Assembly (NCBI GenBank): GCA_009780825.1
Contig: WQZH01000005.1
Span: 62,001 to 126,000 of the forward strand
Direction of reading: 5' to 3'
Source: Desulfobulbus sp.
Lineage (GTDB): Bacteria > Desulfobacterota > Desulfobulbia > Desulfobulbales > Desulfobulbaceae
Length of the DNA: 64,000 nt
Part shown: positions 1 through 64,000 of the stretch, one piece after another
Position numbering within the stretch: the stretch's first letter is position 1
Layout of the letters: every line of letters begins with the position of its first letter
The notes under the pieces: generated by a model
What the model saw: only the letters and a program-made list of their open reading frames with translations
Told to the model about the DNA's origin: nothing
The model's database searches: none
Translations under genes and position numbers: made by a program

Positions 1-1
1 T

Positions 2-145
2 GCGGCCTCTGCGTCGAAGGCAGACCAGCAGCAGCGCAATGTCCTCTCTCAGGCCCGCTTGCAGAATGTGCCGCTTACGCCAGGGTATAAGCTGCGAAGC
101 GGGTTGTGTCTTTTAGCGCCTTTTCAGGACGAAGCTCCGCAGTGA
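2..145 (+). CDS. C-terminal tail of an unidentified protein, cut by the window edge
   Basis: An open frame enters from the left edge and stops at TGA 143-145. It gives about 47 residues with an ordinary coding look (for example QNVPLTPGYKLRSG). The other two + frames are shorter or less protein-like. I do not recognise the family. It ends about 70 bases before tolQ, so it could be the preceding gene of the same transcription unit. The call rests only on reading-frame openness and codon appearance, so it is tentative. Confidence 0.35.
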   Translation, partial: AASASKADQQQRNVLSQARLQNVPLTPGYKLRSGLCLLAPFQDEAPQ

Positions 146-215
146 ACTGGCGGTCTGAGCTGGCCCGGCTTGAGCCAGACCCAGAACAAGATAAACATCA
201 ACAACAAGGAACGTC

Positions 216-908
216 GTGGATTTATCTATTTTTGAAATTATGAAGCACGCCGGGATGATGGGCAAGTTGATCATGCTCATTTTGCTCGTTTTTTCGGTGC
301 TTTCATGGTCTATCGTCATCATGAAATTCATCGTTTTCAGAAAAATCCGGATTACTTCCCTGGATTTTCTCGATGCATTCTGGGAAAGCAAAACACTCAA
401 TGAAGCGTACGAGGCGGCACGCGAGTACCCGATGAGCCCTGAGGCCACAGTCTTTGTCGCCGGGTATAATGAGCTGAGAAAGATCAGCGCCTCACGCAGC
501 AGTGGACAGGCGCCAACCACACTGGAGACGCAGCTGGCCACCATGGATAATCTCAAGCGGGCGGTTCGCAAGGCACAGTTTTTGGAATCCGACCGTCTGG
601 CCCGCTCGATTTCGGTCCTCGCCACCACCGGTAGCACCACCCCGTTTATCGGTTTGTTCGGCACGGTATGGGGGATCATGGCTTCCTTCCAGAGCATCGG
701 CGAGAGGGGGTCGGCCTCGTTGGCCGTCGTCGCTCCTGGTATATCGGAAGCGCTCATCGCCACTGCCGCCGGTCTTGCCGTGGCCATCCCCGCCGTTATC
801 TTCTTTAACTATTTTTCCGACAAGGTCGCCGTGTTTGAATCCAATGTCGAGAGTTTCAGCACCGATTTCATCAATCTGATCGAGCGGGATATCCTCACCA
901 GGACGTGA
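216..908 (+). CDS. tolQ: TolQ/ExbB-family proton-channel protein
   Basis: Inner-membrane protein of the Tol complex. With TolR it uses the proton motive force to energise TolA during outer-membrane constriction and lipid homeostasis. The 230-residue product has one membrane segment near residues 15-37, a cytoplasmic loop, and two more segments near 130-160 and 170-195, which is the TolQ/ExbB/MotA topology. The second segment contains the family-typical GLFGTVWGIM stretch. The start is GTG at 216, preceded by AAGGA at 206-210. tolR follows after 4 bases. The tolR-tolA-tolB context favours TolQ over ExbB. Confidence 0.93.
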   Translation: MDLSIFEIMKHAGMMGKLIMLILLVFSVLSWSIVIMKFIVFRKIRITSLDFLDAFWESKTLNEAYEAAREYPMSPEATVFVAGYNELRKISASRSSGQAPTTLETQLATMDNLKRAVRKAQFLESDRLARSISVLATTGSTTPFIGLFGTVWGIMASFQSIGERGSASLAVVAPGISEALIATAAGLAVAIPAVIFFNYFSDKVAVFESNVESFSTDFINLIERDILTRT

Positions 909-912
909 TCGT

Positions 913-1335
913 ATGGGACCGCTAGGAAACAGCAGGGGAAAACGGAGGCTGGTTGCCGATATCAACGTGACGCCATTGGTTGACGTCATGCTGGTGTTGC
1001 TTATCATTTTTATGGTCACGGCTCCCATGATGACGCAAGGGCTGGAGGTCGACCTTCCCGAGGCGACGACCAAGGCATTGCCCCAGCAGGAAGAACCCCT
1101 GGTGGTGACCATCAAGAAGGAAGGGGATGTCTATCTCAGAAAGGAAAAGATGACCTCGGTCACCCTGCAGGCGCAGTTGCGGGCCATGTCCCCTGAAGTG
1201 AAAAAAGAGGGTATTTATCTCCGTGCCGACAAGAATGTCCCCTACGGTGTGGTGACGTCGATCATGGCCGACATTCATGCCGCGGGTTTCGATAAACTGG
1301 GAATGATCACTGTCCCGGCTGAAAGAAACAAGTAA
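913..1335 (+). CDS. tolR: TolR/ExbD-family protein
   Basis: Partner of TolQ in the inner-membrane proton channel. The 140-residue product has a short cytoplasmic N-terminus, a single transmembrane helix at about residues 22-42 and a periplasmic domain. The helix carries the conserved proton-relay Asp (Asp24, in TPLVDVML), as in TolR/ExbD proteins. It lies 4 bases after tolQ and 20 bases before tolA, so it is probably cotranscribed. Length and motif are normal for the family. Confidence 0.93.
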   Translation: MGPLGNSRGKRRLVADINVTPLVDVMLVLLIIFMVTAPMMTQGLEVDLPEATTKALPQQEEPLVVTIKKEGDVYLRKEKMTSVTLQAQLRAMSPEVKKEGIYLRADKNVPYGVVTSIMADIHAAGFDKLGMITVPAERNK

Positions 1336-1355
1336 AAGAGACTGGCTGGATTTTC

Positions 1356-2423
1356 GTGCAGTATACCGAGACGGAATCGTATCTCCTCCAGCAGGAGGCT
1401 GAGCAACACTGGTGGTTGGCATTTTTGCTGGCCCTCTGTGTCCATGGCGCTGTTGCGGCGGCACTGGTGTTCATGCCCTCGCTGTTTACAAGCAGGCCGA
1501 TTGTTGAAGAAGTTGTTTCAGTCAGCCTGGTGGCCATGCCCGAGGTCGAAGGCGCTTCCACTGCGCCCCCCGCTGGCCCTGCCAAATCGGCTGTCGAAAA
1601 AGTGGAGACGCCTCCACCTCCGCCACCACCACCTACTCCGCCAAAACCTCCGGAATCGATAGCACCTCCCGAGCAGCTTGCTCCAACGCCCAAGGAGAGA
1701 GTTGCGGTTCAGCCTGAAACAGCACCGCCTGAGCCCATTGAGCTGAAAAATCCGATTTCTCTGGCGCCCGAGAAACGTAAGATCCAGAAAACCCAGGATA
1801 CCAGGCTGGAAGAAGAGAAGGCCAAAGAACGGGAGAAGGAGGAACGCGAACTCCTGAAAAAGATCGAGGAGCGCAAGCAAGAAGCCGCGCGCAAGGAAGC
1901 GCAGCAGCGCGAGGAAGAACGGAAAAAGGCCCTTGCCCAGGCACGGCTTGAGCAGATCAAGGCGGAAAACGAGGCGCGTGCCGCCGCTGATGAGGCCCGC
2001 AAACTGGCAGCCCAGGCGAATGCCGCCAAGGCGGCCGCCGATGCGGTGCGCGCCGATGCGAGCCGCAGGACGCAGGCCATGCAAGGTGCCGTGGCCGGCG
2101 GCACCTCCGGGCGGCAGCAGGCCCAGTCGATTGTCGAGCAGACCTATTGGGGAACGGTGGCGCAACGGGTTAGAAGTTTTTGGACGCTGCCGGAAAGCAA
2201 ATGGGAACCGAACCTGCTGGCCATGGTGGTGATCACTATCAAAAAGAACGGCGAGGTCACCAGTATCCGGTTCGACCAGCGTTCAACGGATCCGCTCTTT
2301 GATCAACTGGTGGAGAAAACGATCAAAAAAGCTTCGCCGATGCCGTCTTTCCCGGCGCTGATGCAGCAAGAAACAACGGAAGTCGGGTTCAAATTCAGAC
2401 CCGGTGAACTTGGCAACATGTGA
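1356..2423 (+). CDS. tolA: TolA, energy-transducing periplasm-spanning protein
   Basis: TolA links the TolQR motor to TolB and Pal at the outer membrane. The 355-residue product has an N-terminal membrane anchor (about residues 20-45) and a Pro-rich stretch near 85-110 (runs of PPPPPP and PTPPKPP). A long Lys/Glu/Ala-rich helix covers about 140-235, and a TonB/TolA-like C-terminal domain covers about 260-355. The start is GTG at 1356. The ribosome-binding site is weak, but no better in-frame start lies before the membrane anchor. The gene sits between tolR and tolB. Confidence 0.88.
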   Translation: MQYTETESYLLQQEAEQHWWLAFLLALCVHGAVAAALVFMPSLFTSRPIVEEVVSVSLVAMPEVEGASTAPPAGPAKSAVEKVETPPPPPPPPTPPKPPESIAPPEQLAPTPKERVAVQPETAPPEPIELKNPISLAPEKRKIQKTQDTRLEEEKAKEREKEERELLKKIEERKQEAARKEAQQREEERKKALAQARLEQIKAENEARAAADEARKLAAQANAAKAAADAVRADASRRTQAMQGAVAGGTSGRQQAQSIVEQTYWGTVAQRVRSFWTLPESKWEPNLLAMVVITIKKNGEVTSIRFDQRSTDPLFDQLVEKTIKKASPMPSFPALMQQETTEVGFKFRPGELGNM

Positions 2424-2498
2424 GAGATCGTGTATATCTGGAAAACCTTGAAAGCCTTGCCCGCTCTTTTTCCCCCTTTTTTTGTACGGTGAACGGTT

Positions 2499-3776
2499 AT
2501 GGTGTATAAACGACATAGTGCGATGGCCCTGACGCTGGTCGCTTGTTTTTTTCTTTGTGCGCTGAGCAGGGAAAGCAAAGCTGAACCCGCCTACTTTGAC
2601 ATTACCGCCTCCGAGATGCGGAAAATCATGGTGGCGGTTCCCGGCTTTTCCGGTGACGGGCAGACAGCGGCGGTGACGCAGCTTTTGAGCAAGGGATTGG
2701 CCTTGCACACTTTTATTAGCGTCATTGATCCGAGTCGTTACGGCGGCGGGAAGGATGCGGACTGGAAAAGCCTGGGAGCCGACTTTGTGGTCATGGGCAA
2801 GATGGGAGCCGATCCGGCCGGTATGGTCATCGAGGGGCAAATTCTCGATGTGGTCAGCAACAAACTGCTGGTCAGCCGCCGATATAAAGGAAGTGCCGAT
2901 CAGCTTGACGACATGACTCTGCGGCTGTGCGACTCCTTGATCGAGGATTTCACGGGTGAAAAGGGGGTCGCGCGTACCCGCATGGCCTATATATCCGATG
3001 CCACCGGCCGGAAAGAGGTCTATGTCAGCGATATTCTGGGACGTCATCCCCGGCAGGTGACCAACCACCGTGCCCTGTGCGTGTCCCCCCGCTTTACCCC
3101 GGACGGTAATTTCCTCGCCTATTCGACCTATCATCACAGCAATCAGGATCTCTACATTACCGATCTGCGGCAGAGCAGCAGCACCACCTCGCTTTCCCGG
3201 CGCAAGGGATTGAACCTGGCCCCGGCCTTCACCCCCGATGGCCAGCGTATGGTGATCACCCTGAGCCAGGGAGGCAATCCCGATTTGTACCTCATGAGCC
3301 GTCAAGGGGACATTCTCAAACAATTGACTTCCGGGGCCGGCATCAATGTTTCGGCCTCGTTTTCGCCCGATGGGCAAAGCATGGCCTTTGTTTCCGACCG
3401 GAGCGGCAAACCCAATGTGTACGTCATGGACGTGAATGGCGGCCAGGGCAAACGATTGACCTTCAAGTTTACCGAGAACAGCGAGCCGGCATGGTCGCCC
3501 AAAGGGGATGAGATCGCCTTTACCGGCCTGCAGGGGGGCGTGTATCAACTGTTTGTGATGGACCGCAACGGCGGCAATGTCCGGCAGCTGAGCAGCGGCG
3601 GCGGGAGTTATGAATCGCCGACCTGGGCGCCAGACGGCCGGATGATCGCTGTTACCCGCAAGAGCGGCAGTCGATCGGAGATCTGCGTGGTGAGCAAGAA
3701 CGGCAAAGATATCCGGGTGCTTTTCACGATGAAAGGCAACCAAACCTATCCACAATGGTCCGGCCGGCAGCCCTGA
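2499..3776 (+). CDS. tolB: TolB periplasmic beta-propeller protein
   Basis: Periplasmic component of the Tol system that interacts with Pal and TolA in known bacteria. The 425-residue product has a signal peptide (about 1-28) and the TolB N-terminal domain. A six-bladed propeller of PD40/WD40-like repeats follows, visible as recurring FTPDG/FSPDG and DLY(I/L) motifs from about residue 180 to 420. The length matches the family. The gene is 75 bases after tolA. Its usual partner pal does not follow; the next gene is a ybgF/cpoB-type lipoprotein. Confidence 0.93.
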   Translation: MVYKRHSAMALTLVACFFLCALSRESKAEPAYFDITASEMRKIMVAVPGFSGDGQTAAVTQLLSKGLALHTFISVIDPSRYGGGKDADWKSLGADFVVMGKMGADPAGMVIEGQILDVVSNKLLVSRRYKGSADQLDDMTLRLCDSLIEDFTGEKGVARTRMAYISDATGRKEVYVSDILGRHPRQVTNHRALCVSPRFTPDGNFLAYSTYHHSNQDLYITDLRQSSSTTSLSRRKGLNLAPAFTPDGQRMVITLSQGGNPDLYLMSRQGDILKQLTSGAGINVSASFSPDGQSMAFVSDRSGKPNVYVMDVNGGQGKRLTFKFTENSEPAWSPKGDEIAFTGLQGGVYQLFVMDRNGGNVRQLSSGGGSYESPTWAPDGRMIAVTRKSGSRSEICVVSKNGKDIRVLFTMKGNQTYPQWSGRQP

Positions 3777-3868
3777 CCGGATGATTGAGCCGCGCGGGAT
3801 TATTCGGTGGTCTCGTTTAACTGATCAGAACAGCAGTCATCTTTGGCAACAAAGGGAGCGTGAGTGTA

Positions 3869-4948
3869 ATGAAAACCCTGAAACATATCGCTGCGGCCGG
3901 TTGTTCGCTGCTCCTGTTGACCCAGTGCGCAACCCAAGACGATGTTCAAAGTCTGCAACGTCAACTTCGTGCGGTCAATCAAAAGGTTGAGGATGTACGA
4001 AGCAACGCGGTCGGTCAGATGCAGAAACGACAGGCCAGTTCGGTGAGCAAACTCGATCAGGTCGAAGACGAAACCCAGCGCATCAAATCGAGCATCGAAG
4101 AAAATACAAGCCAGAACACGCAGTTCCGCGATCAAGTCAACCAGAATTTCGCCAAGTTGCAAGGTTCAGTGGACAACACCAAATCCAGCCAGGATGCCAA
4201 AATCGTCGAGTTGAACCAGAAGATAGCGGTGCTTGAAGAAAAGCTGGCCATGGTGAGCGAGAATTTCAGCAAAGCCCAGCAGGATCGGGTCGCAGAGGCC
4301 GAGAAAAGGGCGCAGGCCGCCGCGCAGAAGGCCGAAGCCGCCAAGCAGAAGGCCACACAGGCAAATGCTGCCGCTTCCCCTCCTCCTCCTCCTCCCGCTT
4401 CTCAGAGCACCGGGGTGATCCAGGTGAGTCCGAGCGGCAAGAAGACCAAGGTCGCCGCTGCGGCTCCTGCCCCTGCCGCACCAAAACCGTCAGGAAAGAC
4501 ATCGGAAGCAGCTCCCAAGGAGCAGCCTGCCGCTCCTCCCCCTCCCGCAGCGGAGAAAGCCCCGGCCGAGAAAGCCGCGTCGTCGACCGATCCGTTTGCA
4601 AGCGGCATGAATCAATTCAAGGACAAGAAATACAAAGACGCCTACAAGTCGTTTGAACAATCGCTCACCGCCAACCCCAATGGCAGCCAGGCTGCCAAGT
4701 CACTCTATTATATGGGGGAAAGTCTGTATAATCAGGGTGAATACGATCTGGCCATCCTCGACTACCAGAAAGTGATTTCCAACCACGGGAAAGACGCTCT
4801 GGCTCCGGGCGCCTTGCTGAAACAGGGCATGTCCTTCGAAAAATTGACCGATCACGAGACAGCCAAGATCATCTACAAAAAACTGATCAACGACTACGGC
4901 GGCAGCTCCGAAGCCGCCCAGGCCAAGGAGCGGCTCGGCAAGCTGTAA
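3869..4948 (+). CDS. cpoB: YbgF/CpoB-like Tol-associated lipoprotein (coiled coil plus TPR)
   Basis: Tol-system accessory protein. CpoB/YbgF coordinates outer-membrane constriction with peptidoglycan synthesis in E. coli. ATG 3869 is preferred because AGGGAG (3853-3858) sits 10 bases upstream; the in-frame GTG at 3860 is too close. The 359-residue product has a signal peptide ending in a lipobox (LLLLTQC). A coiled coil covers about 25-140, an Ala/Pro/Lys-rich linker about 145-235, and a C-terminal TPR region runs from DPFASGMNQFKDKKYKDAY onward. The long linker and the lipobox make it larger than the E. coli protein. It occupies the place where pal normally sits, but it has no OmpA-like domain and is not Pal. 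Confidence 0.82.
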   Translation: MKTLKHIAAAGCSLLLLTQCATQDDVQSLQRQLRAVNQKVEDVRSNAVGQMQKRQASSVSKLDQVEDETQRIKSSIEENTSQNTQFRDQVNQNFAKLQGSVDNTKSSQDAKIVELNQKIAVLEEKLAMVSENFSKAQQDRVAEAEKRAQAAAQKAEAAKQKATQANAAASPPPPPPASQSTGVIQVSPSGKKTKVAAAAPAPAAPKPSGKTSEAAPKEQPAAPPPPAAEKAPAEKAASSTDPFASGMNQFKDKKYKDAYKSFEQSLTANPNGSQAAKSLYYMGESLYNQGEYDLAILDYQKVISNHGKDALAPGALLKQGMSFEKLTDHETAKIIYKKLINDYGGSSEAAQAKERLGKL

Positions 4949-4957
4949 GAGAGGCCC

Positions 4958-5752
4958 TTGTCGTTGGGGAAGCGGAAACAGCGGCTCGATTCCCTGCTGG
5001 TCGAGCAGGGACTGGTGGCTGATCTGGATGCGGCACGGCGGTTGGTTGGCGCAGGCAGTGTGCTGGTCGGTACTCAGGTCTGCGACAAGATTGGTCAGCT
5101 TGTTGCGGCAGACAGCGGGCTCACGGTCAAGGCAGTCCGGGGAAGATTTGCCAGCAGGGGAGGGGAAAAACTTGATGGCGGCCTGCGTGCCGTCGGTATC
5201 GATCCCGATGGCTGGGTATGCGGCGATATCGGCTGTTCGACGGGCGGCTTCACCGACTGCCTGCTGCAGCACGGGGCGCGCAAGGTATACAGTGTGGACG
5301 TCGGCTACGGCCTGCTCGACTGGAAGCTGCGGCAAGACGAACGGGTGGTTGTGCTTGAGCGAACCAATGCCCGCCATTTGACGAGAGAGCAGATTGCCGA
5401 TCCCCTCGATTTGGCCGTGATTGATGCCTCGTTTATTTCCCTTGAGCCGCTTCTTGCCCCCTTATTGCCGCTCTTCCGCGATGTTATCCGTATTTTTGCC
5501 CTGGTCAAACCGCAATTTCAACTGCCGCGCGAGGCAATAGGGGCAGGGGGTATCGTCAGCGACCCTGAGCAGCACCGGCAGGCGCTTGCCATGGTGCAAC
5601 GATTCGGAGAAGCGCTCGGCCTGCGCTGTGCGGCCATGGTTGCTGCCCCTGTCCGGGGAGCAAAGGGCAATCAGGAATTTTTCATGCTGTTGACCGGTCC
5701 ATCCGGCCTTGTACAAAAAGAAAGGAAAACCGAGGAAGAAGGAGAAAGATGA
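4958..5752 (+). CDS. tlyA: TlyA-family RNA methyltransferase (FtsJ/RrmJ fold)
   Basis: Predicted 2'-O-methyltransferase. Characterised TlyA proteins methylate cytidines in 16S and/or 23S rRNA. The 264-residue product has an N-terminal S4 RNA-binding domain (about 8-65, RLDSLLVEQGL) and an FtsJ-type methyltransferase domain. The SAM-binding motif is CGDIGCSTGGFTDCLLQ near residue 90. The start is probably TTG, at 4958 or 4964, just after an AGAGAGG box at 4948-4954. Its last bases overlap the start of the SH3 gene (ATGATG at 5749), implying translational coupling. The hemolysin label sometimes used for this family is not supported here. Confidence 0.9.
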   Translation: MSLGKRKQRLDSLLVEQGLVADLDAARRLVGAGSVLVGTQVCDKIGQLVAADSGLTVKAVRGRFASRGGEKLDGGLRAVGIDPDGWVCGDIGCSTGGFTDCLLQHGARKVYSVDVGYGLLDWKLRQDERVVVLERTNARHLTREQIADPLDLAVIDASFISLEPLLAPLLPLFRDVIRIFALVKPQFQLPREAIGAGGIVSDPEQHRQALAMVQRFGEALGLRCAAMVAAPVRGAKGNQEFFMLLTGPSGLVQKERKTEEEGER

Positions 5753-6198
5753 TGGTGCGATCGTTGGGAAGAGGCGTCTTGTCGGGGATGCTGATAACGG
5801 TATTGCTGGTAACCGGCGCTGTTGCAGCCGAATATGTGAGCGTGACGAAGAACGGGGTCAATCTGCGTTCCGCCCCTGGCACCACTGCCGGGATTTTGTT
5901 CGAACTGCCGCTGGGCTATCCTCTTGAAGTTATCGGCAAGGATGGACAATGGCTCAAGGTAAGCGACTACGAAGGCGACAAAGGGTATATTCAGGAGTCA
6001 CTGGTCGGTAAAACCCCCTATGTCATTGTCAAGGCCAAAGAGTGCAAGATATTGAACGGGCCAGGGGCCAAGGAAAAAGTGATCGGTCATGGGGTCAAGG
6101 ATGTTATTTTGCAGAAAGTGGAACAAAAGGGGGATTGGATCAAGGTGACGCATCCCAGCCTGACCGGCTGGGTCCACAAAAATTCCGTCTGGCCCTGA
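5752..6198 (+). CDS. Secreted protein with two SH3b domains
   Basis: A signal peptide (about residues 1-25, cleavage near AVAAEY) is followed by two bacterial SH3 modules. The first, about 28-80, contains VNLRSAPGT. The second, about 85-148, ends with GWVHKNSVWP. Such proteins usually bind cell-wall peptides, but the ligand here is unknown. ATG 5752 is better spaced from GGAG (5741-5744) than ATG 5749. The gene ends the Tol/tlyA unit. Its last 59 bases overlap the 3' end of the convergent helicase-nuclease gene. Confidence 0.75.
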   Translation: MVRSLGRGVLSGMLITVLLVTGAVAAEYVSVTKNGVNLRSAPGTTAGILFELPLGYPLEVIGKDGQWLKVSDYEGDKGYIQESLVGKTPYVIVKAKECKILNGPGAKEKVIGHGVKDVILQKVEQKGDWIKVTHPSLTGWVHKNSVWP

Positions 6199-9166
6199 TC
6201 GTCGCGTCTTGCCGCTGAAGAACCGTTCGGATCGACCTGGCAAAATCAACCGGCAGCCGTACCTCCTGTCCCGCCTTGTTCCGGAACAGCAGGTATTGCT
6301 GCCGGAGTCCGAACAGGAAAAGATCACGGGTTATTTCCACATCCTTCCGGCAATATGCCGCCAGCTTATCCATCTCTCCCTGTTTGAACCAGCGCAACGC
6401 CGCCAAACCGTCACCTTCTTTTCGCCTCCCCAGCGTGGTCGCCGCCACGCTGTCCAGGCTGAGGCGATAGCCCAATTGCCCGGAGATCGCTTCCAGCAGG
6501 TCAAACGACGGCAACAGACCGAGGTCGTGGTTGGTATAGGCCGACAGCACCTTGTTGTCGAAGCGCTTGTTGTTGAAGCCCACCACCAGATCGAGCCCCC
6601 GCAGCCGCTCGATCAAGGCACCGATATTGTCTTCGGCGAAGACGGTAAAACGTTGCGCGGCCCCTTCAAAGAGTACGGCCACGCTGATCCGCATCAGATC
6701 GGCCCGGTGCCAGCCACCTACTTCCTGTGCTGATTTCTGTGTTTCCACGTCAAAGACACCATAATTCTCCGGCAGGAGAAACGGGCGGTCAACCGGTTCA
6801 TCATGCGGCACAGGTATGGCGGCTGGCATGGCAGGTCGGGCGAGGGGGGACAGTTTTTCTCCTGGACGGCCCCGAGACAGCCGTTCCATGAGAAAAAGGC
6901 AGGCTTGTTTGTCAATGGGACGGTTGCCGGAACCGCACTTCGGCGAATGGACACAGGAAGGGCAGCCGAACTCGCACGGACAACCGGCGACAGCCCTGCG
7001 GGTTTGCTCCAGCAGCAACTTCATTTGGGTAAAGGCCTTGGCGGTCAACCCCATGCCGCCGGCGTATCCATCGTAGACGAAAACCGCCGGTCCTTCGACC
7101 TGATGGTGCCAGGGGTGGGAAATGCCGCCGAGGTCGTTGCGGTCGCACAGCACAAAAAGCGGCATCATCCCGATGAGGGCATGCTCCATGGCATGGATGC
7201 CGCCCATGAAATGGAGGCGCGCCGCCTCCATTTCTGCCTGGAGCCGGGCAGGAATTTCGATCCAGAACCCTTCGGTTGCAAAGCACTGTGGCGGCAGCTC
7301 CAGCGGGATGCGGGCGAGGATCTTCAGGCTGCCCTGCGCGATTCTGTGATAGCCGGTGATCCGCTCGGTCACCCGCAGCGTCCCGAAGCGAATACGGGCC
7401 TCTCCCAGGAGAAGGCTCTCGCGTACCGCCACAATTTCGGTGGTTTTCTCGGTGAGCGGGCGGGTGAAATAGGGGGGAGTGACCGGTGTGGCCAGGATTT
7501 CCCGGCCTTCCATATCCAGACTGTCGATGTGGTAGGTCCGGGCCATGTGCAGATAGATGGCGCCGGGATGGCATTCCCGCAAGGCTCGGTGGCCGTCGAT
7601 CTCGCCTAATGGCTGGCGTTGGGGCTGTTCCCTGATGATCAGGGTGGAACCGCCGCCGCGCAGATTGACCTGACGTTGGGGATAGGTTTGCGGTGAAAAC
7701 CAGGTGAGTCTGTCCGCCGATTGGAGGAGGCGAGCAGAACTGGTCAGTTGGGCGATCAAGGTGCTGGTCTGTGCGGATTGCAGCAGGGGTTCGGTCGCGG
7801 TAAGCGGTAGTTCGGCTGCGGCACAGATCACCTGCTGGCCGGCGATATGGGGATTGTCGGGGTTCATAGTCACGGGCTCTATCGACCGGGAGAAGAAATC
7901 ATCGGGGCAGCGCATAAAATGCTGGTCCAAGGCATCCTCGTGACCGATGAACACCACCAATGATTCCCGGCCGCCTCGGCCAACCCGGCCCGCCCGCTGC
8001 CAGGTGGCCATCATCGAACCAGGATAGCCGACCAGAATACAGATATCGAGGTTGCCAATGTCGATCCCCAATTCCAGGGCTGAAGTGGAAATGACCCCCA
8101 ACAGGCTGCCGTCAGCCAGTTTTCCCTCGATAATCCGGCGTTCTTCCGGCAGAAATCCAGAGCGATACGAGGCGATCAACTCTTTGCGTTCTTTGAGCCG
8201 GTGTCCGGTCCACATGGTGATCAGCTCGGTCATCTTGCGCGACTGGCAATAGACGATGGTGCGCAGTCCCCGACTGGTCGCCGCTTCCAGCATCTGCGTG
8301 GCACTGGTGGCTGCCGAACCGAGCGGATTGAGCAGCAGGATATGGCGGGCGGCGTGGCCCGCTCCGGAATGGACGACTTCGGCGACCGGCGCGTCAAGCA
8401 GCAGTCGCGCATGTTCTCCAGGGTTGCCGATGGTGGCCGAGGCGAGGATGAACACCGGGGCGGCGCCGTACAGGCGGCAGATTCTCTGCAACCGCCGCAG
8501 CACCCAGGCCACGTGCGAGCCGAAGATGCCCCGGTAGGTGTGGACTTCGTCGATGACCACATACCTCAGATTGCGCCAGAAACTCCCCCAACGGTCATGG
8601 TAGGGGAGCATTGCCAGATGGAGCATGTCCGGGTTGGTGATCAGCACCGGAGGTGTTGCCTCCCTGATTTTTCTGCGATGATGGCTGGTGGTGTCACCGT
8701 CGTAAATCGCTGCGATGGGACGGCTGCCCCGGATGGTCTCCGGCAGGAGGTGCCAAAGTCTGTCCACGGTTTTGAGCTGGTCCTGGGCCAGGGCCTTGAG
8801 GGGAAAGAGATACAGGGACTTGGCGGCCGGATCGCTGAGCAGGGTGTGCAACACCGGCAGCGTATAGATCAGGCTCTTGCCCGAGGCGGTGGGTGTGGCC
8901 ACCACCGTGTTGCGGCCGGCCAGGATATGGGCGATGGCCTCCTGCTGATGGGTATAAAGCCCCTGTACGCCGATGTCGAACAGGAGTTGTCGAAGCGCCC
9001 CGACCAGCTGATCAGATGGCACCGTGACCGGTTCCACAGCCGCGACTGTCCGATGGGCCACGACCTGGGGACCGAATGTGCCCGATGCCTTCAGGGCGGC
9101 GACATACTCCTCCACTGTGCCGATGTTCTGGTGCAGGGTGGGATTGCTGGCTTCTGATTGCATCAT
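6140..9166 (-). CDS. DEAD/DEAH helicase fused to a DEDD exonuclease (MrfA-MrfB-like)
   Basis: The 1008-residue protein joins two activities. Residues about 50-410 are a superfamily 2 helicase: Q-motif region, Walker A TPTASGKS (91-98), DEVH (206-209), SAT (about 243-245) and QRAGRVGRGG (390-399). Residues about 640-770 are a DUF1998-type region with a cysteine cluster (C729, C731, C735, C738, C744), as in MrfA/YprA. Residues about 800-960 are an RNase H-like exonuclease with FDVETQ (D806, E808), FNNKRFD (D870) and YCRKDVEIT (Y938, D942). In Bacillus, MrfA and MrfB are separate proteins acting in mitomycin C lesion repair; here they appear fused. The start is one of two adjacent ATGs with a poor ribosome-binding site. 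Confidence 0.88.
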   Translation of the reverse strand: MMQSEASNPTLHQNIGTVEEYVAALKASGTFGPQVVAHRTVAAVEPVTVPSDQLVGALRQLLFDIGVQGLYTHQQEAIAHILAGRNTVVATPTASGKSLIYTLPVLHTLLSDPAAKSLYLFPLKALAQDQLKTVDRLWHLLPETIRGSRPIAAIYDGDTTSHHRRKIREATPPVLITNPDMLHLAMLPYHDRWGSFWRNLRYVVIDEVHTYRGIFGSHVAWVLRRLQRICRLYGAAPVFILASATIGNPGEHARLLLDAPVAEVVHSGAGHAARHILLLNPLGSAATSATQMLEAATSRGLRTIVYCQSRKMTELITMWTGHRLKERKELIASYRSGFLPEERRIIEGKLADGSLLGVISTSALELGIDIGNLDICILVGYPGSMMATWQRAGRVGRGGRESLVVFIGHEDALDQHFMRCPDDFFSRSIEPVTMNPDNPHIAGQQVICAAAELPLTATEPLLQSAQTSTLIAQLTSSARLLQSADRLTWFSPQTYPQRQVNLRGGGSTLIIREQPQRQPLGEIDGHRALRECHPGAIYLHMARTYHIDSLDMEGREILATPVTPPYFTRPLTEKTTEIVAVRESLLLGEARIRFGTLRVTERITGYHRIAQGSLKILARIPLELPPQCFATEGFWIEIPARLQAEMEAARLHFMGGIHAMEHALIGMMPLFVLCDRNDLGGISHPWHHQVEGPAVFVYDGYAGGMGLTAKAFTQMKLLLEQTRRAVAGCPCEFGCPSCVHSPKCGSGNRPIDKQACLFLMERLSRGRPGEKLSPLARPAMPAAIPVPHDEPVDRPFLLPENYGVFDVETQKSAQEVGGWHRADLMRISVAVLFEGAAQRFTVFAEDNIGALIERLRGLDLVVGFNNKRFDNKVLSAYTNHDLGLLPSFDLLEAISGQLGYRLSLDSVAATTLGRRKEGDGLAALRWFKQGEMDKLAAYCRKDVEITRDLFLFGLRQQYLLFRNKAGQEVRLPVDFARSIRTVLQRQDATIRARRNFCGPSRSGWDASP

Positions 9167-9383
9167 GGAAGAAAAAACCCTTGCCTATCAGCCATCGAGA
9201 ATGTAATGGACCTTGTTGCAGTTATTTTCAGGAGTTATCCCGCATGCCGCGCTTTTCTTTCCTGAAATATCTACCAACGGCGCATCGGCGCAGGCGCTGG
9301 CGCCGCGATTTTTCCAATGCGTTCTCCGTGACCGGTCCGACCGGCGCGACAATAGTGCTCAAATAGTGCAGGAACGGTGCACA

Positions 9384-11069
9384 ATGAAAACAATCGCCAC
9401 CCTTGGCCCAGCACATTCCCAGCCGTGGCAGGCCACCATGCAGTACGACAGCGAGGCGGACATCCGCCTCTATCCACATGTCAAGGCCCTGCTCGATGCC
9501 TTTGCCAACCGCGAGGTCGAGTACGCCGTGCTGCCGGTGTATAATACCCGCGAAGGGGAAAAGAAACAGTATTTCCGTTTCTTCGATCAGATCAAATCCG
9601 GCTACTGGGTCGATAACGTCATCCTGCATTCCACCCTGTCCTTGGGCGTGTTTGACGAGGAAACGACCGTTGAGGATTTGCATCTCTTGATCGGCAAGCG
9701 CGAGGCGTTCAACCAATGCGAGGAGTTCATCGAAAACCAGATGCCCGGCATCACCGAGATGAGCGTCAAGGATATTGCGCAGACCGTGGCTGGTATCCGG
9801 CGGGGAGGTGATGTCAAGGGCAAGGCGGTGCTCGACAGCGCTGAAACCCTCAACGCCCTCGGCCTGCGGATCGTCGAACGCGAGGTCGCCCCGCATAACC
9901 GTACCCGTTACGCCGTGCTCGGCCATGATCTCGCGCCCATGACCGGCTACGACGCCACCACGCTGATCACCGAACCGCTGGACGATCGGGTGGGGATCCT
10001 GGTTGACATCCTCAGCGAATTTTCCCGCCGCGGGATCAGCATCGCCGACATGCGCACGGAAAACGATACCAAGACCCAGAAACTCCGCATCTATCTTGAG
10101 ACGGAAGGACACATTCAAACCGACATCCTGGCCAGCGCCCTGGCGCACATCGAGTCCCGGGTCATCCAACAGCGGGGCATGATCCGCATTTTGGGCAGTT
10201 TTTCCAGGGTCGATATGCGAACCAAGTACATCAAATCATTTGGCTTCATCGGTACGGGCTCCATGAGCAGATGGTTTGCCGACCGGCTGGAAAACGAGGG
10301 GTACGAGGTCATCTCCACCGGCCGCTCCACCGCTCTGCGGCCGGAGGAGATGGTGCGACGGGTCGATGTGGTGGTGATCTGCGTACCGATTTCCGTCACC
10401 TCGGAGACGGTACGCAGATATGGCCCGCTGATCGAGCCTGGCAAGGCCCTGGTCCTGCTTGCCGGAGAATCGGAGGAAACCATCAAGGCCGCCTTGGATT
10501 CGACCCATGAGGAGGTCGAGATCATGCTGGTGCATAACCTCTGGGGACCTCAGGCCGCCACCATGAAGGACAAGAACGCCATCGTGGTGCGGACTTCGCG
10601 CAGCGGTATGTTCTGCGGCGAATTCGAGGCATTCCTCTACAAACATGGAGCGGACATCTACCACGATTCTCCTGCCAAGCACGATCTGTTGATGGGTATC
10701 GGGCAAAAACTGCCCACGCTGATTTCGGTCGCCCTGGCCATGACCCTGCACGACAACAAGATCACCAGCGAGGATATCGCCAGTCACTGCACCCTGACCT
10801 CGCTCTATCCCATTCTCGCCATGTCGCGGGTGCACTCCCAGAACGCGCGCACCTACGCGGAGATCATGGCGACCACGGGAGACAGCCGTAAGATCGTTGC
10901 CGATTTCGCCAGGAATCTGGACCGGCTGATCGGCATGGCCGATGCCGCCTCCATCGCCGATCTCTGCGCCCTGATCGACACCAATGCCGCGCACTTGAGC
11001 GAACCATTTCTCCAGGCCCGGATGCAACAGGCCAAGGCTGTCGACGAGGTCTTGGGACGGATGATTTGA
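9384..11069 (+). CDS. Prephenate dehydratase-like / ACT / prephenate dehydrogenase fusion
   Basis: Predicted enzyme of phenylalanine and tyrosine synthesis from prephenate. ATG 9384 follows an AGGAACGG box; the open frame extends upstream to 9213 but that part is not family-like. The 561-residue product has three parts. Residues 1-180 resemble prephenate dehydratase, with a TRF-type motif seen as NRTRYAVLG but a weakened N-terminal motif (LGPAHSQ). An ACT domain (about 190-275) carries DDRVGILVDILSEFSRRGIS. A prephenate dehydrogenase domain (about 283-560) has the NAD-binding motif GFIGTGSMSRWFADRLENEG. The dehydrogenase call is firm. Whether the dehydratase part is active is uncertain. No other aromatic-pathway genes are adjacent. 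Confidence 0.85.
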   Translation: MKTIATLGPAHSQPWQATMQYDSEADIRLYPHVKALLDAFANREVEYAVLPVYNTREGEKKQYFRFFDQIKSGYWVDNVILHSTLSLGVFDEETTVEDLHLLIGKREAFNQCEEFIENQMPGITEMSVKDIAQTVAGIRRGGDVKGKAVLDSAETLNALGLRIVEREVAPHNRTRYAVLGHDLAPMTGYDATTLITEPLDDRVGILVDILSEFSRRGISIADMRTENDTKTQKLRIYLETEGHIQTDILASALAHIESRVIQQRGMIRILGSFSRVDMRTKYIKSFGFIGTGSMSRWFADRLENEGYEVISTGRSTALRPEEMVRRVDVVVICVPISVTSETVRRYGPLIEPGKALVLLAGESEETIKAALDSTHEEVEIMLVHNLWGPQAATMKDKNAIVVRTSRSGMFCGEFEAFLYKHGADIYHDSPAKHDLLMGIGQKLPTLISVALAMTLHDNKITSEDIASHCTLTSLYPILAMSRVHSQNARTYAEIMATTGDSRKIVADFARNLDRLIGMADAASIADLCALIDTNAAHLSEPFLQARMQQAKAVDEVLGRMI

Positions 11070-11152
11070 CCGGGAGAGGTTGACCCTGTCCGGGGTAATG
11101 GTTACTCTACCGAAATGCCTGATCCCTGAAAACGAAATGGTCTCTTGCCGAT

Positions 11153-11254
11153 ATGTTTGATTGCGGAAATCGAAAACTTACGTTGCTGGTTCTCGCCCTT
11201 CTCTTGGGGTGCGCCTTTGCCTTGCTGAAACCGGTCAAGCGCTCCGGCGGCTGA
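11153..11254 (+). CDS. Possible 33-residue membrane microprotein
   Basis: A small ORF from ATG 11153 to TGA 11252-11254 encodes one hydrophobic helix flanked by charged ends (core LTLLVLALLLGCAFALL, then KPVKR). No strong ribosome-binding site is visible. A perfect GC-rich hairpin (GCCGCC-GGTC-GGCGGC, 11266-11281) follows immediately but lacks a T-tract. Function unknown. The composition suits a small inner-membrane peptide, but a chance hydrophobic ORF cannot be excluded. Confidence 0.3.
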   Translation: MFDCGNRKLTLLVLALLLGCAFALLKPVKRSGG

Positions 11255-11344
11255 CCCATTCCCGAGCCGCCGGTCGGCGGCGTATCACACTCTCTGCCCC
11301 AGTCAGCGGACCCTGTTCAACCTCATTGAGGAGTCAAAACATTT

Positions 11345-12001
11345 ATGCTCTCCAGCCTGCTGCAATATATCGAAGAGAAACACTACTGCCCACATTGCAG
11401 CGGTGATCTGACCCTGTGCCATGCGCCGCCCATTCATGTGGGAGATGGTCTGGGCTGGGGATCGGAATATCTTTTCATCTGCCTTAACGACTCCTGCCCG
11501 CTCTTTATCAAGGGCTGGGACTACATTGCCAACCAGTATGGGCATGTCGGTTCCTATCGCTACATGGAGCTCCCCAACTCCAAGGAAAGCTACAGCATGA
11601 TGGTGATTACCAGGGATGCCTTTACCGGTAGCATTGTCGACATTGAGACGATCAAACGCCAGAATGAACGTTATCAATGTCAGCAGGAAGCCCTGGCCGC
11701 CTTGGATACATGCCTGGAGCGGCAGCAACTCGCGCCGGTGCTGACAATCCTGCTGGATGAATCAGTCCAGATTGATGACCGCAAGCGGGCCATCGGCCTG
11801 CTGATTTCCTTGAACGACATCGCCTGTGTCGAGCCGTTGCGCAACCACGTCTTCAAGGACCCCCATCTGGAACAGGAGGTCAATTTGGCCATCGGCCGGA
11901 TCCTGGTCAGCCATTTTCTCAAAGAGTGTCCGTACTGCGCCGAGTTGATCAAGGCCAGGGCCACGGTCTGCAAGCATTGTCGGAGAGATCTCGCAACCTG
12001 A
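11345..12001 (+). CDS. Zinc-ribbon protein of unknown function
   Basis: The 218-residue protein has Cys pairs at both ends. An N-terminal CPHC...C...C arrangement (residues 15-50, CPHCSGDL and CLNDSC) and a C-terminal CPYCAELIK...CKHC ribbon (about 194-215) flank a helical middle part. That middle part (about 105-190) resembles HEAT-like repeats, for example KRAIGLLISLNDIACVEPL. It is probably cytoplasmic, with no signal or membrane segment. The metal sites suggest a nucleic-acid or protein-binding role, but nothing nearby fixes its job. It lies between a biosynthetic gene and tRNA-His. Confidence 0.7.
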   Translation: MLSSLLQYIEEKHYCPHCSGDLTLCHAPPIHVGDGLGWGSEYLFICLNDSCPLFIKGWDYIANQYGHVGSYRYMELPNSKESYSMMVITRDAFTGSIVDIETIKRQNERYQCQQEALAALDTCLERQQLAPVLTILLDESVQIDDRKRAIGLLISLNDIACVEPLRNHVFKDPHLEQEVNLAIGRILVSHFLKECPYCAELIKARATVCKHCRRDLAT

Positions 12002-12009
12002 CTTTCTGC

Positions 12010-12038
12010 TTGCGAAAAAGAGGGTATACGAGTATACA
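12010..12038 (+). promoter_or_regulatory. Candidate sigma-70 promoter for tRNA-His
   Basis: TTGCGA at 12010-12015 and TATACA at 12033-12038 are separated by exactly 17 bases and end 15 bases before the tRNA. Each hexamer matches 4 of 6 consensus bases. The position between the zinc-ribbon gene stop and the tRNA supports it. Confidence 0.45.
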
Positions 12039-12053
12039 AGCGCACGTTTGCGT

Positions 12054-12131
12054 GGTGAGCGTAGCTCAGTTGGTGGTAGCACCGGGTTGTGGCCTCGGAG
12101 GTCGTGGGTTCAAGTCCCATCGCTCACCCCA
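12054..12131 (+). tRNA. tRNA-His (anticodon GTG)
   Basis: The acceptor stem GTGAGCG (12055-12061) pairs with CGCTCAC (12121-12127). The anticodon stem CCGGG pairs with CTCGG (one G-T pair) around the loop TTGTGGC, giving anticodon GTG. The T arm contains GTGGG-TTCAAGT-CCCAT. The extra G at position -1 (12054) opposite C73 (12128) is the hallmark of bacterial tRNA-His. CCA is encoded (12129-12131). Confidence 0.97.
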
Positions 12132-12140
12132 GAAATTTTG

Positions 12141-12180
12141 AAGGCGATTCAAGATACCCTCTTGAATCGCCTTTTTTCTT
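12141..12180 (+). terminator. Intrinsic terminator after tRNA-His
   Basis: A perfect 13-bp stem (12141-12153 with 12161-12173) around a 7-base loop is followed by a run of T (12171-12177). It starts 9 bases after the tRNA CCA and is a textbook Rho-independent terminator. Confidence 0.92.
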
Positions 12181-12632
12181 TGCCGTAATTGTGCATGGCA
12201 TTGTGCTTGGCCGCGACTGGGAAGAGCGGCCCCAGGTCCGCCGGAATCATTGCCATACGTACTATGCCGTCCTTGTTTATCTCGTTTTTTCCATAAGATG
12301 TATGCGCACAATGCGTTTAGATACATGCAATGGCTTCTCGTTTTTTTGCGAGCAATAATGTATGCTAGTCAATCTTCAAATGATGCCGTTGGACCGGATA
12401 TGTCCTGTGCATAATAGCGTGGCTCATGACTTGTTCGCCCTCTGATTCCATCAGGACGATATCAGGACCCAGAAAGCGGAATAATTAATGTACTCTTGGC
12501 CCAAACCGCCTCAATGTGGGAAGAAGCGGTTGGAGTTCCAACGGCTCATCAGTTCAGACGAAAGTGGTCGAGAAGAGGTCGGGGTCAATGCGGTCGGTTG
12601 TAATTGCAGCCTTTTGCGAGAGGAGGAACCTC
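12181..12632. other. 452-bp stretch with no confident gene, upstream of the hybrid kinase
   Basis: No convincing ORF, RNA or repeat is seen. The open frame of the kinase extends back to 12516, but the added 39 residues are not family-like and the strong ribosome-binding site lies at 12621-12626. AT-rich patches near 12280-12360 could hold the kinase promoter; I cannot fix a -35/-10 pair. Confidence 0.5.
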
Positions 12633-15512
12633 ATGTCCATTCCTGTTAAGGTGGCCTTGGTCATCATCAGCATAGTGGTCGTCTTCACGGTGGCCCTGAC
12701 CGGGACAAGCATTCTTTTGACCCAAAACAGCCTCGAGGAAATGACACGGAATGATCTGAGGGCGGTCGTCGAGATAGCCGGGGACTTTTTCGGTACGAAA
12801 ATCACCCTGTTGAAAGCCGATGCGGAAACGGTGGCGGCGAAATTGGCCAACGCTCCGCCCAACAAGCTGCCGGAAGTTTTCCAACAAGTGCGGAATCATT
12901 ATCCGGACTTCCTGGCCTTCAAGATATTCAACCGTCAAGGCATAGTCACCACCTGGGGTAATCCGCCCATGCTGGTCGAGTACAACATGGTGGCCAACAA
13001 ATATTTCCGGAAGGCCTTCCAAGGCGAAACAGTCATCACCCGGCCCCGTAAGGATCCCAAGACCGGAGATATGGTCATCCATCTCTGTACGCCCATAAAC
13101 GACGACCTGATCCTGTCTGTGACCATCAACGGCTTGGTCTTCCAAGATATGCTGTCCAGTTTCAAGCTCTGGCACCGGGGTAAGATTTTCATGGTGGATG
13201 AATTCGGCACGGTCATTGCCTCGCCCAAGTTGGAGCATGTCCTGGGACGCTATGACATCCACAATCCTGATCCCGACCTGGGGCAGATCAAGTGGAACGA
13301 TACATTTGCAAAAGCGATCCAGACCAAGGCAGGAGTCACCGAATACGCCGATCCAGACATGGAGGCCTTAATAGCCTGGCAAACCATGACCGAGAGGACG
13401 GAAGGCTGGGTGGTGGGCGTTTTCGCTCCGCTCCAGGACAGCCCTGTGGCCGAAGGCAAAAAAATGTTGCTTTTGGCGGCCGCCATCTTCTTGGGGATCT
13501 GCATCGTCGCCGCATTTTTCTTCTCCAGCTACGCGGCCCGGCCCTTTATCCTGATCGAGAAGCAAAACCAGAGTCTCAAGGAACTCAACGAGGTCATCGT
13601 GGCCGCCGACGAGGCGAAAACCCATTTCCTGGCCAATATGAGCCATGAGATGCGCACCCCGCTGAACGCCGTCATTGGCTTGACCGAACTGATGCTGCAC
13701 ACGGAACATGACCATCCATCCGGACATATTGAAAATTTACAAAAGGTATTCAATGCCGGGTCCACGCTTTTGAGCATAATCAACGACATTTTGGATCTTT
13801 CCAAGGTCAGCTCCGGCAATTTCGAAATCGCCCCGGTGGATTACAACCTGTCGATTCTGCTGCATGACGTCGTCAATCAAAACATGATCCGCATCGGCAG
13901 CAAGCCCATCCAACTAAAGCTGTGGGTCGATCCGAGCATTCCCAACAGACTGTTCGGCGACGATCTTCGGATCCGGCAAATCCTCAACAATCTTTTGTCC
14001 AATGCCTTTAAATATACCCGTGCCGGCACAGTGTCGCTGAACGTCTCCTGCGAACAGAAGGAAAGTGACGATGTCTGGCTGTTCTTCACCATTCAAGATA
14101 CCGGTACCGGCATCCGGGCAGAGGATGTGGAGAATATTTTCAACGATTACTATCAAGTCGACACGAAAGCCAATCGCAAAATCGAAGGTACAGGCTTGGG
14201 ATTGCCCCTCACCAAGCGTTTGGTGGAGATGATGGGCGGATCAATCACCGTGGAAAGCACGTATGGGCAAGGGAGCACGTTCCAGGCCCAGATACGTCAG
14301 AAAGCGGTAAGCGAACAGCCGATTGGCAAAGAAATTGCGGACAGCCTGGCCAATTTCAACTTTGCCACTGTCCAGGTGCGCCATAACAAAAAATTGTCCC
14401 GGATATACCTGCCCTATGCCAAAGTGCTGGTGGTGGACGATGTGCCCACCAACCTGGATGTGGCCCAAGGCTTGATGGAGCCTTATGGCATGCAGATAGA
14501 CTGCGTTGAAAGCGGTCAGGCGGCCATCGACTTGATCAGGGAAGCCAGGGTGCAATACAATGTCGTGTTCATGGATCACATGATGCTGGAGATGGATGGG
14601 GTCGAGGCCGTGCGGGTCATCCGGAAAGAAATAGACTCCGACTACGCCCGGACAGTGCCGATCATCGCCCTGACGGCCAATGCCGTGGTCGGCAGCAAGG
14701 AAATGTTTCTCCAGCACGGCTTTCAGGGTTTCATCTCCAAGCCCATCAACGTCATGCAGCTCGATTCGGTGATCCGCAGGTGGATACAGGACGAGCAGTC
14801 TGACCCAGAACAAGCTCCTCGATCGGCTGTCCTGCACTTGGACACTGAGCTTCCCGCCCCGACAACTGATCGTCTGGATGCTCCGGATACAGTCTTCGAT
14901 CCCGAAATGAAGGTTAAGGCCACACCGGTCTGGACCGCAGGGGAGATTGACGGCTTGAATGTGACCCAAGGCCTGGCGACATTCAGCGGCAATATGAAAA
15001 GCTATTTGAGGATCGTGGAGTCGTACGTCCATCATACTCCGGCCCAGTTAGCAAAGATCCGGGCCGTCACCCCGGAGACGCTGCTCAATTATAGCATCAC
15101 TGTGCATGGCATCAAAGGCAGCAGCCGCACTCTCGGGGCCGAGGATGTCGGGGACTTGGCCGAAACTCTGGAACAGGCGGCCAAAGCTGGCGATTTCGCC
15201 TTTGTCCAGGCCCACAACCCGCTCTTTCTGGAGACTACGGAAAGACTTCTGGCCGCGCTCTCAGCCAAACTGAAAGCCTCGGTGAACCCAAAACCGCACC
15301 GAGATGAACCGGACCCGGAGATGTTGGAAACCCTGTGTCAAGCCTGCGCAATCTTTGATATCGATTGGATGGACCAGACGATGCAGTCATTGACCAGCTA
15401 TACATACAATCCGGGCGAAGGGGCGGAATTGGTAGCCTGGCTGGAAGAAAAGGCCCATCTATTGGATTTCAAGGGGATTGCCGAGCGCTTGACGAAAAAC
15501 CGATCGTTGTGA
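12633..15512 (+). CDS. BarA-type hybrid sensor histidine kinase with receiver and HPt domains
   Basis: The ATG at 12633 is 6 bases after a perfect AGGAGG (12621-12626). The 959-residue product has TM1 (about 8-28), a periplasmic sensor of about 240 residues (dCache/PAS-like), and TM2 (about 277-298). The HisKA domain carries phospho-His338 (NMSHEMRTPLNAVIG), followed by a HATPase domain with GTGLGLPLTKRL. A receiver has Asp648 (VVFMDHMMLEMDG), and a C-terminal HPt domain has His825 (TVHGIKGSSRTLG). This is a complete His-Asp-His phosphorelay in one chain. The next gene, 7 bases downstream, is an HD-GYP regulator and would be the natural target, but its receiver lacks the acceptor Asp. The ligand is unknown. 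Confidence 0.9.
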   Translation: MSIPVKVALVIISIVVVFTVALTGTSILLTQNSLEEMTRNDLRAVVEIAGDFFGTKITLLKADAETVAAKLANAPPNKLPEVFQQVRNHYPDFLAFKIFNRQGIVTTWGNPPMLVEYNMVANKYFRKAFQGETVITRPRKDPKTGDMVIHLCTPINDDLILSVTINGLVFQDMLSSFKLWHRGKIFMVDEFGTVIASPKLEHVLGRYDIHNPDPDLGQIKWNDTFAKAIQTKAGVTEYADPDMEALIAWQTMTERTEGWVVGVFAPLQDSPVAEGKKMLLLAAAIFLGICIVAAFFFSSYAARPFILIEKQNQSLKELNEVIVAADEAKTHFLANMSHEMRTPLNAVIGLTELMLHTEHDHPSGHIENLQKVFNAGSTLLSIINDILDLSKVSSGNFEIAPVDYNLSILLHDVVNQNMIRIGSKPIQLKLWVDPSIPNRLFGDDLRIRQILNNLLSNAFKYTRAGTVSLNVSCEQKESDDVWLFFTIQDTGTGIRAEDVENIFNDYYQVDTKANRKIEGTGLGLPLTKRLVEMMGGSITVESTYGQGSTFQAQIRQKAVSEQPIGKEIADSLANFNFATVQVRHNKKLSRIYLPYAKVLVVDDVPTNLDVAQGLMEPYGMQIDCVESGQAAIDLIREARVQYNVVFMDHMMLEMDGVEAVRVIRKEIDSDYARTVPIIALTANAVVGSKEMFLQHGFQGFISKPINVMQLDSVIRRWIQDEQSDPEQAPRSAVLHLDTELPAPTTDRLDAPDTVFDPEMKVKATPVWTAGEIDGLNVTQGLATFSGNMKSYLRIVESYVHHTPAQLAKIRAVTPETLLNYSITVHGIKGSSRTLGAEDVGDLAETLEQAAKAGDFAFVQAHNPLFLETTERLLAALSAKLKASVNPKPHRDEPDPEMLETLCQACAIFDIDWMDQTMQSLTSYTYNPGEGAELVAWLEEKAHLLDFKGIAERLTKNRSL

Positions 15513-15518
15513 AGATGA

Positions 15519-16649
15519 ATGTATATTGAATTGGAAAAACAAATGGATACAGATACAGTCCTCGGGCGAAAAAAAATCATGCTGGTTGATGACGACCCGG
15601 TCATCCTGGCTGCTGGCAAGGAAATACTCAGAGATGCCTATCGGGTATATCCGGTTCTCTCTGGTGCAATCCTTCTGGAACTTTTGGATCATGTCTTACC
15701 CGACCTGGTCCTGTTGAATGTCGAAATGCCGGACATGAATGGGTATCAAATCATCACCATGCTGAAAAACAATCCCAAGTGGGAATCCATTCCGGTCATT
15801 TTTCTGACATCGAGAGCCGATGAGGATAGTGAACTGAAAGGGTTGTCCATGGGTGCCGTGGACTATATCACCAAGCCTTTTTCGGCTTCACTTCTCATCA
15901 AGCGTATCGAGAACCATCTCCTGAACGCTGAGCAGAACGGACAGCTCAAACATTTTAATACCGCCCTGCAAGATATGGTGGCTATGAAGACTTCTCAGCT
16001 TGTGAGCCTGCAGAATTCCATCATCAACGTGATGACCGACCTGGTCGAATTCCGGGACTATGCGACCGGTGGCCACATTATCCGGACACAGGCCTACATG
16101 CGGTTGATGGCGGAAAAAATGTTGGAGGAAGGGATCTATGCGGAGGAAACATCTGAGTGGAGCCTGGAGCAGCTTGTCGCAGCTTCCCAGTTGCACGATA
16201 TAGGGAAGATCGGCATCAGCGATGCCATTTTGCATAAACCCGGCAAACTGACTCAGGAAGAATTCGAGACTATGAAAAAGCATGTCGAAATAGGCGTACA
16301 CGCCATCAGTAGGATAGAAAGCGATTTGGAGTGGGAATCGGTCGACATCTCTTTTTTGCATCACGCCCGGATGATAGCTGGCAGCCATCACGAAAAATGG
16401 GACGGCACCGGTTATCCCTTGGGGCTCCAGGGGCAGGACATTCCTCTTGAGGGGCGCCTTATGGCCATCGCCGACGTCTATGACGCGCTGATTTCTGTCC
16501 GCCCCTATAAACAACCCATGAGCACTGAAGAGGCCAAACGCATAATCGAGAGCGGCAGCTCTACCCATTTCGATCCTCTGTTGGTGGGCATTTTCACCAA
16601 AGTCGCCAGTCAATTCGCAAGTGTGGCCCGCAGCGAGGTCTATCGTTGA
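15519..16649 (+). CDS. HD-GYP domain response regulator lacking the phospho-acceptor Asp
   Basis: Predicted c-di-GMP phosphodiesterase. The 376-residue product has a receiver domain (18-135) and an HD-GYP domain (about 165-370) with LHDIGKIG, the KPGKLT-type block, HHEKWDGTGYP and DVYDAL motifs, so the catalytic part looks intact. In the receiver the acidic cluster DDD (24-26), TSR and KPF are kept. The usual LLDVxMPDM is instead LLNVEMPDM, so the acceptor is Asn67 (codon AAT). The domain may therefore be read by protein contact rather than phosphorylation. It follows the hybrid kinase by 6 bases and is probably cotranscribed with it. Confidence 0.88.
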   Translation: MYIELEKQMDTDTVLGRKKIMLVDDDPVILAAGKEILRDAYRVYPVLSGAILLELLDHVLPDLVLLNVEMPDMNGYQIITMLKNNPKWESIPVIFLTSRADEDSELKGLSMGAVDYITKPFSASLLIKRIENHLLNAEQNGQLKHFNTALQDMVAMKTSQLVSLQNSIINVMTDLVEFRDYATGGHIIRTQAYMRLMAEKMLEEGIYAEETSEWSLEQLVAASQLHDIGKIGISDAILHKPGKLTQEEFETMKKHVEIGVHAISRIESDLEWESVDISFLHHARMIAGSHHEKWDGTGYPLGLQGQDIPLEGRLMAIADVYDALISVRPYKQPMSTEEAKRIIESGSSTHFDPLLVGIFTKVASQFASVARSEVYR

Positions 16650-16785
16650 CCGGGTCCGTCATGGTTCCGATTTTGCGAGCCTGTTGCATCGGGCATAGCT
16701 TATCCAGGTTTCGTCTCTGTGAAGGCAAGAAGAGCATGCATAATAGGGCGGCGGCCAAGGCAAAACCGGCAAGAGGAGAAAGCCC

Positions 16786-17838
16786 GTGACGCGCAAGCCT
16801 CTTGATCGCACTCCGTCTCCCTTGGTAAAGCTCAAGCGAAGGCTGGGCGCCATGCGGCCTATGATTGTGGGCCTTGCCGCCGTGGCGATAATCTTTGTGG
16901 CAGGCACTGCCGCCTACATGCTGGTCGAAGGCTGGGGCCTCTTTGACAGCATGTACATGATGATTATTACCCTCTCCACAGTGGGTTACGGCGAAGTGCA
17001 TCCCTTGAGCAGGCCGGGCGAGGTGATAACGGCTCTGGTCATTCTCTTCGGAGTGGGCTCGTTTTTCTATCTGGCTGGCGCCATTGTGCAAATGGTTATG
17101 GAGGGGCACCTCCAAAATCTGTTTGGGAGACGCTTTATGCAGCGGAGCATCGACAACATGCGAGGACACGTCATTGTCTGTGGATTCGGGCGGATCGGCT
17201 CGGTGGTGGCGCGGGAGATCATGGGCGAAGGGCATGACGTGGTGGTGGTGGAGCGTTCCCCGCAGCTTGTCGAGGAACTGAAGTTCCAGCATATCCCTCA
17301 TGTGGCGGGCGACGCCACCAAAGACGAGATACTTGAGGCGGCGGGTCTGCTCCGGGCGAGTTCACTCGTATCGGCCCTAAGCGACGAAGCGGCCAACGTG
17401 TATGTCACCCTGACTGCCAGGCAGCTTAATCCCGACATTCATATCGTGGCCCGTTCCGACTCGCCCGAGCATTCCCAGCGCTTAAACCGCGCGGGGGCCA
17501 ACCTGGTCCTTTTCCCGCATCGCTATGGCGGCATGCGCATGGCGCAATCAGTGCTTCGACCCACCGTACTCGGCTTTATGGATCTGGCCATGCGCGGCGA
17601 TATCGAAGATCTTCAGATGGAACAGATGACTGTCTCCCCGCAGTCGCCTGTGGCGGGTCAGGACTTGGTCGGATCGCAACTCCGGCAGCGCTTCAACGTC
17701 ATTGTCATCGGCATCAAAAAAGCGGACGGAAATCTCCTGTTCAACCCCAAACCCGAGGCTCTGCTGGAGGTTGGAGACACGCTGATATTGGTCGGCGGAA
17801 AACAAAACATGACGGATATGCGCGCCGTCTTGATGTAG
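16786..17838 (+). CDS. Single-pore potassium channel with TrkA-N/TrkA-C (RCK) domains
   Basis: The 350-residue inner-membrane channel has two transmembrane helices (about 25-46 and 80-103) around the selectivity filter TVGYGE. A cytoplasmic RCK-N Rossmann domain follows (about 125-245, HVIVCGFGRIGSVVARE), then a TrkA-C domain (about 265-350). The start is GTG 16786 with AGGAG at 16773-16777. The architecture is that of MthK/Kch-like gated K+ channels. It stands alone, converging on the end of the flagellar block. The physiological ligand is not evident. Confidence 0.88.
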   Translation: MTRKPLDRTPSPLVKLKRRLGAMRPMIVGLAAVAIIFVAGTAAYMLVEGWGLFDSMYMMIITLSTVGYGEVHPLSRPGEVITALVILFGVGSFFYLAGAIVQMVMEGHLQNLFGRRFMQRSIDNMRGHVIVCGFGRIGSVVAREIMGEGHDVVVVERSPQLVEELKFQHIPHVAGDATKDEILEAAGLLRASSLVSALSDEAANVYVTLTARQLNPDIHIVARSDSPEHSQRLNRAGANLVLFPHRYGGMRMAQSVLRPTVLGFMDLAMRGDIEDLQMEQMTVSPQSPVAGQDLVGSQLRQRFNVIVIGIKKADGNLLFNPKPEALLEVGDTLILVGGKQNMTDMRAVLM

Positions 17839-17914
17839 CCGGAGCTTCCGAGTTTATCTCATCATTGCCGCTGAGCCGGACGACCGGGGCGTCTCACAAC
17901 AGCGGGCATGTTCG

Positions 17915-17955
17915 GATAAAAAGAGAAGGCCGCAGGATGTTGCAATCGTGCGGCC
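17915..17955 (-). terminator. Probable terminator of the flagellar block
   Basis: On the - strand a 7-bp perfect stem (17949-17955 with 17928-17934; GGCCGCA/TGCGGCC) with a 14-base loop is followed by the T-rich run TTCTCTTTTT. It lies just downstream of fliW and before the convergent channel gene. Confidence 0.55.
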
Positions 17956-17969
17956 GGGCCTGAAAACGG

Positions 17970-18410
17970 TCAACAAGACGCCTTATTTTCTATCTTCGGT
18001 AGCGGAGTCCTGGTGTCGTAACGGGGGTCGTCGAGGACGACCTGCAATGCCCTGTTGGTTGTCGGGGCATACAGAATGGGGGCGGCGAGGTTGAGGGTGA
18101 TCTCCTTTTCCTCGGAGATGGAAACAGTGGTTACCACGAAGCAATCGCTCTGGGCATCGATACCCAGCTTCTGGCGCTCATTGTCGTTGGGCTGGATAAT
18201 GTAGTCGAGGAAGAAGTTGGTAGGATCGGTGAGCACAAAGGCAAAGGCCGGATCGTCAACGCATTGAATCCAGAACAGCGGTCCGGGCTTTTTGTTCGGC
18301 ACCACGATGAAATGTCGCAACTGGTCAAGCCCGATCAATCCCTCCGGGAAGTGCAGGATCAGGGCCGGATCGTACTCTACCTCGCCAAAACGGGTTTGCA
18401 TGATCTTCAT
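17970..18410 (-). CDS. fliW: FliW flagellar assembly factor
   Basis: The 146-residue FliW protein antagonises CsrA. In studied bacteria FliW binds flagellin, and when freed on flagellin secretion it binds CsrA and relieves repression of flagellin translation. Family features include the FPEGLIGL block near the N-terminus, FVLTDP in the middle and a LNLAAPIL segment. The ATG overlaps the csrA stop (ATGA), so the pair is translationally coupled. It is the last gene of the flagellar block. Confidence 0.92.
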   Translation of the reverse strand: MKIMQTRFGEVEYDPALILHFPEGLIGLDQLRHFIVVPNKKPGPLFWIQCVDDPAFAFVLTDPTNFFLDYIIQPNDNERQKLGIDAQSDCFVVTTVSISEEKEITLNLAAPILYAPTTNRALQVVLDDPRYDTRTPLPKIENKASC

Positions 18411-18652
18411 TTTTTTAGCGTCCTGTTTGCAAGTTTGTCACTGAGGATATCCAGGTCTGCCATATTCCAATCCGCTGCCGCATCAATATTTTCCTGGCGA
18501 ATCCGGTCATAGACTTCCTGGCGGTAGATTTTTGTATTCCTGGGGGCATCGATGCCCATGCGGATACCGCCACCCTTCAGTTCGATAATCTTGATCGTGA
18601 TATTGTCGCCGATGATAATGCCTTCACCAGGCTTTCTGGTCAGCACCAGCAT
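18407..18652 (-). CDS. csrA: CsrA, RNA-binding translational regulator
   Basis: The start is the ATG at 18652 (MLVLTRKPGEGIIIGD), giving 81 residues; the longer frame to 18718 is not conserved in type. The protein is a homodimeric GGA-binding regulator that represses target mRNAs. The core beta structure and the conserved block GIDAPRNTKIYRQEVY are intact. The C-terminal tail is about 20 residues longer than E. coli CsrA. It sits between flgL and fliW, the arrangement in which CsrA regulates flagellin in many bacteria. Confidence 0.93.
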   Translation of the reverse strand: MLVLTRKPGEGIIIGDNITIKIIELKGGGIRMGIDAPRNTKIYRQEVYDRIRQENIDAAADWNMADLDILSDKLANRTLKK

Positions 18653-18929
18653 AATCGCACCTGTAGCAAAACGTGGAACAAACGGTTCGGAGGAAGCGGG
18701 AACAAAGCGGTTGCTCACTCCCCGGGAAAGGAAGGGTGGCGCTCCCGGGAAGTGTTATTTTTTTTATTTAAACAGTATCCGGCAAAAGATCGGAAAAATC
18801 AATCGCTTTAATGAGTTGGCGCGTTGTTATACCATTTCCTATTGATAATGCAAAACGTCTTCTCAGTTTTTTTATGAAATTACAATAGGTTACCCTTTGA
18901 TATGTTTGCCCTGGCGCAAGAAAATGGTA

Positions 18930-19907
18930 TTAGAGATAATCCAGGATCGAGATCTGCGAAACCCTGGAAGTTACGTCCAAGGCGGCTTGAAAGGCCGTCT
19001 CCTGCTGGATGATATTGCTGAACACTTCAAGGGCGTCCGCGTCTTCGTAGCGGGAAAGAATTTGCTGCAAATCAATGCGCACCCCCTGTTGATAGTTCAT
19101 TGAGCTTTCAACCCGGGTGGCACTGTTGCCGAGTTGGGCGCGGAGCCGCCGGTTTTGCTCGGCCGCGCCTTCAAGGTCGCTCATACTGGTTTGCATGGCG
19201 GCTTGATCGTTGTTGCGGACAGCTGCTTCCGCCTGGGTGAGTCCCAGGAAGAGATCATAGCGTCCGGGATCGGTGCTGTTGTTTGCCGGGTCGGTCGGGT
19301 CCCATGTCGTTGTGCCCAAAAAGAGATTGTTGCCTGTCAGGTTAACCTGCATCAACTCGCCGGTGCCGATCTCCAGTGAGGTCGCGTTTTCATCGCCCTG
19401 ATAGAGGTACGGCCAGGTTGACGAATCGTTGGGATCATACAGGGCCGGGTCATAGGCCGGGTTCTCCGCAAAGGGAGGTGTGTCGCACTGGTAACCGGCA
19501 AACAGATATTTATTATCCACCATGCTGTTGGCGGTGGCAAACAGCTCCTGGCGAAGATTGGCCAATTCATCGGCGAGCGTGGTCCGGTCCTGATCGTTGA
19601 GGGAGCCGTTGATGGCGTTGGTCATGATCTCCTTGGCCCGTTGCATGATGTTTTCCACACGCTCGAGATGGCTATCGGTCGCCTGCATGGTATCAAGCGA
19701 TTTGCCCATGGTATCCAGATAGCGGTCGACATTGGAGATCTGCTTACGGGTGTCGAACACCGGGCGAACCGAAGCGGGGTTATCGGAGGGGACATTGAGT
19801 TTCTTGCCGGTCACTCCGATCTGGCGTAACTTCTCCAACTGGAGGGCGACTTCATTCAGCCGGGACCCCAGCATACGATAGGTTGTTCCTTGCGTCGCTT
19901 TCATCAT
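18930..19907 (-). CDS. flgL: FlgL hook-filament junction protein
   Basis: The 325-residue flagellin-like junction protein (HAP3) forms the joint between hook and filament with FlgK. The N-terminus (TYRMLGSRLNEVALQLEKLRQIGV) and the C-terminus (DALEVFSNIIQQETAFQAAL) form the flagellin-like terminal coiled coils. It begins 3 bases after the flgK stop with tandem ATG codons. It is exported by the flagellar type III apparatus, with FlgN as likely chaperone encoded just upstream. Confidence 0.93.
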   Translation of the reverse strand: MMKATQGTTYRMLGSRLNEVALQLEKLRQIGVTGKKLNVPSDNPASVRPVFDTRKQISNVDRYLDTMGKSLDTMQATDSHLERVENIMQRAKEIMTNAINGSLNDQDRTTLADELANLRQELFATANSMVDNKYLFAGYQCDTPPFAENPAYDPALYDPNDSSTWPYLYQGDENATSLEIGTGELMQVNLTGNNLFLGTTTWDPTDPANNSTDPGRYDLFLGLTQAEAAVRNNDQAAMQTSMSDLEGAAEQNRRLRAQLGNSATRVESSMNYQQGVRIDLQQILSRYEDADALEVFSNIIQQETAFQAALDVTSRVSQISILDYL

Positions 19908-19910
19908 GGC

Positions 19911-21308
19911 TTAGTTCTTCATTTGTAGAAGTGTAGTCATCAGCTCGTCCACAGAGGAGAGATATTTTGCTGAGGACTGGAAACCTCGTTGGTATTGGAT
20001 AAGATCAATCATCTCTTCTTCCAGGGAAACCCCGGAATAGCCGTCCCGCATGATCTGCAGCTGCGTGACCGCGTCGCTTGCGCCTGTCAGGGCAAAGTTG
20101 TTGCGGGCTGCCTCGACGCCGACCGTGGCCACCATCTGACTGAAGAAACTGTCGAAAGTGTTGTTGGTGGTACCCACCCGGTGCGTGGTCTCCAGCTGCG
20201 CGATACGTAAGGCATTCTCATTGTCGCCGGGTGCGGCGGCGGGATTGCCGGCGGCTGCCACTTGGGAGACGTCAGTGATGGCGACCATGACGTTGCGGCT
20301 GGCCACCTGATCTGGAGGCAGGGCGCTGAGGTCGTTGAAAAAGAGGCGTCCGGTCTCCCCATCGGAACCGTAACCATCAACGTGATACTCGTTCACGGCA
20401 GTGGTCAGGTCAACAGCCAAGGTATTGAGATCATCGCGGAGACCCTTGATGAACACATCGCGCATTTCGAACATGCCCTTGAACTGTCCACCCATGCTGT
20501 CCAGATCGACGGCGCGGGTGGCGCCGGCGATGTTCACCTGGAGGTTGACATTTGTTCCGGAGGTGACCGTGCTGATGGTCGCCGCCGTGCTCCCCGTGAC
20601 CAGGGGAATCCCGCCGGGCAGCTGGACACAGAGCATGCCCCGGTTATCGGTATAGGTCTGAACTCCCAGCGTTTGCGAGAGATCCTGGATGAGCAGATCG
20701 CGTTGATCACGGGCCGCATTGGCCGACTGCCCGGAGGATTCGATGAGGTTGATGCGGTCGTTGAGCCGGGCGACCTCCGCGAGTTTTTCGTTTACGGCGG
20801 CAACTCCGGTGGTGATTTCTCCGTTTATGTTCCGCTCAAGCGTATCCAGCTCATCGGTGATGCTGTTGAAGGACTGGCCCAACAGCTGCCCCTGCTGGAT
20901 CACCATATCCCGCTCTACCTGGCCGCTGGGGTTGGTCGTCAGGCTCTGCCAGGAATCAAAGAAATTATTGATCTGCGAGGCGAGATTATTTTCAGACACG
21001 TTGAAAATACGTTCCAGTTCCTGCAAGATGTTTGATTTTCCGGTTTCCTCGCCATAATCGACGGTCTTGTTTTGCAGCTGTTTGGTGATGAACAGGCTGT
21101 AATCGCGGCTGACATCAGAAACGGTCACACCCTGGCCGATGAAGAAATTGCCGTAGCTGATCGACGGAATATCCGTCAATCGGGCGCGCTGCCGGGAGTA
21201 GCCCGGGGTGTTGACGTTGGAAATGTTGTTGCCGACGATCTCAAGCGACTTCTGGTTGGTCAGCAGGCTGGTCTTGCCGGAACTAAGGGCATTGAGCAAA
21301 CTGGTCAT
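19911..21308 (-). CDS. flgK: FlgK hook-filament junction protein
   Basis: The 465-residue product (HAP1) caps the hook and receives FlgL. ATG 21308 (MTSLLNALSSGKTSLL) follows GGGAG; the 29 residues upstream in frame are rejected. It has the flagellar rod/hook N-terminal motif (IVGNNISNVNTPGYSRQ) and the C-terminal motif (MIDLIQYQRGFQSSAKYL). A sigma-28-like promoter lies about 105-130 bases upstream, consistent with late-class expression. Confidence 0.94.
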   Translation of the reverse strand: MTSLLNALSSGKTSLLTNQKSLEIVGNNISNVNTPGYSRQRARLTDIPSISYGNFFIGQGVTVSDVSRDYSLFITKQLQNKTVDYGEETGKSNILQELERIFNVSENNLASQINNFFDSWQSLTTNPSGQVERDMVIQQGQLLGQSFNSITDELDTLERNINGEITTGVAAVNEKLAEVARLNDRINLIESSGQSANAARDQRDLLIQDLSQTLGVQTYTDNRGMLCVQLPGGIPLVTGSTAATISTVTSGTNVNLQVNIAGATRAVDLDSMGGQFKGMFEMRDVFIKGLRDDLNTLAVDLTTAVNEYHVDGYGSDGETGRLFFNDLSALPPDQVASRNVMVAITDVSQVAAAGNPAAAPGDNENALRIAQLETTHRVGTTNNTFDSFFSQMVATVGVEAARNNFALTGASDAVTQLQIMRDGYSGVSLEEEMIDLIQYQRGFQSSAKYLSSVDELMTTLLQMKN

Positions 21309-21413
21309 GGGATCGTTCTCCCTGTTGTCCGGGGTGCCCGGTGGTCTATGTGGAAGAGCAGGTGGGGCGGTGAGGATGCACTCCGCAGCCAACACACTGT
21401 TACGTTACTATTT

Positions 21414-21441
21414 CTATCGGCAGAAGCGGGGATTGAGTTTA
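21414..21441 (-). promoter_or_regulatory. Candidate sigma-28 (FliA) promoter of flgK
   Basis: Read on the - strand: TAAACTCA (21441-21434), a 12-base spacer, then GCCGATAG (21421-21414). The -10 element matches 7 of 8 consensus bases and the -35 keeps TAAA. The spacer is one base longer than the enteric consensus but identical to the other site in this window. Confidence 0.55.
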
Positions 21442-21571
21442 GCTTTTGCTGCGAGAAACTTGCACGTTGGCGACTGGTCGCCGCCGCCTGTCCATGGGGC
21501 AAGGCAGAAAAAGGCGTGCGGACTGCGGGGCGCAGCGCACTGAAAGGAAGGACAGAGAGGGAAGAAGCGGA

Positions 21572-21925
21572 TCAGATGCGGCCGGAAAGGAGGCGACCGT
21601 TGATCAGGTTGTTTTGCGAAAGGCCGTTCTGGCCATAGGTGACCGGTACGGTCTTGCGACCGAAAAATTCCATGGTTTCTTGAATCCAGTTCAAAGTTGA
21701 CCGGAACAGGTACGCGTTTTTCCGATTTTCCATCCGGATTTCCTGGGCAATCTCCTGGTCATCGGGGTGCAGGGCCGTGACGGTGTTCAGTGCCCGGATC
21801 AGCACTTCTTTACGCTGCACATCCGCCATCATGGCGTCGATATCAAGCGATTTGGCGTGCTCGCGCTCGTCGCGGATAGTATCGCGGAGCTGGATCAGTA
21901 AATTGTGGACAGAGGTCTGGTCCAT
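21572..21925 (-). CDS. flgN: FlgN flagellar export chaperone
   Basis: The 117-residue, all-helical, acidic protein carries a FlgN-type profile (LLIQLRDTIRDEREHAKSLD near the N-terminus). FlgN escorts FlgK and FlgL to the export gate. ATG 21925 lies 2 bases after the flgM stop, behind a GAGG ribosome-binding site. The gene order flgM-flgN-flgK-flgL supports the call. A 263-bp gap separates it from flgK and holds the sigma-28-like promoter. Confidence 0.82.
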   Translation of the reverse strand: MDQTSVHNLLIQLRDTIRDEREHAKSLDIDAMMADVQRKEVLIRALNTVTALHPDDQEIAQEIRMENRKNAYLFRSTLNWIQETMEFFGRKTVPVTYGQNGLSQNNLINGRLLSGRI

Positions 21926-21927
21926 AA

Positions 21928-22212
21928 TCAAGCCTCAACCAAGAAGCGCAACAGACTGGAGGCAACCTTGTTCAGGTCCGGCTCATACAGACCACTGGCG
22001 ACCTGGGCCTTGAGTTCCTGCACTCGGGCGATACGTTGAGCATCGTCGGTCTTGCTGGCGCCTTGAGTCATGATTGCTCCTTGCAGGGTCGAAGCAAAAG
22101 GAATGCTGTCTTTGCTCTCGATCTTCCTCGTTCTCAGCGCATCAACGGTCTGTATCGTATTGAGACCGCCGAGTTGTCCCATGCCTTGTATTCCAAAAAA
22201 ATCTACAGTCAT
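21928..22212 (-). CDS. flgM: FlgM anti-sigma-28 factor
   Basis: The 94-residue product has a disordered N-terminus and a C-terminal helical sigma-binding part (RIARVQELKAQVASGLYEPDLNKVASSLLRFL), typical of FlgM. It holds FliA inactive until hook completion allows FlgM export. The ATG at 22212 is chosen because the upstream GTG (22221) is part of the AGGTGA ribosome-binding site. Its sigma factor FliA is encoded 6 kb upstream in the same block. Confidence 0.88.
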   Translation of the reverse strand: MTVDFFGIQGMGQLGGLNTIQTVDALRTRKIESKDSIPFASTLQGAIMTQGASKTDDAQRIARVQELKAQVASGLYEPDLNKVASSLLRFLVEA

Positions 22213-22235
22213 CACGGTCACCTAGGGTAAAAGTT

Positions 22236-22805
22236 TCAAGCCGCAGCCGTCGTTCCCGCCACCCATTCGTCGAGCTTACGCATCACTGCGTCATAGGTGT
22301 TATACGAGATATCGGGCAGCCAATCGCCAAAGGCTTTCTTCGCTTCGGCAAAACCCTTGTCGATTCCTGCCTTGATTGCGTCGATGCGGGCAGGATCGCC
22401 GCCAGCGACGCCCACGGCAAATTGAACAATCCGCTCAGATGTCTTCTCCACGCCAAAGTAGCCGTCTTCGGCCACCAGATCCTGTGCTTCCTTGGGGGTG
22501 ATGGTGGCAAGGTCGATGGTGCTGTCACCGACTGCTATCTTGGAATTGACCCCCTGTTGCTGCAACAGGTTGACCACCAAATTCTGCAGCATGCCGAGTC
22601 TGGCGCCGTCATTGGCCGAAAGTCGCATCCCGCCGGAATAGGTGGCAGGCGAGGTGGATTCGCTTTGCAGGTTGACGGTGTCTGCGATTGTCGGCAGTCC
22701 GCTGTTTTTGGCGGACAGGGACGATCTGGATGCTGCATCCGAGCTGTTGTTCTGGTAAGCCGACAAGATGCCGACGAGTTGATTCTGATCGATGTTTGTT
22801 ATCAT
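22236..22805 (-). CDS. Flagellar-locus protein of unknown function (DUF5610-like)
   Basis: ATG 22805 follows GGAGG. The 189-residue product has a low-complexity Ser/Thr-rich N-terminus (about 1-75) and a conserved-looking helical C-terminal domain (about 105-185). That domain contains ERIVQFAVGVAGGDPARIDA, the AGIDKGFAEAKKAFG block and ISYNTYDAVMRKLDEW. The C-terminal part resembles DUF5610 proteins; that assignment is from memory and unverified. It is the first gene after the stronger sigma-28-like promoter and lies just before flgM, which suggests a late flagellar or secreted role. Confidence 0.6.
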   Translation of the reverse strand: MITNIDQNQLVGILSAYQNNSSDAASRSSLSAKNSGLPTIADTVNLQSESTSPATYSGGMRLSANDGARLGMLQNLVVNLLQQQGVNSKIAVGDSTIDLATITPKEAQDLVAEDGYFGVEKTSERIVQFAVGVAGGDPARIDAIKAGIDKGFAEAKKAFGDWLPDISYNTYDAVMRKLDEWVAGTTAAA

Positions 22806-22878
22806 TGTTCCGCCTCCATGCGGCAATTCAGACCATCCCGGCCCATTATGACAAGAAATGATAGTTCTTGTTAAGATT

Positions 22879-22906
22879 GTATCGGCGGTTATCGGGAAAA
22901 ACTTTA
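22879..22906 (-). promoter_or_regulatory. Candidate sigma-28 (FliA) promoter of the unknown gene-flgM-flgN unit
   Basis: Read on the - strand: TAAAGTTT (22906-22899, a perfect -35), a 12-base spacer, then GCCGATAC (22886-22879, 7 of 8). The start codon of the downstream gene is at 22805, giving a leader of about 65 bases. It implies that FliA drives its own anti-sigma factor, as in enteric bacteria. Confidence 0.65.
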
Positions 22907-22943
22907 CCCTAAAAGTATTTTTTCAACAAAACGGAAAGAGGGT

Positions 22944-23258
22944 CTATTTGTCTGTGGGCATATTTTTTTCCATCTGCCGATAGATCTGCTCGGCCAGACC
23001 CATGGATTGGTTTTTGGCAATGCCGGCGGCAATATTTTGATCAAACATGTCTTCAAATATTTGGATGGCGTTGCTCTTGGCGAACAGACCGCCTTCCGGA
23101 ACGGTCTTGCGCATGGCCTTGAATGCGGATTGGATGAATATCGCCTCGAAGTCCTGGCAGGCTTTTTTCAAGGCTGCCCTGTCCTTGGCTGGATGCTGCG
23201 CCGTTGTGGTCTGCGTGGTCGTATGCAGCAGCAGATCAGCGTCAATGTTCGTTGTCAT
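22944..23258 (-). CDS. flgJ: Rod-binding FlgJ N-terminal domain protein (no muramidase domain)
   Basis: The 104-residue product matches the rod-cap half of FlgJ (ALKKACQDFEAIFIQSAFKAMRKTVPEG and FEDMFDQNIAAGIA). The C-terminal peptidoglycan hydrolase domain of enteric FlgJ is absent, as is common in Desulfobacterota and spirochaetes, so the wall must be opened by another enzyme. ATG 23258 (MTTNIDADLL) is preferred to the longer frame. It follows flgI in the flgA-flgH-flgI-flgJ run. Confidence 0.85.
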   Translation of the reverse strand: MTTNIDADLLLHTTTQTTTAQHPAKDRAALKKACQDFEAIFIQSAFKAMRKTVPEGGLFAKSNAIQIFEDMFDQNIAAGIAKNQSMGLAEQIYRQMEKNMPTDK

Positions 23259-23295
23259 GTTCGTGCCCCATGAAGAAGGAAAAGTCGGGATGTTG

Positions 23296-24411
23296 CTACA
23301 GGATGACCAGTTCACCCTGCAGTGCTCCCGCTGCCTTGATCGCCTGGAAAATGGCGATCAGGTCGCGCGGGGTCGCGCCAATGGCATTCAGTGCCCGGGC
23401 AATGTCTCCGAGACTGACCCCCATGGGAAGCACCACCAGATTCCCCGTATCTTCGGTCGCCTTGATGGTGGTCGCCGGCGTCTGGGTGGTCGTGCCTGGC
23501 GCCAGAGGGTTGGGCTGGCTGACCTGGGTCGATTCCGTGATGATGAGGTTGAGGTTGCCGTGCGATACCGCCACGGTGGAGATCCGGACATCCTGTCCCA
23601 TGACGATGGTGCCGGTGCGCTCGTTGACCACGATTCTGGCCGGACCGTCAGGGGTCACGTCGAGGCCTTCCAAATCGGCAATAAACGTGACCATGTCGCC
23701 GGAGAAATTTTTGGGTTTCATCACCTTCACCGTCCCGGAGTCGACGGGTTGAGCCGTTCCCGCACCGAAACGGTGATTGATGGCGTCAACCATGCGCACT
23801 GCGGTGGTGAAATCGGTCTCCCGCAATTGATAGACAATATCGCCTGAGGGAGGCAGGGCGAAATCGACCGCCCGCTCGACAATCGCGCCTCCTGTTATCC
23901 GGCCCGAGGTGGAAAAATTCTTTTGCGCCTTGGCCGCCTTGCCGCCAAAGGAGATGCCACCCACCGCCAACGGTCCTTGCGCAACGGCATAGGTGTTGCC
24001 GTCCGGCCCCTTCAACGGGGTCATCAACAAGGCGCCACCGGAAAGGCTGGTGGCGTCACCGACGGAAGAAACATGAATATCGATGGCTGACCCCGGTCGG
24101 GCAAAGGGCGGCAGTTGTGCCGTGACCATCACGGTGGCGACGTTTTTCGTTCTCATCTGTCGCAATACGTCGCTGCCGAGCGACAAGCCCATGCGTTTGG
24201 TCATGTTGATGATGGCCTGTCTGGTGAAGACGGATTTGGTGATGTCGTCGCCTGTGCCGCTCAGCCCGATCACCAGGCCATAGCCCATCAATTGATTCTC
24301 GCGCACCCCTTCGACGGCAGCGAGATCCTTGATGCGGGTGGCCTGTGCGGGTACAGCGGCCAACCAGGCCGCGCCAATCAGAACAAGAGCGGTGATGAGT
24401 CGATAGTGCAT
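23296..24411 (-). CDS. flgI: FlgI flagellar P-ring protein
   Basis: The 371-residue product begins at ATG 24411 after GGGAG. It has a signal peptide (about 1-25, ending AQA) and the FlgI body (RIKDLAAVEGVRENQLMGYGLVIGLSGTGDD near the N-terminus; NAIGATPRDLIAIFQAIKAAGAL at the end). It forms the periplasmic P ring around the rod. The length is normal. The gene follows the L-ring gene flgH. Confidence 0.95.
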   Translation of the reverse strand: MHYRLITALVLIGAAWLAAVPAQATRIKDLAAVEGVRENQLMGYGLVIGLSGTGDDITKSVFTRQAIINMTKRMGLSLGSDVLRQMRTKNVATVMVTAQLPPFARPGSAIDIHVSSVGDATSLSGGALLMTPLKGPDGNTYAVAQGPLAVGGISFGGKAAKAQKNFSTSGRITGGAIVERAVDFALPPSGDIVYQLRETDFTTAVRMVDAINHRFGAGTAQPVDSGTVKVMKPKNFSGDMVTFIADLEGLDVTPDGPARIVVNERTGTIVMGQDVRISTVAVSHGNLNLIITESTQVSQPNPLAPGTTTQTPATTIKATEDTGNLVVLPMGVSLGDIARALNAIGATPRDLIAIFQAIKAAGALQGELVIL

Positions 24412-24443
24412 GAACAGTTTCTCCCGAAGTCCCAGCCGCACCG

Positions 24444-25175
24444 TCAGAATGGCCAGGCGTTGTCGAATATCCGCATTAGCCAACCAGGTTTCTGTTTGTC
24501 GGAAACGATCCCCTTGCCGGTGTAGGTGATCTGGGCGTTGAGAATACTGCCGGAGTCCACGGTGTTGTCGGTAGTGACATCGTAGGGCCGGACAATGCCG
24601 GTCAGGTAGATGATTTGATTTTCATTGTTGACGGCCACCGATTTTCCGCCCCGTATTTTCAGATTGCCGTTCGGATAGACCTCCACGACCTGGGTGGTCA
24701 GGGTGGCGGTCAGGTTTTCCGAGCGCGTGGTTTGCCCCTTGCCGCTAAAGGAATCGCTGCTGTTCGATGCGATCATGGACGAGGGGTTGATGTTGGTGCT
24801 GTCCGCCACATTTTGTTCCAGACCAAAAAGCGCTGAAATTCCTGCGGAAATACCGGAGCCGCGTGAGGTGTCGGTGGTCGCCTGCTTGGATGCCGTGGCC
24901 TGTTCTCTGATGGTCACCGTGACGATGTCGCCTACCCGCCTGGCCTTGACATCCGACAGCCAACTGCCCTCATCGCCATTCCACAAGGTGCCGGGCGACT
25001 GGGGTTTGGGATTGGCTGCCACGGGTTCTTCCAGCGGTTCGTGGGCAGCGGTCACCTCTTGCGCCCGGGGGGCGCAACCGGTCAGGGCGGCGAGCAGGAG
25101 CAGGAGACAGGCCAGGCGTTGCCAGCGGTTGATCGGACGATCTGAAATAACATGTGGGAATGTTGTGTATTTCAT
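24444..25175 (-). CDS. flgH: FlgH flagellar L-ring lipoprotein
   Basis: The 243-residue outer-membrane L-ring protein has a signal sequence with lipobox LTGC (about residue 34) and the FlgH block SWLSDVKARRVGDIVTVTI. The C-terminus contains the GKGIVSDKQKPGWL pattern. ATG 25175 (MKYTTF) is 8 bases after GGAG, which overlaps the end of flgA. It sits between flgA and flgI and confirms a diderm envelope. Confidence 0.94.
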   Translation of the reverse strand: MKYTTFPHVISDRPINRWQRLACLLLLLAALTGCAPRAQEVTAAHEPLEEPVAANPKPQSPGTLWNGDEGSWLSDVKARRVGDIVTVTIREQATASKQATTDTSRGSGISAGISALFGLEQNVADSTNINPSSMIASNSSDSFSGKGQTTRSENLTATLTTQVVEVYPNGNLKIRGGKSVAVNNENQIIYLTGIVRPYDVTTDNTVDSGSILNAQITYTGKGIVSDKQKPGWLMRIFDNAWPF

Positions 25176-25179
25176 CGCG

Positions 25180-26133
25180 CTAAAACTCCACGGAAACCAT
25201 GCCTGGTCCATCGACGCGGCAATGAATCATCTTGTTCGAGCTGATATTCTTGACTGAGATGGTCTCGCCCACCCGGCCGTCGTTTTTGGCCAGACCGCTG
25301 GTGGAGAGATGCAAGGAACCCTTTTGCGCTGAGATTTTAACCATCTCCCCCTCCTTGATGACTGGCGGCAGGACGATATGATCCGCCCTGAGGATTGTGC
25401 CCGGCGCGACCGTGCGGGCGACCTGCTTGCCCAGGATCTCTTCCTTGACAAACAATGGGTTGTCGATGCCGCTGATGTTGTGGCGTTGCAGCCCGACATT
25501 TTCCCCGGTCACGAGATCGCCCTTGCGCAAGGTGGTCGCAGCCGTCAGGACCTCGGCGACGAGTTCCAGCCGTCCCCTGATCGTGCAGTTGCCGGCGGGC
25601 TTGCCGTCGACAGACAGGGCAATGGTGAAACTGGTGCTGCCCACGATGCCGGGACGGGACGGCGTGATTTTCCAGGAGAGGTCGCCAGACGGCAGCATCA
25701 TGTCCTCCGGGGTCTGGATCGAAGAGAAACGGAGTTCCGCCTTGGGCAGAATCGAAGCATTTTCCTGGAGATAGGCAGCGATCATTTCCTGCATCTGTTT
25801 CTGGCTCAAGGGCACGCCCGCGCGTTCCACCACAATCGTCTGGCTCCCCTGCCAATCGACATCTGCCGTCTCGGGACGGTTGCGCAGACCGTTGATGACG
25901 GGGATGATGGACAACTCCTTTGCTTTCCCCGGAGCAGGCGCCGTTGCCACCGGCAGTTGCCCGAGCGCCTCGGTTGCGCTGCCCGGGGGTTGAATGATCG
26001 CGATATCGGCCAGGACGATCCTGGGGCCGGTCACCACGGCATTGGCCTTGAAACTGACCGTGACCTGGGCGGCCGCAGACAGCGGAGAGAGCAACAGCCA
26101 GCAGGCGATCAGGATGAATCCGATAGAACGCAA
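25180..26133 (-). CDS. flgA: FlgA P-ring assembly chaperone
   Basis: The 317-residue periplasmic protein has a signal peptide (about 1-22) and a SAF domain in the C-terminal half (VLTAATTLRKGDLVTGENV, then ISAQKGSLHLSTSGLA). FlgA binds FlgI subunits and promotes P-ring formation. The N-terminal part is longer than in enteric FlgA, as in many non-enteric homologues. It begins 5 bases after flgG. Confidence 0.9.
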   Translation of the reverse strand: MRSIGFILIACWLLLSPLSAAAQVTVSFKANAVVTGPRIVLADIAIIQPPGSATEALGQLPVATAPAPGKAKELSIIPVINGLRNRPETADVDWQGSQTIVVERAGVPLSQKQMQEMIAAYLQENASILPKAELRFSSIQTPEDMMLPSGDLSWKITPSRPGIVGSTSFTIALSVDGKPAGNCTIRGRLELVAEVLTAATTLRKGDLVTGENVGLQRHNISGIDNPLFVKEEILGKQVARTVAPGTILRADHIVLPPVIKEGEMVKISAQKGSLHLSTSGLAKNDGRVGETISVKNISSNKMIHCRVDGPGMVSVEF

Positions 26134-26138
26134 AATAT

Positions 26139-26924
26139 CTACACCATGTTGGTGACGGTTCTCATCATTTCGTCTGAAGTGGTGATCACCTTGGAATTGA
26201 TTTCAAAGGCACGCTGTGACGTAATCATCTGGGTCAGTTCTTCGACCATGTTGACATTGGAATTCTCCACATATCCCTGCAGCAGGGTGCCGATGCCGTT
26301 GGACCCCGGGGTGCCGATCAAGGCGACGCCGGAAGCGTCGGTATCCCGGAACATGTTTTTGCCGATGGCGATCAGACCGGCCGGGTTGGCGAAATCGGCG
26401 AGATCGATAGTGCCCAGTTGCGTCGAGGTGGTGCTGTCGCCAACGATGGCGCTGACTATTCCGGTCTCGCTGATGGTGACGTTGCGCGCATCCTCGGGGA
26501 TGGTGATCTCCGGCTGAATGGGATATCCGTCGGAGGTGGTGATCCGACCGGTGCCGTCCAGCTTGAGGGTTCCCGCCCTGGTATAGGCCGTGTTGCCGTC
26601 AGGCAAGTTGACCTGGAAGAATCCGGAACCTTCGATGGCGATGTCAAGGGTATTGCCGGTCTGGACAATATCGCCTTCGGTAAAGATCTTGGTGACCGCG
26701 GCGGGCTTGACGCCCAGTCCCACCTGGATGCCGCTCGGTGACGTGGTGTCGTCGGAGGTCGGCGCTCCAGGGACCTTCATGATTTGGTAGAGCAGATCCT
26801 GGAAGTCGGCCCGACTTTTTTTGAATCCAGCGGTCTGAACGTTTGCCAGGTTGTTGGCGATAACGTCCATGTTGAGAGTCTGAGCCGCCATGCCGGTGGT
26901 CGATGTCCAAAGTGATCGCATCAT
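26139..26924 (-). CDS. flgG: FlgG distal rod protein
   Basis: The 261-residue rod protein is defined by its N-terminal ALWTSTTGMAAQTLNMDVIANNLANVQT-type motif (here starting LWTSTTGMAAQTLN) and a C-terminal NVNMVEELTQMITSQRAFE. Of the two adjacent FlgF/FlgG paralogues, this one has the longer distal-rod features (GFKKSRADFQDLLYQ). It is preceded by flgF, 49 bases away, and followed by flgA. Confidence 0.94.
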   Translation of the reverse strand: MMRSLWTSTTGMAAQTLNMDVIANNLANVQTAGFKKSRADFQDLLYQIMKVPGAPTSDDTTSPSGIQVGLGVKPAAVTKIFTEGDIVQTGNTLDIAIEGSGFFQVNLPDGNTAYTRAGTLKLDGTGRITTSDGYPIQPEITIPEDARNVTISETGIVSAIVGDSTTSTQLGTIDLADFANPAGLIAIGKNMFRDTDASGVALIGTPGSNGIGTLLQGYVENSNVNMVEELTQMITSQRAFEINSKVITTSDEMMRTVTNMV

Positions 26925-26973
26925 AACGTGTGAGCCTCCGAGTACGGCGTTGCCGCCGTCAACGTGTTACTGG

Positions 26974-27708
26974 TTAACTGATTGAGCCGAGTTCATCCTG
27001 CTTGTCGTCGATTTTCGCATAACTTTCTATGACCTTGGTCTGCGCTTCAAAGGTCCGCTGGCTGGTGATCATCGCGGTCATTTCCTCGACCATGTTGACG
27101 TTGGAGATTTCAAGATGGCCTTGCACCACACGAGAGCCGGTCATGGGTTGGTCACCGCCCGCCGTCAGTCTGTACAGGGAATGCCCCGTCTTGACCAGAC
27201 TGCTCTGTTCGGGGATGGTAAACACCTGCAAGACAGCGCCGCTCTGTACGCCGTTGACGGAAATATTTCCTGATTCGGCGATGACCACATCCTTTCCTTG
27301 GGAGGTATCGAGTTGCATGGGTTCGTCGCCAGCCCCCAGCACCGTATAGCCGTCGTTGGTCAGGACGGTGCCGTTGCTGTCAAGGGTCAGCCGGCCGGCA
27401 CGGGTATAAAAAATCTCCTCTCCTTTGCGGACCTTGAAAAATCCGGGTCCATCGATGGCCACATTCATGGGGTTGCCGGTGGTTTGCATGGCGCCTTGGT
27501 TGAAATCGGTGTCAATGGTGCGGGTGCGGGCATAGTTGATGCCCTTGGTTGCCCGCATCTGCTGGGCCCCTTGCAAGACGGAGGAAAAACTGATGCGATC
27601 CTTCTTGAACCCGGTGGTGTTGACATTGGCCAGATTCGAGGCGATGTTGCTCATCGCCTGTTCCCTGGTCAACGCTCCGCTGACTGCACTGTACTTTCCT
27701 GAAACCAT
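26974..27708 (-). CDS. flgF: FlgF proximal rod protein
   Basis: The 244-residue rod protein has the family N-terminus (SGKYSAVSGALTREQAMSNI, then NLANVNTTGFKKDR) and C-terminus (ISNVNMVEEMTAMITSQRTF). It forms part of the proximal rod with FlgB, FlgC and FliE. It follows the DUF2802-like gene after a 96-bp gap. I see no clear sigma-54 or sigma-28 site in that gap, so it may be read from upstream. Confidence 0.92.
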   Translation of the reverse strand: MVSGKYSAVSGALTREQAMSNIASNLANVNTTGFKKDRISFSSVLQGAQQMRATKGINYARTRTIDTDFNQGAMQTTGNPMNVAIDGPGFFKVRKGEEIFYTRAGRLTLDSNGTVLTNDGYTVLGAGDEPMQLDTSQGKDVVIAESGNISVNGVQSGAVLQVFTIPEQSSLVKTGHSLYRLTAGGDQPMTGSRVVQGHLEISNVNMVEEMTAMITSQRTFEAQTKVIESYAKIDDKQDELGSIS

Positions 27709-27804
27709 GGCGCTTTGTCCGGATGATATGCCAATCGTTGAGTTGTTTGTTCTTTTCGGAAACCTGCTGGTGCTTCTTTACGGCAAAAGACCGTTGCCCG
27801 CCGG

Positions 27805-28218
27805 TTAATGGCTGATTTTGGCCATGTGAAAGATATTGAGCAGTTGAGCGGCTTCGGCCCGTGAGATCCCGAGGATGGTCGCGGCCTGCGCACTATCCAT
27901 GCCTTGTTCTGCTATTTTTGCGAAGATACGATATTTTTCTGGGATCTGCCGGTCAACTTTGGCCATGGCGTCCAGTCGCGGGCGCTGGAGGTTGGTGGTC
28001 AAGGTCGCCTCCTTCAGGCTGGTGCTGAACGGTTCCCGGGGTGGTATGGCGCTGTCGTCTGCCAGAACAGCATCGATCTTGCGCTGGATGGCTAGAATCC
28101 TTTCGGTCTGGTGCCGCCGCCTGGACCGTTGGCGTCCGGTCAGCACCAGGCAGCACAACAGGCAAAGGGATGCTCCAACCAAGACGCTGCCTATGAGTAT
28201 AGGGATAAGTTGCGGCAT
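27805..28218 (-). CDS. DUF2802-like membrane-anchored helix-turn-helix protein
   Basis: The 137-residue product has one N-terminal transmembrane helix (about 5-27) followed by a basic stretch (RQRSRRRHQ). A C-terminal helical module (about 95-137) looks like a small HTH (IAEQGMDSAQAATILGISRAEAAQLL). Proteins of this type often sit beside fliA in flagellar loci and are labelled DUF2802; the name is from memory. The role is unknown. The order fliA, this gene, flgF suggests a regulatory or scaffolding function at the membrane. Confidence 0.65.
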   Translation of the reverse strand: MPQLIPILIGSVLVGASLCLLCCLVLTGRQRSRRRHQTERILAIQRKIDAVLADDSAIPPREPFSTSLKEATLTTNLQRPRLDAMAKVDRQIPEKYRIFAKIAEQGMDSAQAATILGISRAEAAQLLNIFHMAKISH

Positions 28219-28233
28219 GATGGCCTCGGAAGT

Positions 28234-28968
28234 TCAGGGTTCGTAGAGGTCTGAGTTGATCAGCTTGACCCGCAGTTTCAGCAGGGATTGACTGTGCAGC
28301 TGGGAAACCCTGCCCTCGGAAACCCCCAACACCTCGGCGATTTCCTTCTGGGTGAGTTCTTCGTAATAGTACAGGGCGATGACCAGCCGCTCCTTTTCCG
28401 AAAGTTCTTCCAACAGCTCGGCCAGCAGCCGGGTCATCTCCTGCTTTTCGATCAGTTCGGAAGGGGCGGGTCCGCCGATATCCTCCAGGTTATCGAGAAA
28501 GCTTCGGCCATCCTCGGTGTGATCAAGTGTTTCATGGAGACTGACGCAACCCAAATGGCTGACTTCGGAGAGCAGGTTGCGGTAATCGTCCAGAGACATG
28601 GACATCTCGGCGGCCATCTCATCCTCCTCCGGTGAGCGGCCCAAGCGCCGTTCCAACCGGAGCATGGTCTGGGTCAACTGATTCTGTTTGTCGCGCATCG
28701 ACCGGGAAAACCAGTCGAGCTTGCGCATTTCGTCGAGAATGGCGCCACGGATGCGATATTCGGCAAAGGTCTTGAATTTTACTCCCTTGGCATCATCGAA
28801 TTTATTGGCAGCTTCGATCAGTCCGACCATGGCGGCGCTGATCATATCCTCTTTGGTCATGAAACTCGGCACCTGGGGAGTCATGCGCTGTACCACCAGT
28901 TCGACCAGGGGCATGTGCTTCCTGATCAGCTGGGAACGGTCATCAAGCGGCGGTACCAGAGGCAACAT
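28234..28968 (-). CDS. fliA: FliA, flagellar sigma-28 factor
   Basis: The 244-residue product is of the FliA/WhiG class. Sigma region 2 is seen in the MTKEDMISAAMVGLIEAANK stretch and the GVKFKTFAEYRIRGAILDEM block. Region 3 follows, and region 4 carries the HTH LTQKEIAEVLGVSEGRVSQL. It directs late flagellar transcription and is held by FlgM, encoded in the same block. Two FliA-like promoters are found downstream. flhG lies 42 bases upstream, so it is probably in the flhB-flhA-flhF-flhG-fliA unit. Confidence 0.95.
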   Translation of the reverse strand: MLPLVPPLDDRSQLIRKHMPLVELVVQRMTPQVPSFMTKEDMISAAMVGLIEAANKFDDAKGVKFKTFAEYRIRGAILDEMRKLDWFSRSMRDKQNQLTQTMLRLERRLGRSPEEDEMAAEMSMSLDDYRNLLSEVSHLGCVSLHETLDHTEDGRSFLDNLEDIGGPAPSELIEKQEMTRLLAELLEELSEKERLVIALYYYEELTQKEIAEVLGVSEGRVSQLHSQSLLKLRVKLINSDLYEP

Positions 28969-29010
28969 AGCGATTCTCGGTGGTTAGAAGTCAATAAACA
29001 GACAGTGCGG

Positions 29011-29913
29011 TCATTTTGCGCCGAACTCAAGCAAACGTTTCCAGAAGAATTGAATCGACCCCTTGGGGCCGAGCGTCTGGGGCTCCTGGACCACGGTACG
29101 GGCCAGGGCCTCGAAGGCATGGCTGGTCCGGCTATCGGGAAAGAGCTGCACCAGGGTCTGCTGCTTGCGGATGGCGTCCACCATCAATCTGTCGTGGGGG
29201 ATCGATCCGATATAGTCAATGGAGATGTCCAGGTACCGGTTGGCCACTATGGTCATCTTGCGGTAGACATCCAAGGCCTCGTCTTCGTTTTTGATGAAAT
29301 TGACGATCAGGTTAAAGTGCTTTTCGTGATACTGGTTGGAGAGCAGCTTCATCAGGGCATAGGCATCGGTGATGGCCGTGGGCTCCGGGGTGGTGACCAC
29401 CAGGATTTCCTGGGCCGCCGTGTTGAAGTAGGTGACGTTTTCTGAAATTCCCGCCTCGGTGTCGATGAGAACGAAATCGAAATCGTTGTTCATCGAGTCG
29501 AGCGCTTCCAGAAGCTGCATCTTCTGCTGGGAGTCGAGCCGGGTGAATCGCTGGACTCCGGAGCCGGCCGGGAGAATCTTGATGCCTTCGGGACCATCGA
29601 CGAGGATCGATTCCAGCCCCTGTTCACCGGTGAAAAAGTGGTTGAGATTGTGGCTCGGCGCCAGGCCGAAGACCACATCGATGTTGGCCAGGCCGAGATC
29701 GGCGTCGAGGATCAGCACCCGTTTGTCCATACGGGCGAGCAGGACGGCCAGGTTAGCCACGACGGCTGTCTTGCCGACCCCGCCTTTGCCGCTGGTGACA
29801 GACAGGACCCGGGTCGCGGCCTGGCTCGACTCGGCGACCCTGGCGCGCTCCGGATTGTTCATGGCCCGCAGGGTGCGGGCCTGATCGGTGGATCGTGATG
29901 CGTGCTCAGCCAT
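29011..29913 (-). CDS. flhG: FlhG (FleN/YlxH) MinD-like ATPase
   Basis: The 300-residue MinD-family ATPase has the deviant Walker A motif SGKGGVGKTAVVANLA (about residue 40) and the later motifs LILDADLGLANIDVVFG and LIDTEAGIS. FlhG limits the number of flagella and works with FlhF. ATG 29913 lies inside the flhF 3' end (8-nt overlap), so the two are coupled. The N-terminus is longer than MinD, with an Arg/Gln-containing segment that could contact FlhF. Confidence 0.92.
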   Translation of the reverse strand: MAEHASRSTDQARTLRAMNNPERARVAESSQAATRVLSVTSGKGGVGKTAVVANLAVLLARMDKRVLILDADLGLANIDVVFGLAPSHNLNHFFTGEQGLESILVDGPEGIKILPAGSGVQRFTRLDSQQKMQLLEALDSMNNDFDFVLIDTEAGISENVTYFNTAAQEILVVTTPEPTAITDAYALMKLLSNQYHEKHFNLIVNFIKNEDEALDVYRKMTIVANRYLDISIDYIGSIPHDRLMVDAIRKQQTLVQLFPDSRTSHAFEALARTVVQEPQTLGPKGSIQFFWKRLLEFGAK

Positions 29914-31192
29914 GCTGCATGCTCCCGTGGTCATTCAGGATGAGGGCGGCGATATCCGCCGGGGCGGGCATGAGCAGATCCTCCGGAACCCTCTGGCCGT
30001 TGGTGAGAAACGAGATCGGCGTGTCATTTTTGTAATGGATGTTGAGCAGTACGCCCAATTGGTCGCATTCGTCGATCTTGCTGAAAATGAAACTGCTGAT
30101 CGGCAGGGCTGAGAAGCGTCGGATCGTTTCCTCCAGTTCCCGTTCCCTGGTGGTCGCCGCCAGGAGCAGATGGTTTTCTATCCCTAACTCCGGGCGGAAA
30201 AGAGTCGCCAATTCCCTGATCTCGAGTTCGCTTTTCGGGCTGCGTCCAGCGGTGTCGATCAGAACCAGGTCAAAGTCACGGAATTTCTCCAGGGACGCTT
30301 CCAGGTCCTGGGGCGCGATCACCACTTCAAGCGGCAACCGCATGATTTCGCCATAGACCTTCAGTTGCTCCACCGCCGCGATCCGGTAGGTATCAATGGT
30401 GATCAACCCGATCCTCCCGCCGTGGCGGCTGAGAAAGTGGGCCGCGATCTTGGCCAGGGTAGTGGTCTTGCCCACGCCGGTCGGTCCGATCAGGCTGAGA
30501 CGTTGCTGCCGGGCGGGCCGGTTGTCCAGCACCTGGGCCGTATTGAACAGCCGGGCGATCGCAGCCTTGAGAATGGCGTTCAGGCCGGTGTCGTCGAGGT
30601 GGCGCGTATGGCCGATGGTTTCCCTGACAAAGCGGGCGATCACCAGGGCGGTCTCCTGGTTGATACCGTAGCCGGTGAGCAGCCCGGTTACCGGGTCCAT
30701 GGGAACGGGAGAGGTGGCAGGGGCGGCAAATTCAGGTTCCACGTAGGGACTGCGCAGCGCAGGAGCATCCAGCCCGGAAATACGGTTGGCCAGGCCCTTG
30801 ACCAGGGCGCGCAGCTCGGCCAATTCCGATTGGACATCCTGACCGGCCGACGGCACATTGCTGCGGCCGGAAGGCGGGTAGGGGGGCTGACGCTTGGGTT
30901 GGTCCTGGCGCCACAGCTCGTCGTAGGTCAGATCGGGCTGAACGGAATCCTGGCTACGCGGCCGGATGGCTTGAGTGTATCTCGTTGTCCGTGGTGCCGG
31001 TGATTTGGGCCTCGGTTCCTGCCAGTTGTTGTCCACCGCGGCGGTGATTTCCATCATCGGTTTGCCGAGCATTCCGAAGGAGTCGCTGCGGATAGTACGA
31101 GTGGAAAGAATGAGGGCATCGGGGCCCAGAGCTTCCTTGACCATTTTCAGGCCAGTGGCCATGTCTTGTGCTTCAAAGACCTTAACTTGCAT
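29906..31192 (-). CDS. flhF: FlhF SRP-type GTPase
   Basis: The 428-residue product has an N-terminal B domain (about 1-140) that is basic and proline-rich in its second half, then the NG GTPase region. The P-loop is GPTGVGKTTTLAKIA (about 232-246). Further motifs are LIDTAGRSPKS and FSKIDECDQLG, which supplies the specificity motif. FlhF sets the site of flagellar assembly, usually a pole. It overlaps flhA by 11 bases and flhG by 8. Confidence 0.94.
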   Translation of the reverse strand: MQVKVFEAQDMATGLKMVKEALGPDALILSTRTIRSDSFGMLGKPMMEITAAVDNNWQEPRPKSPAPRTTRYTQAIRPRSQDSVQPDLTYDELWRQDQPKRQPPYPPSGRSNVPSAGQDVQSELAELRALVKGLANRISGLDAPALRSPYVEPEFAAPATSPVPMDPVTGLLTGYGINQETALVIARFVRETIGHTRHLDDTGLNAILKAAIARLFNTAQVLDNRPARQQRLSLIGPTGVGKTTTLAKIAAHFLSRHGGRIGLITIDTYRIAAVEQLKVYGEIMRLPLEVVIAPQDLEASLEKFRDFDLVLIDTAGRSPKSELEIRELATLFRPELGIENHLLLAATTRERELEETIRRFSALPISSFIFSKIDECDQLGVLLNIHYKNDTPISFLTNGQRVPEDLLMPAPADIAALILNDHGSMQHG

Positions 31193-33284
31193 CGATGGTC
31201 ACCGTTCCAATAGATTGAATGCGAACCTGCGAGGTGATTTCGTTGTGCGATAGTACTGCTATGTTGGGGAAATAGCGTTCGATCAGCCGACGGAAATGGG
31301 AACGGATCTGAGGCAGCACCAGCAGTGCCGGCTGCTGTCCGACGGCCTGGGAGACGATCAGGTTATTGAGACTTTCGAGGATCTTTTGAGCCGTCTTGGG
31401 GTCCAGGGCGAGGTAGCTGCCCCGTTCCCGATGCTGGATGGCGGTTTGGATGGACTCCTCCACGGAGCGGTCCAGGGTGATGACCGGCATGGTGCCGTCG
31501 GGTTGGACATGGGCGGCGGAGATCGACCGCGACAGGGCATGGCGGACATATTCCGTGAGGACGTCGGTATCTTGGGTCATGGGGGCGTAGTCGGCCATGG
31601 TCTCCAGAATAGACCGAAGATCGCGGATGGAGACGTTCTCGCGGAGCAGATTCTGGAGCACGCGCATTATGCTGCCCAGGCTGAGCATCTGGGGCATCAG
31701 CTCCTCGACCAGCCTGGGATAGGTCTTGCCCAGATTGTCGAGCAAGACCTGGGTTTCCTGGCGGCCGAGCAGTTCATGGGCGTGCTTCTTGATCACCTCG
31801 CTGATGTGCGTGGCCATGACCGTGATGCAGTCGACTACGGTATAGCCGGCGATCTGGGCGTGCTCGCGTTTGTCTTCGGTGATCCAGATGGCCGGCAGGT
31901 CAAAGGCCGGTTCTCTGGTCGGCAAACCCTTGATGGTCTCGGTGACCAGTCCCGGGTCCATGGCCATATAGTAACCGGGCATCATCTCGGCGGTGGCGAT
32001 GGCCACACCCTTCAAACTGATGGTGTATTGGTTCGGATTGAGCTGAAGATTGTCCTTGATGTGTACGGGCGGCACGATGAAGCCGGTGGTTTGGGCAAAC
32101 TGCTTGCGGATCGATTGGATGCGGGTGAGCAGTTCGCCGTCCTGGGCGGCATCGACAAAGGGGATCAGGCCGTAGCCGACCTCGAACTCTACCAGGTCAA
32201 CGTTGAGCATCTTTTCGTAATCCTGATCCGGCTTGACCACCGGCTGTGGCCGTTCGGTCTCGGCTTCCTCGGTTTTCTTCGTGGCTTCGGCCTTGTCGAG
32301 ACTGTAGGCGGCATAGGCCAGAAGCGCGGCGATAATGAGAAAGGAGAAGAAAGGCATGCCGGGAATCAAGGCGAAACCCATGAGAATCGCGGCCACGACC
32401 CACAGAGCCTTGGTGTAGCGGGTAAATTGGGTTTTGAGTTCCGAGCCGAAATCGTCGCGGCCGGCCGAACGGGTCACCAGCATGCCGGCGGCGGTGGAGA
32501 TGATCAGGGCTGGAACCTGAGCGACCAAGCCGTCACCCACGGTGAGGATGGTATAGTTTTTGGCCGCTTCGGCCAGGGGCATGTCCTTCTGGATCACCCC
32601 GATGATGAATCCGGCGCCGATATTGATCAGGGTGATGATGATGCCGGCAATGGCGTCACCGCGGACAAACTTCGAGGCGCCATCCATGGCGCCGTGGAAG
32701 TTGGCCTCGTTGGCGATTTCCTCGCGCCGTTTACGGGCCGTAGTTTCGTCGATCAGACCGGCGTTGAGGTCGGCGTCGATGGCCATCTGCTTGCCCGGCA
32801 TGGCGTCTAAGGTGAAACGGGCCGCGACTTCGGCTATCCGGCCTGCGCCCTTGGTGATGACGATGAAGTTGATGATTACCAGGATCACGAAGATAACCAT
32901 GCCGACCACGTAAGAACCACCGACCACGAATTGGCCGAACGCCTCGATGACCGCGCCGGCCGCGTGCATCCCCTCGTTGCCATGCAGCAGGATCAGCCGG
33001 GTGGACGCGACGTTGAGCGACAGCCTGAACAGGGTGGTCATCAGCAGGAGGGCCGGGAAGATCGAAAATTCCACCGCCTTCTCGGTGTACAGGCTGATAA
33101 TCAGAATGAGGATGGCGATCGTGATATTCAGCGACAGGCACAGGTCGAGGACCAATGGCGGCAGGGGGATGATCATCAGCATGAGGATGCCGATCAATCC
33201 CACCGAGGCCATGATGTCGCTGCGCCGCAGGAGATCGGCTGGCCGAATCCTGCCAAACAGCGTCGTGTTTCCTGTCGCTTCCAT
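31182..33284 (-). CDS. flhA: FlhA flagellar export gate protein
   Basis: The 700-residue inner-membrane component of the type III export gate has about eight transmembrane helices in residues 25-330. The conserved cytoplasmic loop (GAGRIAEVAARFTLDAMPGK, followed by AIDADLNAGLID) is present. The C-terminal cytoplasmic docking domain (about 350-700) ends with LPQIRSHFRRLIERYFP. It begins at the flhB stop with no gap. Length and motifs are normal. Confidence 0.97.
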   Translation of the reverse strand: MEATGNTTLFGRIRPADLLRRSDIMASVGLIGILMLMIIPLPPLVLDLCLSLNITIAILILIISLYTEKAVEFSIFPALLLMTTLFRLSLNVASTRLILLHGNEGMHAAGAVIEAFGQFVVGGSYVVGMVIFVILVIINFIVITKGAGRIAEVAARFTLDAMPGKQMAIDADLNAGLIDETTARKRREEIANEANFHGAMDGASKFVRGDAIAGIIITLINIGAGFIIGVIQKDMPLAEAAKNYTILTVGDGLVAQVPALIISTAAGMLVTRSAGRDDFGSELKTQFTRYTKALWVVAAILMGFALIPGMPFFSFLIIAALLAYAAYSLDKAEATKKTEEAETERPQPVVKPDQDYEKMLNVDLVEFEVGYGLIPFVDAAQDGELLTRIQSIRKQFAQTTGFIVPPVHIKDNLQLNPNQYTISLKGVAIATAEMMPGYYMAMDPGLVTETIKGLPTREPAFDLPAIWITEDKREHAQIAGYTVVDCITVMATHISEVIKKHAHELLGRQETQVLLDNLGKTYPRLVEELMPQMLSLGSIMRVLQNLLRENVSIRDLRSILETMADYAPMTQDTDVLTEYVRHALSRSISAAHVQPDGTMPVITLDRSVEESIQTAIQHRERGSYLALDPKTAQKILESLNNLIVSQAVGQQPALLVLPQIRSHFRRLIERYFPNIAVLSHNEITSQVRIQSIGTVTIDAS

Positions 33285-34352
33285 TTATCTTTTGCCCTTT
33301 AGTGAATAGACATAGGCCAGGATTTCGGCCACGGCCTTGAACATCTCTTCGGGGATCGTCTGCCCCACTTCAACCTTGGAATGCAATAACCTTGCCACCG
33401 GTGGATTTTCGACCAGGGGAACGCGATGTTCCCGCGCGATCTCGCGGATTTTGGCCGCCAGCATCTCCTGCCCTTTGGCCAGGACCATCGGCGCTTCCAT
33501 CTTGCCGAATTCATACTTGAGGGCCACGGCGATATGGGTGGGGTTGGTGATGACCACATCGGCCGTGGGTACGGCGGCCATCATGCGTTTGCGGGCCATT
33601 TGCTGCTGGATGGAACGGATTTTTGACTTGATGTACGGGTCGCCCTCGGTTTCTTTCATTTCCTCCTTCTGTTCCTGCTTGGTCATCTTCATCTTCTGCT
33701 CCATCTCCCAGCGGACAAAGGCATAGTCGAGGATGGCCAGGACGATCATGATCCCCACCACCTTGGCCATGATCAAGGCCGCTGTTTTGGCGAGATAGAG
33801 GATGGTGACATCGACCGGCATCTCGTTGAGCAGCAGGGCCTGGCCGAATTCGCCCTTGATGGTTTTGTAGGAGAACCAACCGATGACCCCCACCTTGAGC
33901 AGCGATTTGATCACCTCGATCAGGGAACGTTTGGAGACGAAACGGGCCATTCCCTTGATGGGATCGAGCTTGGTCAGGTCGGGAATGAGCGGTTCGGTGG
34001 TGAACAGCCAGCCGATCTGGGCGAAGGTGGAGAAAAAACCGACGAGCAGGGCAACGAGAAACAGCGGCGCCAGAATCAGGGCTATGGCTGCCCCGAGGTA
34101 ATAGGCGAGTTTCATCATGGAGTTGGGCGTAATGGTGTATTCTCCGCTGGTTTGCCAGACGGTGACGAGTATCTCCTTGATTGCGCTCCAGAAGGTAGGA
34201 GCGTAGAACATCCAGAAGAGCAGCAGCACGGTGAACAGGGCCGCGGTCTGCACCTCCTTGCTTTGGGCCACTTGCCCTTTTTTCCGAAAATCGGCGCGTC
34301 GTTTCGCCGATGGGGATTCGGTCCGTTCCCCGCTGCTGGTTTCTTCAGCCAT
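33285..34352 (-). CDS. flhB: FlhB export gate protein and substrate-specificity switch
   Basis: The 355-residue product has the FlhB N-terminus (SGERTESPSAKRRADFRKKG), four membrane helices (to about residue 210) and a cytoplasmic domain. That domain carries the autocleavage site NPTH (in VVITNPTHIAVAL, about residue 265). Self-cleavage there lets the apparatus change from rod/hook to filament substrates, with FliK as ruler. A gap of about 165 bases precedes it and contains a sigma-54-like site. Confidence 0.96.
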   Translation of the reverse strand: MAEETSSGERTESPSAKRRADFRKKGQVAQSKEVQTAALFTVLLLFWMFYAPTFWSAIKEILVTVWQTSGEYTITPNSMMKLAYYLGAAIALILAPLFLVALLVGFFSTFAQIGWLFTTEPLIPDLTKLDPIKGMARFVSKRSLIEVIKSLLKVGVIGWFSYKTIKGEFGQALLLNEMPVDVTILYLAKTAALIMAKVVGIMIVLAILDYAFVRWEMEQKMKMTKQEQKEEMKETEGDPYIKSKIRSIQQQMARKRMMAAVPTADVVITNPTHIAVALKYEFGKMEAPMVLAKGQEMLAAKIREIAREHRVPLVENPPVARLLHSKVEVGQTIPEEMFKAVAEILAYVYSLKGKR

Positions 34353-34440
34353 GATTTGTCATTGCGTACGGACATTCGCAGGGCGAACGTCGTGTTCAGA
34401 TCGGGATGCCGCCCCATGCGACAATCCCATAGGGAGCAAA

Positions 34441-34456
34441 TGCAACAAATGCACCT
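34441..34456 (-). promoter_or_regulatory. Candidate sigma-54 promoter of flhB
   Basis: Read on the - strand: AGGTGC, 5 bases, TTGCA. GG and GC are correctly spaced and the -12 element is perfect, but the -24 element is weak. It lies about 90-105 bases before the flhB start in the only long gap of that run. Confidence 0.4.
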
Positions 34457-34517
34457 GAGGAGAGGGGCATTATGCCGAGGATGGATTTATCTGGATAACG
34501 AGCCGATATGTGAATGT

Positions 34518-35297
34518 TTATTTAAGAAGATGCAGCAGGGTGAGAATGTTTTCTCCCATGCTGTCAAATTCACGACGCAAGATGGAGGAGATGGCGGGGA
34601 ATGTCAGGCCGATGACCAGAAAGGCAATGCCGATATTGAGTGGAAAGGAAAGCATGAAGACGTTGAGCTGAGGAAAGACCCGGGCAAAGATGCCGAGCAC
34701 CAGGTTGGCCAGCAGGAGCAGAGCCAGGACCGGGGCGCTGAATTTGACGCCGAGAACGAACATGTGGCTGGCTTGACGCATGAGGTTGTCGAACGCGCCG
34801 GGAGAGAAATCGAGGGGACCGGGCGGCAGGAGCGCAAAGGATTCGACGATGGCGCGGAAAAAGAAATGGTGCAGGTCCAGGGTCAGAAAGACGAGCAGGG
34901 CGAGGATATTGGCGAACTGACTCATCAGCGAAAGCTGCTGGGAGGTCTGTGGATCAAAGATATTGGCGGCGGAAAACCCCATCTGATAGCCGACGACCGT
35001 GCCGCCGAAACTTACGGCGGCAAAGACCATCTGCACCACCAGGCCGATCAGTATGCCGATCAGGGCCTCGTTGACCAGCAGCACGCCGAACCAGACCATG
35101 GAGAGGGGAGTCTGAGGCGTGTAGGGCGCCATGGCCGGAAAAAGGAGCACGGTGAGGACCATTGCCAAGCCGATTTTGCTCCGTGCGGCGATCTGGTCGC
35201 TGCCAAAGGCGGGGATGGATGCTATCAGGGCGGTGATTCTGGCGAGACAGAGAAGAAAATTCTGGAATTGCTGCAGGGAGATAGATGGCAGGTCCAT
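34518..35297 (-). CDS. fliR: FliR export gate protein
   Basis: The 259-residue, very hydrophobic protein has about six membrane segments. It contains the FliR-typical ALIASIPAFGSDQIAARSKI start and the FAAVSFGGTVVGYQMGFS block. With FliP and FliQ it forms the export pore complex. It starts 19 bases after fliQ and is the last gene of the fliL-fliM-fliN-fliO-fliP-fliQ-fliR unit before the gap that precedes flhB. Confidence 0.95.
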   Translation of the reverse strand: MDLPSISLQQFQNFLLCLARITALIASIPAFGSDQIAARSKIGLAMVLTVLLFPAMAPYTPQTPLSMVWFGVLLVNEALIGILIGLVVQMVFAAVSFGGTVVGYQMGFSAANIFDPQTSQQLSLMSQFANILALLVFLTLDLHHFFFRAIVESFALLPPGPLDFSPGAFDNLMRQASHMFVLGVKFSAPVLALLLLANLVLGIFARVFPQLNVFMLSFPLNIGIAFLVIGLTFPAISSILRREFDSMGENILTLLHLLK

Positions 35298-35316
35298 GGG
35301 CGCGCGCTGCCCGGAC

Positions 35317-35586
35317 CTACTGGCCGACCGTGGCGATCTGGGCGATGATGCCGGTGGTGAAGGTCACCAGCAGATCTATGATCCAGGGGCCGAAGATCAG
35401 CAGGGTGATGAAGACCGCCACGATTTTGGGGACAAAGGTCATGGTCTGCTCGTTGATTTGAGTGGCGGCCTGAAAGATGCTGATCAGCAGGCCGATCACC
35501 AGGGCCGTGAGCAACATCGGGGCCGAGGTCAGCAGAATGGTTTCCACAGCTTTTTTGCCGATATAGACGACGGTTTCAGGTGACAT
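35317..35586 (-). CDS. fliQ: FliQ export gate protein
   Basis: The 89-residue protein has two transmembrane helices and the FliQ pattern ETILLTSAPMLLTALVIGLL, then QINEQTMTFVPK. ATG 35586 (MSPETVVYIG) follows AGGAG; the 8 extra upstream residues are rejected. It lies between fliP and fliR. Confidence 0.95.
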   Translation of the reverse strand: MSPETVVYIGKKAVETILLTSAPMLLTALVIGLLISIFQAATQINEQTMTFVPKIVAVFITLLIFGPWIIDLLVTFTTGIIAQIATVGQ

Positions 35587-35620
35587 GGATCTCCTGCGGG
35601 TGGAAAACAAGAAGGCGCGT

Positions 35621-36361
35621 TCAGCCGAAACTCTTCATCAGAGAGCCGACCACCAATTGCCAACCATCGACGAGCACGAACAAGAGGAGTTTGAACGGTA
35701 GAGAAATGACGACTGGCGGCAGCATCATCATGCCCATGGACATCAGTACCGAGGCCACCAGCATGTCGATCACCAGGAAAGGAACATAGATCATGAAGCC
35801 CATCTGAAAGGCGCGCTTCAACTCCGAGAGTATGAACGCCGGGACGAGAATCAATGAGGATAACTCATGCTTATCGGCAGGCTGCTCCTCTTTGGTGATG
35901 TCGATCAGTAACTGCAGTTCGCTTTCCTGGACCTGGGAAAACATGAAGTCGCGCATGATGCCCACCGAACGGTCCAGCGCCTGCTGTTGGGTCATTTTTT
36001 CCTGCATGTACGGTTGCAGAGCTTGGTCGTTGAGGGCTTTGAAGGTTGGGGCCATGACAAAGAAGGTAAGAAACAGGGCCAGCCCGAGCAGGACTTGGTT
36101 GGGTGGGGTGTTCTGGGTTCCCATGGCCTGGCGGACGAATCCCAGCACAATGATGATCCGGGTGAAGGCGGTGGTCATCAGGAGAATGGCCGGGGCAACC
36201 GTGAGAATGGTGAGCACCAGCAACACCTGCAGCGCGGTCGAGACTTCGGCCGGGGTGTTGGCCTCCTTGATCCCCAGGGAAAGGGTGGGCAGGTTGACCG
36301 CCAGGGCCAGTTCCGGCGCCAGCAACAGGAGCAGGCCGAGACCGAGGCAAAGCCACTTCAC
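35621..36361 (-). CDS. fliP: FliP export gate protein
   Basis: The GTG at 36361 overlaps the fliO stop (GTGA), giving 246 residues. The much longer open frame upstream of it reads through fliO and is a shadow. The product has a signal-like N-terminus, FliP motifs (TAFTRIIIVLGFVRQAMGTQ, followed by PPNQVLLGLALFLTFFVM) and the C-terminal AFQMGFMIYVPFLVIDM. It forms the core pore with FliQ and FliR. Confidence 0.95.
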   Translation of the reverse strand: MKWLCLGLGLLLLLAPELALAVNLPTLSLGIKEANTPAEVSTALQVLLVLTILTVAPAILLMTTAFTRIIIVLGFVRQAMGTQNTPPNQVLLGLALFLTFFVMAPTFKALNDQALQPYMQEKMTQQQALDRSVGIMRDFMFSQVQESELQLLIDITKEEQPADKHELSSLILVPAFILSELKRAFQMGFMIYVPFLVIDMLVASVLMSMGMMMLPPVVISLPFKLLLFVLVDGWQLVVGSLMKSFG

Positions 36362-36723
36362 GGCTGCTCCGCCGGGATGGCTGGGCAATCCGTCGGCTTC
36401 CTGACAGGGTTGGCGGACAGATCGGCCAGAAGATGGATGGAGTCGGCGCTGACTCCCAGCAGGAATTCCTGGCCACGGATTTCCACCAGGGCGAGGGACG
36501 CTTTTGGCTGTAAAGGCCGCATTTCGATGAGCTTGATGGCCGTGGTGCCGCTTGTGCCGGGCAATAGACGTTTTTTTGACAGGGCATAGAGGGCGAGGAT
36601 CAGGCCAATCACCACCAACAGGGCCCAGCCGGTTCGGAGCAGGGCCGAGGTGATGTCTGGCGGCTCCGCGGCCCAGGCTGACACCGGCCAGAGGATCAGG
36701 AGCAGGACGGGTACCCATGGCAT
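36358..36723 (-). CDS. fliO: FliO flagellar biosynthesis protein
   Basis: The 121-residue product has a signal sequence (to about AWAAE, residue 20), a transmembrane helix (about 30-50) and a small cytoplasmic domain. The FliO-like IEMRPLQPKASLALVEIRGQ core is followed by LLGVS. FliO helps assemble the FliP ring. Sequence conservation in this family is low, so position between fliN and fliP is a large part of the evidence. Confidence 0.85.
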   Translation of the reverse strand: MPWVPVLLLILWPVSAWAAEPPDITSALLRTGWALLVVIGLILALYALSKKRLLPGTSGTTAIKLIEMRPLQPKASLALVEIRGQEFLLGVSADSIHLLADLSANPVRKPTDCPAIPAEQP

Positions 36724-36727
36724 GGCG

Positions 36728-37111
36728 TTATCCCAGGTTCTCGATCAAGTCCGACTGGCTGACCACTTCGGTCAACTTGATGCCGAACTTGTCGCCCACC
36801 TTGACCGCCTCTCCCCGGGCGATCAGGCGGGAGTTGATGTACAGATCCAATGGGTCGCCGGCCTGCTTGTCGAGTTCGACCACATATCCCTCGCCCATTT
36901 GCAGCAGATCCCTGATGAGAATCCGCGCCCGGCCGACTTCGACCGAAACTTGCAAGGGTACGCCATACAAGAATTCCAGATCCCTGACCAGGTTCCCTTG
37001 ATTGGCCGTCTGATGCGTTGGTCCTTCCTTGTTTTCCTGCAGCAGTTCGGCGGTCTCTTCGGGATCAAGCGGGTTGAATTGCTGCGGTTCCGGGGCGTCA
37101 GGTACTGCCAT
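36728..37111 (-). CDS. fliN: FliN C-ring switch protein
   Basis: The 127-residue product has an acidic N-terminal extension (about 1-45) followed by a SpoA/FliN domain (LEFLYGVPLQVSVEVGRARI, then the GDPLDLYINSRLIARGEAV block). It forms the lower C-ring with FliM. A perfect AGGAGG precedes the ATG, and the first 14 bases overlap the end of fliM. Confidence 0.95.
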   Translation of the reverse strand: MAVPDAPEPQQFNPLDPEETAELLQENKEGPTHQTANQGNLVRDLEFLYGVPLQVSVEVGRARILIRDLLQMGEGYVVELDKQAGDPLDLYINSRLIARGEAVKVGDKFGIKLTEVVSQSDLIENLG

Positions 37112-38144
37112 GGATGCCTCCTAATCGGTTGCTGTGGCGACCGGTGACATGAAATGCCTTCTTGCCGTTTCGTTTTCCGGCGATGGCGTGAAAGAGCGGC
37201 TGGTCGTCGACCAGGATGGTCAGGGGCTGATCGGGGTTGTACTGCAACTCGACGATGTCGCCCGGCTGGAGGTTGAGAATTTTCCTGATGGTCAGGTTGA
37301 CATGGCCTGCGCGGGCGACCACCAGGCTTTCAGTTTCCAGGACTTCATGGGCGATCTGCTCGGTCCAAGTCGTGCTTTTGGGGGCAATGGCGACCAGGGC
37401 CTTGAATTTTTCGTGCAGCGGTTCAAGGATGGGATAAGGGATGATGAACCGCATCTGACCACACAACTCGCCGCCCAGGTGGATGTTGAAGCGGGCCGCC
37501 AGCACCTCGGTGTCTGGATCGACGATATTGACCAGGCGAAAATTGTTTTCCACCTTGTTCAACGACACCTGCATATCGAGGACCGGTCGCATGGCATTGG
37601 CAAGTTCGTTACCGATGTCGATCATGATGGCTTTCAGCAAAGAGATCTCGATGATGGTCAGGCCACGGTTCAGATCCAGGGCAAAGGGTTCGCTCGATTG
37701 AGGCGAACCGAGCATGATCTCCAGCAGGGTGAAGGCCATGAGGGTGTCGAAATGGAACAGGCAGCCGTATCGCAGCGGTGAGATGCTGTAGATGCCCACC
37801 GCACCCTGGTTGTTGAGATCGCTCAGACTCTGCTGGAACACGGTGACGGTCATCTCGGCCGGCTCGACGCTGAATTTGCGCAGCATGGCATTGGTCAGGC
37901 TGGCGGAGAACCTTTGCGCGAAACTGTCGAGGACGATGTCCAAATTGGGGATGCGCTTGCTGCCGGCACGGCTCTGAACCTGTTCGTAGACCTTGAGCAG
38001 GTCGAGGCTCGACACCGGCATGGTTTGGCGCGGCGACCTGGTGGGGCTGTTTTCGATCAGATCCGTCGAGATCTGCCCCGCCTTGACGGCAACCAGCAGT
38101 TCGGCGATTTCCCGTTTGGTGAGTATCGGTTCCACGGGGCTCAC
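37098..38144 (-). CDS. fliM: FliM C-ring switch protein
   Basis: The 348-residue product has an N-terminal CheY-binding-like segment (ILTKREIAELLVAV), the middle CheC-like domain (VYEQVQSRAGSKRIPNLDIV start) and a C-terminal SpoA domain (LTIRKILNLQPGDIVELQY). The first codons overlap the fliL stop by 4 bases. It links rotor, CheY and FliN. The presence of the N-terminal segment implies chemotactic switching although cheY is not in the window. Confidence 0.94.
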   Translation of the reverse strand: MSPVEPILTKREIAELLVAVKAGQISTDLIENSPTRSPRQTMPVSSLDLLKVYEQVQSRAGSKRIPNLDIVLDSFAQRFSASLTNAMLRKFSVEPAEMTVTVFQQSLSDLNNQGAVGIYSISPLRYGCLFHFDTLMAFTLLEIMLGSPQSSEPFALDLNRGLTIIEISLLKAIMIDIGNELANAMRPVLDMQVSLNKVENNFRLVNIVDPDTEVLAARFNIHLGGELCGQMRFIIPYPILEPLHEKFKALVAIAPKSTTWTEQIAHEVLETESLVVARAGHVNLTIRKILNLQPGDIVELQYNPDQPLTILVDDQPLFHAIAGKRNGKKAFHVTGRHSNRLGGIHGST

Positions 38145-38653
38145 TGCACTACAAAATCGGTCAGATAGATATTCTCGATCTTCCCGGTTTTCAGAAATGA
38201 ATTGATACTGCTCTTCAGCTCGGCCTTCACTTGATTCTTCCCTTGGACATCCAGCACTTCCTCGGGGGTTTTGTTGCTGATGATCAGCAAGATGGTATCG
38301 CGGATTTGCGGCATGCGTTTGTTGACCTCGTCCACTGCGGAGTCCCTGTCCAATTCGAGCGAGAGCGATGCCTTGACATAATGTTGGACATCTGTACTGA
38401 TGATATTGACCACGAACTCCTTGATCTCGACAATCGGGCCAATCTTCGTTTCAGGGGTGATCGGTTTGATCAGGCCGGCTGCTTTGCTCTCTTCCGGTTG
38501 TTTGTGCTGCATTTTTTCCTGGTACGGTTTGTACAGAAAATAGTAGCCGCCACCGCCACCCAGAAGAAGCAGAACCACCACCACTATGGTGATCAGCTTC
38601 TGTTTCCCACCTTTTTTCTGTCCGCTCGTTTGTTCAGTTTTTCTCTCCGCCAT
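38141..38653 (-). CDS. fliL: FliL basal-body-associated protein
   Basis: The 170-residue protein has a charged cytoplasmic N-terminus, one membrane helix (about 20-42, followed by GGGGGYYFLY) and a periplasmic stomatin-like FliL domain ending in the hydrophobic NIYLTDFVVQ. FliL surrounds stator units. It is the first gene after the strongest sigma-54-like promoter of the window. Confidence 0.9.
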   Translation of the reverse strand: MAERKTEQTSGQKKGGKQKLITIVVVVLLLLGGGGGYYFLYKPYQEKMQHKQPEESKAAGLIKPITPETKIGPIVEIKEFVVNIISTDVQHYVKASLSLELDRDSAVDEVNKRMPQIRDTILLIISNKTPEEVLDVQGKNQVKAELKSSINSFLKTGKIENIYLTDFVVQ

Positions 38654-38821
38654 ACGGTCTTCCTCTTAAAGCTGAGTTGTTCACAGGAAGGTGGGAACGG
38701 TCTTGTGGAATGCCTGGACCCCAGGCAAGGGTCGATCGCTGTGCCTGTGAGTACTGTTGCCAAACCGACTGGAGAGGGAGGTCGGAATATCGGCCTCGGC
38801 TCGCCAATGCACAACAGGATA

Positions 38822-38837
38822 TGCAAGTAAAATGCCA
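38822..38837 (-). promoter_or_regulatory. Sigma-54 promoter of the fliL-fliR operon
   Basis: Read on the - strand: TGGCAT, 5 bases (TTTAC), TTGCA. This matches 10 of 11 bases of the consensus TGGCAC-N5-TTGCA with correct spacing. It lies about 170-185 bases before the fliL start, in the 300-bp gap after flgE. The sigma-54 activator encoded at 56560-57654 is the obvious candidate regulator. Confidence 0.75.
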
Positions 38838-38898
38838 GGGGGCGAGGAGAGAGGGGAAGGAAGGACGAGAGGAAGGAGAACGGCTTGGTTATACATGG

Positions 38899-38932
38899 CA
38901 CGGCTCCATGATCGGATGACCATGGAGCCGTG
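38899..38932 (-). terminator. Perfect 12-bp hairpin just after flgE
   Basis: CACGGCTCCATG (38899-38910) and CATGGAGCCGTG (38921-38932) form a perfect 12-bp stem with a 10-base loop, 22 bases downstream of the flgE stop. No T-run follows on the - strand, so it may be a Rho-assisted end, an mRNA 3' stabiliser, or an attenuating barrier before the fliL promoter. The remainder of the 38654-38953 gap has no gene. Confidence 0.45.
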
Positions 38933-38953
38933 TGACGGAATATTGACAGATGA

Positions 38954-40216
38954 CTATCGTTTGAGGTTGATCAGTTCGTTCAGCATATCATCCACGGTGG
39001 TGATGATTTTGGAGTTGGCCTGAAAGCTGCGTTGGGTGGCGATCATATTGACGAATTCCTGTCCCATGTCGACGTTGGACTGCTCCAGGGCGTTGGTGAA
39101 CAGTCGGCCCAGCTCCGGCCCAGGCACGCCGACCCTGATGATGCCGACATCGGACGAGGCCGTGAAACGGTTGGCTCCGGCCTGTTGCAAGGCGCCGGGA
39201 TTTTGGAACTTTGCCAGGACCAACTGGGCGATATTGATCTGACGGCCGTTGGAATAGACGGCCACCACGACGCCATCGTTGTTGATGGCGACGTTGGTCA
39301 GTTCGCCTGCGCCATACCCGTTCTGCGCTGTCCCGATGACGGAGGACGCACTGGCATATTGGGTGCAATCGAGGTTCAGGGTAATGGTGGAATCGGCGGC
39401 GCCGTTCCCCCAGGCAATCGGCGCGGTGACTGCGGTAAAGGGATCGGGATAGGTGGGCGGCTGCCCGGTGCTGGTGAACTGCATGTCTGGCAATGGAGTG
39501 GCGGTGGTGCTGTTGTCGATGCTGTAGGCAGCCTCCCAGACATTGTTGACATCGTCGACCATGCGCCAATAGGCGGTGAGCAGATGGGCCACGCCCAGAG
39601 AATCGAAGACCTCGCTCGAGGCCGAATAGGTGTAGCTCTGCCGGACCGTGGGATCGATTGTCGGATAGGTCGCTGTGTCGATGACCTTCGAGTTTGCGTC
39701 CAGATTGGTGTTGAAGGTCAGATCCGAGGTGGGGTTGGCCCCAATCAGGCCGATACTGGACACCCGGATGTCCGTGGCATCGTTGGGGAGCAATGCAGTG
39801 TTGTCCACGAGATCAAACCCCTTGCCCTGAACCCGCAGACCTTCCGGGCTGATCAGATAGCCATCCTTGTCGAAGTGGAAGGAGCCGGCCCGGCTGTAGT
39901 AGGCGGTGTTGTCGCCCGGCACCTTGAGGATGAAAAACCCGTTGCCCTCGATGGCGACATCGGTGCCTGACGTGGTGGATTCGAAGGTGCCCTGGCTGAA
40001 AACGGCGTCGATGGTGGAAAGCCCCACCCCGCGGCCTACCTGGGATACCCCCCCGGAACCGTACACGTTGCTCGATAACACGTCGGAAAAAAGGGTGCGC
40101 GAACCCTTGAACCCGGTGGTACCGGTATTGGCCAGGTTATTGCCGATGACGCTCATCGCCTGGGAAGTGGTGTTGAGACCACTAACGCCACTATACATTG
40201 CACTCTGAATACCCAT
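38954..40216 (-). CDS. flgE: FlgE flagellar hook protein
   Basis: ATG 40216 follows a perfect AGGAGG. The 420-residue hook subunit has the N-terminal motif MYSGVSGLNTTSQAMSVIGN, the FlgE-type middle domain, and the C-terminal LEQSNVDMGQEFVNMIATQR. It is polymerised beneath the FlgD cap and its length is set by FliK, both encoded upstream in the same unit. A 211-bp gap separates it from flgD, in which I see no convincing promoter. Confidence 0.95.
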   Translation of the reverse strand: MGIQSAMYSGVSGLNTTSQAMSVIGNNLANTGTTGFKGSRTLFSDVLSSNVYGSGGVSQVGRGVGLSTIDAVFSQGTFESTTSGTDVAIEGNGFFILKVPGDNTAYYSRAGSFHFDKDGYLISPEGLRVQGKGFDLVDNTALLPNDATDIRVSSIGLIGANPTSDLTFNTNLDANSKVIDTATYPTIDPTVRQSYTYSASSEVFDSLGVAHLLTAYWRMVDDVNNVWEAAYSIDNSTTATPLPDMQFTSTGQPPTYPDPFTAVTAPIAWGNGAADSTITLNLDCTQYASASSVIGTAQNGYGAGELTNVAINNDGVVVAVYSNGRQINIAQLVLAKFQNPGALQQAGANRFTASSDVGIIRVGVPGPELGRLFTNALEQSNVDMGQEFVNMIATQRSFQANSKIITTVDDMLNELINLKR

Positions 40217-40427
40217 GACAACCTCCTGCGTGAAGATATGAATAATTGATGATAATGACTTCAATGAAGCGATGTCGGCCAGCCGAATGGAGAGGCTGTC
40301 CTGTCGCTCTCCTCAATTATCCCCGCGCCATCCGTTGCCCAGAGATGAAACTGTTTCCCGATAATTGCCATTCCGTTGGTATCGGGATCATTGCCGCCAG
40401 CGCAGAGCCGCAGGCAATTACTTGGCA

Positions 40428-41120
40428 TCAACCGGAAGTGTTGCCGGTTGCATTCTGATTTTTGACAAACGCCCCGTACAGGGCGGAAATCTTGTATTCT
40501 CCTGACGAGGTGATGATTCTCGCCTCGGGCCCGCTCAGATCAATGCCGGTGACCTGGGCGTGTACCAGGGGCGTGAGCGTGGCGTTGGTGCCGTCCATAT
40601 TGGTGGCGTTGATGGAGATTGAGTAGGTTCCGGGGGCCATGCTGTTGCCGTTGCTGTCTCTTCCATCCCAGGTCAGAAAATGGTTCCCCTCGGAAAGATC
40701 GGTCGCCTTCAGGGTGGCCACGGTTTGGCCGGCCGAGTTTTTGATCGTCACGCTGGCTCCGGCCACCATGCCGTCAATCTTGTAACCGACCTGCGCCGGG
40801 CCGTCGCCGAGGGCAAAGGTGTTGCCTTCCACCACCACTTCCTGGCCGATCAAACCCAAGGCATTGTATCGCTCGGAACTGTTGGCCGCGGCTGTCAGTT
40901 GACTCATCGAATCGTTGAGATTGAACAGTTGCTCCAGTTGGCTGTACTGGGCCAACTGGGAGGTAAACTCGGTGGGATCGGAGGGATTGAGCGGATCCTG
41001 GTGCTTCAACTGAGCTATCAGCAGGGTAAGGAACTGTTCCTGGCCGAGGGCGTTGATCTTTGCGGTCTTGCTCGCTGTGTCTGCGGCTGAAGCGACAGAA
41101 TTGGTTGCGCTGATGGGCAT
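40428..41120 (-). CDS. flgD: FlgD hook cap/scaffold protein
   Basis: The 230-residue product has the FlgD N-terminal region (LGQEQFLTLLIAQLKHQDPL, then NPSDPTEFTSQLAQYSQLEQ) and a C-terminal FlgD Ig/tudor part with FLTWDGRDSNGNSMAPGTYS. FlgD caps the growing hook. It follows fliK by 14 bases. Confidence 0.95.
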   Translation of the reverse strand: MPISATNSVASAADTASKTAKINALGQEQFLTLLIAQLKHQDPLNPSDPTEFTSQLAQYSQLEQLFNLNDSMSQLTAAANSSERYNALGLIGQEVVVEGNTFALGDGPAQVGYKIDGMVAGASVTIKNSAGQTVATLKATDLSEGNHFLTWDGRDSNGNSMAPGTYSISINATNMDGTNATLTPLVHAQVTGIDLSGPEARIITSSGEYKISALYGAFVKNQNATGNTSG

Positions 41121-41134
41121 ATATTCCTCCTGAC

Positions 41135-42718
41135 TCAGACAAGGACGCTGAGGATGTTGGTGGCGGAATCGCCGCCAGTGGTTTCATCGAGTTCCTGAGC
41201 AAGCTCCGATTGGCCGCTGGCATGACGTGTAGATGGAGATGATTGCTGCCATGCATTGCGTTCCTGGAAACGTTCGCCGCCGGGATGATTGTGCGCGGCG
41301 ACCGATACTTCCACCTGCTGCAGATGCAGCCCCTGTTGTTCCAGGGCTTCTTGCAGCCGGGGCAGATGACGGTGGATCATTTCCTGGGCCTGGGAAGTCT
41401 GGGCCACGATGTGCGCCCTGATAATGTCCTGGGCCACCGTGATTTCCATCCGTAATTCACCCAACTCCTCCGGATGAAGGCGGAGCGCGACCGTGCCGGT
41501 TTCCAGCGGCCTGTTGGCCGAAAAATAGGCGAGCATTTGGTCAACGGCCGCAGTGTCGGGTACGGTCGTCCCGGAGGGCAGCAGCATGGCGCCAGAGGCG
41601 GGCGGAGCGATCGTGACCGGCTGTTGTCCTGCGCCTTGCTGTTGGTGGGCAAAGAGCAGGGGAGGGGTCTCCTGGCCGACGGATGATTGCGGTTTCTGGG
41701 TATCGTCGTCCGCAGCGGATTGCATCGAACCGGTGGCGTACACCGGCTTCTGTTGCTTGGTTTCTTGCAACGTGTTGTCTTCCACCTGAGGATTCTCGTC
41801 CGGCTCCGATGCAGTGGGCATGGGGGGAGCCTTGGGCAGGCGGGAACGGATGTAGTTGCCGTTCACGTCAATCGTGCGGGTATCCAAGGGTGTTGCGGCC
41901 GATCCCGGACGACTGCTGCTGTCGCTGATTATTTCTTCGGCGACTTGTTCCTGCTGGACGGTAATAGTTTGGCCGTATTTGCTTTGGAAGACCATGGTGT
42001 TGCCGGTCTGGATCTGCCCTTCCGTTTGCTGATCGGCTGGGGAGACGACAGTTCCTTGCGGTTGTTGCGTACCCGGTACGGCATGGTGGGCGGCAAAACG
42101 TGCCGTGGGTATCGGGGTCGCTGCTGTGCCTGCCTCTTTGCCGAAAGCGGTCTGGAAAGCGGTCTGAACAGAAGCGGCAGGTGCGGTCGGATTGTCTGGC
42201 ATCTCGGATGCGGCCGGCATTGCCATGGCGGCATCGTCGGCGAGCTGGGGCGGAGATGGCTGCACGATCGTCTGCCGGGCCACCGGCGGGCCACCGGCGG
42301 TGGTTCCTGCGGTCAAGTCGGCCAGCAGTCTTGCCACGGCCGATTCGCGCTGCTGGCCGGCGGCTGACGGATTGGTCGGCATGTTGTCTGGTGGGGCTGC
42401 GCCGGTCAACGTTGCCGGCGCTGGTTGCGGCATCGCCGCTTCGACCGTTTTATCTGGGTTGGTAGTCGCCACAGGAGCATCGCTGGGCGGTGCCGCGCTG
42501 ATTTTTTTCGCACCCTGAGATCCATTCTGGGCAGGGCGGTTACGCGGCTGCTTCGGGGCGACATCGGCTGGGGACGATGGAGTGGTGGTCCGCTGGTCGG
42601 TCGCGTTTTTCAGGTGGGAAGCGAACAGCCCCTCGTTGCCCGTGTTGGGCGATGTCGCTGACTTGGGAGCGGATGACATCAAGTCGGTGGGAATGATTGC
42701 AAGTGCTGGCATGGGCAT
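41135..42718 (-). CDS. fliK: FliK hook-length control protein
   Basis: The 527-residue protein has a long Pro/Ala/Thr/Gln-rich, presumably unfolded N-terminal part (about 1-390), the molecular ruler. A C-terminal Flg_hook domain (about 400-490) contains LRLHPEELGELRMEI. It would interact with FlhB to stop hook growth. The first base of its ATG is the last base of the motE stop (TAATG), so the two are coupled. The ruler region is low-complexity and expected to diverge quickly. Confidence 0.9.
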   Translation of the reverse strand: MPMPALAIIPTDLMSSAPKSATSPNTGNEGLFASHLKNATDQRTTTPSSPADVAPKQPRNRPAQNGSQGAKKISAAPPSDAPVATTNPDKTVEAAMPQPAPATLTGAAPPDNMPTNPSAAGQQRESAVARLLADLTAGTTAGGPPVARQTIVQPSPPQLADDAAMAMPAASEMPDNPTAPAASVQTAFQTAFGKEAGTAATPIPTARFAAHHAVPGTQQPQGTVVSPADQQTEGQIQTGNTMVFQSKYGQTITVQQEQVAEEIISDSSSRPGSAATPLDTRTIDVNGNYIRSRLPKAPPMPTASEPDENPQVEDNTLQETKQQKPVYATGSMQSAADDDTQKPQSSVGQETPPLLFAHQQQGAGQQPVTIAPPASGAMLLPSGTTVPDTAAVDQMLAYFSANRPLETGTVALRLHPEELGELRMEITVAQDIIRAHIVAQTSQAQEMIHRHLPRLQEALEQQGLHLQQVEVSVAAHNHPGGERFQERNAWQQSSPSTRHASGQSELAQELDETTGGDSATNILSVLV

Positions 42719-43233
42719 TATTGAATGTTCGAGGTGGAAAAAACGGTGGTCAGCTTGGCCGCCTTCTCCCTGTCCATACTGTTGAGAATTTTGGCGGCTG
42801 ATTTGGTTTTCATTTTGCCCAGGATGGAAATCGCCAACTCTTGGTCCACAGCGCTCAACACTGTGGCGGCCTTTTCGGCACTCATCTTCTCGTACATCTT
42901 GGCGAGTTCTCCAGCCCGTTTCTGCTCCTCAGCGTGCTTCTGTTCAAGCAGTTTTTCAATCTGAACCCGGAGCTGGTTGAGTTCTTCAATCTTCTTATCG
43001 ACCTCATCCCCCAATCTCTTTAATTCATTTTTCTTGTTTTCCAACTCCTCGTGCTCACGGGCAATGGGTGTATCCCTGAGCTTAAGTCTCTCTATGATCC
43101 GGCGCTCTTCCACGGAGCCGTACTGTTGCTCTTGGGCGGGCTGCAGAGTGGGAGGGACATGTGTTTCCTCGGCAAGTGCCGGCCACAGAATGGAAAAAAG
43201 GATGAGTCCGGCAAGAAGAAATAATTTGTTCAT
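42718..43233 (-). CDS. motE: MotE-like periplasmic coiled-coil protein
   Basis: The 171-residue product has a signal peptide (about 1-21, ending ALAEE), a long coiled coil (about 55-115) and a C-terminal MgtE-N-like helical module (SAEKAATVLSAVDQELAISI, then KSAAKILNSMDREKAAKLT). MotE proteins chaperone the stator component MotC in alphaproteobacteria. In other phyla similar proteins sit between fliJ and fliK with an unproven role. No mot genes are in the window. Confidence 0.78.
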   Translation of the reverse strand: MNKLFLLAGLILFSILWPALAEETHVPPTLQPAQEQQYGSVEERRIIERLKLRDTPIAREHEELENKKNELKRLGDEVDKKIEELNQLRVQIEKLLEQKHAEEQKRAGELAKMYEKMSAEKAATVLSAVDQELAISILGKMKTKSAAKILNSMDREKAAKLTTVFSTSNIQ

Positions 43234-43275
43234 GGGCGCTCCAGACGATGTTGAGGGCGGGATGCCTGGCAGGCA

Positions 43276-43716
43276 CTAACCTTGTTTGCGTTCATGGGCA
43301 AGCACGGCGACTTCATCAAGCATGGTCAGTTCTTTTTTCTCCAGAAATCTGGCATAGGCCGCATTCTGCTGTTCCTGCAGCTTCTCGATGATCTTTCTCT
43401 CCTTGCTCCTTTTCACCAAGAGCTGCCGTTTTTTGGTCACCTGGTCCTGCTGTTCCATGAGTTTGACCCGGCGCGACTCGAGTTCTCGCCGGACCAGATC
43501 GATCCGGGATTCAAACAGGCGCAGTCGGTCGACGGTAGTCCCTTCTTCCCAGTCTCGTTGCAGGTCGGCGTACAGATCGGTCAATTCCTTTTCGGTCTGT
43601 TGCAGCATTTTCTGAAGTTGCGCCTCCAGTTCCAAGGCATGATACAAGTCTTGTTGCGCCAAGTCTTCAAGCTGCCGGCGGTACTTGAGTACCGCGTGCA
43701 TGGTAAACGGCTTCAC
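43276..43716 (-). CDS. fliJ: FliJ export chaperone/ATPase stalk
   Basis: The 146-residue, almost wholly coiled-coil protein fits FliJ in length and in the long antiparallel helices. It begins inside the end of fliI (4-nt overlap). FliJ acts as the central stalk of the FliI ATPase ring and escorts substrates. The sequence itself is generic coiled coil, so gene order carries much of the weight. Confidence 0.88.
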
Positions 43717-45092
43717 GCTTCGTTGTCCTCGGCCTGGTCGGTTTTCCTGCGATCAAGTCTGGTCATTCGTCTCCGGTCGGCAGCCTGACGGTCGCTGAAC
43801 AGATCCCCCATGGCGGCGAGTGTTTTCTCCAGGCTGGAGGACTCGTCATATTCTTGGGTCAGGAAGGTATTGATGGCATCGATGCGCGCAATGGCGTAAT
43901 CGATTTTTTTGTTGCTGCCCGCGGCATAAGCGCCGATGTTGATCAGATCCTCTGACTCCCGGTACACGGCAAGGACACTGCGGGTCTTCCCCGCCAGTTC
44001 GCGATGCCGCTGACTGGTGATGTCGCGCATGACCCGGCTGGTGGAGAGCATGACATCGATGGCGGGATAGTGGTTCTTGGCGGCAATGGCGCGGGAGAGG
44101 ACAATATGGCCATCCAGGATCGACCGGGCCGAATCGGCGACCGGTTCAGTCAGGTCATCGCCGTCGACCAATACCGTGTACAGACCAGTGATCGAGCCCT
44201 GATTCTGGAAATTACCAGCCCGTTCCAGCAGTTTGGGCATGGTGGCGAACACGCTTGGGGTATAGCCTTTGGTGGTCGGCGGTTCGCCGATGGACAGGCC
44301 GATTTCGCGCATGGCCATGGCAAACCGGGTGAGCGAATCCATCATCAGGAGCACATCCTTGCCCTGCTGACAGAAATATTCGGCGATGGCGGTGGCCACA
44401 AAGGCGCCGCGCATCCTGAGCAGCGGCGATTGATCCGAGGTGACGGCGACGATCACCGAACGGGCCAACCCTTCCGGTCCCAGGTCGCGTTCGATGAACT
44501 CCTTGACTTCGCGGCCGCGTTCGCCGATCAGGGCAATGACATTAACATCCGCCTTGGCGAATTTGGCCATCATCCCCAACAGCACGCTTTTGCCCACCCC
44601 GGAACCGGCCATGATACCCATGCGTTGGCCAATGCCGCAGGTGAGCAGACCGTTGATGGCCCGGATGCCGAGGTCAAGCGGCTGAGCGATGGCGGCACGT
44701 TGCATCGGATCAGGCGGGAGGGAGTACAGCGGTCTTTCGTGCGGCAGATGCAGGGAAATTCCCTGATCAAGGGGATGGCCCATGCCGTCGAGGACCCGGC
44801 CCAGCAGGGCATCGCCGACTCCGATGCCCGCCTGTTCTTTCCTGACCCGAATACGGCTGCCCGGGCCTAAGCCGCGCAACTCGCCCAACGGCATCAACAG
44901 CGCCCGGTTATTGCTGTATCCGACGATCTCGGCTGAAACTTCCGGGCCTCCCTCAAGCGGAGCGATCTCACACAGGGCGCCGATGGAGGAACGTGGGCAG
45001 GAGCCTTCCACCACCAGGCCGACGATGCGATGCACCTTGCCGTAGGTTTGGATGGGAGAAAACGATCTGAGGCGGGCGGCGAGGGAAGTCAT
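43713..45092 (-). CDS. fliI: FliI flagellar export ATPase
   Basis: The 459-residue hexameric ATPase resembles the F1 beta subunit. The Walker A motif is [15 protein letters not shown] (about residue 168). The [20 protein letters not shown] block follows, then the [15 protein letters not shown] motif typical of FliI. It energises protein export with FliH and FliJ, encoded on either side. It starts 66 bases after fliH. Confidence 0.96.
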
Positions 45093-45158
45093 CGGGTTTC
45101 AAGGCGCCGGAGGCGGAAAAGTTTGGAGAAACGGTGCCGATGCCGGGAACTGTCTCGT

Positions 45159-45956
45159 TCATGCCTCGGAGGGAGTTTCCGCGATCGGCGGTCCGAAGGC
45201 AGTCTCGGTTTCCTTGTCGGGAGGAGAGACGAAAAGAGGCTGCTCAGCGAGAAATTCCTTCATGCTTTCCAGTTGCAGCTCGATGGAGGCATCCACGATG
45301 CCAGCCGACGACTCCAGCAGACATCCGCCCCGGGTCATGCTTGCGTCGGTCTTGAAGACGAGATGCGAGAGACCGCGAATGGAGGCGATCAGTTCAGGAG
45401 CCTTGGCTTCGGCAACGGCGAGATCGTCGGGATGCAGGGTTACATAGTATTCCTCGCTCTCGATGGCTTGGTCCAGGGCCGCTTCCAGAGTGGCGGCGAT
45501 GACGGTGCGCGGCGTGGTCAGCTCATGACGCACAATTTTTTCACTGAGCAGGGCAATCAGGTTGATCATCTCGGCCCGGTGGCGCGCAAACATGGTTTTG
45601 TATTGAGTGTCAAATTTTCGGCATCCTTCGGCAAAGGCCATGACAGCTTGGTTCAGTTCCGTCTTGAATTGGGCCGCCAGGTCGGCCCTCCCGCAGTCAT
45701 AGGCTTCCTGCCGGATCGCTTCAAGATCAATGACAGACGCCGGTTCTGGCTCAGAGACCGGCTCTGGCGCCGGTTCGGGTACGGCCTCGACCTTTGGCGG
45801 ATGCTCTGGTTCGGGGACACTCTGGATGGCTGGTTTCTCGGGAACGGCTGTCTCGACAGCGGGTGGCGCCTCGTCCCGGGGAAGCGCAATGCTGCGGCAG
45901 ACAAGGGAGGTGGGGACGAACAGGGGATCCTGCTTGAAGACCTTAGACGAATTCAT
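45159..45956 (-). CDS. fliH: FliH stator of the export ATPase
   Basis: ATG 45956 lies 7 bases after an AAAGGTG box; the GTG at 45965 is less likely. The 265-residue product has a Pro/Glu-rich N-terminal half (about 35-85, many PEP repeats) and a helical C-terminal half resembling FliH/V-ATPase E subunits (IIRHELTTPRTVIAATLEAAL-type region, VRHELTTPR seen). The first 14 bases overlap fliG. Confidence 0.88.
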   Translation of the reverse strand: MNSSKVFKQDPLFVPTSLVCRSIALPRDEAPPAVETAVPEKPAIQSVPEPEHPPKVEAVPEPAPEPVSEPEPASVIDLEAIRQEAYDCGRADLAAQFKTELNQAVMAFAEGCRKFDTQYKTMFARHRAEMINLIALLSEKIVRHELTTPRTVIAATLEAALDQAIESEEYYVTLHPDDLAVAEAKAPELIASIRGLSHLVFKTDASMTRGGCLLESSAGIVDASIELQLESMKEFLAEQPLFVSPPDKETETAFGPPIAETPSEA

Positions 45957-46956
45957 CGCCGCCACCTTTGTCGCCCAGCACCAGCTTGCCCTCTTCCTCG
46001 AGTTTCATGGCGATCTTGACAATGGTCTGCTGCATGGTCTCGACCTCGGAGAGCCGAACCGGTCCCATGGCTTCGAGATCGTCCTTGATCATATCTGCGG
46101 CCCGGGAGGACATGTTGGCAAAGAGTTTGGCCTTGATCTCGTCGGAGGCGGTTTTCAGGGCCAAGGTCAGGGAGTCGTTGTTGATCTCGCGCAGGATCAT
46201 CTGGATCGAGCGGCCATCCAAGGAACACAAATCCTCGAAGGTGAACATCATCTTGCGGATGTCCTCGACCATCCCCGGGTCAACCTGTTCAAGGTTCGCC
46301 AGGATTTCCGCATCAAGGTTGTCGGTCATGCTGTCGAGGATATCGACCACTTTCTTCAATCCACCGACCTGCCGCTGTTTCTGGGGGTCGACCACAATGC
46401 CGATCTCTTTGCTCAAGGCCTCTTCGATCCGGTCGATGACTGCCGGGGAGACCTTGTCCAAGGTGGCGATGCGGTACATGACATCGGCTCGCTTTTCCTC
46501 GGGAAGGTTGGCGATGATCGCGCTGGCGTGATCGACGACCTGGGTGGAGAGGACCAAAGCCAAGGTCTGGGGGTGTTCGCGTTCGAGCAGCTCGGCCACC
46601 ATGGCGGGATGCATCTTTGCTATGGTTTCCAACGGACGGTTCTCGGTGCCGGTGATAAACTGACGCATCAGATTGATCTCCCGGTCTTTGCCGCCGGAGC
46701 CCGCGATCAGTTTCTTGGCGAATTCCTGCCCCTTGACCACCAGGCCGGACTGACCCTCGGCGGACATCTCGAAATCCTCCAGCACCCGCCTCTTGACCTC
46801 GTCGGAAATATGCTCGATATCCGCCATGCATCGGGTGACTTTGAAGATTTCTTCGTCAGTCAATTCCCGCATCACTTTGGTCGCTGTCTCCTCACCGAGA
46901 CAAATAAGCAGGATCGCTGCCTTTTTCAGTCCTGTCAGTTTATCTGCCGCTGTCAT
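45943..46956 (-). CDS. fliG: FliG rotor switch protein
   Basis: The 337-residue C-ring protein has the N-terminal FliF-binding domain (LKKAAILLICLGEETATKVM), a middle armadillo-like region and a C-terminal torque domain with charged helix (FEDLCSLDGRSIQMILREIN). The EHPQTLALVLS block is characteristic of FliG. It starts 66 bases after fliF. Confidence 0.96.
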   Translation of the reverse strand: MTAADKLTGLKKAAILLICLGEETATKVMRELTDEEIFKVTRCMADIEHISDEVKRRVLEDFEMSAEGQSGLVVKGQEFAKKLIAGSGGKDREINLMRQFITGTENRPLETIAKMHPAMVAELLEREHPQTLALVLSTQVVDHASAIIANLPEEKRADVMYRIATLDKVSPAVIDRIEEALSKEIGIVVDPQKQRQVGGLKKVVDILDSMTDNLDAEILANLEQVDPGMVEDIRKMMFTFEDLCSLDGRSIQMILREINNDSLTLALKTASDEIKAKLFANMSSRAADMIKDDLEAMGPVRLSEVETMQQTIVKIAMKLEEEGKLVLGDKGGGDEFV

Positions 46957-47022
46957 GCATCCTGCTGTTCATGTAAAAGACAAAAAATAAACGATCGGGA
47001 AAACACGGTGTACGCATGATGT

Positions 47023-48672
47023 CTAGCTCTGCTCATGGATCCATCCTTTGAGCACGTGGGCACTGAACACCGGATCGTTTTCCACACCCTTTCTGATCCT
47101 TTCCATCGTATCGATGGCCGGTGATTCCATCGCGGTCTTGTAGGCCGCTCCACCGATCAGGACGTCCGCCGTTCCAGGGGTGGAACCTTCAGCCCAGCCC
47201 TGGGTCTGTTCGGCGCTCATCTGTTCCACGGTCTTGTAATGATGGGTGATGTCGCGGTTTAAGGTTTTCATCAACGGACGGATCAAGACGAAGTAGAGCA
47301 GCAGGGCGCCCAGGGCAAAGAGGCCGTAACGGATGAGCGGCATGTATGGGTACAATTGGCTGCCCGCCCCATCACCGCTGTCGGCGTCCTCTGCGGCGCC
47401 GAGGAACGGCATGGAGGTGACCTCGATCTTGTCGCCGCGAGCGGGATTCAAGCCCAGCGCCGAGGCTATCATGGTTTCCAGGGCCTTGAGTTCGGCCTGA
47501 GAGCGGGGTTCGGTCTTGGCAGCCTCCCCGTCTTTGGCCGGGACGGCCTTGTCGGCCACCAGCACCGAAACCGAGAGCTTGCTCACCGTGCCGACCGGAT
47601 TGATCGTTTTCGAGACCACCTTGCTGATTTCGTAGTTGGTGGTCCGCTGCGACCGGCTGGTAGGCGGTGTGGTGCTGGTGCTCTGCGCCGCGTTGCCCTC
47701 CAGGTTCGATTGGACGCCGGGAATGCCGCCGACGATATCCGAGCCTGATTTGTCCTCGTTGACCTGCTCGCTGCGGATGACCGGTTCTTCGGGATCGAAT
47801 GTTTCCTCGGTTTTTTCGGTCTTGGCGAAATTAAGCGTGGCGCTGACCCGCACCATGGCGTTCTTGGCGCCGAGAGACTTGTCGAGCAAAGCCTGGGCCC
47901 GGTCTTCAAGCCGCTGCTCCACCTGCATCTGGAATTCCAGCATATCGGGGGAGAGGCTGCCGGCCATCCCTTTCTCGGCCAGCCGCGAGAGCACGTTGCC
48001 ATTCTGGTCGATGACCGTGACGTGCTGAGGAGCCAGGCCTTCGATGGAACTGGACACCAAATGCACGATGCCCTCGATCTGGGGCTCGCTCAGGCGTTTG
48101 CCCGGAGCGAGTTTGATGATGACCGATGCCGTGGCGGGTTGCTGCTGTTCCTTGAACAACCGTTTTTCCGGCAAGGCAAGATGGACGCGCGCCGTTTCCA
48201 CCGGGCCGAGTGAGGCGATGGTGCGGGATAATTCTCCCTGTAATGCCCTGGAATAGTTGACTTTTTGTACGAAGTCGGTGAGGGCGAACGACTGTTTGTC
48301 AAAAATTTCAAAACCAACACCGCCTCCCTGGGGCAAGCCGAGCGAGGCCAGGGTCAGGCGGGTTTCATGGACGTCTTTGATCGGGATGAGAACATTGTGG
48401 CCGCTGTTCTCCAGTTGGTAGGGGATGTTCTGGCTTTTGAGCCAGTTGATCACGGCCGATGCGTCGGCGTCGGCGAGATTGCCGTACAACAGCTGATAAT
48501 CCGTGGTGCGCGACTGGACGATGATCAGGGCGAACAGGCCCAAAGTCAGGGCGGCCACGGCCGCCAGGGCTATTTTACGGGGCAGAGGCCAGGCAACTAT
48601 GGTCGCCGCCAGCGCCTGCCAGCCGCTTTTCAGTCTTGAGATGGAAGTGGCATCTGTTGGTTGTTCAGCCAT
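47023..48672 (-). CDS. fliF: FliF MS-ring protein
   Basis: The 549-residue product has TM1 (about 35-54), a large periplasmic part with ring-building domains (GGGVGFEIFDKQSFALTDF) and TM2 (about 455-475). The C-terminal FliG-binding tail ends near residue 549. It founds the basal body in the inner membrane. It follows fliE by 64 bases. Confidence 0.96.
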   Translation of the reverse strand: MAEQPTDATSISRLKSGWQALAATIVAWPLPRKIALAAVAALTLGLFALIIVQSRTTDYQLLYGNLADADASAVINWLKSQNIPYQLENSGHNVLIPIKDVHETRLTLASLGLPQGGGVGFEIFDKQSFALTDFVQKVNYSRALQGELSRTIASLGPVETARVHLALPEKRLFKEQQQPATASVIIKLAPGKRLSEPQIEGIVHLVSSSIEGLAPQHVTVIDQNGNVLSRLAEKGMAGSLSPDMLEFQMQVEQRLEDRAQALLDKSLGAKNAMVRVSATLNFAKTEKTEETFDPEEPVIRSEQVNEDKSGSDIVGGIPGVQSNLEGNAAQSTSTTPPTSRSQRTTNYEISKVVSKTINPVGTVSKLSVSVLVADKAVPAKDGEAAKTEPRSQAELKALETMIASALGLNPARGDKIEVTSMPFLGAAEDADSGDGAGSQLYPYMPLIRYGLFALGALLLYFVLIRPLMKTLNRDITHHYKTVEQMSAEQTQGWAEGSTPGTADVLIGGAAYKTAMESPAIDTMERIRKGVENDPVFSAHVLKGWIHEQS

Positions 48673-48736
48673 GGCGATGCTTCCCTGCGTTGGTTGTTTT
48701 CCGGGTATGAGCGATTTTCATGACGCCACGGGCGGA

Positions 48737-49030
48737 TCACACCTGCATCCGCATGATTTCCTGATAGGCATCAAGAGCCTTGTTCCGAACCTGAACGGCG
48801 AAACGAAGGGAGATGTCCGCTTTTTCCATGGTGATCATGGCGGCATGCAGATTTTTTTCCCCGCCGCTGTGCAACTGTTGTATGGCCATGTCGGCATCGT
48901 GCTGTTGCTGATTGGTGTCCGCGATCATGGTTTTGAGGATGTCGCCGAAGGCGGTTTCCGCTTGGCGGCTCGGAGAGGCCGCAGGCGCGGCCGGGGTGGC
49001 CAGGAGGCCGATGCCTTGAATCGCTTCCAT
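48737..49030 (-). CDS. fliE: FliE MS-ring/rod junction protein
   Basis: The 97-residue helical protein has the FliE C-terminus (ISLRFAVQVRNKALDAYQEI, then MRMQV). It connects the MS ring with the rod and opens the export channel. It starts 2 bases after flgC. Length and C-terminal motif are normal. Confidence 0.94.
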   Translation of the reverse strand: MEAIQGIGLLATPAAPAASPSRQAETAFGDILKTMIADTNQQQHDADMAIQQLHSGGEKNLHAAMITMEKADISLRFAVQVRNKALDAYQEIMRMQV

Positions 49031-49032
49031 TG

Positions 49033-49470
49033 TTACCTCCCGATGGTGAGGGCTTGCATGGCCATGCGTTTGGCCGATTTGATCGTGGTGGTATTGGCTT
49101 CATAGGAACGGGTGGCGGACATCATGTCCACTATTTCCTTGAAAACACTGACGTTGGGCATTGCCACATACCCATCCGGTCTGGCATCCGGGTGCGAGGG
49201 ATCGTAGACGAGTTGGGGCGGACTGGTGTCTTCGACAATCCTGGCGACCTTGACGCCTTCGGAATGTTGCTGCTCCTGCAGAGAGGCGGCGAGCTGCCGC
49301 TGAAAGGGAAGCGGCTGGGTCTGGAACACCACGGATTTTTTTTTGTAGGGGCCGCCCTCGGGTGTCGAGGTGGTTTCGGTATTGGCCAAATTGGAGCTGA
49401 TGGTGTTCAGCCGGGTTGTTTGCGCCTGCAATCCCGAGGCGGCGATGTCAAAGGTGGTGAAAATATCCAT
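49033..49470 (-). CDS. flgC: FlgC proximal rod protein
   Basis: The 145-residue rod protein has an N-terminal motif starting TFDIAASGLQAQTTRLNTIS, the middle YVAMPNVSVFKEIVDMMSAT and the C-terminus SYEANTTTIKSAKRMAMQAL. It follows flgB by 46 bases. Confidence 0.96.
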   Translation of the reverse strand: MDIFTTFDIAASGLQAQTTRLNTISSNLANTETTSTPEGGPYKKKSVVFQTQPLPFQRQLAASLQEQQHSEGVKVARIVEDTSPPQLVYDPSHPDARPDGYVAMPNVSVFKEIVDMMSATRSYEANTTTIKSAKRMAMQALTIGR

Positions 49471-49516
49471 GTCGGACTCCTGTTTTGATGGGGGGCGTCA
49501 ATATACTTTAAGCAAA

Positions 49517-49930
49517 TTATGCGCCACCATTGATGACATATTTGAGCGTCGATAATTTTTGGTTGAGCATGGTGATCGCCGTCTCATACAGAATCTCGTT
49601 TTCCGAGAGTTTGATCATCTCCTGATCGACCTTGACCGTGTTCCGGTCTCCGAATCCGACGGGGTCTTTGGCAACGGCGAGAGTGCCGTTGACCTGCTCG
49701 AAATCGGTGGGGGCCAAAGGGATGTGTTGAGGCTGGGTTGCCACCGGCCGCAGACCGCTGTCAGTCATGGCGCTGCGCAGTTGTTCCTCGAAATGCAAGG
49801 ATCTTGCCGCGTATCCCGGTGTTTCGGCGTTCGCGATGTTGGAGCCGATGACTTCCTGGTTTTTGGAGCGGAGATCAAGCACCTTCTGCAAGAGTCGCAT
49901 GGTGGTGTCGAATTGTTGAATGCTCGACAT
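49517..49930 (-). CDS. flgB: FlgB proximal rod protein
   Basis: ATG 49930 (MSSIQQFDTTMRLL) follows CGGAGG; the 18 residues upstream are rejected. The 137-residue product contains SKNQEVIGSNIANAETPGYA and the C-terminal LSENEILYETAITMLNQKL. It is the first classical flagellar gene of the block, directly after the TPR gene. Confidence 0.95.
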   Translation of the reverse strand: MSSIQQFDTTMRLLQKVLDLRSKNQEVIGSNIANAETPGYAARSLHFEEQLRSAMTDSGLRPVATQPQHIPLAPTDFEQVNGTLAVAKDPVGFGDRNTVKVDQEMIKLSENEILYETAITMLNQKLSTLKYVINGGA

Positions 49931-49980
49931 GGAATTCCTCCGTTTTGGTGATGCGGGATGCCGGTTGCCGTCGACCGGCG

Positions 49981-52398
49981 TCACTGTTTATCGAGTTCGA
50001 GGATGGCTGCTTCTTCGCGGGCCATTTTGGTCCAGAGCGGGTCTGTGCCTTTTTCGGCCAACTCTTTAAACAACTTAAGCGCTTCTGGTTTGTTGCCTGC
50101 TCTCCAGGCGATCTGAGCCAGGCGGAAGCGGGACTGTTCGTTGCCGTTGCGTTCGATGAGTTGCTGGAACAGGGGAAGGGCTTGCTCATTCTGTCCAGCC
50201 TGGAAGTATGATTCGGCCAGGGAAGACAGCATTGCCTGCCGGTCCACCATTCCCCGGATATCCGGCTGCGTCAGGGTGTCAATCACCTTTTGCCAGGCTT
50301 GCTGTTCAAAGTAGATCCGGCCCTTCAGCAATTCCAACTCCGGAATGTGCGGGTTTGCCTGGTCGACCATCAGGGCGAGGGCCTTGTCCGTTTGGCCGCT
50401 GTCATAGAGAGCCAGGACCTTGGAGGTAAAGACTGCCGGGCGATCGGTACCCTGCGGATAACGGGCCAGATAGCGGTCGGCGTATTCTTCGATCTGCACG
50501 TAACGGCCGGCGGCGAATTGTGATTGAATCAGAGGCAGATAGATTTTCTCTTGGCCGGCTTCATCAGCGATATCGAACAGATACTGGTAGATCTCTGTGG
50601 CTTGTTTGCTCAATCCCAGTTTATCGCAGGCAAGGGCCAGGTCGTACAGCGGCCCGGTATCGAGCCACCCGTTGGCAAAAAGATGCCTGTTCTGCTCGGC
50701 CAGCACCAGGGCCTTGATGTCCTCTCCGTTTTTGACCATCGATTTGATCGCGCCGGGGAGCTGTTGAATGAGCAGGGCCATGGTCTCAGTGCGGAGCTTC
50801 CCCGACTGAAATTCCTGCAACAGCCGCATGCTCTGGTTGACGCTGGCGGCGCTGTCGCCTGCCAGGGCCTGCACCAGGGCCAGCTTGAATCCGCATTCCT
50901 CGCGCACAGCAATGGAATCAGCCCGGATCGCGCAGCGGCCATATATCGCCTCTGCGTCGTTGGCAGGTATTTTGTTGGCAACGAAATCCACGTCCGTCTG
51001 TTTGATCTGGGATCTCAATCCGCCTTCGGTGCCGGGAAAAGCGTTATAGATCTGCTGCAGGTCGATCCGGGCCTTTTTGGCTGTGGCCGGGACATGCAAC
51101 TGAGCCATGGCCAGCCGGAACAGGGCGAGATCCTGCCGAGGGCGGTTGACGAGCAGGTCGGCGAGTTGTTGATAGCGGCGGGCCGCATTGGCATATTGCT
51201 GGGCGGCATACAGCTCGTCGGCGAAACGGGCAAGCGACATGGGGTCGGCCTCGATGAGCGGCGATTGACTGGCCAGATTCTCGTATGCGGCCAAAGCCTC
51301 GGCCTGCTGATGCGCCGTCGAAAGGAGGTCGGCTTGCCGCATTTGCCTGATGGATGCGAGTGAGGGATCGTTGGTCACGGATGGATCGTCGAGCAGTCTT
51401 TTCGCATCTTCGATCCGGTTGGCCAGGATAGCCAATTCGGCCAGCAGCAGATGGTACGAGCCGCTCAGGGAAGAAGCGCCGTTTTTGTCCAGCCAGCTGC
51501 GCAATTCATAATAGGCGTCGATGGGATTGCCATGGTTGGCTTCCTGATAGATTTGCAACATGGCGGCCATCTCGGCCATAGGGGTGTCGGGGTACTGGAG
51601 CATGATCCGTTGCAACAGCAAGGCGGGTTCCTCGTACTCCCCAGCTTTGATCATGGCCTCGGCATAGCTCAGAGCGAGCCGTTCCTTGATCTGTTCTACA
51701 GGTTGCCGGCGCACTTGTTCGCGCAGCAGTAGACAGACCTGGAACCAGTTGTTTTTCCGGGCTTGCGTCAGTATTTCTTCGGGCAACCAGTCGGTCACGG
51801 CCATTGATGGCGGCAAGACGGCCGCCAGGGGAAAGGGCGGCAGATGGAGTTTGGGCGGGGGAGACAGTTTCAGCGGCGGCTCGTACGTGATGAAAAACGA
51901 ACGCCAATCTTTGGCGAACACCGAAGTGTCGACCGGATTGGGCGGGGCTTGGTCACTGCTCCCATGGGGCGCGTTGGTTTTTTGCGGCGAAGCGGAAAGT
52001 TCGGGTCGGATGACGGACTGCTGATCGCCGAGCAGAATATCTAGAACAATTTTGTCCCCGGTGGTTTCGTTGGTCACTTTTTGTGGGGGATACCGGAAGT
52101 AAAAAGAGAGCGACATGCCGTTTTTTTCGACTTTGCTGACCACCTTGATCATTCTGTCGTCGATGGCTGGCTGGGACAGCGCGGGGCTCGGAACAGCATC
52201 CTGGAGGACCAGGTTGATCCGCCGGCCGTTGGTCGTGACATTGAATTCTGGCAGGCGATCGAATTCGAGCGTCAGTTGCAGGTGGATAGAGTCATCGTTC
52301 CGGGTGATCGTTTTGAGAATCGCTTCGGCCCGGACTTCGGCATCGAAAAACGGATTGACAGCGAACAGCAAAAGGATGATGAACAAAATATGGCGCAT
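49981..52398 (-). CDS. Periplasmic AMIN-like/TPR protein heading the flagellar operon
   Basis: ATG 52398 opens a signal peptide (about 1-25); the open frame upstream to 52554 is not protein-like. Residues about 27-120 form a beta-rich module resembling AMIN domains (HLQLTLEFDRLPEFNV, RRINLVLQDA). The rest of the 805 residues is mostly TPR-like helical repeats, clearest at the C-terminus (ESYFQAGQNEQALPLFQQLI). AMIN domains bind cell wall in other proteins. A wall-associated scaffold for basal-body placement is a reasonable guess, not shown. It is followed by flgB after a 50-bp gap. Confidence 0.72.
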   Translation of the reverse strand: MRHILFIILLLFAVNPFFDAEVRAEAILKTITRNDDSIHLQLTLEFDRLPEFNVTTNGRRINLVLQDAVPSPALSQPAIDDRMIKVVSKVEKNGMSLSFYFRYPPQKVTNETTGDKIVLDILLGDQQSVIRPELSASPQKTNAPHGSSDQAPPNPVDTSVFAKDWRSFFITYEPPLKLSPPPKLHLPPFPLAAVLPPSMAVTDWLPEEILTQARKNNWFQVCLLLREQVRRQPVEQIKERLALSYAEAMIKAGEYEEPALLLQRIMLQYPDTPMAEMAAMLQIYQEANHGNPIDAYYELRSWLDKNGASSLSGSYHLLLAELAILANRIEDAKRLLDDPSVTNDPSLASIRQMRQADLLSTAHQQAEALAAYENLASQSPLIEADPMSLARFADELYAAQQYANAARRYQQLADLLVNRPRQDLALFRLAMAQLHVPATAKKARIDLQQIYNAFPGTEGGLRSQIKQTDVDFVANKIPANDAEAIYGRCAIRADSIAVREECGFKLALVQALAGDSAASVNQSMRLLQEFQSGKLRTETMALLIQQLPGAIKSMVKNGEDIKALVLAEQNRHLFANGWLDTGPLYDLALACDKLGLSKQATEIYQYLFDIADEAGQEKIYLPLIQSQFAAGRYVQIEEYADRYLARYPQGTDRPAVFTSKVLALYDSGQTDKALALMVDQANPHIPELELLKGRIYFEQQAWQKVIDTLTQPDIRGMVDRQAMLSSLAESYFQAGQNEQALPLFQQLIERNGNEQSRFRLAQIAWRAGNKPEALKLFKELAEKGTDPLWTKMAREEAAILELDKQ

Positions 52399-52463
52399 GA
52401 TATGGTCACTCGGCAAGACACGCCCTCCTGCTCCATGCCGGCGGGGATGTCCGGTTTGTTCTA

Positions 52464-52479
52464 AGCAATAAGTATTCCA
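52464..52479 (-). promoter_or_regulatory. Candidate sigma-54 promoter ahead of the TPR-flgB operon
   Basis: Read on the - strand: TGGAAT, 5 bases (ACTTA), TTGCT. The TGG and TTGC cores are exact and correctly spaced; the -24 tail is weak. It lies about 65-80 bases before the TPR gene start. Confidence 0.45.
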
Positions 52480-52698
52480 TGCATCCCGAAAGAGCAAGGA
52501 TGGCAGTGGGCGGGCCTTGCTGTTGGGAATGGGGTGGATGAATCCGCAGCGCAACGATGCGATTGGGCAGGGGAGTCATTTTTTTGGCAGAAGGAGATCG
52601 TGCCGCTGACGGGATACAACAGGATATATGACGAAACGGGATATATGGCAATAAGCGACTGTCGGCCAGCGGGCCGGCATGGTTGGGAGAGAGAAGCG

Positions 52699-54471
52699 AT
52701 GGCTACGGAAGAGAGACAACGACTGATCGAGTCCTTTATCGATACATCCCTGAAGATGCTCCATTGGTTGCATCCCTTTGTCCATGCCCTGGTCGCACAG
52801 CCGGATCGCGAGGATATCCTGCCCGATATCACCGACTCTGGATTCCGGCTGTTTCATTTCGTCGAGGGAACCGGCGCAGTTTTGGGGTTCAATCATTTGG
52901 TGGCACCGGTGGCGGCCATGGAATATCTTCTCGATCGGATACGATCGGGTATTCTGCCGCTGACCCTGCCCCGCATCGCCCTGTTGGCCGAGGTCTGCAA
53001 CTATCTTGAACGTGGATTGGTGCTGGTACGGGAGGAACAGTCCGACAAAAGCTTGGCGGATGCCGCCTCCGGGCTGGCCGCGGTTATTCGGCAAGACGTG
53101 TTTCAGGAGCAGGGCGCTTTCTTGGACGACGGGTCGGATTCCGGGATTCCCGAAGACGCACGGGAGGTTTTTTTCTGGGAAACGGCGAAATTGATAGATG
53201 TGGCGGAGCAGGAGTGCACCCTGTGGGATTGCATTTTGCTTGATTCGGACCGGGTGGCGGGGCTGTCCCGGGTGCTGAACCGGTTGAAGCAGTGTTTCGC
53301 CCTGTACGATTTTCACGATCCAGAGCGGATATGCCTGGCCATGTCCTCGACCATCAATCGGTTCGTGCAAGGCGAGCATTTTCAGCATCTATATCCGGAA
53401 CAGGTATTTTTGCGCTGCATCGACGCGCTCCGGGCGGCGCTTGTCGCCTTTCCATCAAATAACAATTTGGTGATGCCTGATGTCGAGCAGCACTTGGCGG
53501 ATTTACAGGGGTTGATGCGCCGGCCCATCGGCGCCTTGCTGGTCGAGGCGGGGCTGGTAGATGTGACCGAGGTTGATCGAGCCCTGGCGATACAGCGTTC
53601 CGTTCCGGACGGGCGCTTGCGCTTTTTGGGCGAGGTGCTGGTTGACATGGGGAAGGTGACGCCCGAGCAGGTCGAGGGCGCGCTTCGCGAACAGCACGAC
53701 CAACGGACGCTGATCTCCAAAGTGGTTCGTGACCCCAGGGGACTGACGGTGCCGGAAGCTCCGTTGGCTGTGGCCGTCGATGGCCGCAGGCTCGAACGGA
53801 TGTATGTGTTGCTCGAACGGCTGCTGGCTTTGCAGCCTCAGGGCGAATATCTGACGCACCTGAACGAACTGTGGGAGGTCGTGCTCACCTGCCGTCTCGA
53901 CATGCTCGCCTCTTTGGCCAGCCGGTTGCACAGGGTGGTGCACGATCTCGCTGTCGAAAGCGGCAAGCGGGTCTATTTCACGATTGATGGGATCGGGATA
54001 CTCCAGGAAACAGACGAAGCGGCTGTTCTGGTCGACTCCCTGTGTTATCTGCTGCGCAACAGTGTCGAACATGGACTAGAAACCGTCGAGGACAGAACGC
54101 ATTCAGGGAAAAGGAGAACCGGCAGGTTGCATCTTCTGGCCCTGCGTCAGGACAAGGAGATATGGATCAGTGTCGAGGATGACGGCCGGGGGTTTGATGA
54201 CGAGCGGGTGAAAAACCTTCTTGCCGGGCGTGGACTGATGACCGCCGATGGCTTTGGCAGGTTGACCAACCGGGAGCGTATTGCCCTCCTGTTCAAGGAG
54301 CCGCCTCATCCACCGGTGCAAGGTGACGGCCAGGGGCAGGGATTGGTCGCCGTGCAGAAAATTTTGCAGGATATCGGCGGCACGATGCATGTGACCACCC
54401 GTTCGGGCAAGGGAACTTGTGTGACTCTGCGGGTTCCGCGGGGCGGTCTTGAGGCGCCGCAGAGAAAATGA
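52699..54471 (+). CDS. CheA-like histidine kinase with HPt-like N-terminus and MshEN-like module
   Basis: ATG 52699 follows GGGAGAGAG. The 590-residue soluble protein starts with an HPt/P1-like domain (about 10-110) whose His53 (FRLFHFVEGTGAVLGF) sits at the phospho-acceptor position of CheA. A second helical segment covers about 155-255. Residues 277-332 resemble the N-terminal module of GspE/MshE ATPases, a c-di-GMP-binding type in MshE (GALLVEAGLVDVTEVDRALA, then FLGEVLVDMGKVT). A CheA-type catalytic domain (about 400-582) has LLRNSVEHGLE, VEDDGRGFDDERV and GQGLVAVQKIL. No CheW-binding P5 domain or receiver is present. It diverges from the flagellar block and precedes a CheC/CheX-like gene. 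Confidence 0.75.
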   Translation: MATEERQRLIESFIDTSLKMLHWLHPFVHALVAQPDREDILPDITDSGFRLFHFVEGTGAVLGFNHLVAPVAAMEYLLDRIRSGILPLTLPRIALLAEVCNYLERGLVLVREEQSDKSLADAASGLAAVIRQDVFQEQGAFLDDGSDSGIPEDAREVFFWETAKLIDVAEQECTLWDCILLDSDRVAGLSRVLNRLKQCFALYDFHDPERICLAMSSTINRFVQGEHFQHLYPEQVFLRCIDALRAALVAFPSNNNLVMPDVEQHLADLQGLMRRPIGALLVEAGLVDVTEVDRALAIQRSVPDGRLRFLGEVLVDMGKVTPEQVEGALREQHDQRTLISKVVRDPRGLTVPEAPLAVAVDGRRLERMYVLLERLLALQPQGEYLTHLNELWEVVLTCRLDMLASLASRLHRVVHDLAVESGKRVYFTIDGIGILQETDEAAVLVDSLCYLLRNSVEHGLETVEDRTHSGKRRTGRLHLLALRQDKEIWISVEDDGRGFDDERVKNLLAGRGLMTADGFGRLTNRERIALLFKEPPHPPVQGDGQGQGLVAVQKILQDIGGTMHVTTRSGKGTCVTLRVPRGGLEAPQRK

Positions 54472-54651
54472 TGGGTTAACTCTTTGCATCCAGACGCCGA
54501 AATAGAATCAAGGGAAAATGGTGCACGGCTTGCAAGGATGATTGCCGTGAAGATCAGGCCGGCGGCGCCAACGGTGGCCGCCTTTTGCTGGGCAATGAGT
54601 CCGGGATCTGTATAGATTTTGGGTAACTGATATATTTCGTTTGTTTCCGCG

Positions 54652-56559
54652 ATGGATACCAGAGAACACTTTGACACCATATTGCTCGCCTGCTGTGATC
54701 GGATGCAGGAGGAGATCGCAGCCCTGCTCGGCAAGCCGTTCACCTTGGGAGAGCCGGAATTCCGTCACACGGGCAAGAAGGAACTGTTTGCCGGGCTTGC
54801 AAAGAAGGAAATTCTGATCCATGCCGGCCTGGAAGGAGAGGTGGAGGGGAGCGGATGTGTGCTGGTGGGCATCGATGATGCCATCCGCCTCGGCGGCACG
54901 CTCATCATGCTGCCTGAACCGGAACTGGAACGCATTCTTTTCGCCCAGGACTACCTTGAGGAGCTGCAGGACGCGAACAAAGAAATCGCCAAGGTGATCT
55001 GCGGTGCCTCTGCAGCGGTTTTGGCAGAGCAATTTCCCCAGAAACTGCGGCTGGTCAGCGGAGAACAGGAAATCGTTGTGCCCGCCGAGGTGGAGATCGG
55101 CTCAGATCAACCGATCCCTGATATCCCATATTATTTGATGACCGCATCCATACAACTCAACGGCCGCGGATTGGGACCGTTGCGCTTGGTGTTGCCCGCG
55201 ATTCCCTTGCTGGGGCTTGAGCATTCCGGCAGCCCGGACTCCGCCTTGGCAGCCGTTGCGGTGCAGCCGGCCGGATTGAGTCGTGATGACGTATCAGCGG
55301 ACGCGACAGGCATGACTCCGGCATCCCCGGCGGTGTTGCCAGGGGAAAGCGATGTGTTTCAGCGGTCGCCCGATGGGCAAGGCCCCTCAGCCCTTGCTTC
55401 CAGGGAACGGGCCACGCGCAGGCAGGAGGTGGTCCGGCGGAAGGCTCTGGTTGATCACCTGCTGCAAAGCGGCATGGCCAAAATGGGTGAAGAGTTGCGG
55501 GTCCTGTTTACCGGCGTCCTTAAAGTTGTGTTTGAGGGCAACAGGGCGGTCACCAGGGAAGCGTTCCTCGATCAGATCGGCGAAAGACAGATGATGACCC
55601 GGATGGCAATCAAGGGGGACAGCCAGGGCGAGGCATATCTGTTGGTCGAAGACAAAACAGCGATCTATCTGGGAGGCACGCTGATCATGCGGCCGGAGGT
55701 CGACCTGGAGGAAATGATCCGGAATGGCGCGATGGACGACGACATCCATGACGCCTACGGGGAGGTGGCCGATATCGTTTCCGCTGTCTACTCGACGCTC
55801 TTCGAAGAACAGCAGCATGGGGCATTCGGGCTGGTCAAGAAATCGACAGAGTTGATTGTTCCGGCCAGGATCAATCTGGATGCGAACAATATTTTCCCTG
55901 ATCATACTTATTATCTCGCCGCCGGCCAGATCCGATACGACGGCCGCGACCTGGGGCGGTTGCAGTTCTTGATTCCTGCGGGTCTGTTTACCCTGGAAGA
56001 TTTGCCGCTCCTGGACGGGACGCCGGGCGACGGGGTCGAGGATGAGGATGAGGGGCAGGTCGCCGCGCCTGCCGGTGAACTGGCCCCTGCCGCTGGCGCG
56101 GGTGGCGCAGAACAAGCCGACCTGGCCGCCGCGTCCGCCGGTGAACCGGCCTCTGCCGCTCCCGGCCGCTTACGAGAACAACCGGAGAGGAATCCCGATA
56201 TCCTGCTGTTTACCGACGACGACGGCGAGGCGGACCGCATCGCCGAACTGCTTGAGACAATGGGATATTTCTGCCGCGTCCTCCATTTCAAGGAACCGGT
56301 TCACAGCGTCATGCATCCGAACATACGGATCGTCTTTCTGGTCATGCGGGAGGCCAGCGAGTTGGGATTCGGGGTGGCGATTAAAATCAGCAGTGCGGGT
56401 TTGTCGGTCCCCTTGGTGGTCGCCAGCCCGGCCTGGACCAGAACCCTGGTGCTCAAGGCTGTGCGCTACGGCGCCTGCGATATCCTGATCACCCCGGCTT
56501 CGCCCGAGGACATCCGGGAGAAGATCGCGGCGGTGAACATGGTGGGAAATACCGTCTGA
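54652..56559 (+). CDS. Tandem CheC/CheX-like protein with C-terminal pseudo-receiver
   Basis: The 635-residue soluble protein contains two related blocks, about 5-190 and 265-455. Each has GGTLIM(L/R)PE followed by a helix and then VPA-x-(V/I) and YYL...GR-LG-L...PA. The fold type resembles CheC/CheX/FliM middle domains. The phosphatase signature E-x2-N is not kept: the helices read KEIAKVI and GEVADIV. An Ala/Gly/Pro linker (460-525) leads to a receiver-like domain (528-635) that keeps TDDD but lacks the acceptor Asp (FLVMRE) and the Lys. It lies 180 bases after the CheA-like gene and its stop abuts the convergent activator gene stop (TGATCA). The start has no clear ribosome-binding site. 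Confidence 0.68.
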   Translation: MDTREHFDTILLACCDRMQEEIAALLGKPFTLGEPEFRHTGKKELFAGLAKKEILIHAGLEGEVEGSGCVLVGIDDAIRLGGTLIMLPEPELERILFAQDYLEELQDANKEIAKVICGASAAVLAEQFPQKLRLVSGEQEIVVPAEVEIGSDQPIPDIPYYLMTASIQLNGRGLGPLRLVLPAIPLLGLEHSGSPDSALAAVAVQPAGLSRDDVSADATGMTPASPAVLPGESDVFQRSPDGQGPSALASRERATRRQEVVRRKALVDHLLQSGMAKMGEELRVLFTGVLKVVFEGNRAVTREAFLDQIGERQMMTRMAIKGDSQGEAYLLVEDKTAIYLGGTLIMRPEVDLEEMIRNGAMDDDIHDAYGEVADIVSAVYSTLFEEQQHGAFGLVKKSTELIVPARINLDANNIFPDHTYYLAAGQIRYDGRDLGRLQFLIPAGLFTLEDLPLLDGTPGDGVEDEDEGQVAAPAGELAPAAGAGGAEQADLAAASAGEPASAAPGRLREQPERNPDILLFTDDDGEADRIAELLETMGYFCRVLHFKEPVHSVMHPNIRIVFLVMREASELGFGVAIKISSAGLSVPLVVASPAWTRTLVLKAVRYGACDILITPASPEDIREKIAAVNMVGNTV

Positions 56560-57654
56560 TCAGCCCTGCTCTCCTTCTTCGTCTTCCATACAGCTGGCGA
56601 GCAGTTCTTTTTTTTTGATTTTTTCCAGCAAGGTGGTTCGCTTCAGGTTCAGGAGGCGGGCAGCCTCCTTTTTGTTGCCCTGGGTCAGCTTCAGAGCCTG
56701 AACGATTAACTGGGTTTCGAAATCGTTCACCAGCGCATTGAAATCAATGCCGTGTTCTGGCCATGTTTCGTCGGCGACAGGAGGAGGAGCGGGTGAAAAC
56801 AGGAGGAGCTGCTCGGGCCGACTGACGTCACTCAGCCGCTGGTACGATGTTTCTTCTCCGCTCGCCATGCCAAGAGAGGTGCCGTTGCGGTATTTTTCCG
56901 GCAGATCGTGATATCGCACCATCGTGCCGCCATGCAGGATGGTCATGTGTTGCACCAGATTTTCCAGCTCCCGGACATTGCCCCGCCAGGGGAAGGTGGT
57001 GAGCGCTTGTATAGCGGCCTGGTTAAATCCCAATAATCCATTTTTTCTTGTCTTGCCAAGGAGTTGGACGAAATACTCGATGAGTATGGGAATATCGTCC
57101 ACCCGCTCCCGCAGGGGCGGGATAGACAGGGGAATCACGTTGAGCCGGTAATACAAATCTTCGCGGAACTTGCCTTCGGTCACCATCTGTTCCAGATTGC
57201 AGTGGGTGGCGGCAATGACCCGGACATTCACCGGAATCGGCTTCAGGCCGCCGACCGGCTCGAATTCCCGTTCCTGAAGCACGCGCAGCAGCTTTGCCTG
57301 GAGCACAGGCTTCATGTCGCCAATCTCGTCAAGAAAGAGAGAACCGCCGTTGGCGTATTCGATCCGGCCGATCTTCGGACCCGTGGCCCCGGTAAATGCT
57401 CCTTTGGTATGGCCGAACAGTTCGCTTTCCAGGAGATCGTCCGGGATTGCGGCGCAGTTGACTGGAACGAAATGGTGCTCGCGCCTAGGGCTGTGCGCAT
57501 GAATCGCCTTTGCCACCAGTTCCTTGCCGGTTCCTGATTCCCCCTGGATGAGCACGGTGCCCCCGTCGTCCTCGGCAAGTTTGCCGATCAGTCTGAACAG
57601 CCGGTGCATGACAGGGCTTCGGCCTATGATTCCGTAAAATTCGTCAGAGGGCAT
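56560..57654 (-). CDS. Sigma-54-dependent transcriptional activator without sensory domain (FleQ/FlgR-like role)
   Basis: The 364-residue product begins directly with the AAA+ domain: Walker [15 protein letters not shown] sigma-54 contact loop, Walker [13 protein letters not shown] and the [13 protein letters not shown] segment. A Fis-type HTH ([17 protein letters not shown]) is at the end. No receiver, GAF or PAS domain precedes it. ATG 57654 overlaps the upstream CNB gene by 11 bases; the in-frame TTG at 57681 is less likely. Given the flanking flagellar block with sigma-54-like sites, it is a good candidate for the flagellar master activator; this is inferred from position. Confidence 0.85.
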
Positions 57655-58159
57655 GGCGTTCGTCCGGGAGCTGGTCTGCAAGTTGACTGGTGGTCAGGCG
57701 CATGTTGAGGCTCAGCAGGCGCATGATGATTTTCAGGAAAGCGACTCCCAGGACTGGATACTCCTCGGTGAGCACTTCGAATTTTTTTTTGGTCAAGATT
57801 ATGACAATTGAAGGCTGGCGCGCCACCACGGTGGCGGAACGCGGCGACTGGTCGATAAGCGACATTTCGCCAATGGTATTGCCCTTGCCGAGGCGGGCAA
57901 TGACCCGATGATCACCATCCTTGGTGGATGTTTTCAAGACATCGAGCAGTCCACGGACGACAAAGCACATGAAGTCTCCCTGGTCACCCTCGGCAAAGAG
58001 GTGTTCGCCTCGCCTGATCTCGGCAAAATGCATGTGGCGTGTCAGGGTGTCGAGGTCATCGGATCGGAAGGCATCGAACAGGGGAAGAGTGAGCATGATC
58101 TCCCTTGTTTTTTTTTCGCTTTCCGAAAGACTCTGTTCAGGCACAACTTTTTTTTTCAT
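57644..58159 (-). CDS. Stand-alone cyclic nucleotide-binding domain protein
   Basis: The 171-residue product has one CNB domain (about 25-140) with the phosphate-binding cassette [15 protein letters not shown], keeping both the Glu and the Arg that contact cyclic nucleotide. There is no HTH as in CRP and no kinase or channel part. It overlaps the start of the sigma-54 activator by 11 bases. Since the activator has no sensory domain, this protein may supply its input. That is inference from gene coupling. Confidence 0.8.
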
Positions 58160-58344
58160 GCCAATGGAAGGGAGTGATGGACGTTGGAAAGTACAATTTT
58201 TTGTGCTGCCCGGTACAAATTTTTATAATAGTACCTAAGACTGCTAAAGAACACAAGGGACATTCGTGAAAAGTGTCATTATATTGACCATGCACGTACG
58301 CCACGAGTTGTAAGTTGGGATAGGTAAGGACAGAAGGCGACGAC
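58160..58344. other. 185-bp divergent intergenic region
   Basis: This lies between the CNB gene (- strand) and the nuclease gene (+ strand). It should contain both promoters. AT-rich tracts are visible near 58190-58250, but I cannot assign hexamers with confidence. Confidence 0.4.
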
Positions 58345-58833
58345 ATGAAGCGGAGATATATGGTGCTGCTCTGTTGCGGCTTGATGATGTATGCCGTGCA
58401 GAGCGCAATGGCGACAGAGGTTTGGGAAGGCGTTGTCACCCGGGTGATCGACGGCGATTCACTCCGAATCAAGCGGGGGGATCAGTTGGTGACTATCCGG
58501 CTGTACGGTATCGATAGCCCCGAGTATGGCCAAGCCTGCTGGCGAGAAGCCAGGGATGGCGCCAAGGCGCTCGTGCTTGACAAAAAAGTCAGGGTGGAAC
58601 CGGTGGCGACGGATCAATATGGCCGGACTGTGGCTGTGGTCGGTTTTCGGGGTCAACTGATCAACGCGGAAATGGTCGGGCGCGGTCTCGCTTGGGTCTA
58701 TCGTCATTACTGTACGACCCAGCCGTTGTGCGGCAGGCTTGATGCGCTGGAGGAAAAGGCCAGGTCCAATCGTCTGGGGATTTGGCGGGAGCAGCGGCCG
58801 GTTCCTCCCTGGGTGTGGCGGCATGGCAAATAA
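58345..58833 (+). CDS. Secreted staphylococcal-nuclease-like (thermonuclease family) protein
   Basis: The 162-residue protein has a signal peptide (about 1-23, ending AMATE) and an SNase fold. Residues matching the catalytic set are present: Arg and Glu in TIRLYGIDSPE and the second Arg in DQYGRTVAVV. It is predicted to cut DNA or RNA with Ca2+ in the periplasm or outside the cell. Two extra Cys (in YCTTQPLCGRL) could form a disulfide. It stands alone between regulators. Confidence 0.87.
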   Translation: MKRRYMVLLCCGLMMYAVQSAMATEVWEGVVTRVIDGDSLRIKRGDQLVTIRLYGIDSPEYGQACWREARDGAKALVLDKKVRVEPVATDQYGRTVAVVGFRGQLINAEMVGRGLAWVYRHYCTTQPLCGRLDALEEKARSNRLGIWREQRPVPPWVWRHGK

Positions 58834-59198
58834 ATGGAACCACATCTAATCTGACCGGCGCCAGACAAGACGCATCCGCTCACGATTTTTTCCACCTGGA
58901 AAACGATGGGTTGCTGCGTTTTGGGGAAGAGTGTTGGCGGCTGTACCGCTCGCCTGCCCACGACGCTGCAGGCGGGGGGGCGCGCGATCAAAGCGTGGTG
59001 GATCTGATTTATGGTGCCAGGCATCCGGACAGGGCTCTTGCCGACAATCTGGAGCAATTCGCCAGGCAAACCGGTGTGGTTGCGAGTAATCGTCGCGACG
59101 GGCACCGGTTTATCCGCGCCATGCAATATGGCTTTTCACAGGCGACAAGATCGCTCTCTTCCCCCCTATCTCCCCAGCTTGTGGGAATTTTTTGGTAA
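58834..59198 (+). pseudogene. Possible decayed ORF after the nuclease gene
   Basis: A + frame ending at TAA 59196-59198 reads through about 105 residues of credible composition (such as WRLYRSPAHD and VVDLIYGARHPDRALADNLE) but lacks a good start or ribosome-binding site. Its only in-frame start (TTG 58782) lies inside the nuclease gene. I do not recognise the family. It could be a gene remnant or chance. Nothing else is seen in the 58834-59237 interval. Confidence 0.25.
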
Positions 59199-59237
59199 AA
59201 TTATTTCAGTCTGGACGGAAAAGCAATCAGCCAGGCA

Positions 59238-60158
59238 TCAGCACATGCAAACCTGGTTTTTGCCGTTACGCTTTGCCTCATACATGGCTATATCCACCCG
59301 CTGGATATAGCTATCCGGCGCTTCCCCCGCCCGGTAGAGGCCGCATCCCATGCTCGCGGTAAATTGCGGCACACCATCCGCCACATGGCCTTCTATGGTT
59401 TCCCGGAGCTTCTCGGCAATGACCAAGGCCTTCCACAGCTCGCAGGCTGGCAGGAGAATGATAAACTCTTCCCCACCGTAACGCGCCACGATATCGTCCC
59501 GACGCAGATTGGCGCGCAGTATCCGGCCAAGGGTCCGCAACACTTGATCTCCCGTGATATGGCCCAAGGTGTCGTTGATGACCTTGAAGTCGTCAATATC
59601 AAGCATGATGGCGGAAAGCGGATGGCCTGCGGATTTGCTCTTGCGGATTTGCACCGGTAACGACTCCATGAAGGTGGCTCGATTCAGCACCTTGGTCAGG
59701 CCGTCAAGCTGGGATTTTTCCTTGTAGAGCTCCAGGCTGCGGGTCAAGACACGGTTTTCCAGTAGTTGAGCGCGGGCCTTGCCCAAAATCGCCGACCTCT
59801 CATTGAAGTCATCCTGGAGCAGCCGGATGATGATGACCTGTTCGCAGCCAAAAGTCTGCGCTATGGCGATGAGAGCGGACTCATCCCCGGTTTTGCCTTC
59901 TTCCTGCCAGATACCCGAGGAAAAGACGTCTGTTGCCTGATTGATGAAAAAGTGTTCCACTTCCTCAAAAAAGATCTCCAGCATGTTGGAGTGGTGCCAC
60001 GGTTCCACACAGGGCCCATCTTCGGAAGGAGGGAACAGGTTGTCGTAAAAGCAGGGGGCCTGCCCGAAAAATTCATATTTTTTAACGCCTACACGCCTGA
60101 GCAGGGCAATATCGAGCGCGTGCAGAACCTGTAGGGCGAGATGTTCCTTGGTCTTCAA
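59238..60158 (-). CDS. GGDEF diguanylate cyclase
   Basis: The 306-residue soluble protein has a novel-looking N-terminal input domain (about 1-145, with ATDVFSSGIWQEEGKTGDES) and a GGDEF domain (about 150-306). The active-site motif is GGEEF. An inhibitory I-site RRDD lies exactly 5 residues upstream, so it should make c-di-GMP with product inhibition. It starts inside the GTPase stop (4-nt overlap, ATGA) and is the last gene of the GTPase/OmpA operon. The input domain has no membrane segment. Confidence 0.88.
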   Translation of the reverse strand: MKTKEHLALQVLHALDIALLRRVGVKKYEFFGQAPCFYDNLFPPSEDGPCVEPWHHSNMLEIFFEEVEHFFINQATDVFSSGIWQEEGKTGDESALIAIAQTFGCEQVIIIRLLQDDFNERSAILGKARAQLLENRVLTRSLELYKEKSQLDGLTKVLNRATFMESLPVQIRKSKSAGHPLSAIMLDIDDFKVINDTLGHITGDQVLRTLGRILRANLRRDDIVARYGGEEFIILLPACELWKALVIAEKLRETIEGHVADGVPQFTASMGCGLYRAGEAPDSYIQRVDIAMYEAKRNGKNQVCMC

Positions 60159-60664
60159 ACGTTTCTCCCAACCTTCAGCATTGCTTTGGCCAGGGACTGG
60201 AAGGCCTCTTCCACCGACTGGCCTGTCTTGGCGCTAGTACGGAAAACGGTGATCCCTTCGGCTGCGGTCTGCTGAAGCATATCCTCAGAGATTTCCCATT
60301 GATCCGCCAGGTCATCCTTGTTGATCAAAAGGGCGTTGGGGATCGTGCCCATCTTGCCTAAGACCAGGGCGCGCAGTTCCAACGCCGTGTCCAGGGTTTC
60401 CGCCCGCGTTCCGTCAGCGACAACAAAAAATCCCATAGCCCCGCGAAGATAATTTATATTGACATCTGTAAAAATGTCCCGGCCTTCCATATCCCATAGA
60501 ATCATGCTCACTTCCTGGTCGGCAACAGTGATTATTTTTTTGCTGATCTTTACCCCAATTGTGGAAAGGTATTTGTCGGAAAAAACAGAATGTACATACC
60601 GTTCTACCAGGGATGTTTTGCCCACGGAAAAGGCGCCGAGCATACATATTTTTTTGTTGATCAT
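60155..60664 (-). CDS. Ras/Rab-like small GTPase
   Basis: The 169-residue single-domain GTPase has a complete set of G motifs: G1 GAFSVGKTS, G2 Thr in the STIGVKI loop, G3 WDMEGRD, G4 NKDD and G5 TSAKTG. The G3 box carries Glu where Ras-type GTPases often have Ala-Gly (WDxAG), so intrinsic hydrolysis may depend on a partner. It is of MglA/Rab type rather than translation-type. The upstream gene encodes a protein with a Roadblock-like region, the usual class of partner for such bacterial GTPases. Confidence 0.88.
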   Translation of the reverse strand: MINKKICMLGAFSVGKTSLVERYVHSVFSDKYLSTIGVKISKKIITVADQEVSMILWDMEGRDIFTDVNINYLRGAMGFFVVADGTRAETLDTALELRALVLGKMGTIPNALLINKDDLADQWEISEDMLQQTAAEGITVFRTSAKTGQSVEEAFQSLAKAMLKVGRNV

Positions 60665-60774
60665 GACTCTACGAAAAATTCAGCCCGCATCGGGCGTGTC
60701 CTTAAGAGGTTAGTGGGTACGGATAAACAGGCGCGAGACATTGTTTGGTGTTGGCGGCTCTCTTTAACCGGAAA

Positions 60775-62811
60775 TTATTGCGTGAAAATATCGACCCCAG
60801 AGGTTGCCGGCCGGGCAATATGCACGCGCAATTCAATCCGCCGGCTGGCTTGATCTTCCTTGGGCGCTGACACGGCCTGGCCGCTGGATTTTTCCCCTTT
60901 GGGGTATTGAGAACCCATGCCGTACATGGCGATGGGGATGCTGGAGCCCCTGGCGTACAGCATGGCCGCGACCGTGCGCGCCCTCTCCTGGCTGATCTCG
61001 TAATTCCGTCTTTCCAGTCCTATGGCATCCGCGTGGCCGTAGATGGTCAACGTGAGGACGAATCCCACATCGTTGACGAGTCTTTCCAATTCCACCAACG
61101 TGTCCACCGCCGCTTCAAGCTTGGGCGTATCCGTTGGCACCGGAATAGCCTTCCCTAGAGGAAACTCGATATCCGCGCTTTCAATCGATTGAATCATGGC
61201 GGTAATACGATCCAACAGTGGGTCTTTTACCCCGCTCATATCCACATGCTTGACGCCCGGCAGCGTGCGGGCCGTATCCTTGGCCCCGGCAATCCAGGCC
61301 AGGGGAGCGGTGCCGGTGAACACCAACGTGCCATGGCTGAAACGGATCGTCACGGTTGGCGGCAAGTCGATGGCATTTTCAGCCCTTCTGGCGACAATGG
61401 AAGGATCGTATGAAACATAGGGGATGATTTTAAAGGTAAAGGCATCCGGCTGAAAGCTGTGAGCCCGCAGCACGTCATCCGGCGTCCTCGCCAGATCGTC
61501 CTTGAGGAGCATGACCTCCCAAGGGCTGTCCGCAGCCTGGGTGACATGGGTGAGCATGAATCCCGGCTCATTCCGCAAAAAGCTGAGCCCTTTTTGCATG
61601 AGCGCCACATGGGCCGACTGTTGTTGCCTGAGTTCGCGGGCATAATACTGGAAAGAGCCGATACCCCCGACCAGGATCAGAAGCGCGAACAGCGGCAGGG
61701 CCTTGCCCCACCAGGGAAGGTCTTTTCCTTCATCCCGGTAGCGGGTAATGAGGAAGGGCTCAAGGTGCCGGGCAGCTCCAGCAAAAGGAGCGGTGTCACC
61801 GGAAAAGGATTCCAGGGGGGCGGCGAATTCAATGAGCATGGTTTCCAAGGTAGCGCGCAGACCTTCCCGGAAACCTGTTGGTGGCGTGCCGCGCAGGACA
61901 CAGGCCAGATAGGCCTGAGAATATTTTTCGATGAAAATGGTGAACTCTCCCAGATGCAAAGATTCCAGCTCACCCTCAGAGTTGCTGATAAAGCAGTCAC
62001 GGACGAAATCCTGGATGGCCGTCAGCATGGCCGAAACCATATCCGCGTCTTGCGTTCCCACCCCTTCATTGGTCAGGTGTGAGAGGACCAGCCCGGTCTC
62101 GCTGTGAATGAAAAAAAGCTGTTCAACCCGATAAGCGAGGGTGTGCAGCAGGACGATTTCACTGAATGGCTTGCCCGTGCGCAGGGCCTCCATTCTCCAG
62201 CGCACCCCTTTCCAGGAAAAGGACATTTCCAAGCTCTTGCTGAAACTTTCCAGCATAGACCGGAAGGTTTCAGCAATGGATTTGCGAATGGATGGCCCCA
62301 TGAGGGGAAAGAGAACGCCCACAAAGTCGGATTGATGCCGGTTGAGCGAAGATTTGAGGATGGCATTCACTGTGGGTTCCAGCGCGGTATTCAGGCGGTC
62401 GTCGTCGCCGCGCAGGAGCAGGGCCTCGGCAATTACCTCGCTCACCCGTTTGGCGTTCTGGCGAGGATCATTGAGGCCGTCTTTCAGCCGTTGAATGATG
62501 GTCAGCTCGCGCTGGAACAACAATGCGCGTAACCTGTTGAGCTCCTCGTCATCCGGGAGTTCCGGAAGGTCGCTCCACAGACCGGAAGAGACAGATGGCG
62601 CCTCGCTTACGCGGTCATAAAAAGGCGCTGCCACGTCTTTGGCGGAATAAACGCTGTCTTCTCCCTCCATGGAAGGAGTGTCCGCGGCACCGGTATCCGT
62701 ATCGGGCCGGGAGTCTTCGTCCGTCTGGGCTGCCGGCATGGGACTGGCATGAAGGCTTTCCGCTTCTCTACCCTCTGGAGAGAATGGAGAAGCGTTCACG
62801 GTATCCGTCAT
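60775..62811 (-). CDS. Membrane protein joining a Roadblock-like cytoplasmic region to an OmpA peptidoglycan-binding domain
   Basis: The 678-residue protein has an acidic, disordered N-terminus (1-85) and a helical block (about 90-215). A segment at about 225-335 has a pattern I read as Roadblock/LC7-like (VEQLFFIHSETGLVLSHL, SAMLTAIQDFVRDC, YLACVLRGT). A single transmembrane helix (370-388) leads to a BON-like periplasmic part (about 410-540) and a C-terminal OmpA/MotB domain (about 550-670). The last includes LTIYGHADAIGLERRNYEIS and SRRIELRVHI. It could tie the cytoplasmic GTPase encoded next to it to the cell wall. The Roadblock call is inference from sequence pattern. It is not Pal: it is far larger and has no lipobox. 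Confidence 0.78.
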   Translation of the reverse strand: MTDTVNASPFSPEGREAESLHASPMPAAQTDEDSRPDTDTGAADTPSMEGEDSVYSAKDVAAPFYDRVSEAPSVSSGLWSDLPELPDDEELNRLRALLFQRELTIIQRLKDGLNDPRQNAKRVSEVIAEALLLRGDDDRLNTALEPTVNAILKSSLNRHQSDFVGVLFPLMGPSIRKSIAETFRSMLESFSKSLEMSFSWKGVRWRMEALRTGKPFSEIVLLHTLAYRVEQLFFIHSETGLVLSHLTNEGVGTQDADMVSAMLTAIQDFVRDCFISNSEGELESLHLGEFTIFIEKYSQAYLACVLRGTPPTGFREGLRATLETMLIEFAAPLESFSGDTAPFAGAARHLEPFLITRYRDEGKDLPWWGKALPLFALLILVGGIGSFQYYARELRQQQSAHVALMQKGLSFLRNEPGFMLTHVTQAADSPWEVMLLKDDLARTPDDVLRAHSFQPDAFTFKIIPYVSYDPSIVARRAENAIDLPPTVTIRFSHGTLVFTGTAPLAWIAGAKDTARTLPGVKHVDMSGVKDPLLDRITAMIQSIESADIEFPLGKAIPVPTDTPKLEAAVDTLVELERLVNDVGFVLTLTIYGHADAIGLERRNYEISQERARTVAAMLYARGSSIPIAMYGMGSQYPKGEKSSGQAVSAPKEDQASRRIELRVHIARPATSGVDIFTQ

Positions 62812-63500
62812 TCTGACGACTCGGAGTATTCCTCGCTATTCTCCTCTTCAATCATTTCCGCATCAACGGAGGCAGACGCCGTATCAGTCCATTGACCGCT
62901 CAGCTTCACCGCCATTTCGGTCAACAGACTGGAAATCTGGGAGCGGGTCGCCATATCATGACGGATTTGAGCGGCGGTCTTGGCAAGAATATTCAGTGCA
63001 TCTTTGTACTTTTGCTCCACCTTGTCAGAAAGTCTGGCATTTTCCGACAGCAAGAGTTGCCTCAGTTCCCGTTCCGCGGCGTCCAGTGTCCCGGATAGGG
63101 CCTTGAGTTTCCGCTCCTGTTCCTGCTCCAGTGTGGCCAGGTCGCGCGTTACTTGGGCCAAGCCTTCGCTGCGCTCGCGCTGCTCGTTTTTCAATGCCTC
63201 CTGGCGTTCGGTCTTCTCCATTTTGAAGGCATCCAATCTTTCCCGCTGCTCGTTTTTGAGAGCTGCGCTCCGTTCTTCCTGCTCCTCTCGCAAGCGATGC
63301 AGAAAAGAGGTGGATTCACTTTTCATAAAGCTCTCCAAGGACTCAATACGATTCTTGACAGAATCCCTGAGGTCAGAGAGATTTTGCTGGAAACGTTCTT
63401 CCAAGCGCTGGAACCGGTTTTCCACATCTTTCATCTGGGTGCCTAGCAGCAGTTCGCGGACTTGTTCCATGGAATCCGGCTTGGCGGGAGCCTTACGCAT
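62808..63500 (-). CDS. Hendecad-repeat coiled-coil protein
   Basis: The 230-residue soluble protein starts after a perfect AAGGAGG. It is nearly all coiled coil. Residues about 73-116 contain 11-residue repeats beginning ER (ERSAALKNEQR, ERLDAFKMEKT, ERQEALKNEQR, ERSEGLAQVTR). The C-terminus is very acidic (EEENSEEYSESSE). It is the first gene of the OmpA-GTPase-GGDEF operon, overlapping the OmpA gene by 4 bases. A structural or scaffold role is likely; no known family is recognised. Confidence 0.78.
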   Translation of the reverse strand: MRKAPAKPDSMEQVRELLLGTQMKDVENRFQRLEERFQQNLSDLRDSVKNRIESLESFMKSESTSFLHRLREEQEERSAALKNEQRERLDAFKMEKTERQEALKNEQRERSEGLAQVTRDLATLEQEQERKLKALSGTLDAAERELRQLLLSENARLSDKVEQKYKDALNILAKTAAQIRHDMATRSQISSLLTEMAVKLSGQWTDTASASVDAEMIEEENSEEYSESSE

Positions 63501-63562
63501 ATAAAATCCTCCTTATGATGTCGTCTAGACAGGATATGGACAAAAGACTATGTCGTTTATCT

Positions 63563-63681
63563 GGTATCTTTTGTACAGCGCTTCGTACCTTGCTCAACGA
63601 AGGAAAATGAAAAAAAAGATACCTTAAACGGTATCGTTTTTAATATATATTAAAAACGTCATAAACCGTATCATTTTTAAT
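63563..63681. repeat. Repeated boxes upstream of the coiled-coil/OmpA/GTPase operon
   Basis: Two 19-base near-identical direct repeats differ at two positions: AAACGGTATCGTTTTTAAT (63626-63644) and AAACCGTATCATTTTTAAT (63663-63681). A third partial box GGTATCTTTT lies at 63563-63572. GATACC (63619-63624) is inverted to GGTATC (63630-63635). The region is AT-rich and 60-180 bases before the operon start, so it looks like an operator/promoter array. Confidence 0.6.
63635..63658. promoter_or_regulatory. 24-bp perfect palindrome
   Basis: From CGTTTTTAATAT to ATATTAAAAACG with no loop; a perfect dyad suited to a dimeric regulator. It overlaps the first 19-base repeat. Confidence 0.55.
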
Positions 63682-63754
63682 GCGCACTAAAAGATATCGA
63701 TAGAAATCTTTCCTGGAGTTGAGTGTCCTTACTTGTTGATTCGTCCACAAAAGA

Positions 63755-63783
63755 AGATTCAAAATCCCCGCCTTTCAGGCGGG
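63755..63783 (-). terminator. Terminator of the truncated autotransporter-like gene
   Basis: On the - strand CCCGCC-TGAAA-GGCGGG is followed by GATTTTG. The stop codon of the fragment is in the loop. The T-run is short. Confidence 0.45.
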
Positions 63784-63972
63784 CGGGAGTGTCCAAATGC
63801 CCGGCGCCCCGGGAGAGTTCTCTTGCGCGGCATTGATATTGATGATGCCGGTTTCGCCGGATGGACTGGCCCGCGCAAAGAGGGTGGCACCCACCAGGCC
63901 GCCGTTTGCAATGGTCAACGTACCGTCGCCCGCACCGCCAACATAAAGCGGGCCGCTATTCCCCCTCCCCGA
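63775..63972 (-). pseudogene. C-terminal fragment of an autotransporter/adhesin-like repeat protein
   Basis: The - strand frame gives about 65 residues including NSGPLYVGGAGDGTLTIANG, GLVGATLFARAS and INAAQENSPG. The glycine-rich LTIANGGLV pattern is typical of beta-helix passenger repeats in autotransporters. An in-frame TGA on the - strand at 63973-63975 blocks the frame and there is no start codon of normal kind, so the piece looks broken. The barrel domain is absent. Confidence 0.5.
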
Positions 63973-63998
63973 TCATCGATGATGAGGACGCTAGACAT
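63921..63998 (-). pseudogene. First codons of a response-regulator-like gene, broken
   Basis: From ATG at 63998 the - strand reads MSSVLIIDD, the usual opening of a receiver domain, but then continues into RGGGIAARF and stops at 63921. The change of character falls at about 63971, where the autotransporter-like frame begins. No more is visible because the window ends. Confidence 0.3.
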
Positions 63999-64000
63999 CG

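What the first reader, a model, noticed from the sequence alone, without database searches (positions are those of the whole stretch)
59238..63500. GTPase / Roadblock-OmpA / diguanylate cyclase operon that could couple cytoplasmic GTP state to the cell wall
Four - strand genes, two pairs overlapping by 4 bases, encode a hendecad coiled-coil protein, a transmembrane protein with a cytoplasmic part and a periplasmic OmpA domain, a Ras-like GTPase with all five G motifs, and a GGDEF enzyme with an intact active site and I-site. The sequence shows these domains directly. Established knowledge: Roadblock proteins such as MglB regulate MglA-type GTPases, and OmpA C-terminal domains bind peptidoglycan. 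Inference: residues about 225-335 of the membrane protein are Roadblock-like, so the protein would be a wall-anchored partner of the GTPase, with c-di-GMP as output. I recall similar GTPase/OmpA pairs in other proteobacteria without an assigned function; I cannot check this.
Basis: partly seen in the sequence, partly recalled or inferred. Interest (0 to 1): 0.78.

Follow-up and report, generated by a model that had tools for sequence, protein, structure and literature searches.

The report
Wall-anchored Rab-like GTPase signalling operon
Four neighbouring bacterial genes encode a Rab-like molecular switch, a cell-wall-anchored membrane protein with a predicted longin-type switch-binding domain, a coiled-coil protein and a signal-making enzyme; the gene set was described in 2014 but never studied, and this copy lacks the residue proposed to turn the switch off.

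Summary
Four minus-strand genes (59238-63500) with 4-base overlaps encode a hendecad coiled-coil protein, a membrane protein with a C-terminal OmpA domain, a Rab-like GTPase and a GGDEF enzyme. The arrangement is the Group 1 Rup locus of Wuichet & Søgaard-Andersen 2014 (PMC4316618), which has no experimental function. Of 67 GTPase relatives with enough flanking DNA, 55 keep all four genes in this order. New here: (1) the "unknown domain" of the OmpA protein (residues 226-358) is predicted to have the longin/Roadblock fold, closer to longins (Z about 13) than to MglB (Z about 11), with no sequence similarity to MglB; (2) the outputs' constant N-terminus is predicted PAS-like plus a long helix, attached to at least eight kinds of output domain; (3) the "invariant" glutamine on that helix, proposed in 2014 as a catalytic residue in trans, is absent in the window's clade (Gly here), and the GTPase position equivalent to Ras Gln61, usually Glu, is there Gln, Lys, Arg or Ser (Arg here). 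That linkage is essentially one evolutionary event, so suggestive only. Best reading: an envelope-anchored longin platform sets the GTPase state, which controls c-di-GMP synthesis. No interface could be tested.

The parts
62808..63500 (-). Coiled-coil cytoplasmic protein (230 aa), first gene of the operon
   Evidence: ORF; no Pfam match over cut-off; homologues found upstream of the OmpA gene in 58 of 67 testable loci
63396..63470 (-). Conserved N-terminal motif of the coiled-coil protein (MEQVRELLLGTQMKDVENRFQRLEE)
   Evidence: Gly20 invariant, Arg15, Leu18 and Glu34 nearly invariant in 51 homologues; a similar motif opens the conserved part of the OmpA protein (weak)
63156..63287 (-). Four hendecad (11-residue) coiled-coil repeats, residues 72-115
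   Evidence: Autocorrelation peak at lag 11
60775..62811 (-). 678-aa membrane protein: cytoplasmic part, one TM helix, C-terminal OmpA domain
   Evidence: ORF, Pfam, hydropathy, relatives in 59 of 67 testable loci
61738..62136 (-). Longin/Roadblock-fold domain, residues 226-358, predicted GTPase platform
   Evidence: AlphaFold2, Foldseek, VIA-align 2
61645..61713 (-). Predicted transmembrane helix, residues about 367-389
   Evidence: Hydropathy maximum 1.76 at residues 369-387; long helix 367-403 in the model
60877..61053 (-). OmpA peptidoglycan-binding domain, residues 587-645
   Evidence: PF00691 E 1.6e-7; 37 of 41 family members scanned match
60155..60664 (-). Rab-like small GTPase (169 aa), Rup family
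   Evidence: PF00071 E 9.4e-29; best PDB sequence match Rab23, E 2.2e-22
60479..60481 (-). Codon of Arg62, the position equivalent to the catalytic Gln61 of Ras
   Evidence: Alignment of GTPase homologues
59238..60158 (-). Output protein (306 aa): PAS-like N-terminus, signalling helix, GGDEF domain; TTG start
59706..60149 (-). PAS-like domain with C-terminal helix, residues 4-151
   Evidence: AlphaFold2 mean pLDDT 88.6; PAS/LOV matches (moderate)
59781..59783 (-). Codon of Gly126, where most outputs of this kind have the conserved glutamine
59253..59711 (-). GGDEF diguanylate cyclase domain with GGEEF site and RxxD I-site
   Evidence: PF00990 E 4e-42, motif positions

Best explanation
The locus is a Group 1 Rup-type signalling unit, here of a variant kind. 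The 678-aa protein sits in the inner membrane; its OmpA domain holds peptidoglycan in the periplasm and its cytoplasmic longin-fold domain is a docking and regulatory platform for the Rab-like GTPase. The coiled-coil protein probably assembles with it. The GTP/GDP state of the GTPase is read by the PAS-like N-terminus and signalling helix of the output protein, which here switches a diguanylate cyclase, so an envelope condition would set c-di-GMP. Shown: the gene set, its conservation, the domains and motifs, and exchange of output domains behind a constant N-terminus. Predicted by modelling: longin fold and PAS fold. Inferred: every protein contact, the direction of signalling and the nature of the envelope signal.
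For: 55 of 67 GTPase relatives with enough flank keep coiled-coil, longin-OmpA, GTPase and output in this order and strand. Longin-domain and GTPase distances correlate at r 0.89 over 64 loci, 0 of 500 permutations as high, so they are inherited together. Outputs vary (HK, GGDEF, response regulator, class III cyclase, HD, SpoIIE, sigma-54 AAA+, EAL) while the N-terminus is kept, with at least 22 class changes on the GTPase tree by a crude motif classification; that pattern fits a constant input and an exchangeable output. Fold matches are largely to domains that bind or regulate small GTPases: TRAPP, Fuzzy-Inturned, Mon1-Ccz1, Ragulator, MglB, and the GTPase's own nearest PDB sequence is Rab23, whose GEF is Inturned-Fuzzy (title of PMC6864590). 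The genome has 9 GGDEF and 9 PilZ matches, so c-di-GMP signalling exists there.
Against: No GTPase-longin or GTPase-output interface was modelled or tested. Longin folds also occur in proteins that are not GTPase regulators (Sec22b, Ykt6, AP sigma). The PAS match is moderate (Z 7.3, below the level at which chance arrangement is excluded). Twelve of 67 loci lack at least one part in the DNA held. Four of 41 longin proteins scanned lack the OmpA Pfam match. With Arg62 and Gly126 this copy has no identified catalytic glutamine, so it might not cycle at all.
Confidence: 0.6

Rival explanations
1. The output acts on the GTPase rather than the reverse: the PAS-like N-terminus is the GAP and supplies a catalytic glutamine in trans, as proposed in 2014, so the output terminates its own signal.
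For: The helix glutamine is present in 58 of 91 pairs, including all but one of the type B outputs, while the GTPases mostly lack Gln61. Where it is lost (33 pairs) the GTPase has Gln in 19, against 1 of 58 elsewhere. Proposed in PMC4316618.
Against: It cannot hold for the window copy, which has Gly126 and Arg62. The losses lie almost all in one clade of 32, so the association is close to a single event. Vibrio loci and L139 pair Gln with Lys, L083 has both glutamines, and L066 has neither Gln yet keeps Glu.
Confidence: 0.3
2. The GTPase of the window clade is a slow or non-hydrolysing switch, set by expression or by exchange alone; the OmpA protein only localises the complex.
For: Arg62 in the window and its genus relative; Lys or Ser in several clade members; no glutamine in the cognate output of these.
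Against: The sister subclade has a cis glutamine (18 rows), which suggests that hydrolysis matters. All other G motifs are intact.
Confidence: 0.25
3. The four genes are only co-transcribed neighbours and do not form one pathway.
For: No contact has been shown; terminator-like and promoter-like sites in the region are no more frequent than in shuffles.
Against: The order is kept across loci labelled Proteobacteria, Acidobacteria, Myxococcales and Deltaproteobacteria, rhizobial plasmids and Nostoc.
Confidence: 0.05

Closest known systems
Group 1 Rup systems (Wuichet & Sogaard-Andersen 2014, PMC4316618)
   Same: Rup GTPase without the G3 glutamine, coiled-coil gene, gene for unknown domain-TM-OmpA, output gene with a conserved N-terminal region
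   Different: The described output is typically a DGC/PDE fusion or histidine kinase with an invariant N-terminal glutamine; here a single GGDEF enzyme with Gly at that place. The paper gives no fold for the unknown domain; here it is predicted longin-like.
MglA/MglB (Myxococcus, Thermus)
   Same: Small GTPase with a partner of the longin/Roadblock fold superfamily; MglB structures match at Z about 10-11
   Different: MglB has no detectable sequence similarity and no TM or OmpA part; the host genome has a separate MglA/MglB pair
Actinobacterial conservons (CvnA-D)
   Same: Four-gene unit joining a small GTPase, a Roadblock protein and a signalling enzyme (PMC4316618)
   Different: MglA-type GTPase, separate Roadblock (MglB-type) protein, no OmpA anchor described
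Eukaryotic Rab GEFs with longin domains (TRAPP, Mon1-Ccz1, Inturned-Fuzzy)
   Same: Rab-type GTPase beside a longin-fold partner; these are among the best fold matches
   Different: No sequence similarity shown; the eukaryotic GEFs are multi-subunit or heterodimeric; GEF activity here untested

Membership tests
Group 1 Rup system | rup GTPase with eukaryote-like G1-G5 motifs but no glutamine in G3 | tested here: met
   WDMEGRD, all other motifs present
Group 1 Rup system | Neighbouring gene for a cytoplasmic coiled-coil protein | tested here: met
   62808-63500, hendecad repeats, no TM segment
Group 1 Rup system | Neighbouring gene for conserved unknown domain, often followed by TM helix and OmpA domain | tested here: met
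   60775-62811
Group 1 Rup system | Fourth gene for a signal-transduction output module with conserved N-terminal region | tested here: met
   GGDEF protein with the shared N-terminal region
Group 1 Rup system | Invariant glutamine in the N-terminal region of the output | tested here: not met
   Gly126 in the window; R, N or G throughout most of its clade. Filed as a variant for this reason; which residue the 2014 logo shows was inferred from our alignments.
Group 1 Rup system | Placement with the 2014 Group 1 sequences in a tree | not tested
   Their sequences were not in hand; a Nostoc plasmid locus with the same four genes was found
Roadblock/LC7 (MglB) family | Match to the Robl_LC7 profile or to MglB by profile comparison | tested here: not met
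   No Pfam match at E 0.1 in the window protein or at 0.01 in 41 family members; hhalign with MglB set E 0.47
Roadblock/LC7 (MglB) family | Roadblock-type fold | tested here: inconclusive
   Roadblock structures match at Z 10-11, longins at up to 13 over a longer range; predicted model only
Longin domain | Longin fold: two strands, helix, three strands, two C-terminal helices | tested here: met
   Predicted model with that element order; best matches longins Z 11-13 over 115-131 residues. Prediction, not a solved structure.
Longin-type Rab GEF | Stimulates nucleotide exchange on its GTPase | not testable with these tools
   Needs biochemistry
Peptidoglycan-binding OmpA domain | OmpA C-terminal domain with the Asp and Arg of the diaminopimelate site | tested here: met
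   PF00691, GHAD at 592 and ISQERAR at 606; the role of the two residues is established knowledge; binding itself not tested
Active diguanylate cyclase | Intact GG(D/E)EF site | tested here: met
   GGEEF at 228, RRDD at 219; activity not tested

The most novel reading that the evidence does not exclude
Bacteria have a Rab-like GTPase controlled by a wall-anchored longin-domain protein: a prokaryotic counterpart of the Rab/longin-GEF modules of eukaryotes, with a plug-in output. In one lineage the catalytic glutamine moved from the partner protein back into the GTPase.
Probability: 0.25. Interest if true: 0.8.

Novelty: new variant of a known kind. Interest (0 to 1): 0.5.

Why it matters
A predicted longin domain in the wall-anchored partner gives a concrete candidate for the missing regulator of these GTPases, and a natural set of pairs with and without the proposed trans-glutamine makes the 2014 catalytic hypothesis directly testable. 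If the longin domain acts on the GTPase, bacteria would have a membrane-anchored Rab-like/longin switch, relevant to the origin of eukaryotic Rab regulation and to how cells sense their envelope.

Tried and rejected
Roadblock by sequence: Pfam and hhalign against MglB-type proteins of the same order gave nothing. Rosetta-stone fusions of GTPase with longin domain or output: none among the ORFs of 85 loci. A phylogeny-corrected test of glutamine covariation: at most 5 independent pairs, which cannot reach significance. Shared N-terminal motif between coiled-coil and OmpA proteins: hhalign E 0.04 and best-site position near the expected start in 21 of 41, but low absolute scores, so kept as a lead only. 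Homology of type A and type B output N-termini: hhalign E 0.008 but probability 5%, so only the motif Q-K-A-R/N-D/E is relied on. Viral contigs gave no relative of the OmpA protein. A first regex for the glutamine column misread many rows and was replaced by HMM alignment. Promoter and terminator scans were at the shuffled level. The organism could not be named.

Full report
What is there. The four ORFs are at the stated places on the - strand: coiled-coil protein 62808-63500, 678-aa membrane protein 60775-62811, GTPase 60155-60664 and GGDEF protein 59238-60158. The two overlaps are ATGA and TTGA; the GGDEF gene begins with TTG. Pfam gives Ras (9.4e-29), OmpA (1.6e-7) and GGDEF (4e-42). Four hendecad repeats, a single hydrophobic segment at about 369-387, GHAD and ISQERAR in the OmpA domain, GGEEF and an RxxD I-site are in the sequence.

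What it is. A 2014 survey (PMC4316618) describes Group 1 Rup GTPases, encoded with a coiled-coil protein, a protein with an unknown conserved domain often followed by a membrane helix and OmpA domain, and an output protein whose N-terminal region has an invariant glutamine; the authors state that no Rup member had been experimentally characterised and suggest that a glutamine may be supplied in trans. The window matches this description gene for gene. I found no later experimental work in the papers searched, which are open-licence papers only.

Neighbourhood survey. Of 67 GTPases with at least 4 kb upstream and 0.6 kb downstream, 59 have the longin-OmpA gene, 58 the coiled-coil gene, 64 an output with the conserved N-terminus, and 55 all four. 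The profiles were made from members of the same set, so these counts measure consistency, not sensitivity. Outputs carry HK, GGDEF, receiver, class III cyclase, HD, SpoIIE, sigma-54 AAA+ and EAL domains. L100 has two outputs in tandem. In the window's own genus only 2 of 24 genomes searched carry the full-length OmpA protein, and 10 of 297 genomes in the phylum carry the GTPase, so the system is patchy.

The unknown domain. AlphaFold2 on residues 88-404 with 61 sequences gave mean pLDDT 78; most of the domain itself lies between about 87 and 97, with a weaker stretch at model residues 151-200, and the stretch before the domain is poor. The best Foldseek matches are Mon1-Ccz1, AP sigma, TRAPP, Ragulator, an Asgard Roadblock and MglB. 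VIA-align 2 puts longins first (TRAPP chain 2j3t_D Z 13.0, Fuzzy-Inturned 12.6, Sec22b 12.4) and Roadblock structures at about 10-11, aligned over a shorter range that leaves out the last helix. I call it longin-like within the longin/Roadblock superfamily. Sequence comparison with MglB-type proteins is negative. Fold does not prove function: Sec22b and Ykt6 longins are SNARE parts.

The output N-terminus. The model (151 residues, pLDDT 88.6) has the PAS order of strands and helices and a long C-terminal helix. PAS and LOV structures lead both comparisons, but at moderate scores (Foldseek E 0.005 at best; Z 7.3 at best). The conserved glutamine of other outputs falls in that helix; in the window it is Gly126, model residue 125.

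The glutamine. In 91 GTPase/output pairs, 58 outputs keep the glutamine; their GTPases have Glu or Asp at the Gln61-equivalent position in 49. In the 33 without it the GTPase has Gln 19, Lys 8, Arg 3, Ser 1, Glu 2 (one duplicate removed). On a GTPase tree built without the tested columns, all but two of the 33 fall into one clade of 32 rows (support 99/93), so this is close to one event; the independent-pairs test cannot decide. What stands is that the glutamine is not invariant, and that the window copy has it neither in cis nor at this place in trans.

Mechanism. Because the coiled-coil, longin-OmpA and GTPase genes stay together while the output domain changes, the simplest model is input (wall-anchored longin protein) to switch (GTPase) to output (PAS-like helix and enzyme). 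The genome has other GGDEF and PilZ proteins, so a change in c-di-GMP could be read. All contacts and the signal are inferred.

Verdict. A real, conserved, previously described but unstudied system; the window holds a variant that departs from the published description in one tested feature. The longin-like prediction and the natural glutamine-less clade are the useful additions.

Noticed in passing
G000 C27:25306-26275 (L121): The same genome carries a separate canonical MglA/MglB gene pair, so two kinds of small-GTPase system coexist.
   Followed up: partly
window 52534-56559: Two adjacent + strand genes: a protein with Hpt and HATPase domains and a protein with a weak CheX match, a chemosensory-like pair near the Rup locus.
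   Followed up: no
window 56560-58159: Sigma-54 activator gene overlapping a cyclic-nucleotide-binding-domain gene, both - strand, downstream of the Rup operon.
   Followed up: no
L029 5848-8913 and L031 5848-8913: The rhizobial plasmid OmpA proteins (1021 aa) repeat a periplasmic segment of about 135 residues four times between TM and OmpA domain; most relatives are much shorter there.
   Followed up: no
L100 5458-8064: Two different outputs (class III cyclase and histidine kinase) in tandem behind one GTPase, one with each type of N-terminus.
   Followed up: partly
window 63396-63470 and 62467-62541: The coiled-coil protein and the conserved part of the OmpA protein begin with similar LR-x-LL motifs, possibly a shared docking segment; weak statistics.
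   Followed up: partly

Follow-up and report, generated by a model that had tools for sequence, protein, structure and literature searches.

Multi-site operators with inverted 6-bp half-sites are a general kind of bacterial regulatory DNA, and bidirectional intrinsic terminators are likewise a general kind of element. Features of both are found in the DNA described here, a leader that precedes an operon encoding a Ras-like GTPase. The gene set of the Group 1 Rup neighbourhood, to which this operon is compared, has been described by Wuichet and Sogaard-Andersen (2014; PMC4316618). In the portion of that survey cited here, Group 1 Rup is marked by a GTPase that lacks the Gln of the G3 motif, a neighbouring protein with an OmpA C-terminal domain, and a neighbouring cytoplasmic coiled-coil protein, and its output module carries an N-terminal invariant Gln. 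As a rule, Rup outputs either fuse a diguanylate cyclase to a phosphodiesterase or are histidine kinases; the same portion of the survey is silent on how these operons are controlled, and it records that, as of 2014, no member of the Rup subfamily had been characterised experimentally (PMC4316618).

Here, we describe a computational analysis of the leader (63501-63737) of such an operon, located in a window of 64,000 nucleotides (the whole stretch of DNA that was analysed; positions 62001-126000 of contig 5 of genome G000) from Desulfobulbus sp. A preliminary description had drawn attention to an array of repeats in this leader and had suggested specific, perhaps cooperative, regulation of the operon behind it or foreign DNA at its edge.

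Results

The array directly precedes, on the minus strand, a predicted operon of four genes (59238..63500), as the preliminary description had proposed for the GTPase operon. The genes were recognised from open reading frames and Pfam, and co-transcription is predicted from their spacing and overlaps: genes 1 and 2, as well as genes 3 and 4, overlap by 4 bases each, and a gap of 110 bases separates genes 2 and 3. Gene 1 (62808-63500) encodes a coiled-coil-like protein of 230 aa that has no Pfam match and is rich, by eye, in Glu, Arg, Lys and Gln; gene 2 (60775-62811) encodes a 678-aa OmpA-domain protein (PF00691 at residues 587-645, 32 bits against a cutoff of 27.2); gene 3 (60155-60664) encodes a Ras-like GTPase of 169 aa (Pfam Ras, 9.4e-29); and gene 4 (59238-60158) encodes a GGDEF protein of 306 aa (Pfam GGDEF, 4e-42). 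All are on the minus strand, where the gene 1 start codon (63498-63500) is preceded by AGGAGG (63508..63513), which we take to be a candidate ribosome-binding site.

The translation of gene 3 reads DMEGRD, so that no Gln follows DxxG and the GTPase is without the catalytic Gln of G3. This GTPase and the OmpA-domain protein are features in which the locus resembles Group 1 Rup as the cited portion of the survey presents it, and the diguanylate-cyclase output and the adjacent probable coiled coil may be further ones. The operon differs from the typical case in its output, for which Pfam matched GGDEF alone and no phosphodiesterase domain, rather than a fusion or a histidine kinase. Judged from their sequences, the four genes fit the published Group 1 set, the first protein being a probable coiled coil.

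Upstream of gene 1, positions 63563-63700 have a GC content of 32%, against 57% for the whole window, and four GATACC-type boxes, one of them degenerate, lie within 110 bp. Box 1 (GGTATC, 63563-63568) belongs to a conserved promoter-proximal block on the minus strand, GAAGCGCTGTnnAAAnGATACC (63563..63584). The preliminary description had rightly noted this third GGTATC box but had called it upstream; the operon runs on the minus strand, and the box at 63563 is therefore the one nearest to it. Boxes 2 and 3 form an inverted repeat, GATACC-N6-GGTATC (63618..63635), which is a candidate operator and is also terminator-like. On the plus strand, exact copies of the 19-base direct repeat AAACSGTATCRTTTTTAAT stand at 63626-63644 and 63663-63681, 37 bases from start to start, and the second holds box 4, the degenerate CGTATC (63667-63672); with up to 3 mismatches allowed, the 64,000-nt window contains no others, and 0/100 shuffles had 2. 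These 19-mers are the core of a longer, imperfect 37-bp tandem repeat, a diverged duplication (63625..63692) whose 31-nt core (63625-63655 and 63662-63692) is identical at 24 of 31 positions. A perfect AT-rich palindrome of 24 bp occupies 63635..63658. Repeats, inversion, palindrome and AT-richness are all present as first reported.

Dinucleotide shuffles of 63501-63737 served as controls. A palindrome of at least 24 bp was reached in 0/300 (maximum 14), at least three GATACC/GGTATC boxes in 0/300 (maximum 2), and two 19-mers agreeing at 17 positions in 0/200 (maximum 15). The recurrent half-site and its symmetric arrangement are above chance by these counts, which overstate significance because the features were chosen after inspection.

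A search of the whole genome (2,748,357 bases in 56 contigs) for the 19-base box, the check that the preliminary description had named, located it with up to 3 mismatches at 4 places, the 2 exact ones being those of the array, and its reversed pattern at none; the box is not scattered. Exact GATACC-N6-GGTATC exists once in the genome, in the array. When as many as 2 mismatches were allowed, 124 sites emerged (control 87), and among those listed, in order of rising mismatch number, the array's is the only exact one; spacers of 0-30 bases gave 4, namely the array and 3 others (control 1). The pattern GGTATCNTTTT occurs at 16 places, 8 on each strand, against 10 for the reversed pattern; 2 of the 16 are within the array. 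Of the other 14, 12 fall within six-frame open frames 90 aa or longer, one of these (L047) being doubtful as a repetitive stretch, and 2 (L046, L048) lie outside; set against open frames in this way, the GGTATCNTTTT places gave no sign of a regulon in the genome. Near 1501 of L047 and near 110 of L048, on two contigs, very similar stretches carry several units like TATTATTTTCCGTTAA and are perhaps an insertion-sequence end. No regulator linked to the array was found, nor a known one that matches the GATACC half-site. Among the literature matches listed, none was recognisable by its title or the start of its abstract as concerning a GATACC/GGTATC inverted-repeat operator, and we do not claim that one is absent from print.

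Searches for promoters gave no sigma-70-like sequence in the leader of the window or in that of its nearest orthologue (G022), and no sigma-54-type GG-N10-GC in 237 bases of either. A promoter-like match lies on the operon strand 0.6 kb further upstream (L014 8161-8133), such matches being as numerous as expected by chance. The only known RNA or riboswitch reported, sau-5971, reached 24.6 bits, well below the gathering score of 90, and was rejected.

The nearest orthologous operon belongs to G022, a Desulfobulbus sp. MAG labelled isolate Pc512_bin139. The two Rup operons are 81% identical across 4296 alignment columns, and their leaders diverge immediately upstream of the start codon. Around box 1 the leaders have in common an ungapped stretch, 32/43 identical, that contains GAAGCGCTGTnnAAAnGATACC; the block GAAGCGCTGTnnAAAn is also common to both. 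Aligned over the whole upstream region, they score above 500/500 shuffles, a result carried by the ungapped stretch. We relied on the ungapped block and on shuffled scores because gapped identities are soft, shuffles of the distal stretch reaching 67-76% with free gaps against the 74% observed. Among 23 genus genomes, the composite block GAAGCGCTGTnnAAAnGATACC occurs without mismatch only in the window and in the orthologous G022 leader; with up to 3 mismatches it has 17 places (2 exact, 1 with 2 mismatches and 14 with 3), and its reversed-pattern control has 8.

At the place of box 2 the G022 leader carries GGTATCTTT, with 9 identical bases. GGTATC and GATACC are separated by 49 bases in the window and by 50 in the G022 leader, and GATACC stands 62 and 67 bases, respectively, from the start codon. 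The counterpart of box 2 rests on this position and these 9 bases, because 63590-63737, a stretch that contains box 2, gives no significant alignment with G022 when taken alone (88/500 shuffles as good). The GGTATCTTT...GATACC pair is not specific by itself: the genus set contains 8 other occurrences of GGTATCTTT-N30-60-GATACC (control 2). Conservation at the putative promoter of this one close orthologue consists of the proximal block with box 1 and of GGTATCTTT at box 2; the dyad, which is not intact in G022, the 37-bp repeat and the palindrome are not recognisably conserved there. Beyond box 2, repeat copy 2 matches the G022 sequence beside its GGTATC at a level attained in 71/2000 shuffles, which is suggestive only, and copy 1 is at chance level (1378/2000). 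Should the match of copy 2 be genuine, the window would have one 37-bp unit more than G022.

Two comparisons with G022 concern the surroundings of the leader. The leader of a neighbouring gene, which by eye we take to be hydrolase-like, is identical at 309/366 positions with 13 gap columns, against 85/114 with 21 for the Rup proximal leader; taken as a whole, the leader of the Rup operon has therefore changed faster. The Rup operon (59238-63504; L014 3238-7504) is inverted relative to its G022 counterpart (L015 6915-11200) and flanks a thi-like gene block, presumably of thiamine biosynthesis as judged by eye, on the opposite side. A rearrangement breakpoint is therefore close upstream. Such a breakpoint, the faster change of the Rup leader and the lack of significant alignment of its distal part to G022 would all suit a reading that confines function to the proximal part (~63505-63623) and takes the 37-bp repeat, with the palindrome, for a neutral tandem duplication rich in A and T. 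We regard this as unlikely: between the two diverged repeat copies the core of the box is retained, together with an almost perfect dyad symmetry, and one half of GATACC-N6-GGTATC is matched in G022.

The dyad invites another reading, the main rival to that of an operator, in which it acts as an intrinsic terminator in both directions and shields the operon from transcription on either side, the repeats and palindrome being AT-rich accompaniment. Like such terminators, it is a hairpin with a T-tract behind it on each strand (minus, T8; plus, G+T5), and it is called terminator-like on both. Calls in 63450-63850 number 3, the third being the insertion-sequence hairpin described below, against 0.4 +- 0.6 in shuffles; 63604-63662 folds strongly (z -4.50 on the minus strand, -4.84 on the plus strand), and a PAS gene lies upstream on the same strand. 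The stem, however, is weak, with 6 pairs, 3 of them GC, and -7.2 (minus) or -6.3 (plus) kcal/mol; flanking A/T pairs bring it to -9.2 kcal/mol on the minus strand, compared with -11.9 for the nearby insertion-sequence hairpin. Moreover, no hairpin is called at the dyad position in G022, and a terminator leaves box 1 and the conserved block unexplained. We consider a purely terminating role rather unlikely; operator and terminator roles may both be true of the dyad.

Beyond the leader, 63739..63783 on the plus strand is a relic of an IS200/IS605-type left end, with a CCCGCCTTTCAGGCGGG hairpin at 63767-63783. It aligns with five left-end-like copies in three genus genomes (G002, G009 and G016), one of which adjoins a Y1_Tnp gene, and it shares their ATTCGTCC start and their CCCGCCTTTCAGGC; it differs in that no transposase follows and in that it lies beside the array, not in it. 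An autotransporter-like gene fragment follows on the minus strand (63800..63961), 74% identical to positions 35578-35742 of contig 20 of the same genome (G000:C20), where the autotransporter-like gene carries a PATR repeat. The array sits between these remnants and the conserved block. Its AT-richness, and an IS200/IS605 end that starts 46 bases past the last repeat, might suggest that the array itself is of foreign origin or forms the end of a mobile element. The sequence is homologous to the genus left ends only from 63739 (ATTCGTCC) onwards, however, which leaves the array outside the element; the array has no further copy in the genome and no plasmid match, its phage matches are weak (7 records, E about 0.3), and the orthologue carries equivalents of the proximal boxes. 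A foreign origin is accordingly very improbable for the array, which is not recognisably foreign, and the earlier suggestion of foreign DNA at the edge holds for the sequence from 63739 onwards.

Related loci numbered 10, and leaders were readable in 7, one of them (L022) being the G022 contig; L025 and L028, whose contigs start within the operon, and L031, a weak match to the C-terminal part only, were left out. The array is absent from the 450 bases upstream of each of the six more distant orthologues, in which isolated boxes were a GATACC inside an upstream ORF of L030 and a CGTATC in L027. The OmpA-domain protein has matches in 17/73 genomes and is full length only in this genome and G022, that is, in 2/23 genomes of the genus, some of which are incomplete. 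Within the genus, gene 1 was found in the same two, and G007 gave a single weak match (E 9.1e-4). Of the 9 further loci, 7 come from records that bear the label Desulfovibrio, Desulfovibrionaceae or Deltaproteobacteria. One relative, 59% identical, sits on a contig labelled Gastranaerophilales. On these sequence comparisons, the patchy distribution in the genus and the relatives under other labels may reflect horizontal transfer or mislabelling.

Discussion

We read the region as the promoter/operator leader of the Rup operon, specific to that operon, with a candidate dimeric regulator and a tandem duplication in this lineage, and we give this reading a probability of about 45%. The specific regulation proposed in the preliminary description is the best-supported reading because the array lies directly before the operon, the proximal block and its box are kept in one close orthologue, with a second box at matching spacing, and the genome shows no scatter of the motif. 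The boxes are most likely sites for a putative regulator of the Rup operon.

A dimeric DNA-binding regulator would occupy the GATACC-N6-GGTATC dyad, with half-sites 12 bp from centre to centre, and the same regulator would also bind proximal box 1 (63563), ~55 bp nearer the gene in the conserved block. The promoter that it controls would lie somewhere between ~63510 and 63600. In this lineage the 37-bp duplication may have added weaker sites and the palindrome, repeat 2 being a weaker extra site. The regulator, its binding, any DNA loop and whether control is positive or negative are all matters of inference.

The perfect dyad, its half-sites centred 12 bp apart and the further boxes upstream of the operon, all candidate sites, resemble those of bacterial multi-site operators. 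It is quite unlikely that the array serves a dedicated, undescribed regulator with a GATACC-N6-GGTATC operator, with DNA looping between distant boxes and a duplication that tunes expression between Desulfobulbus-like species. In kind, the array is ordinary regulatory DNA rather than a new system, and a defined control region would offer a way to learn when a Rup operon is turned on.
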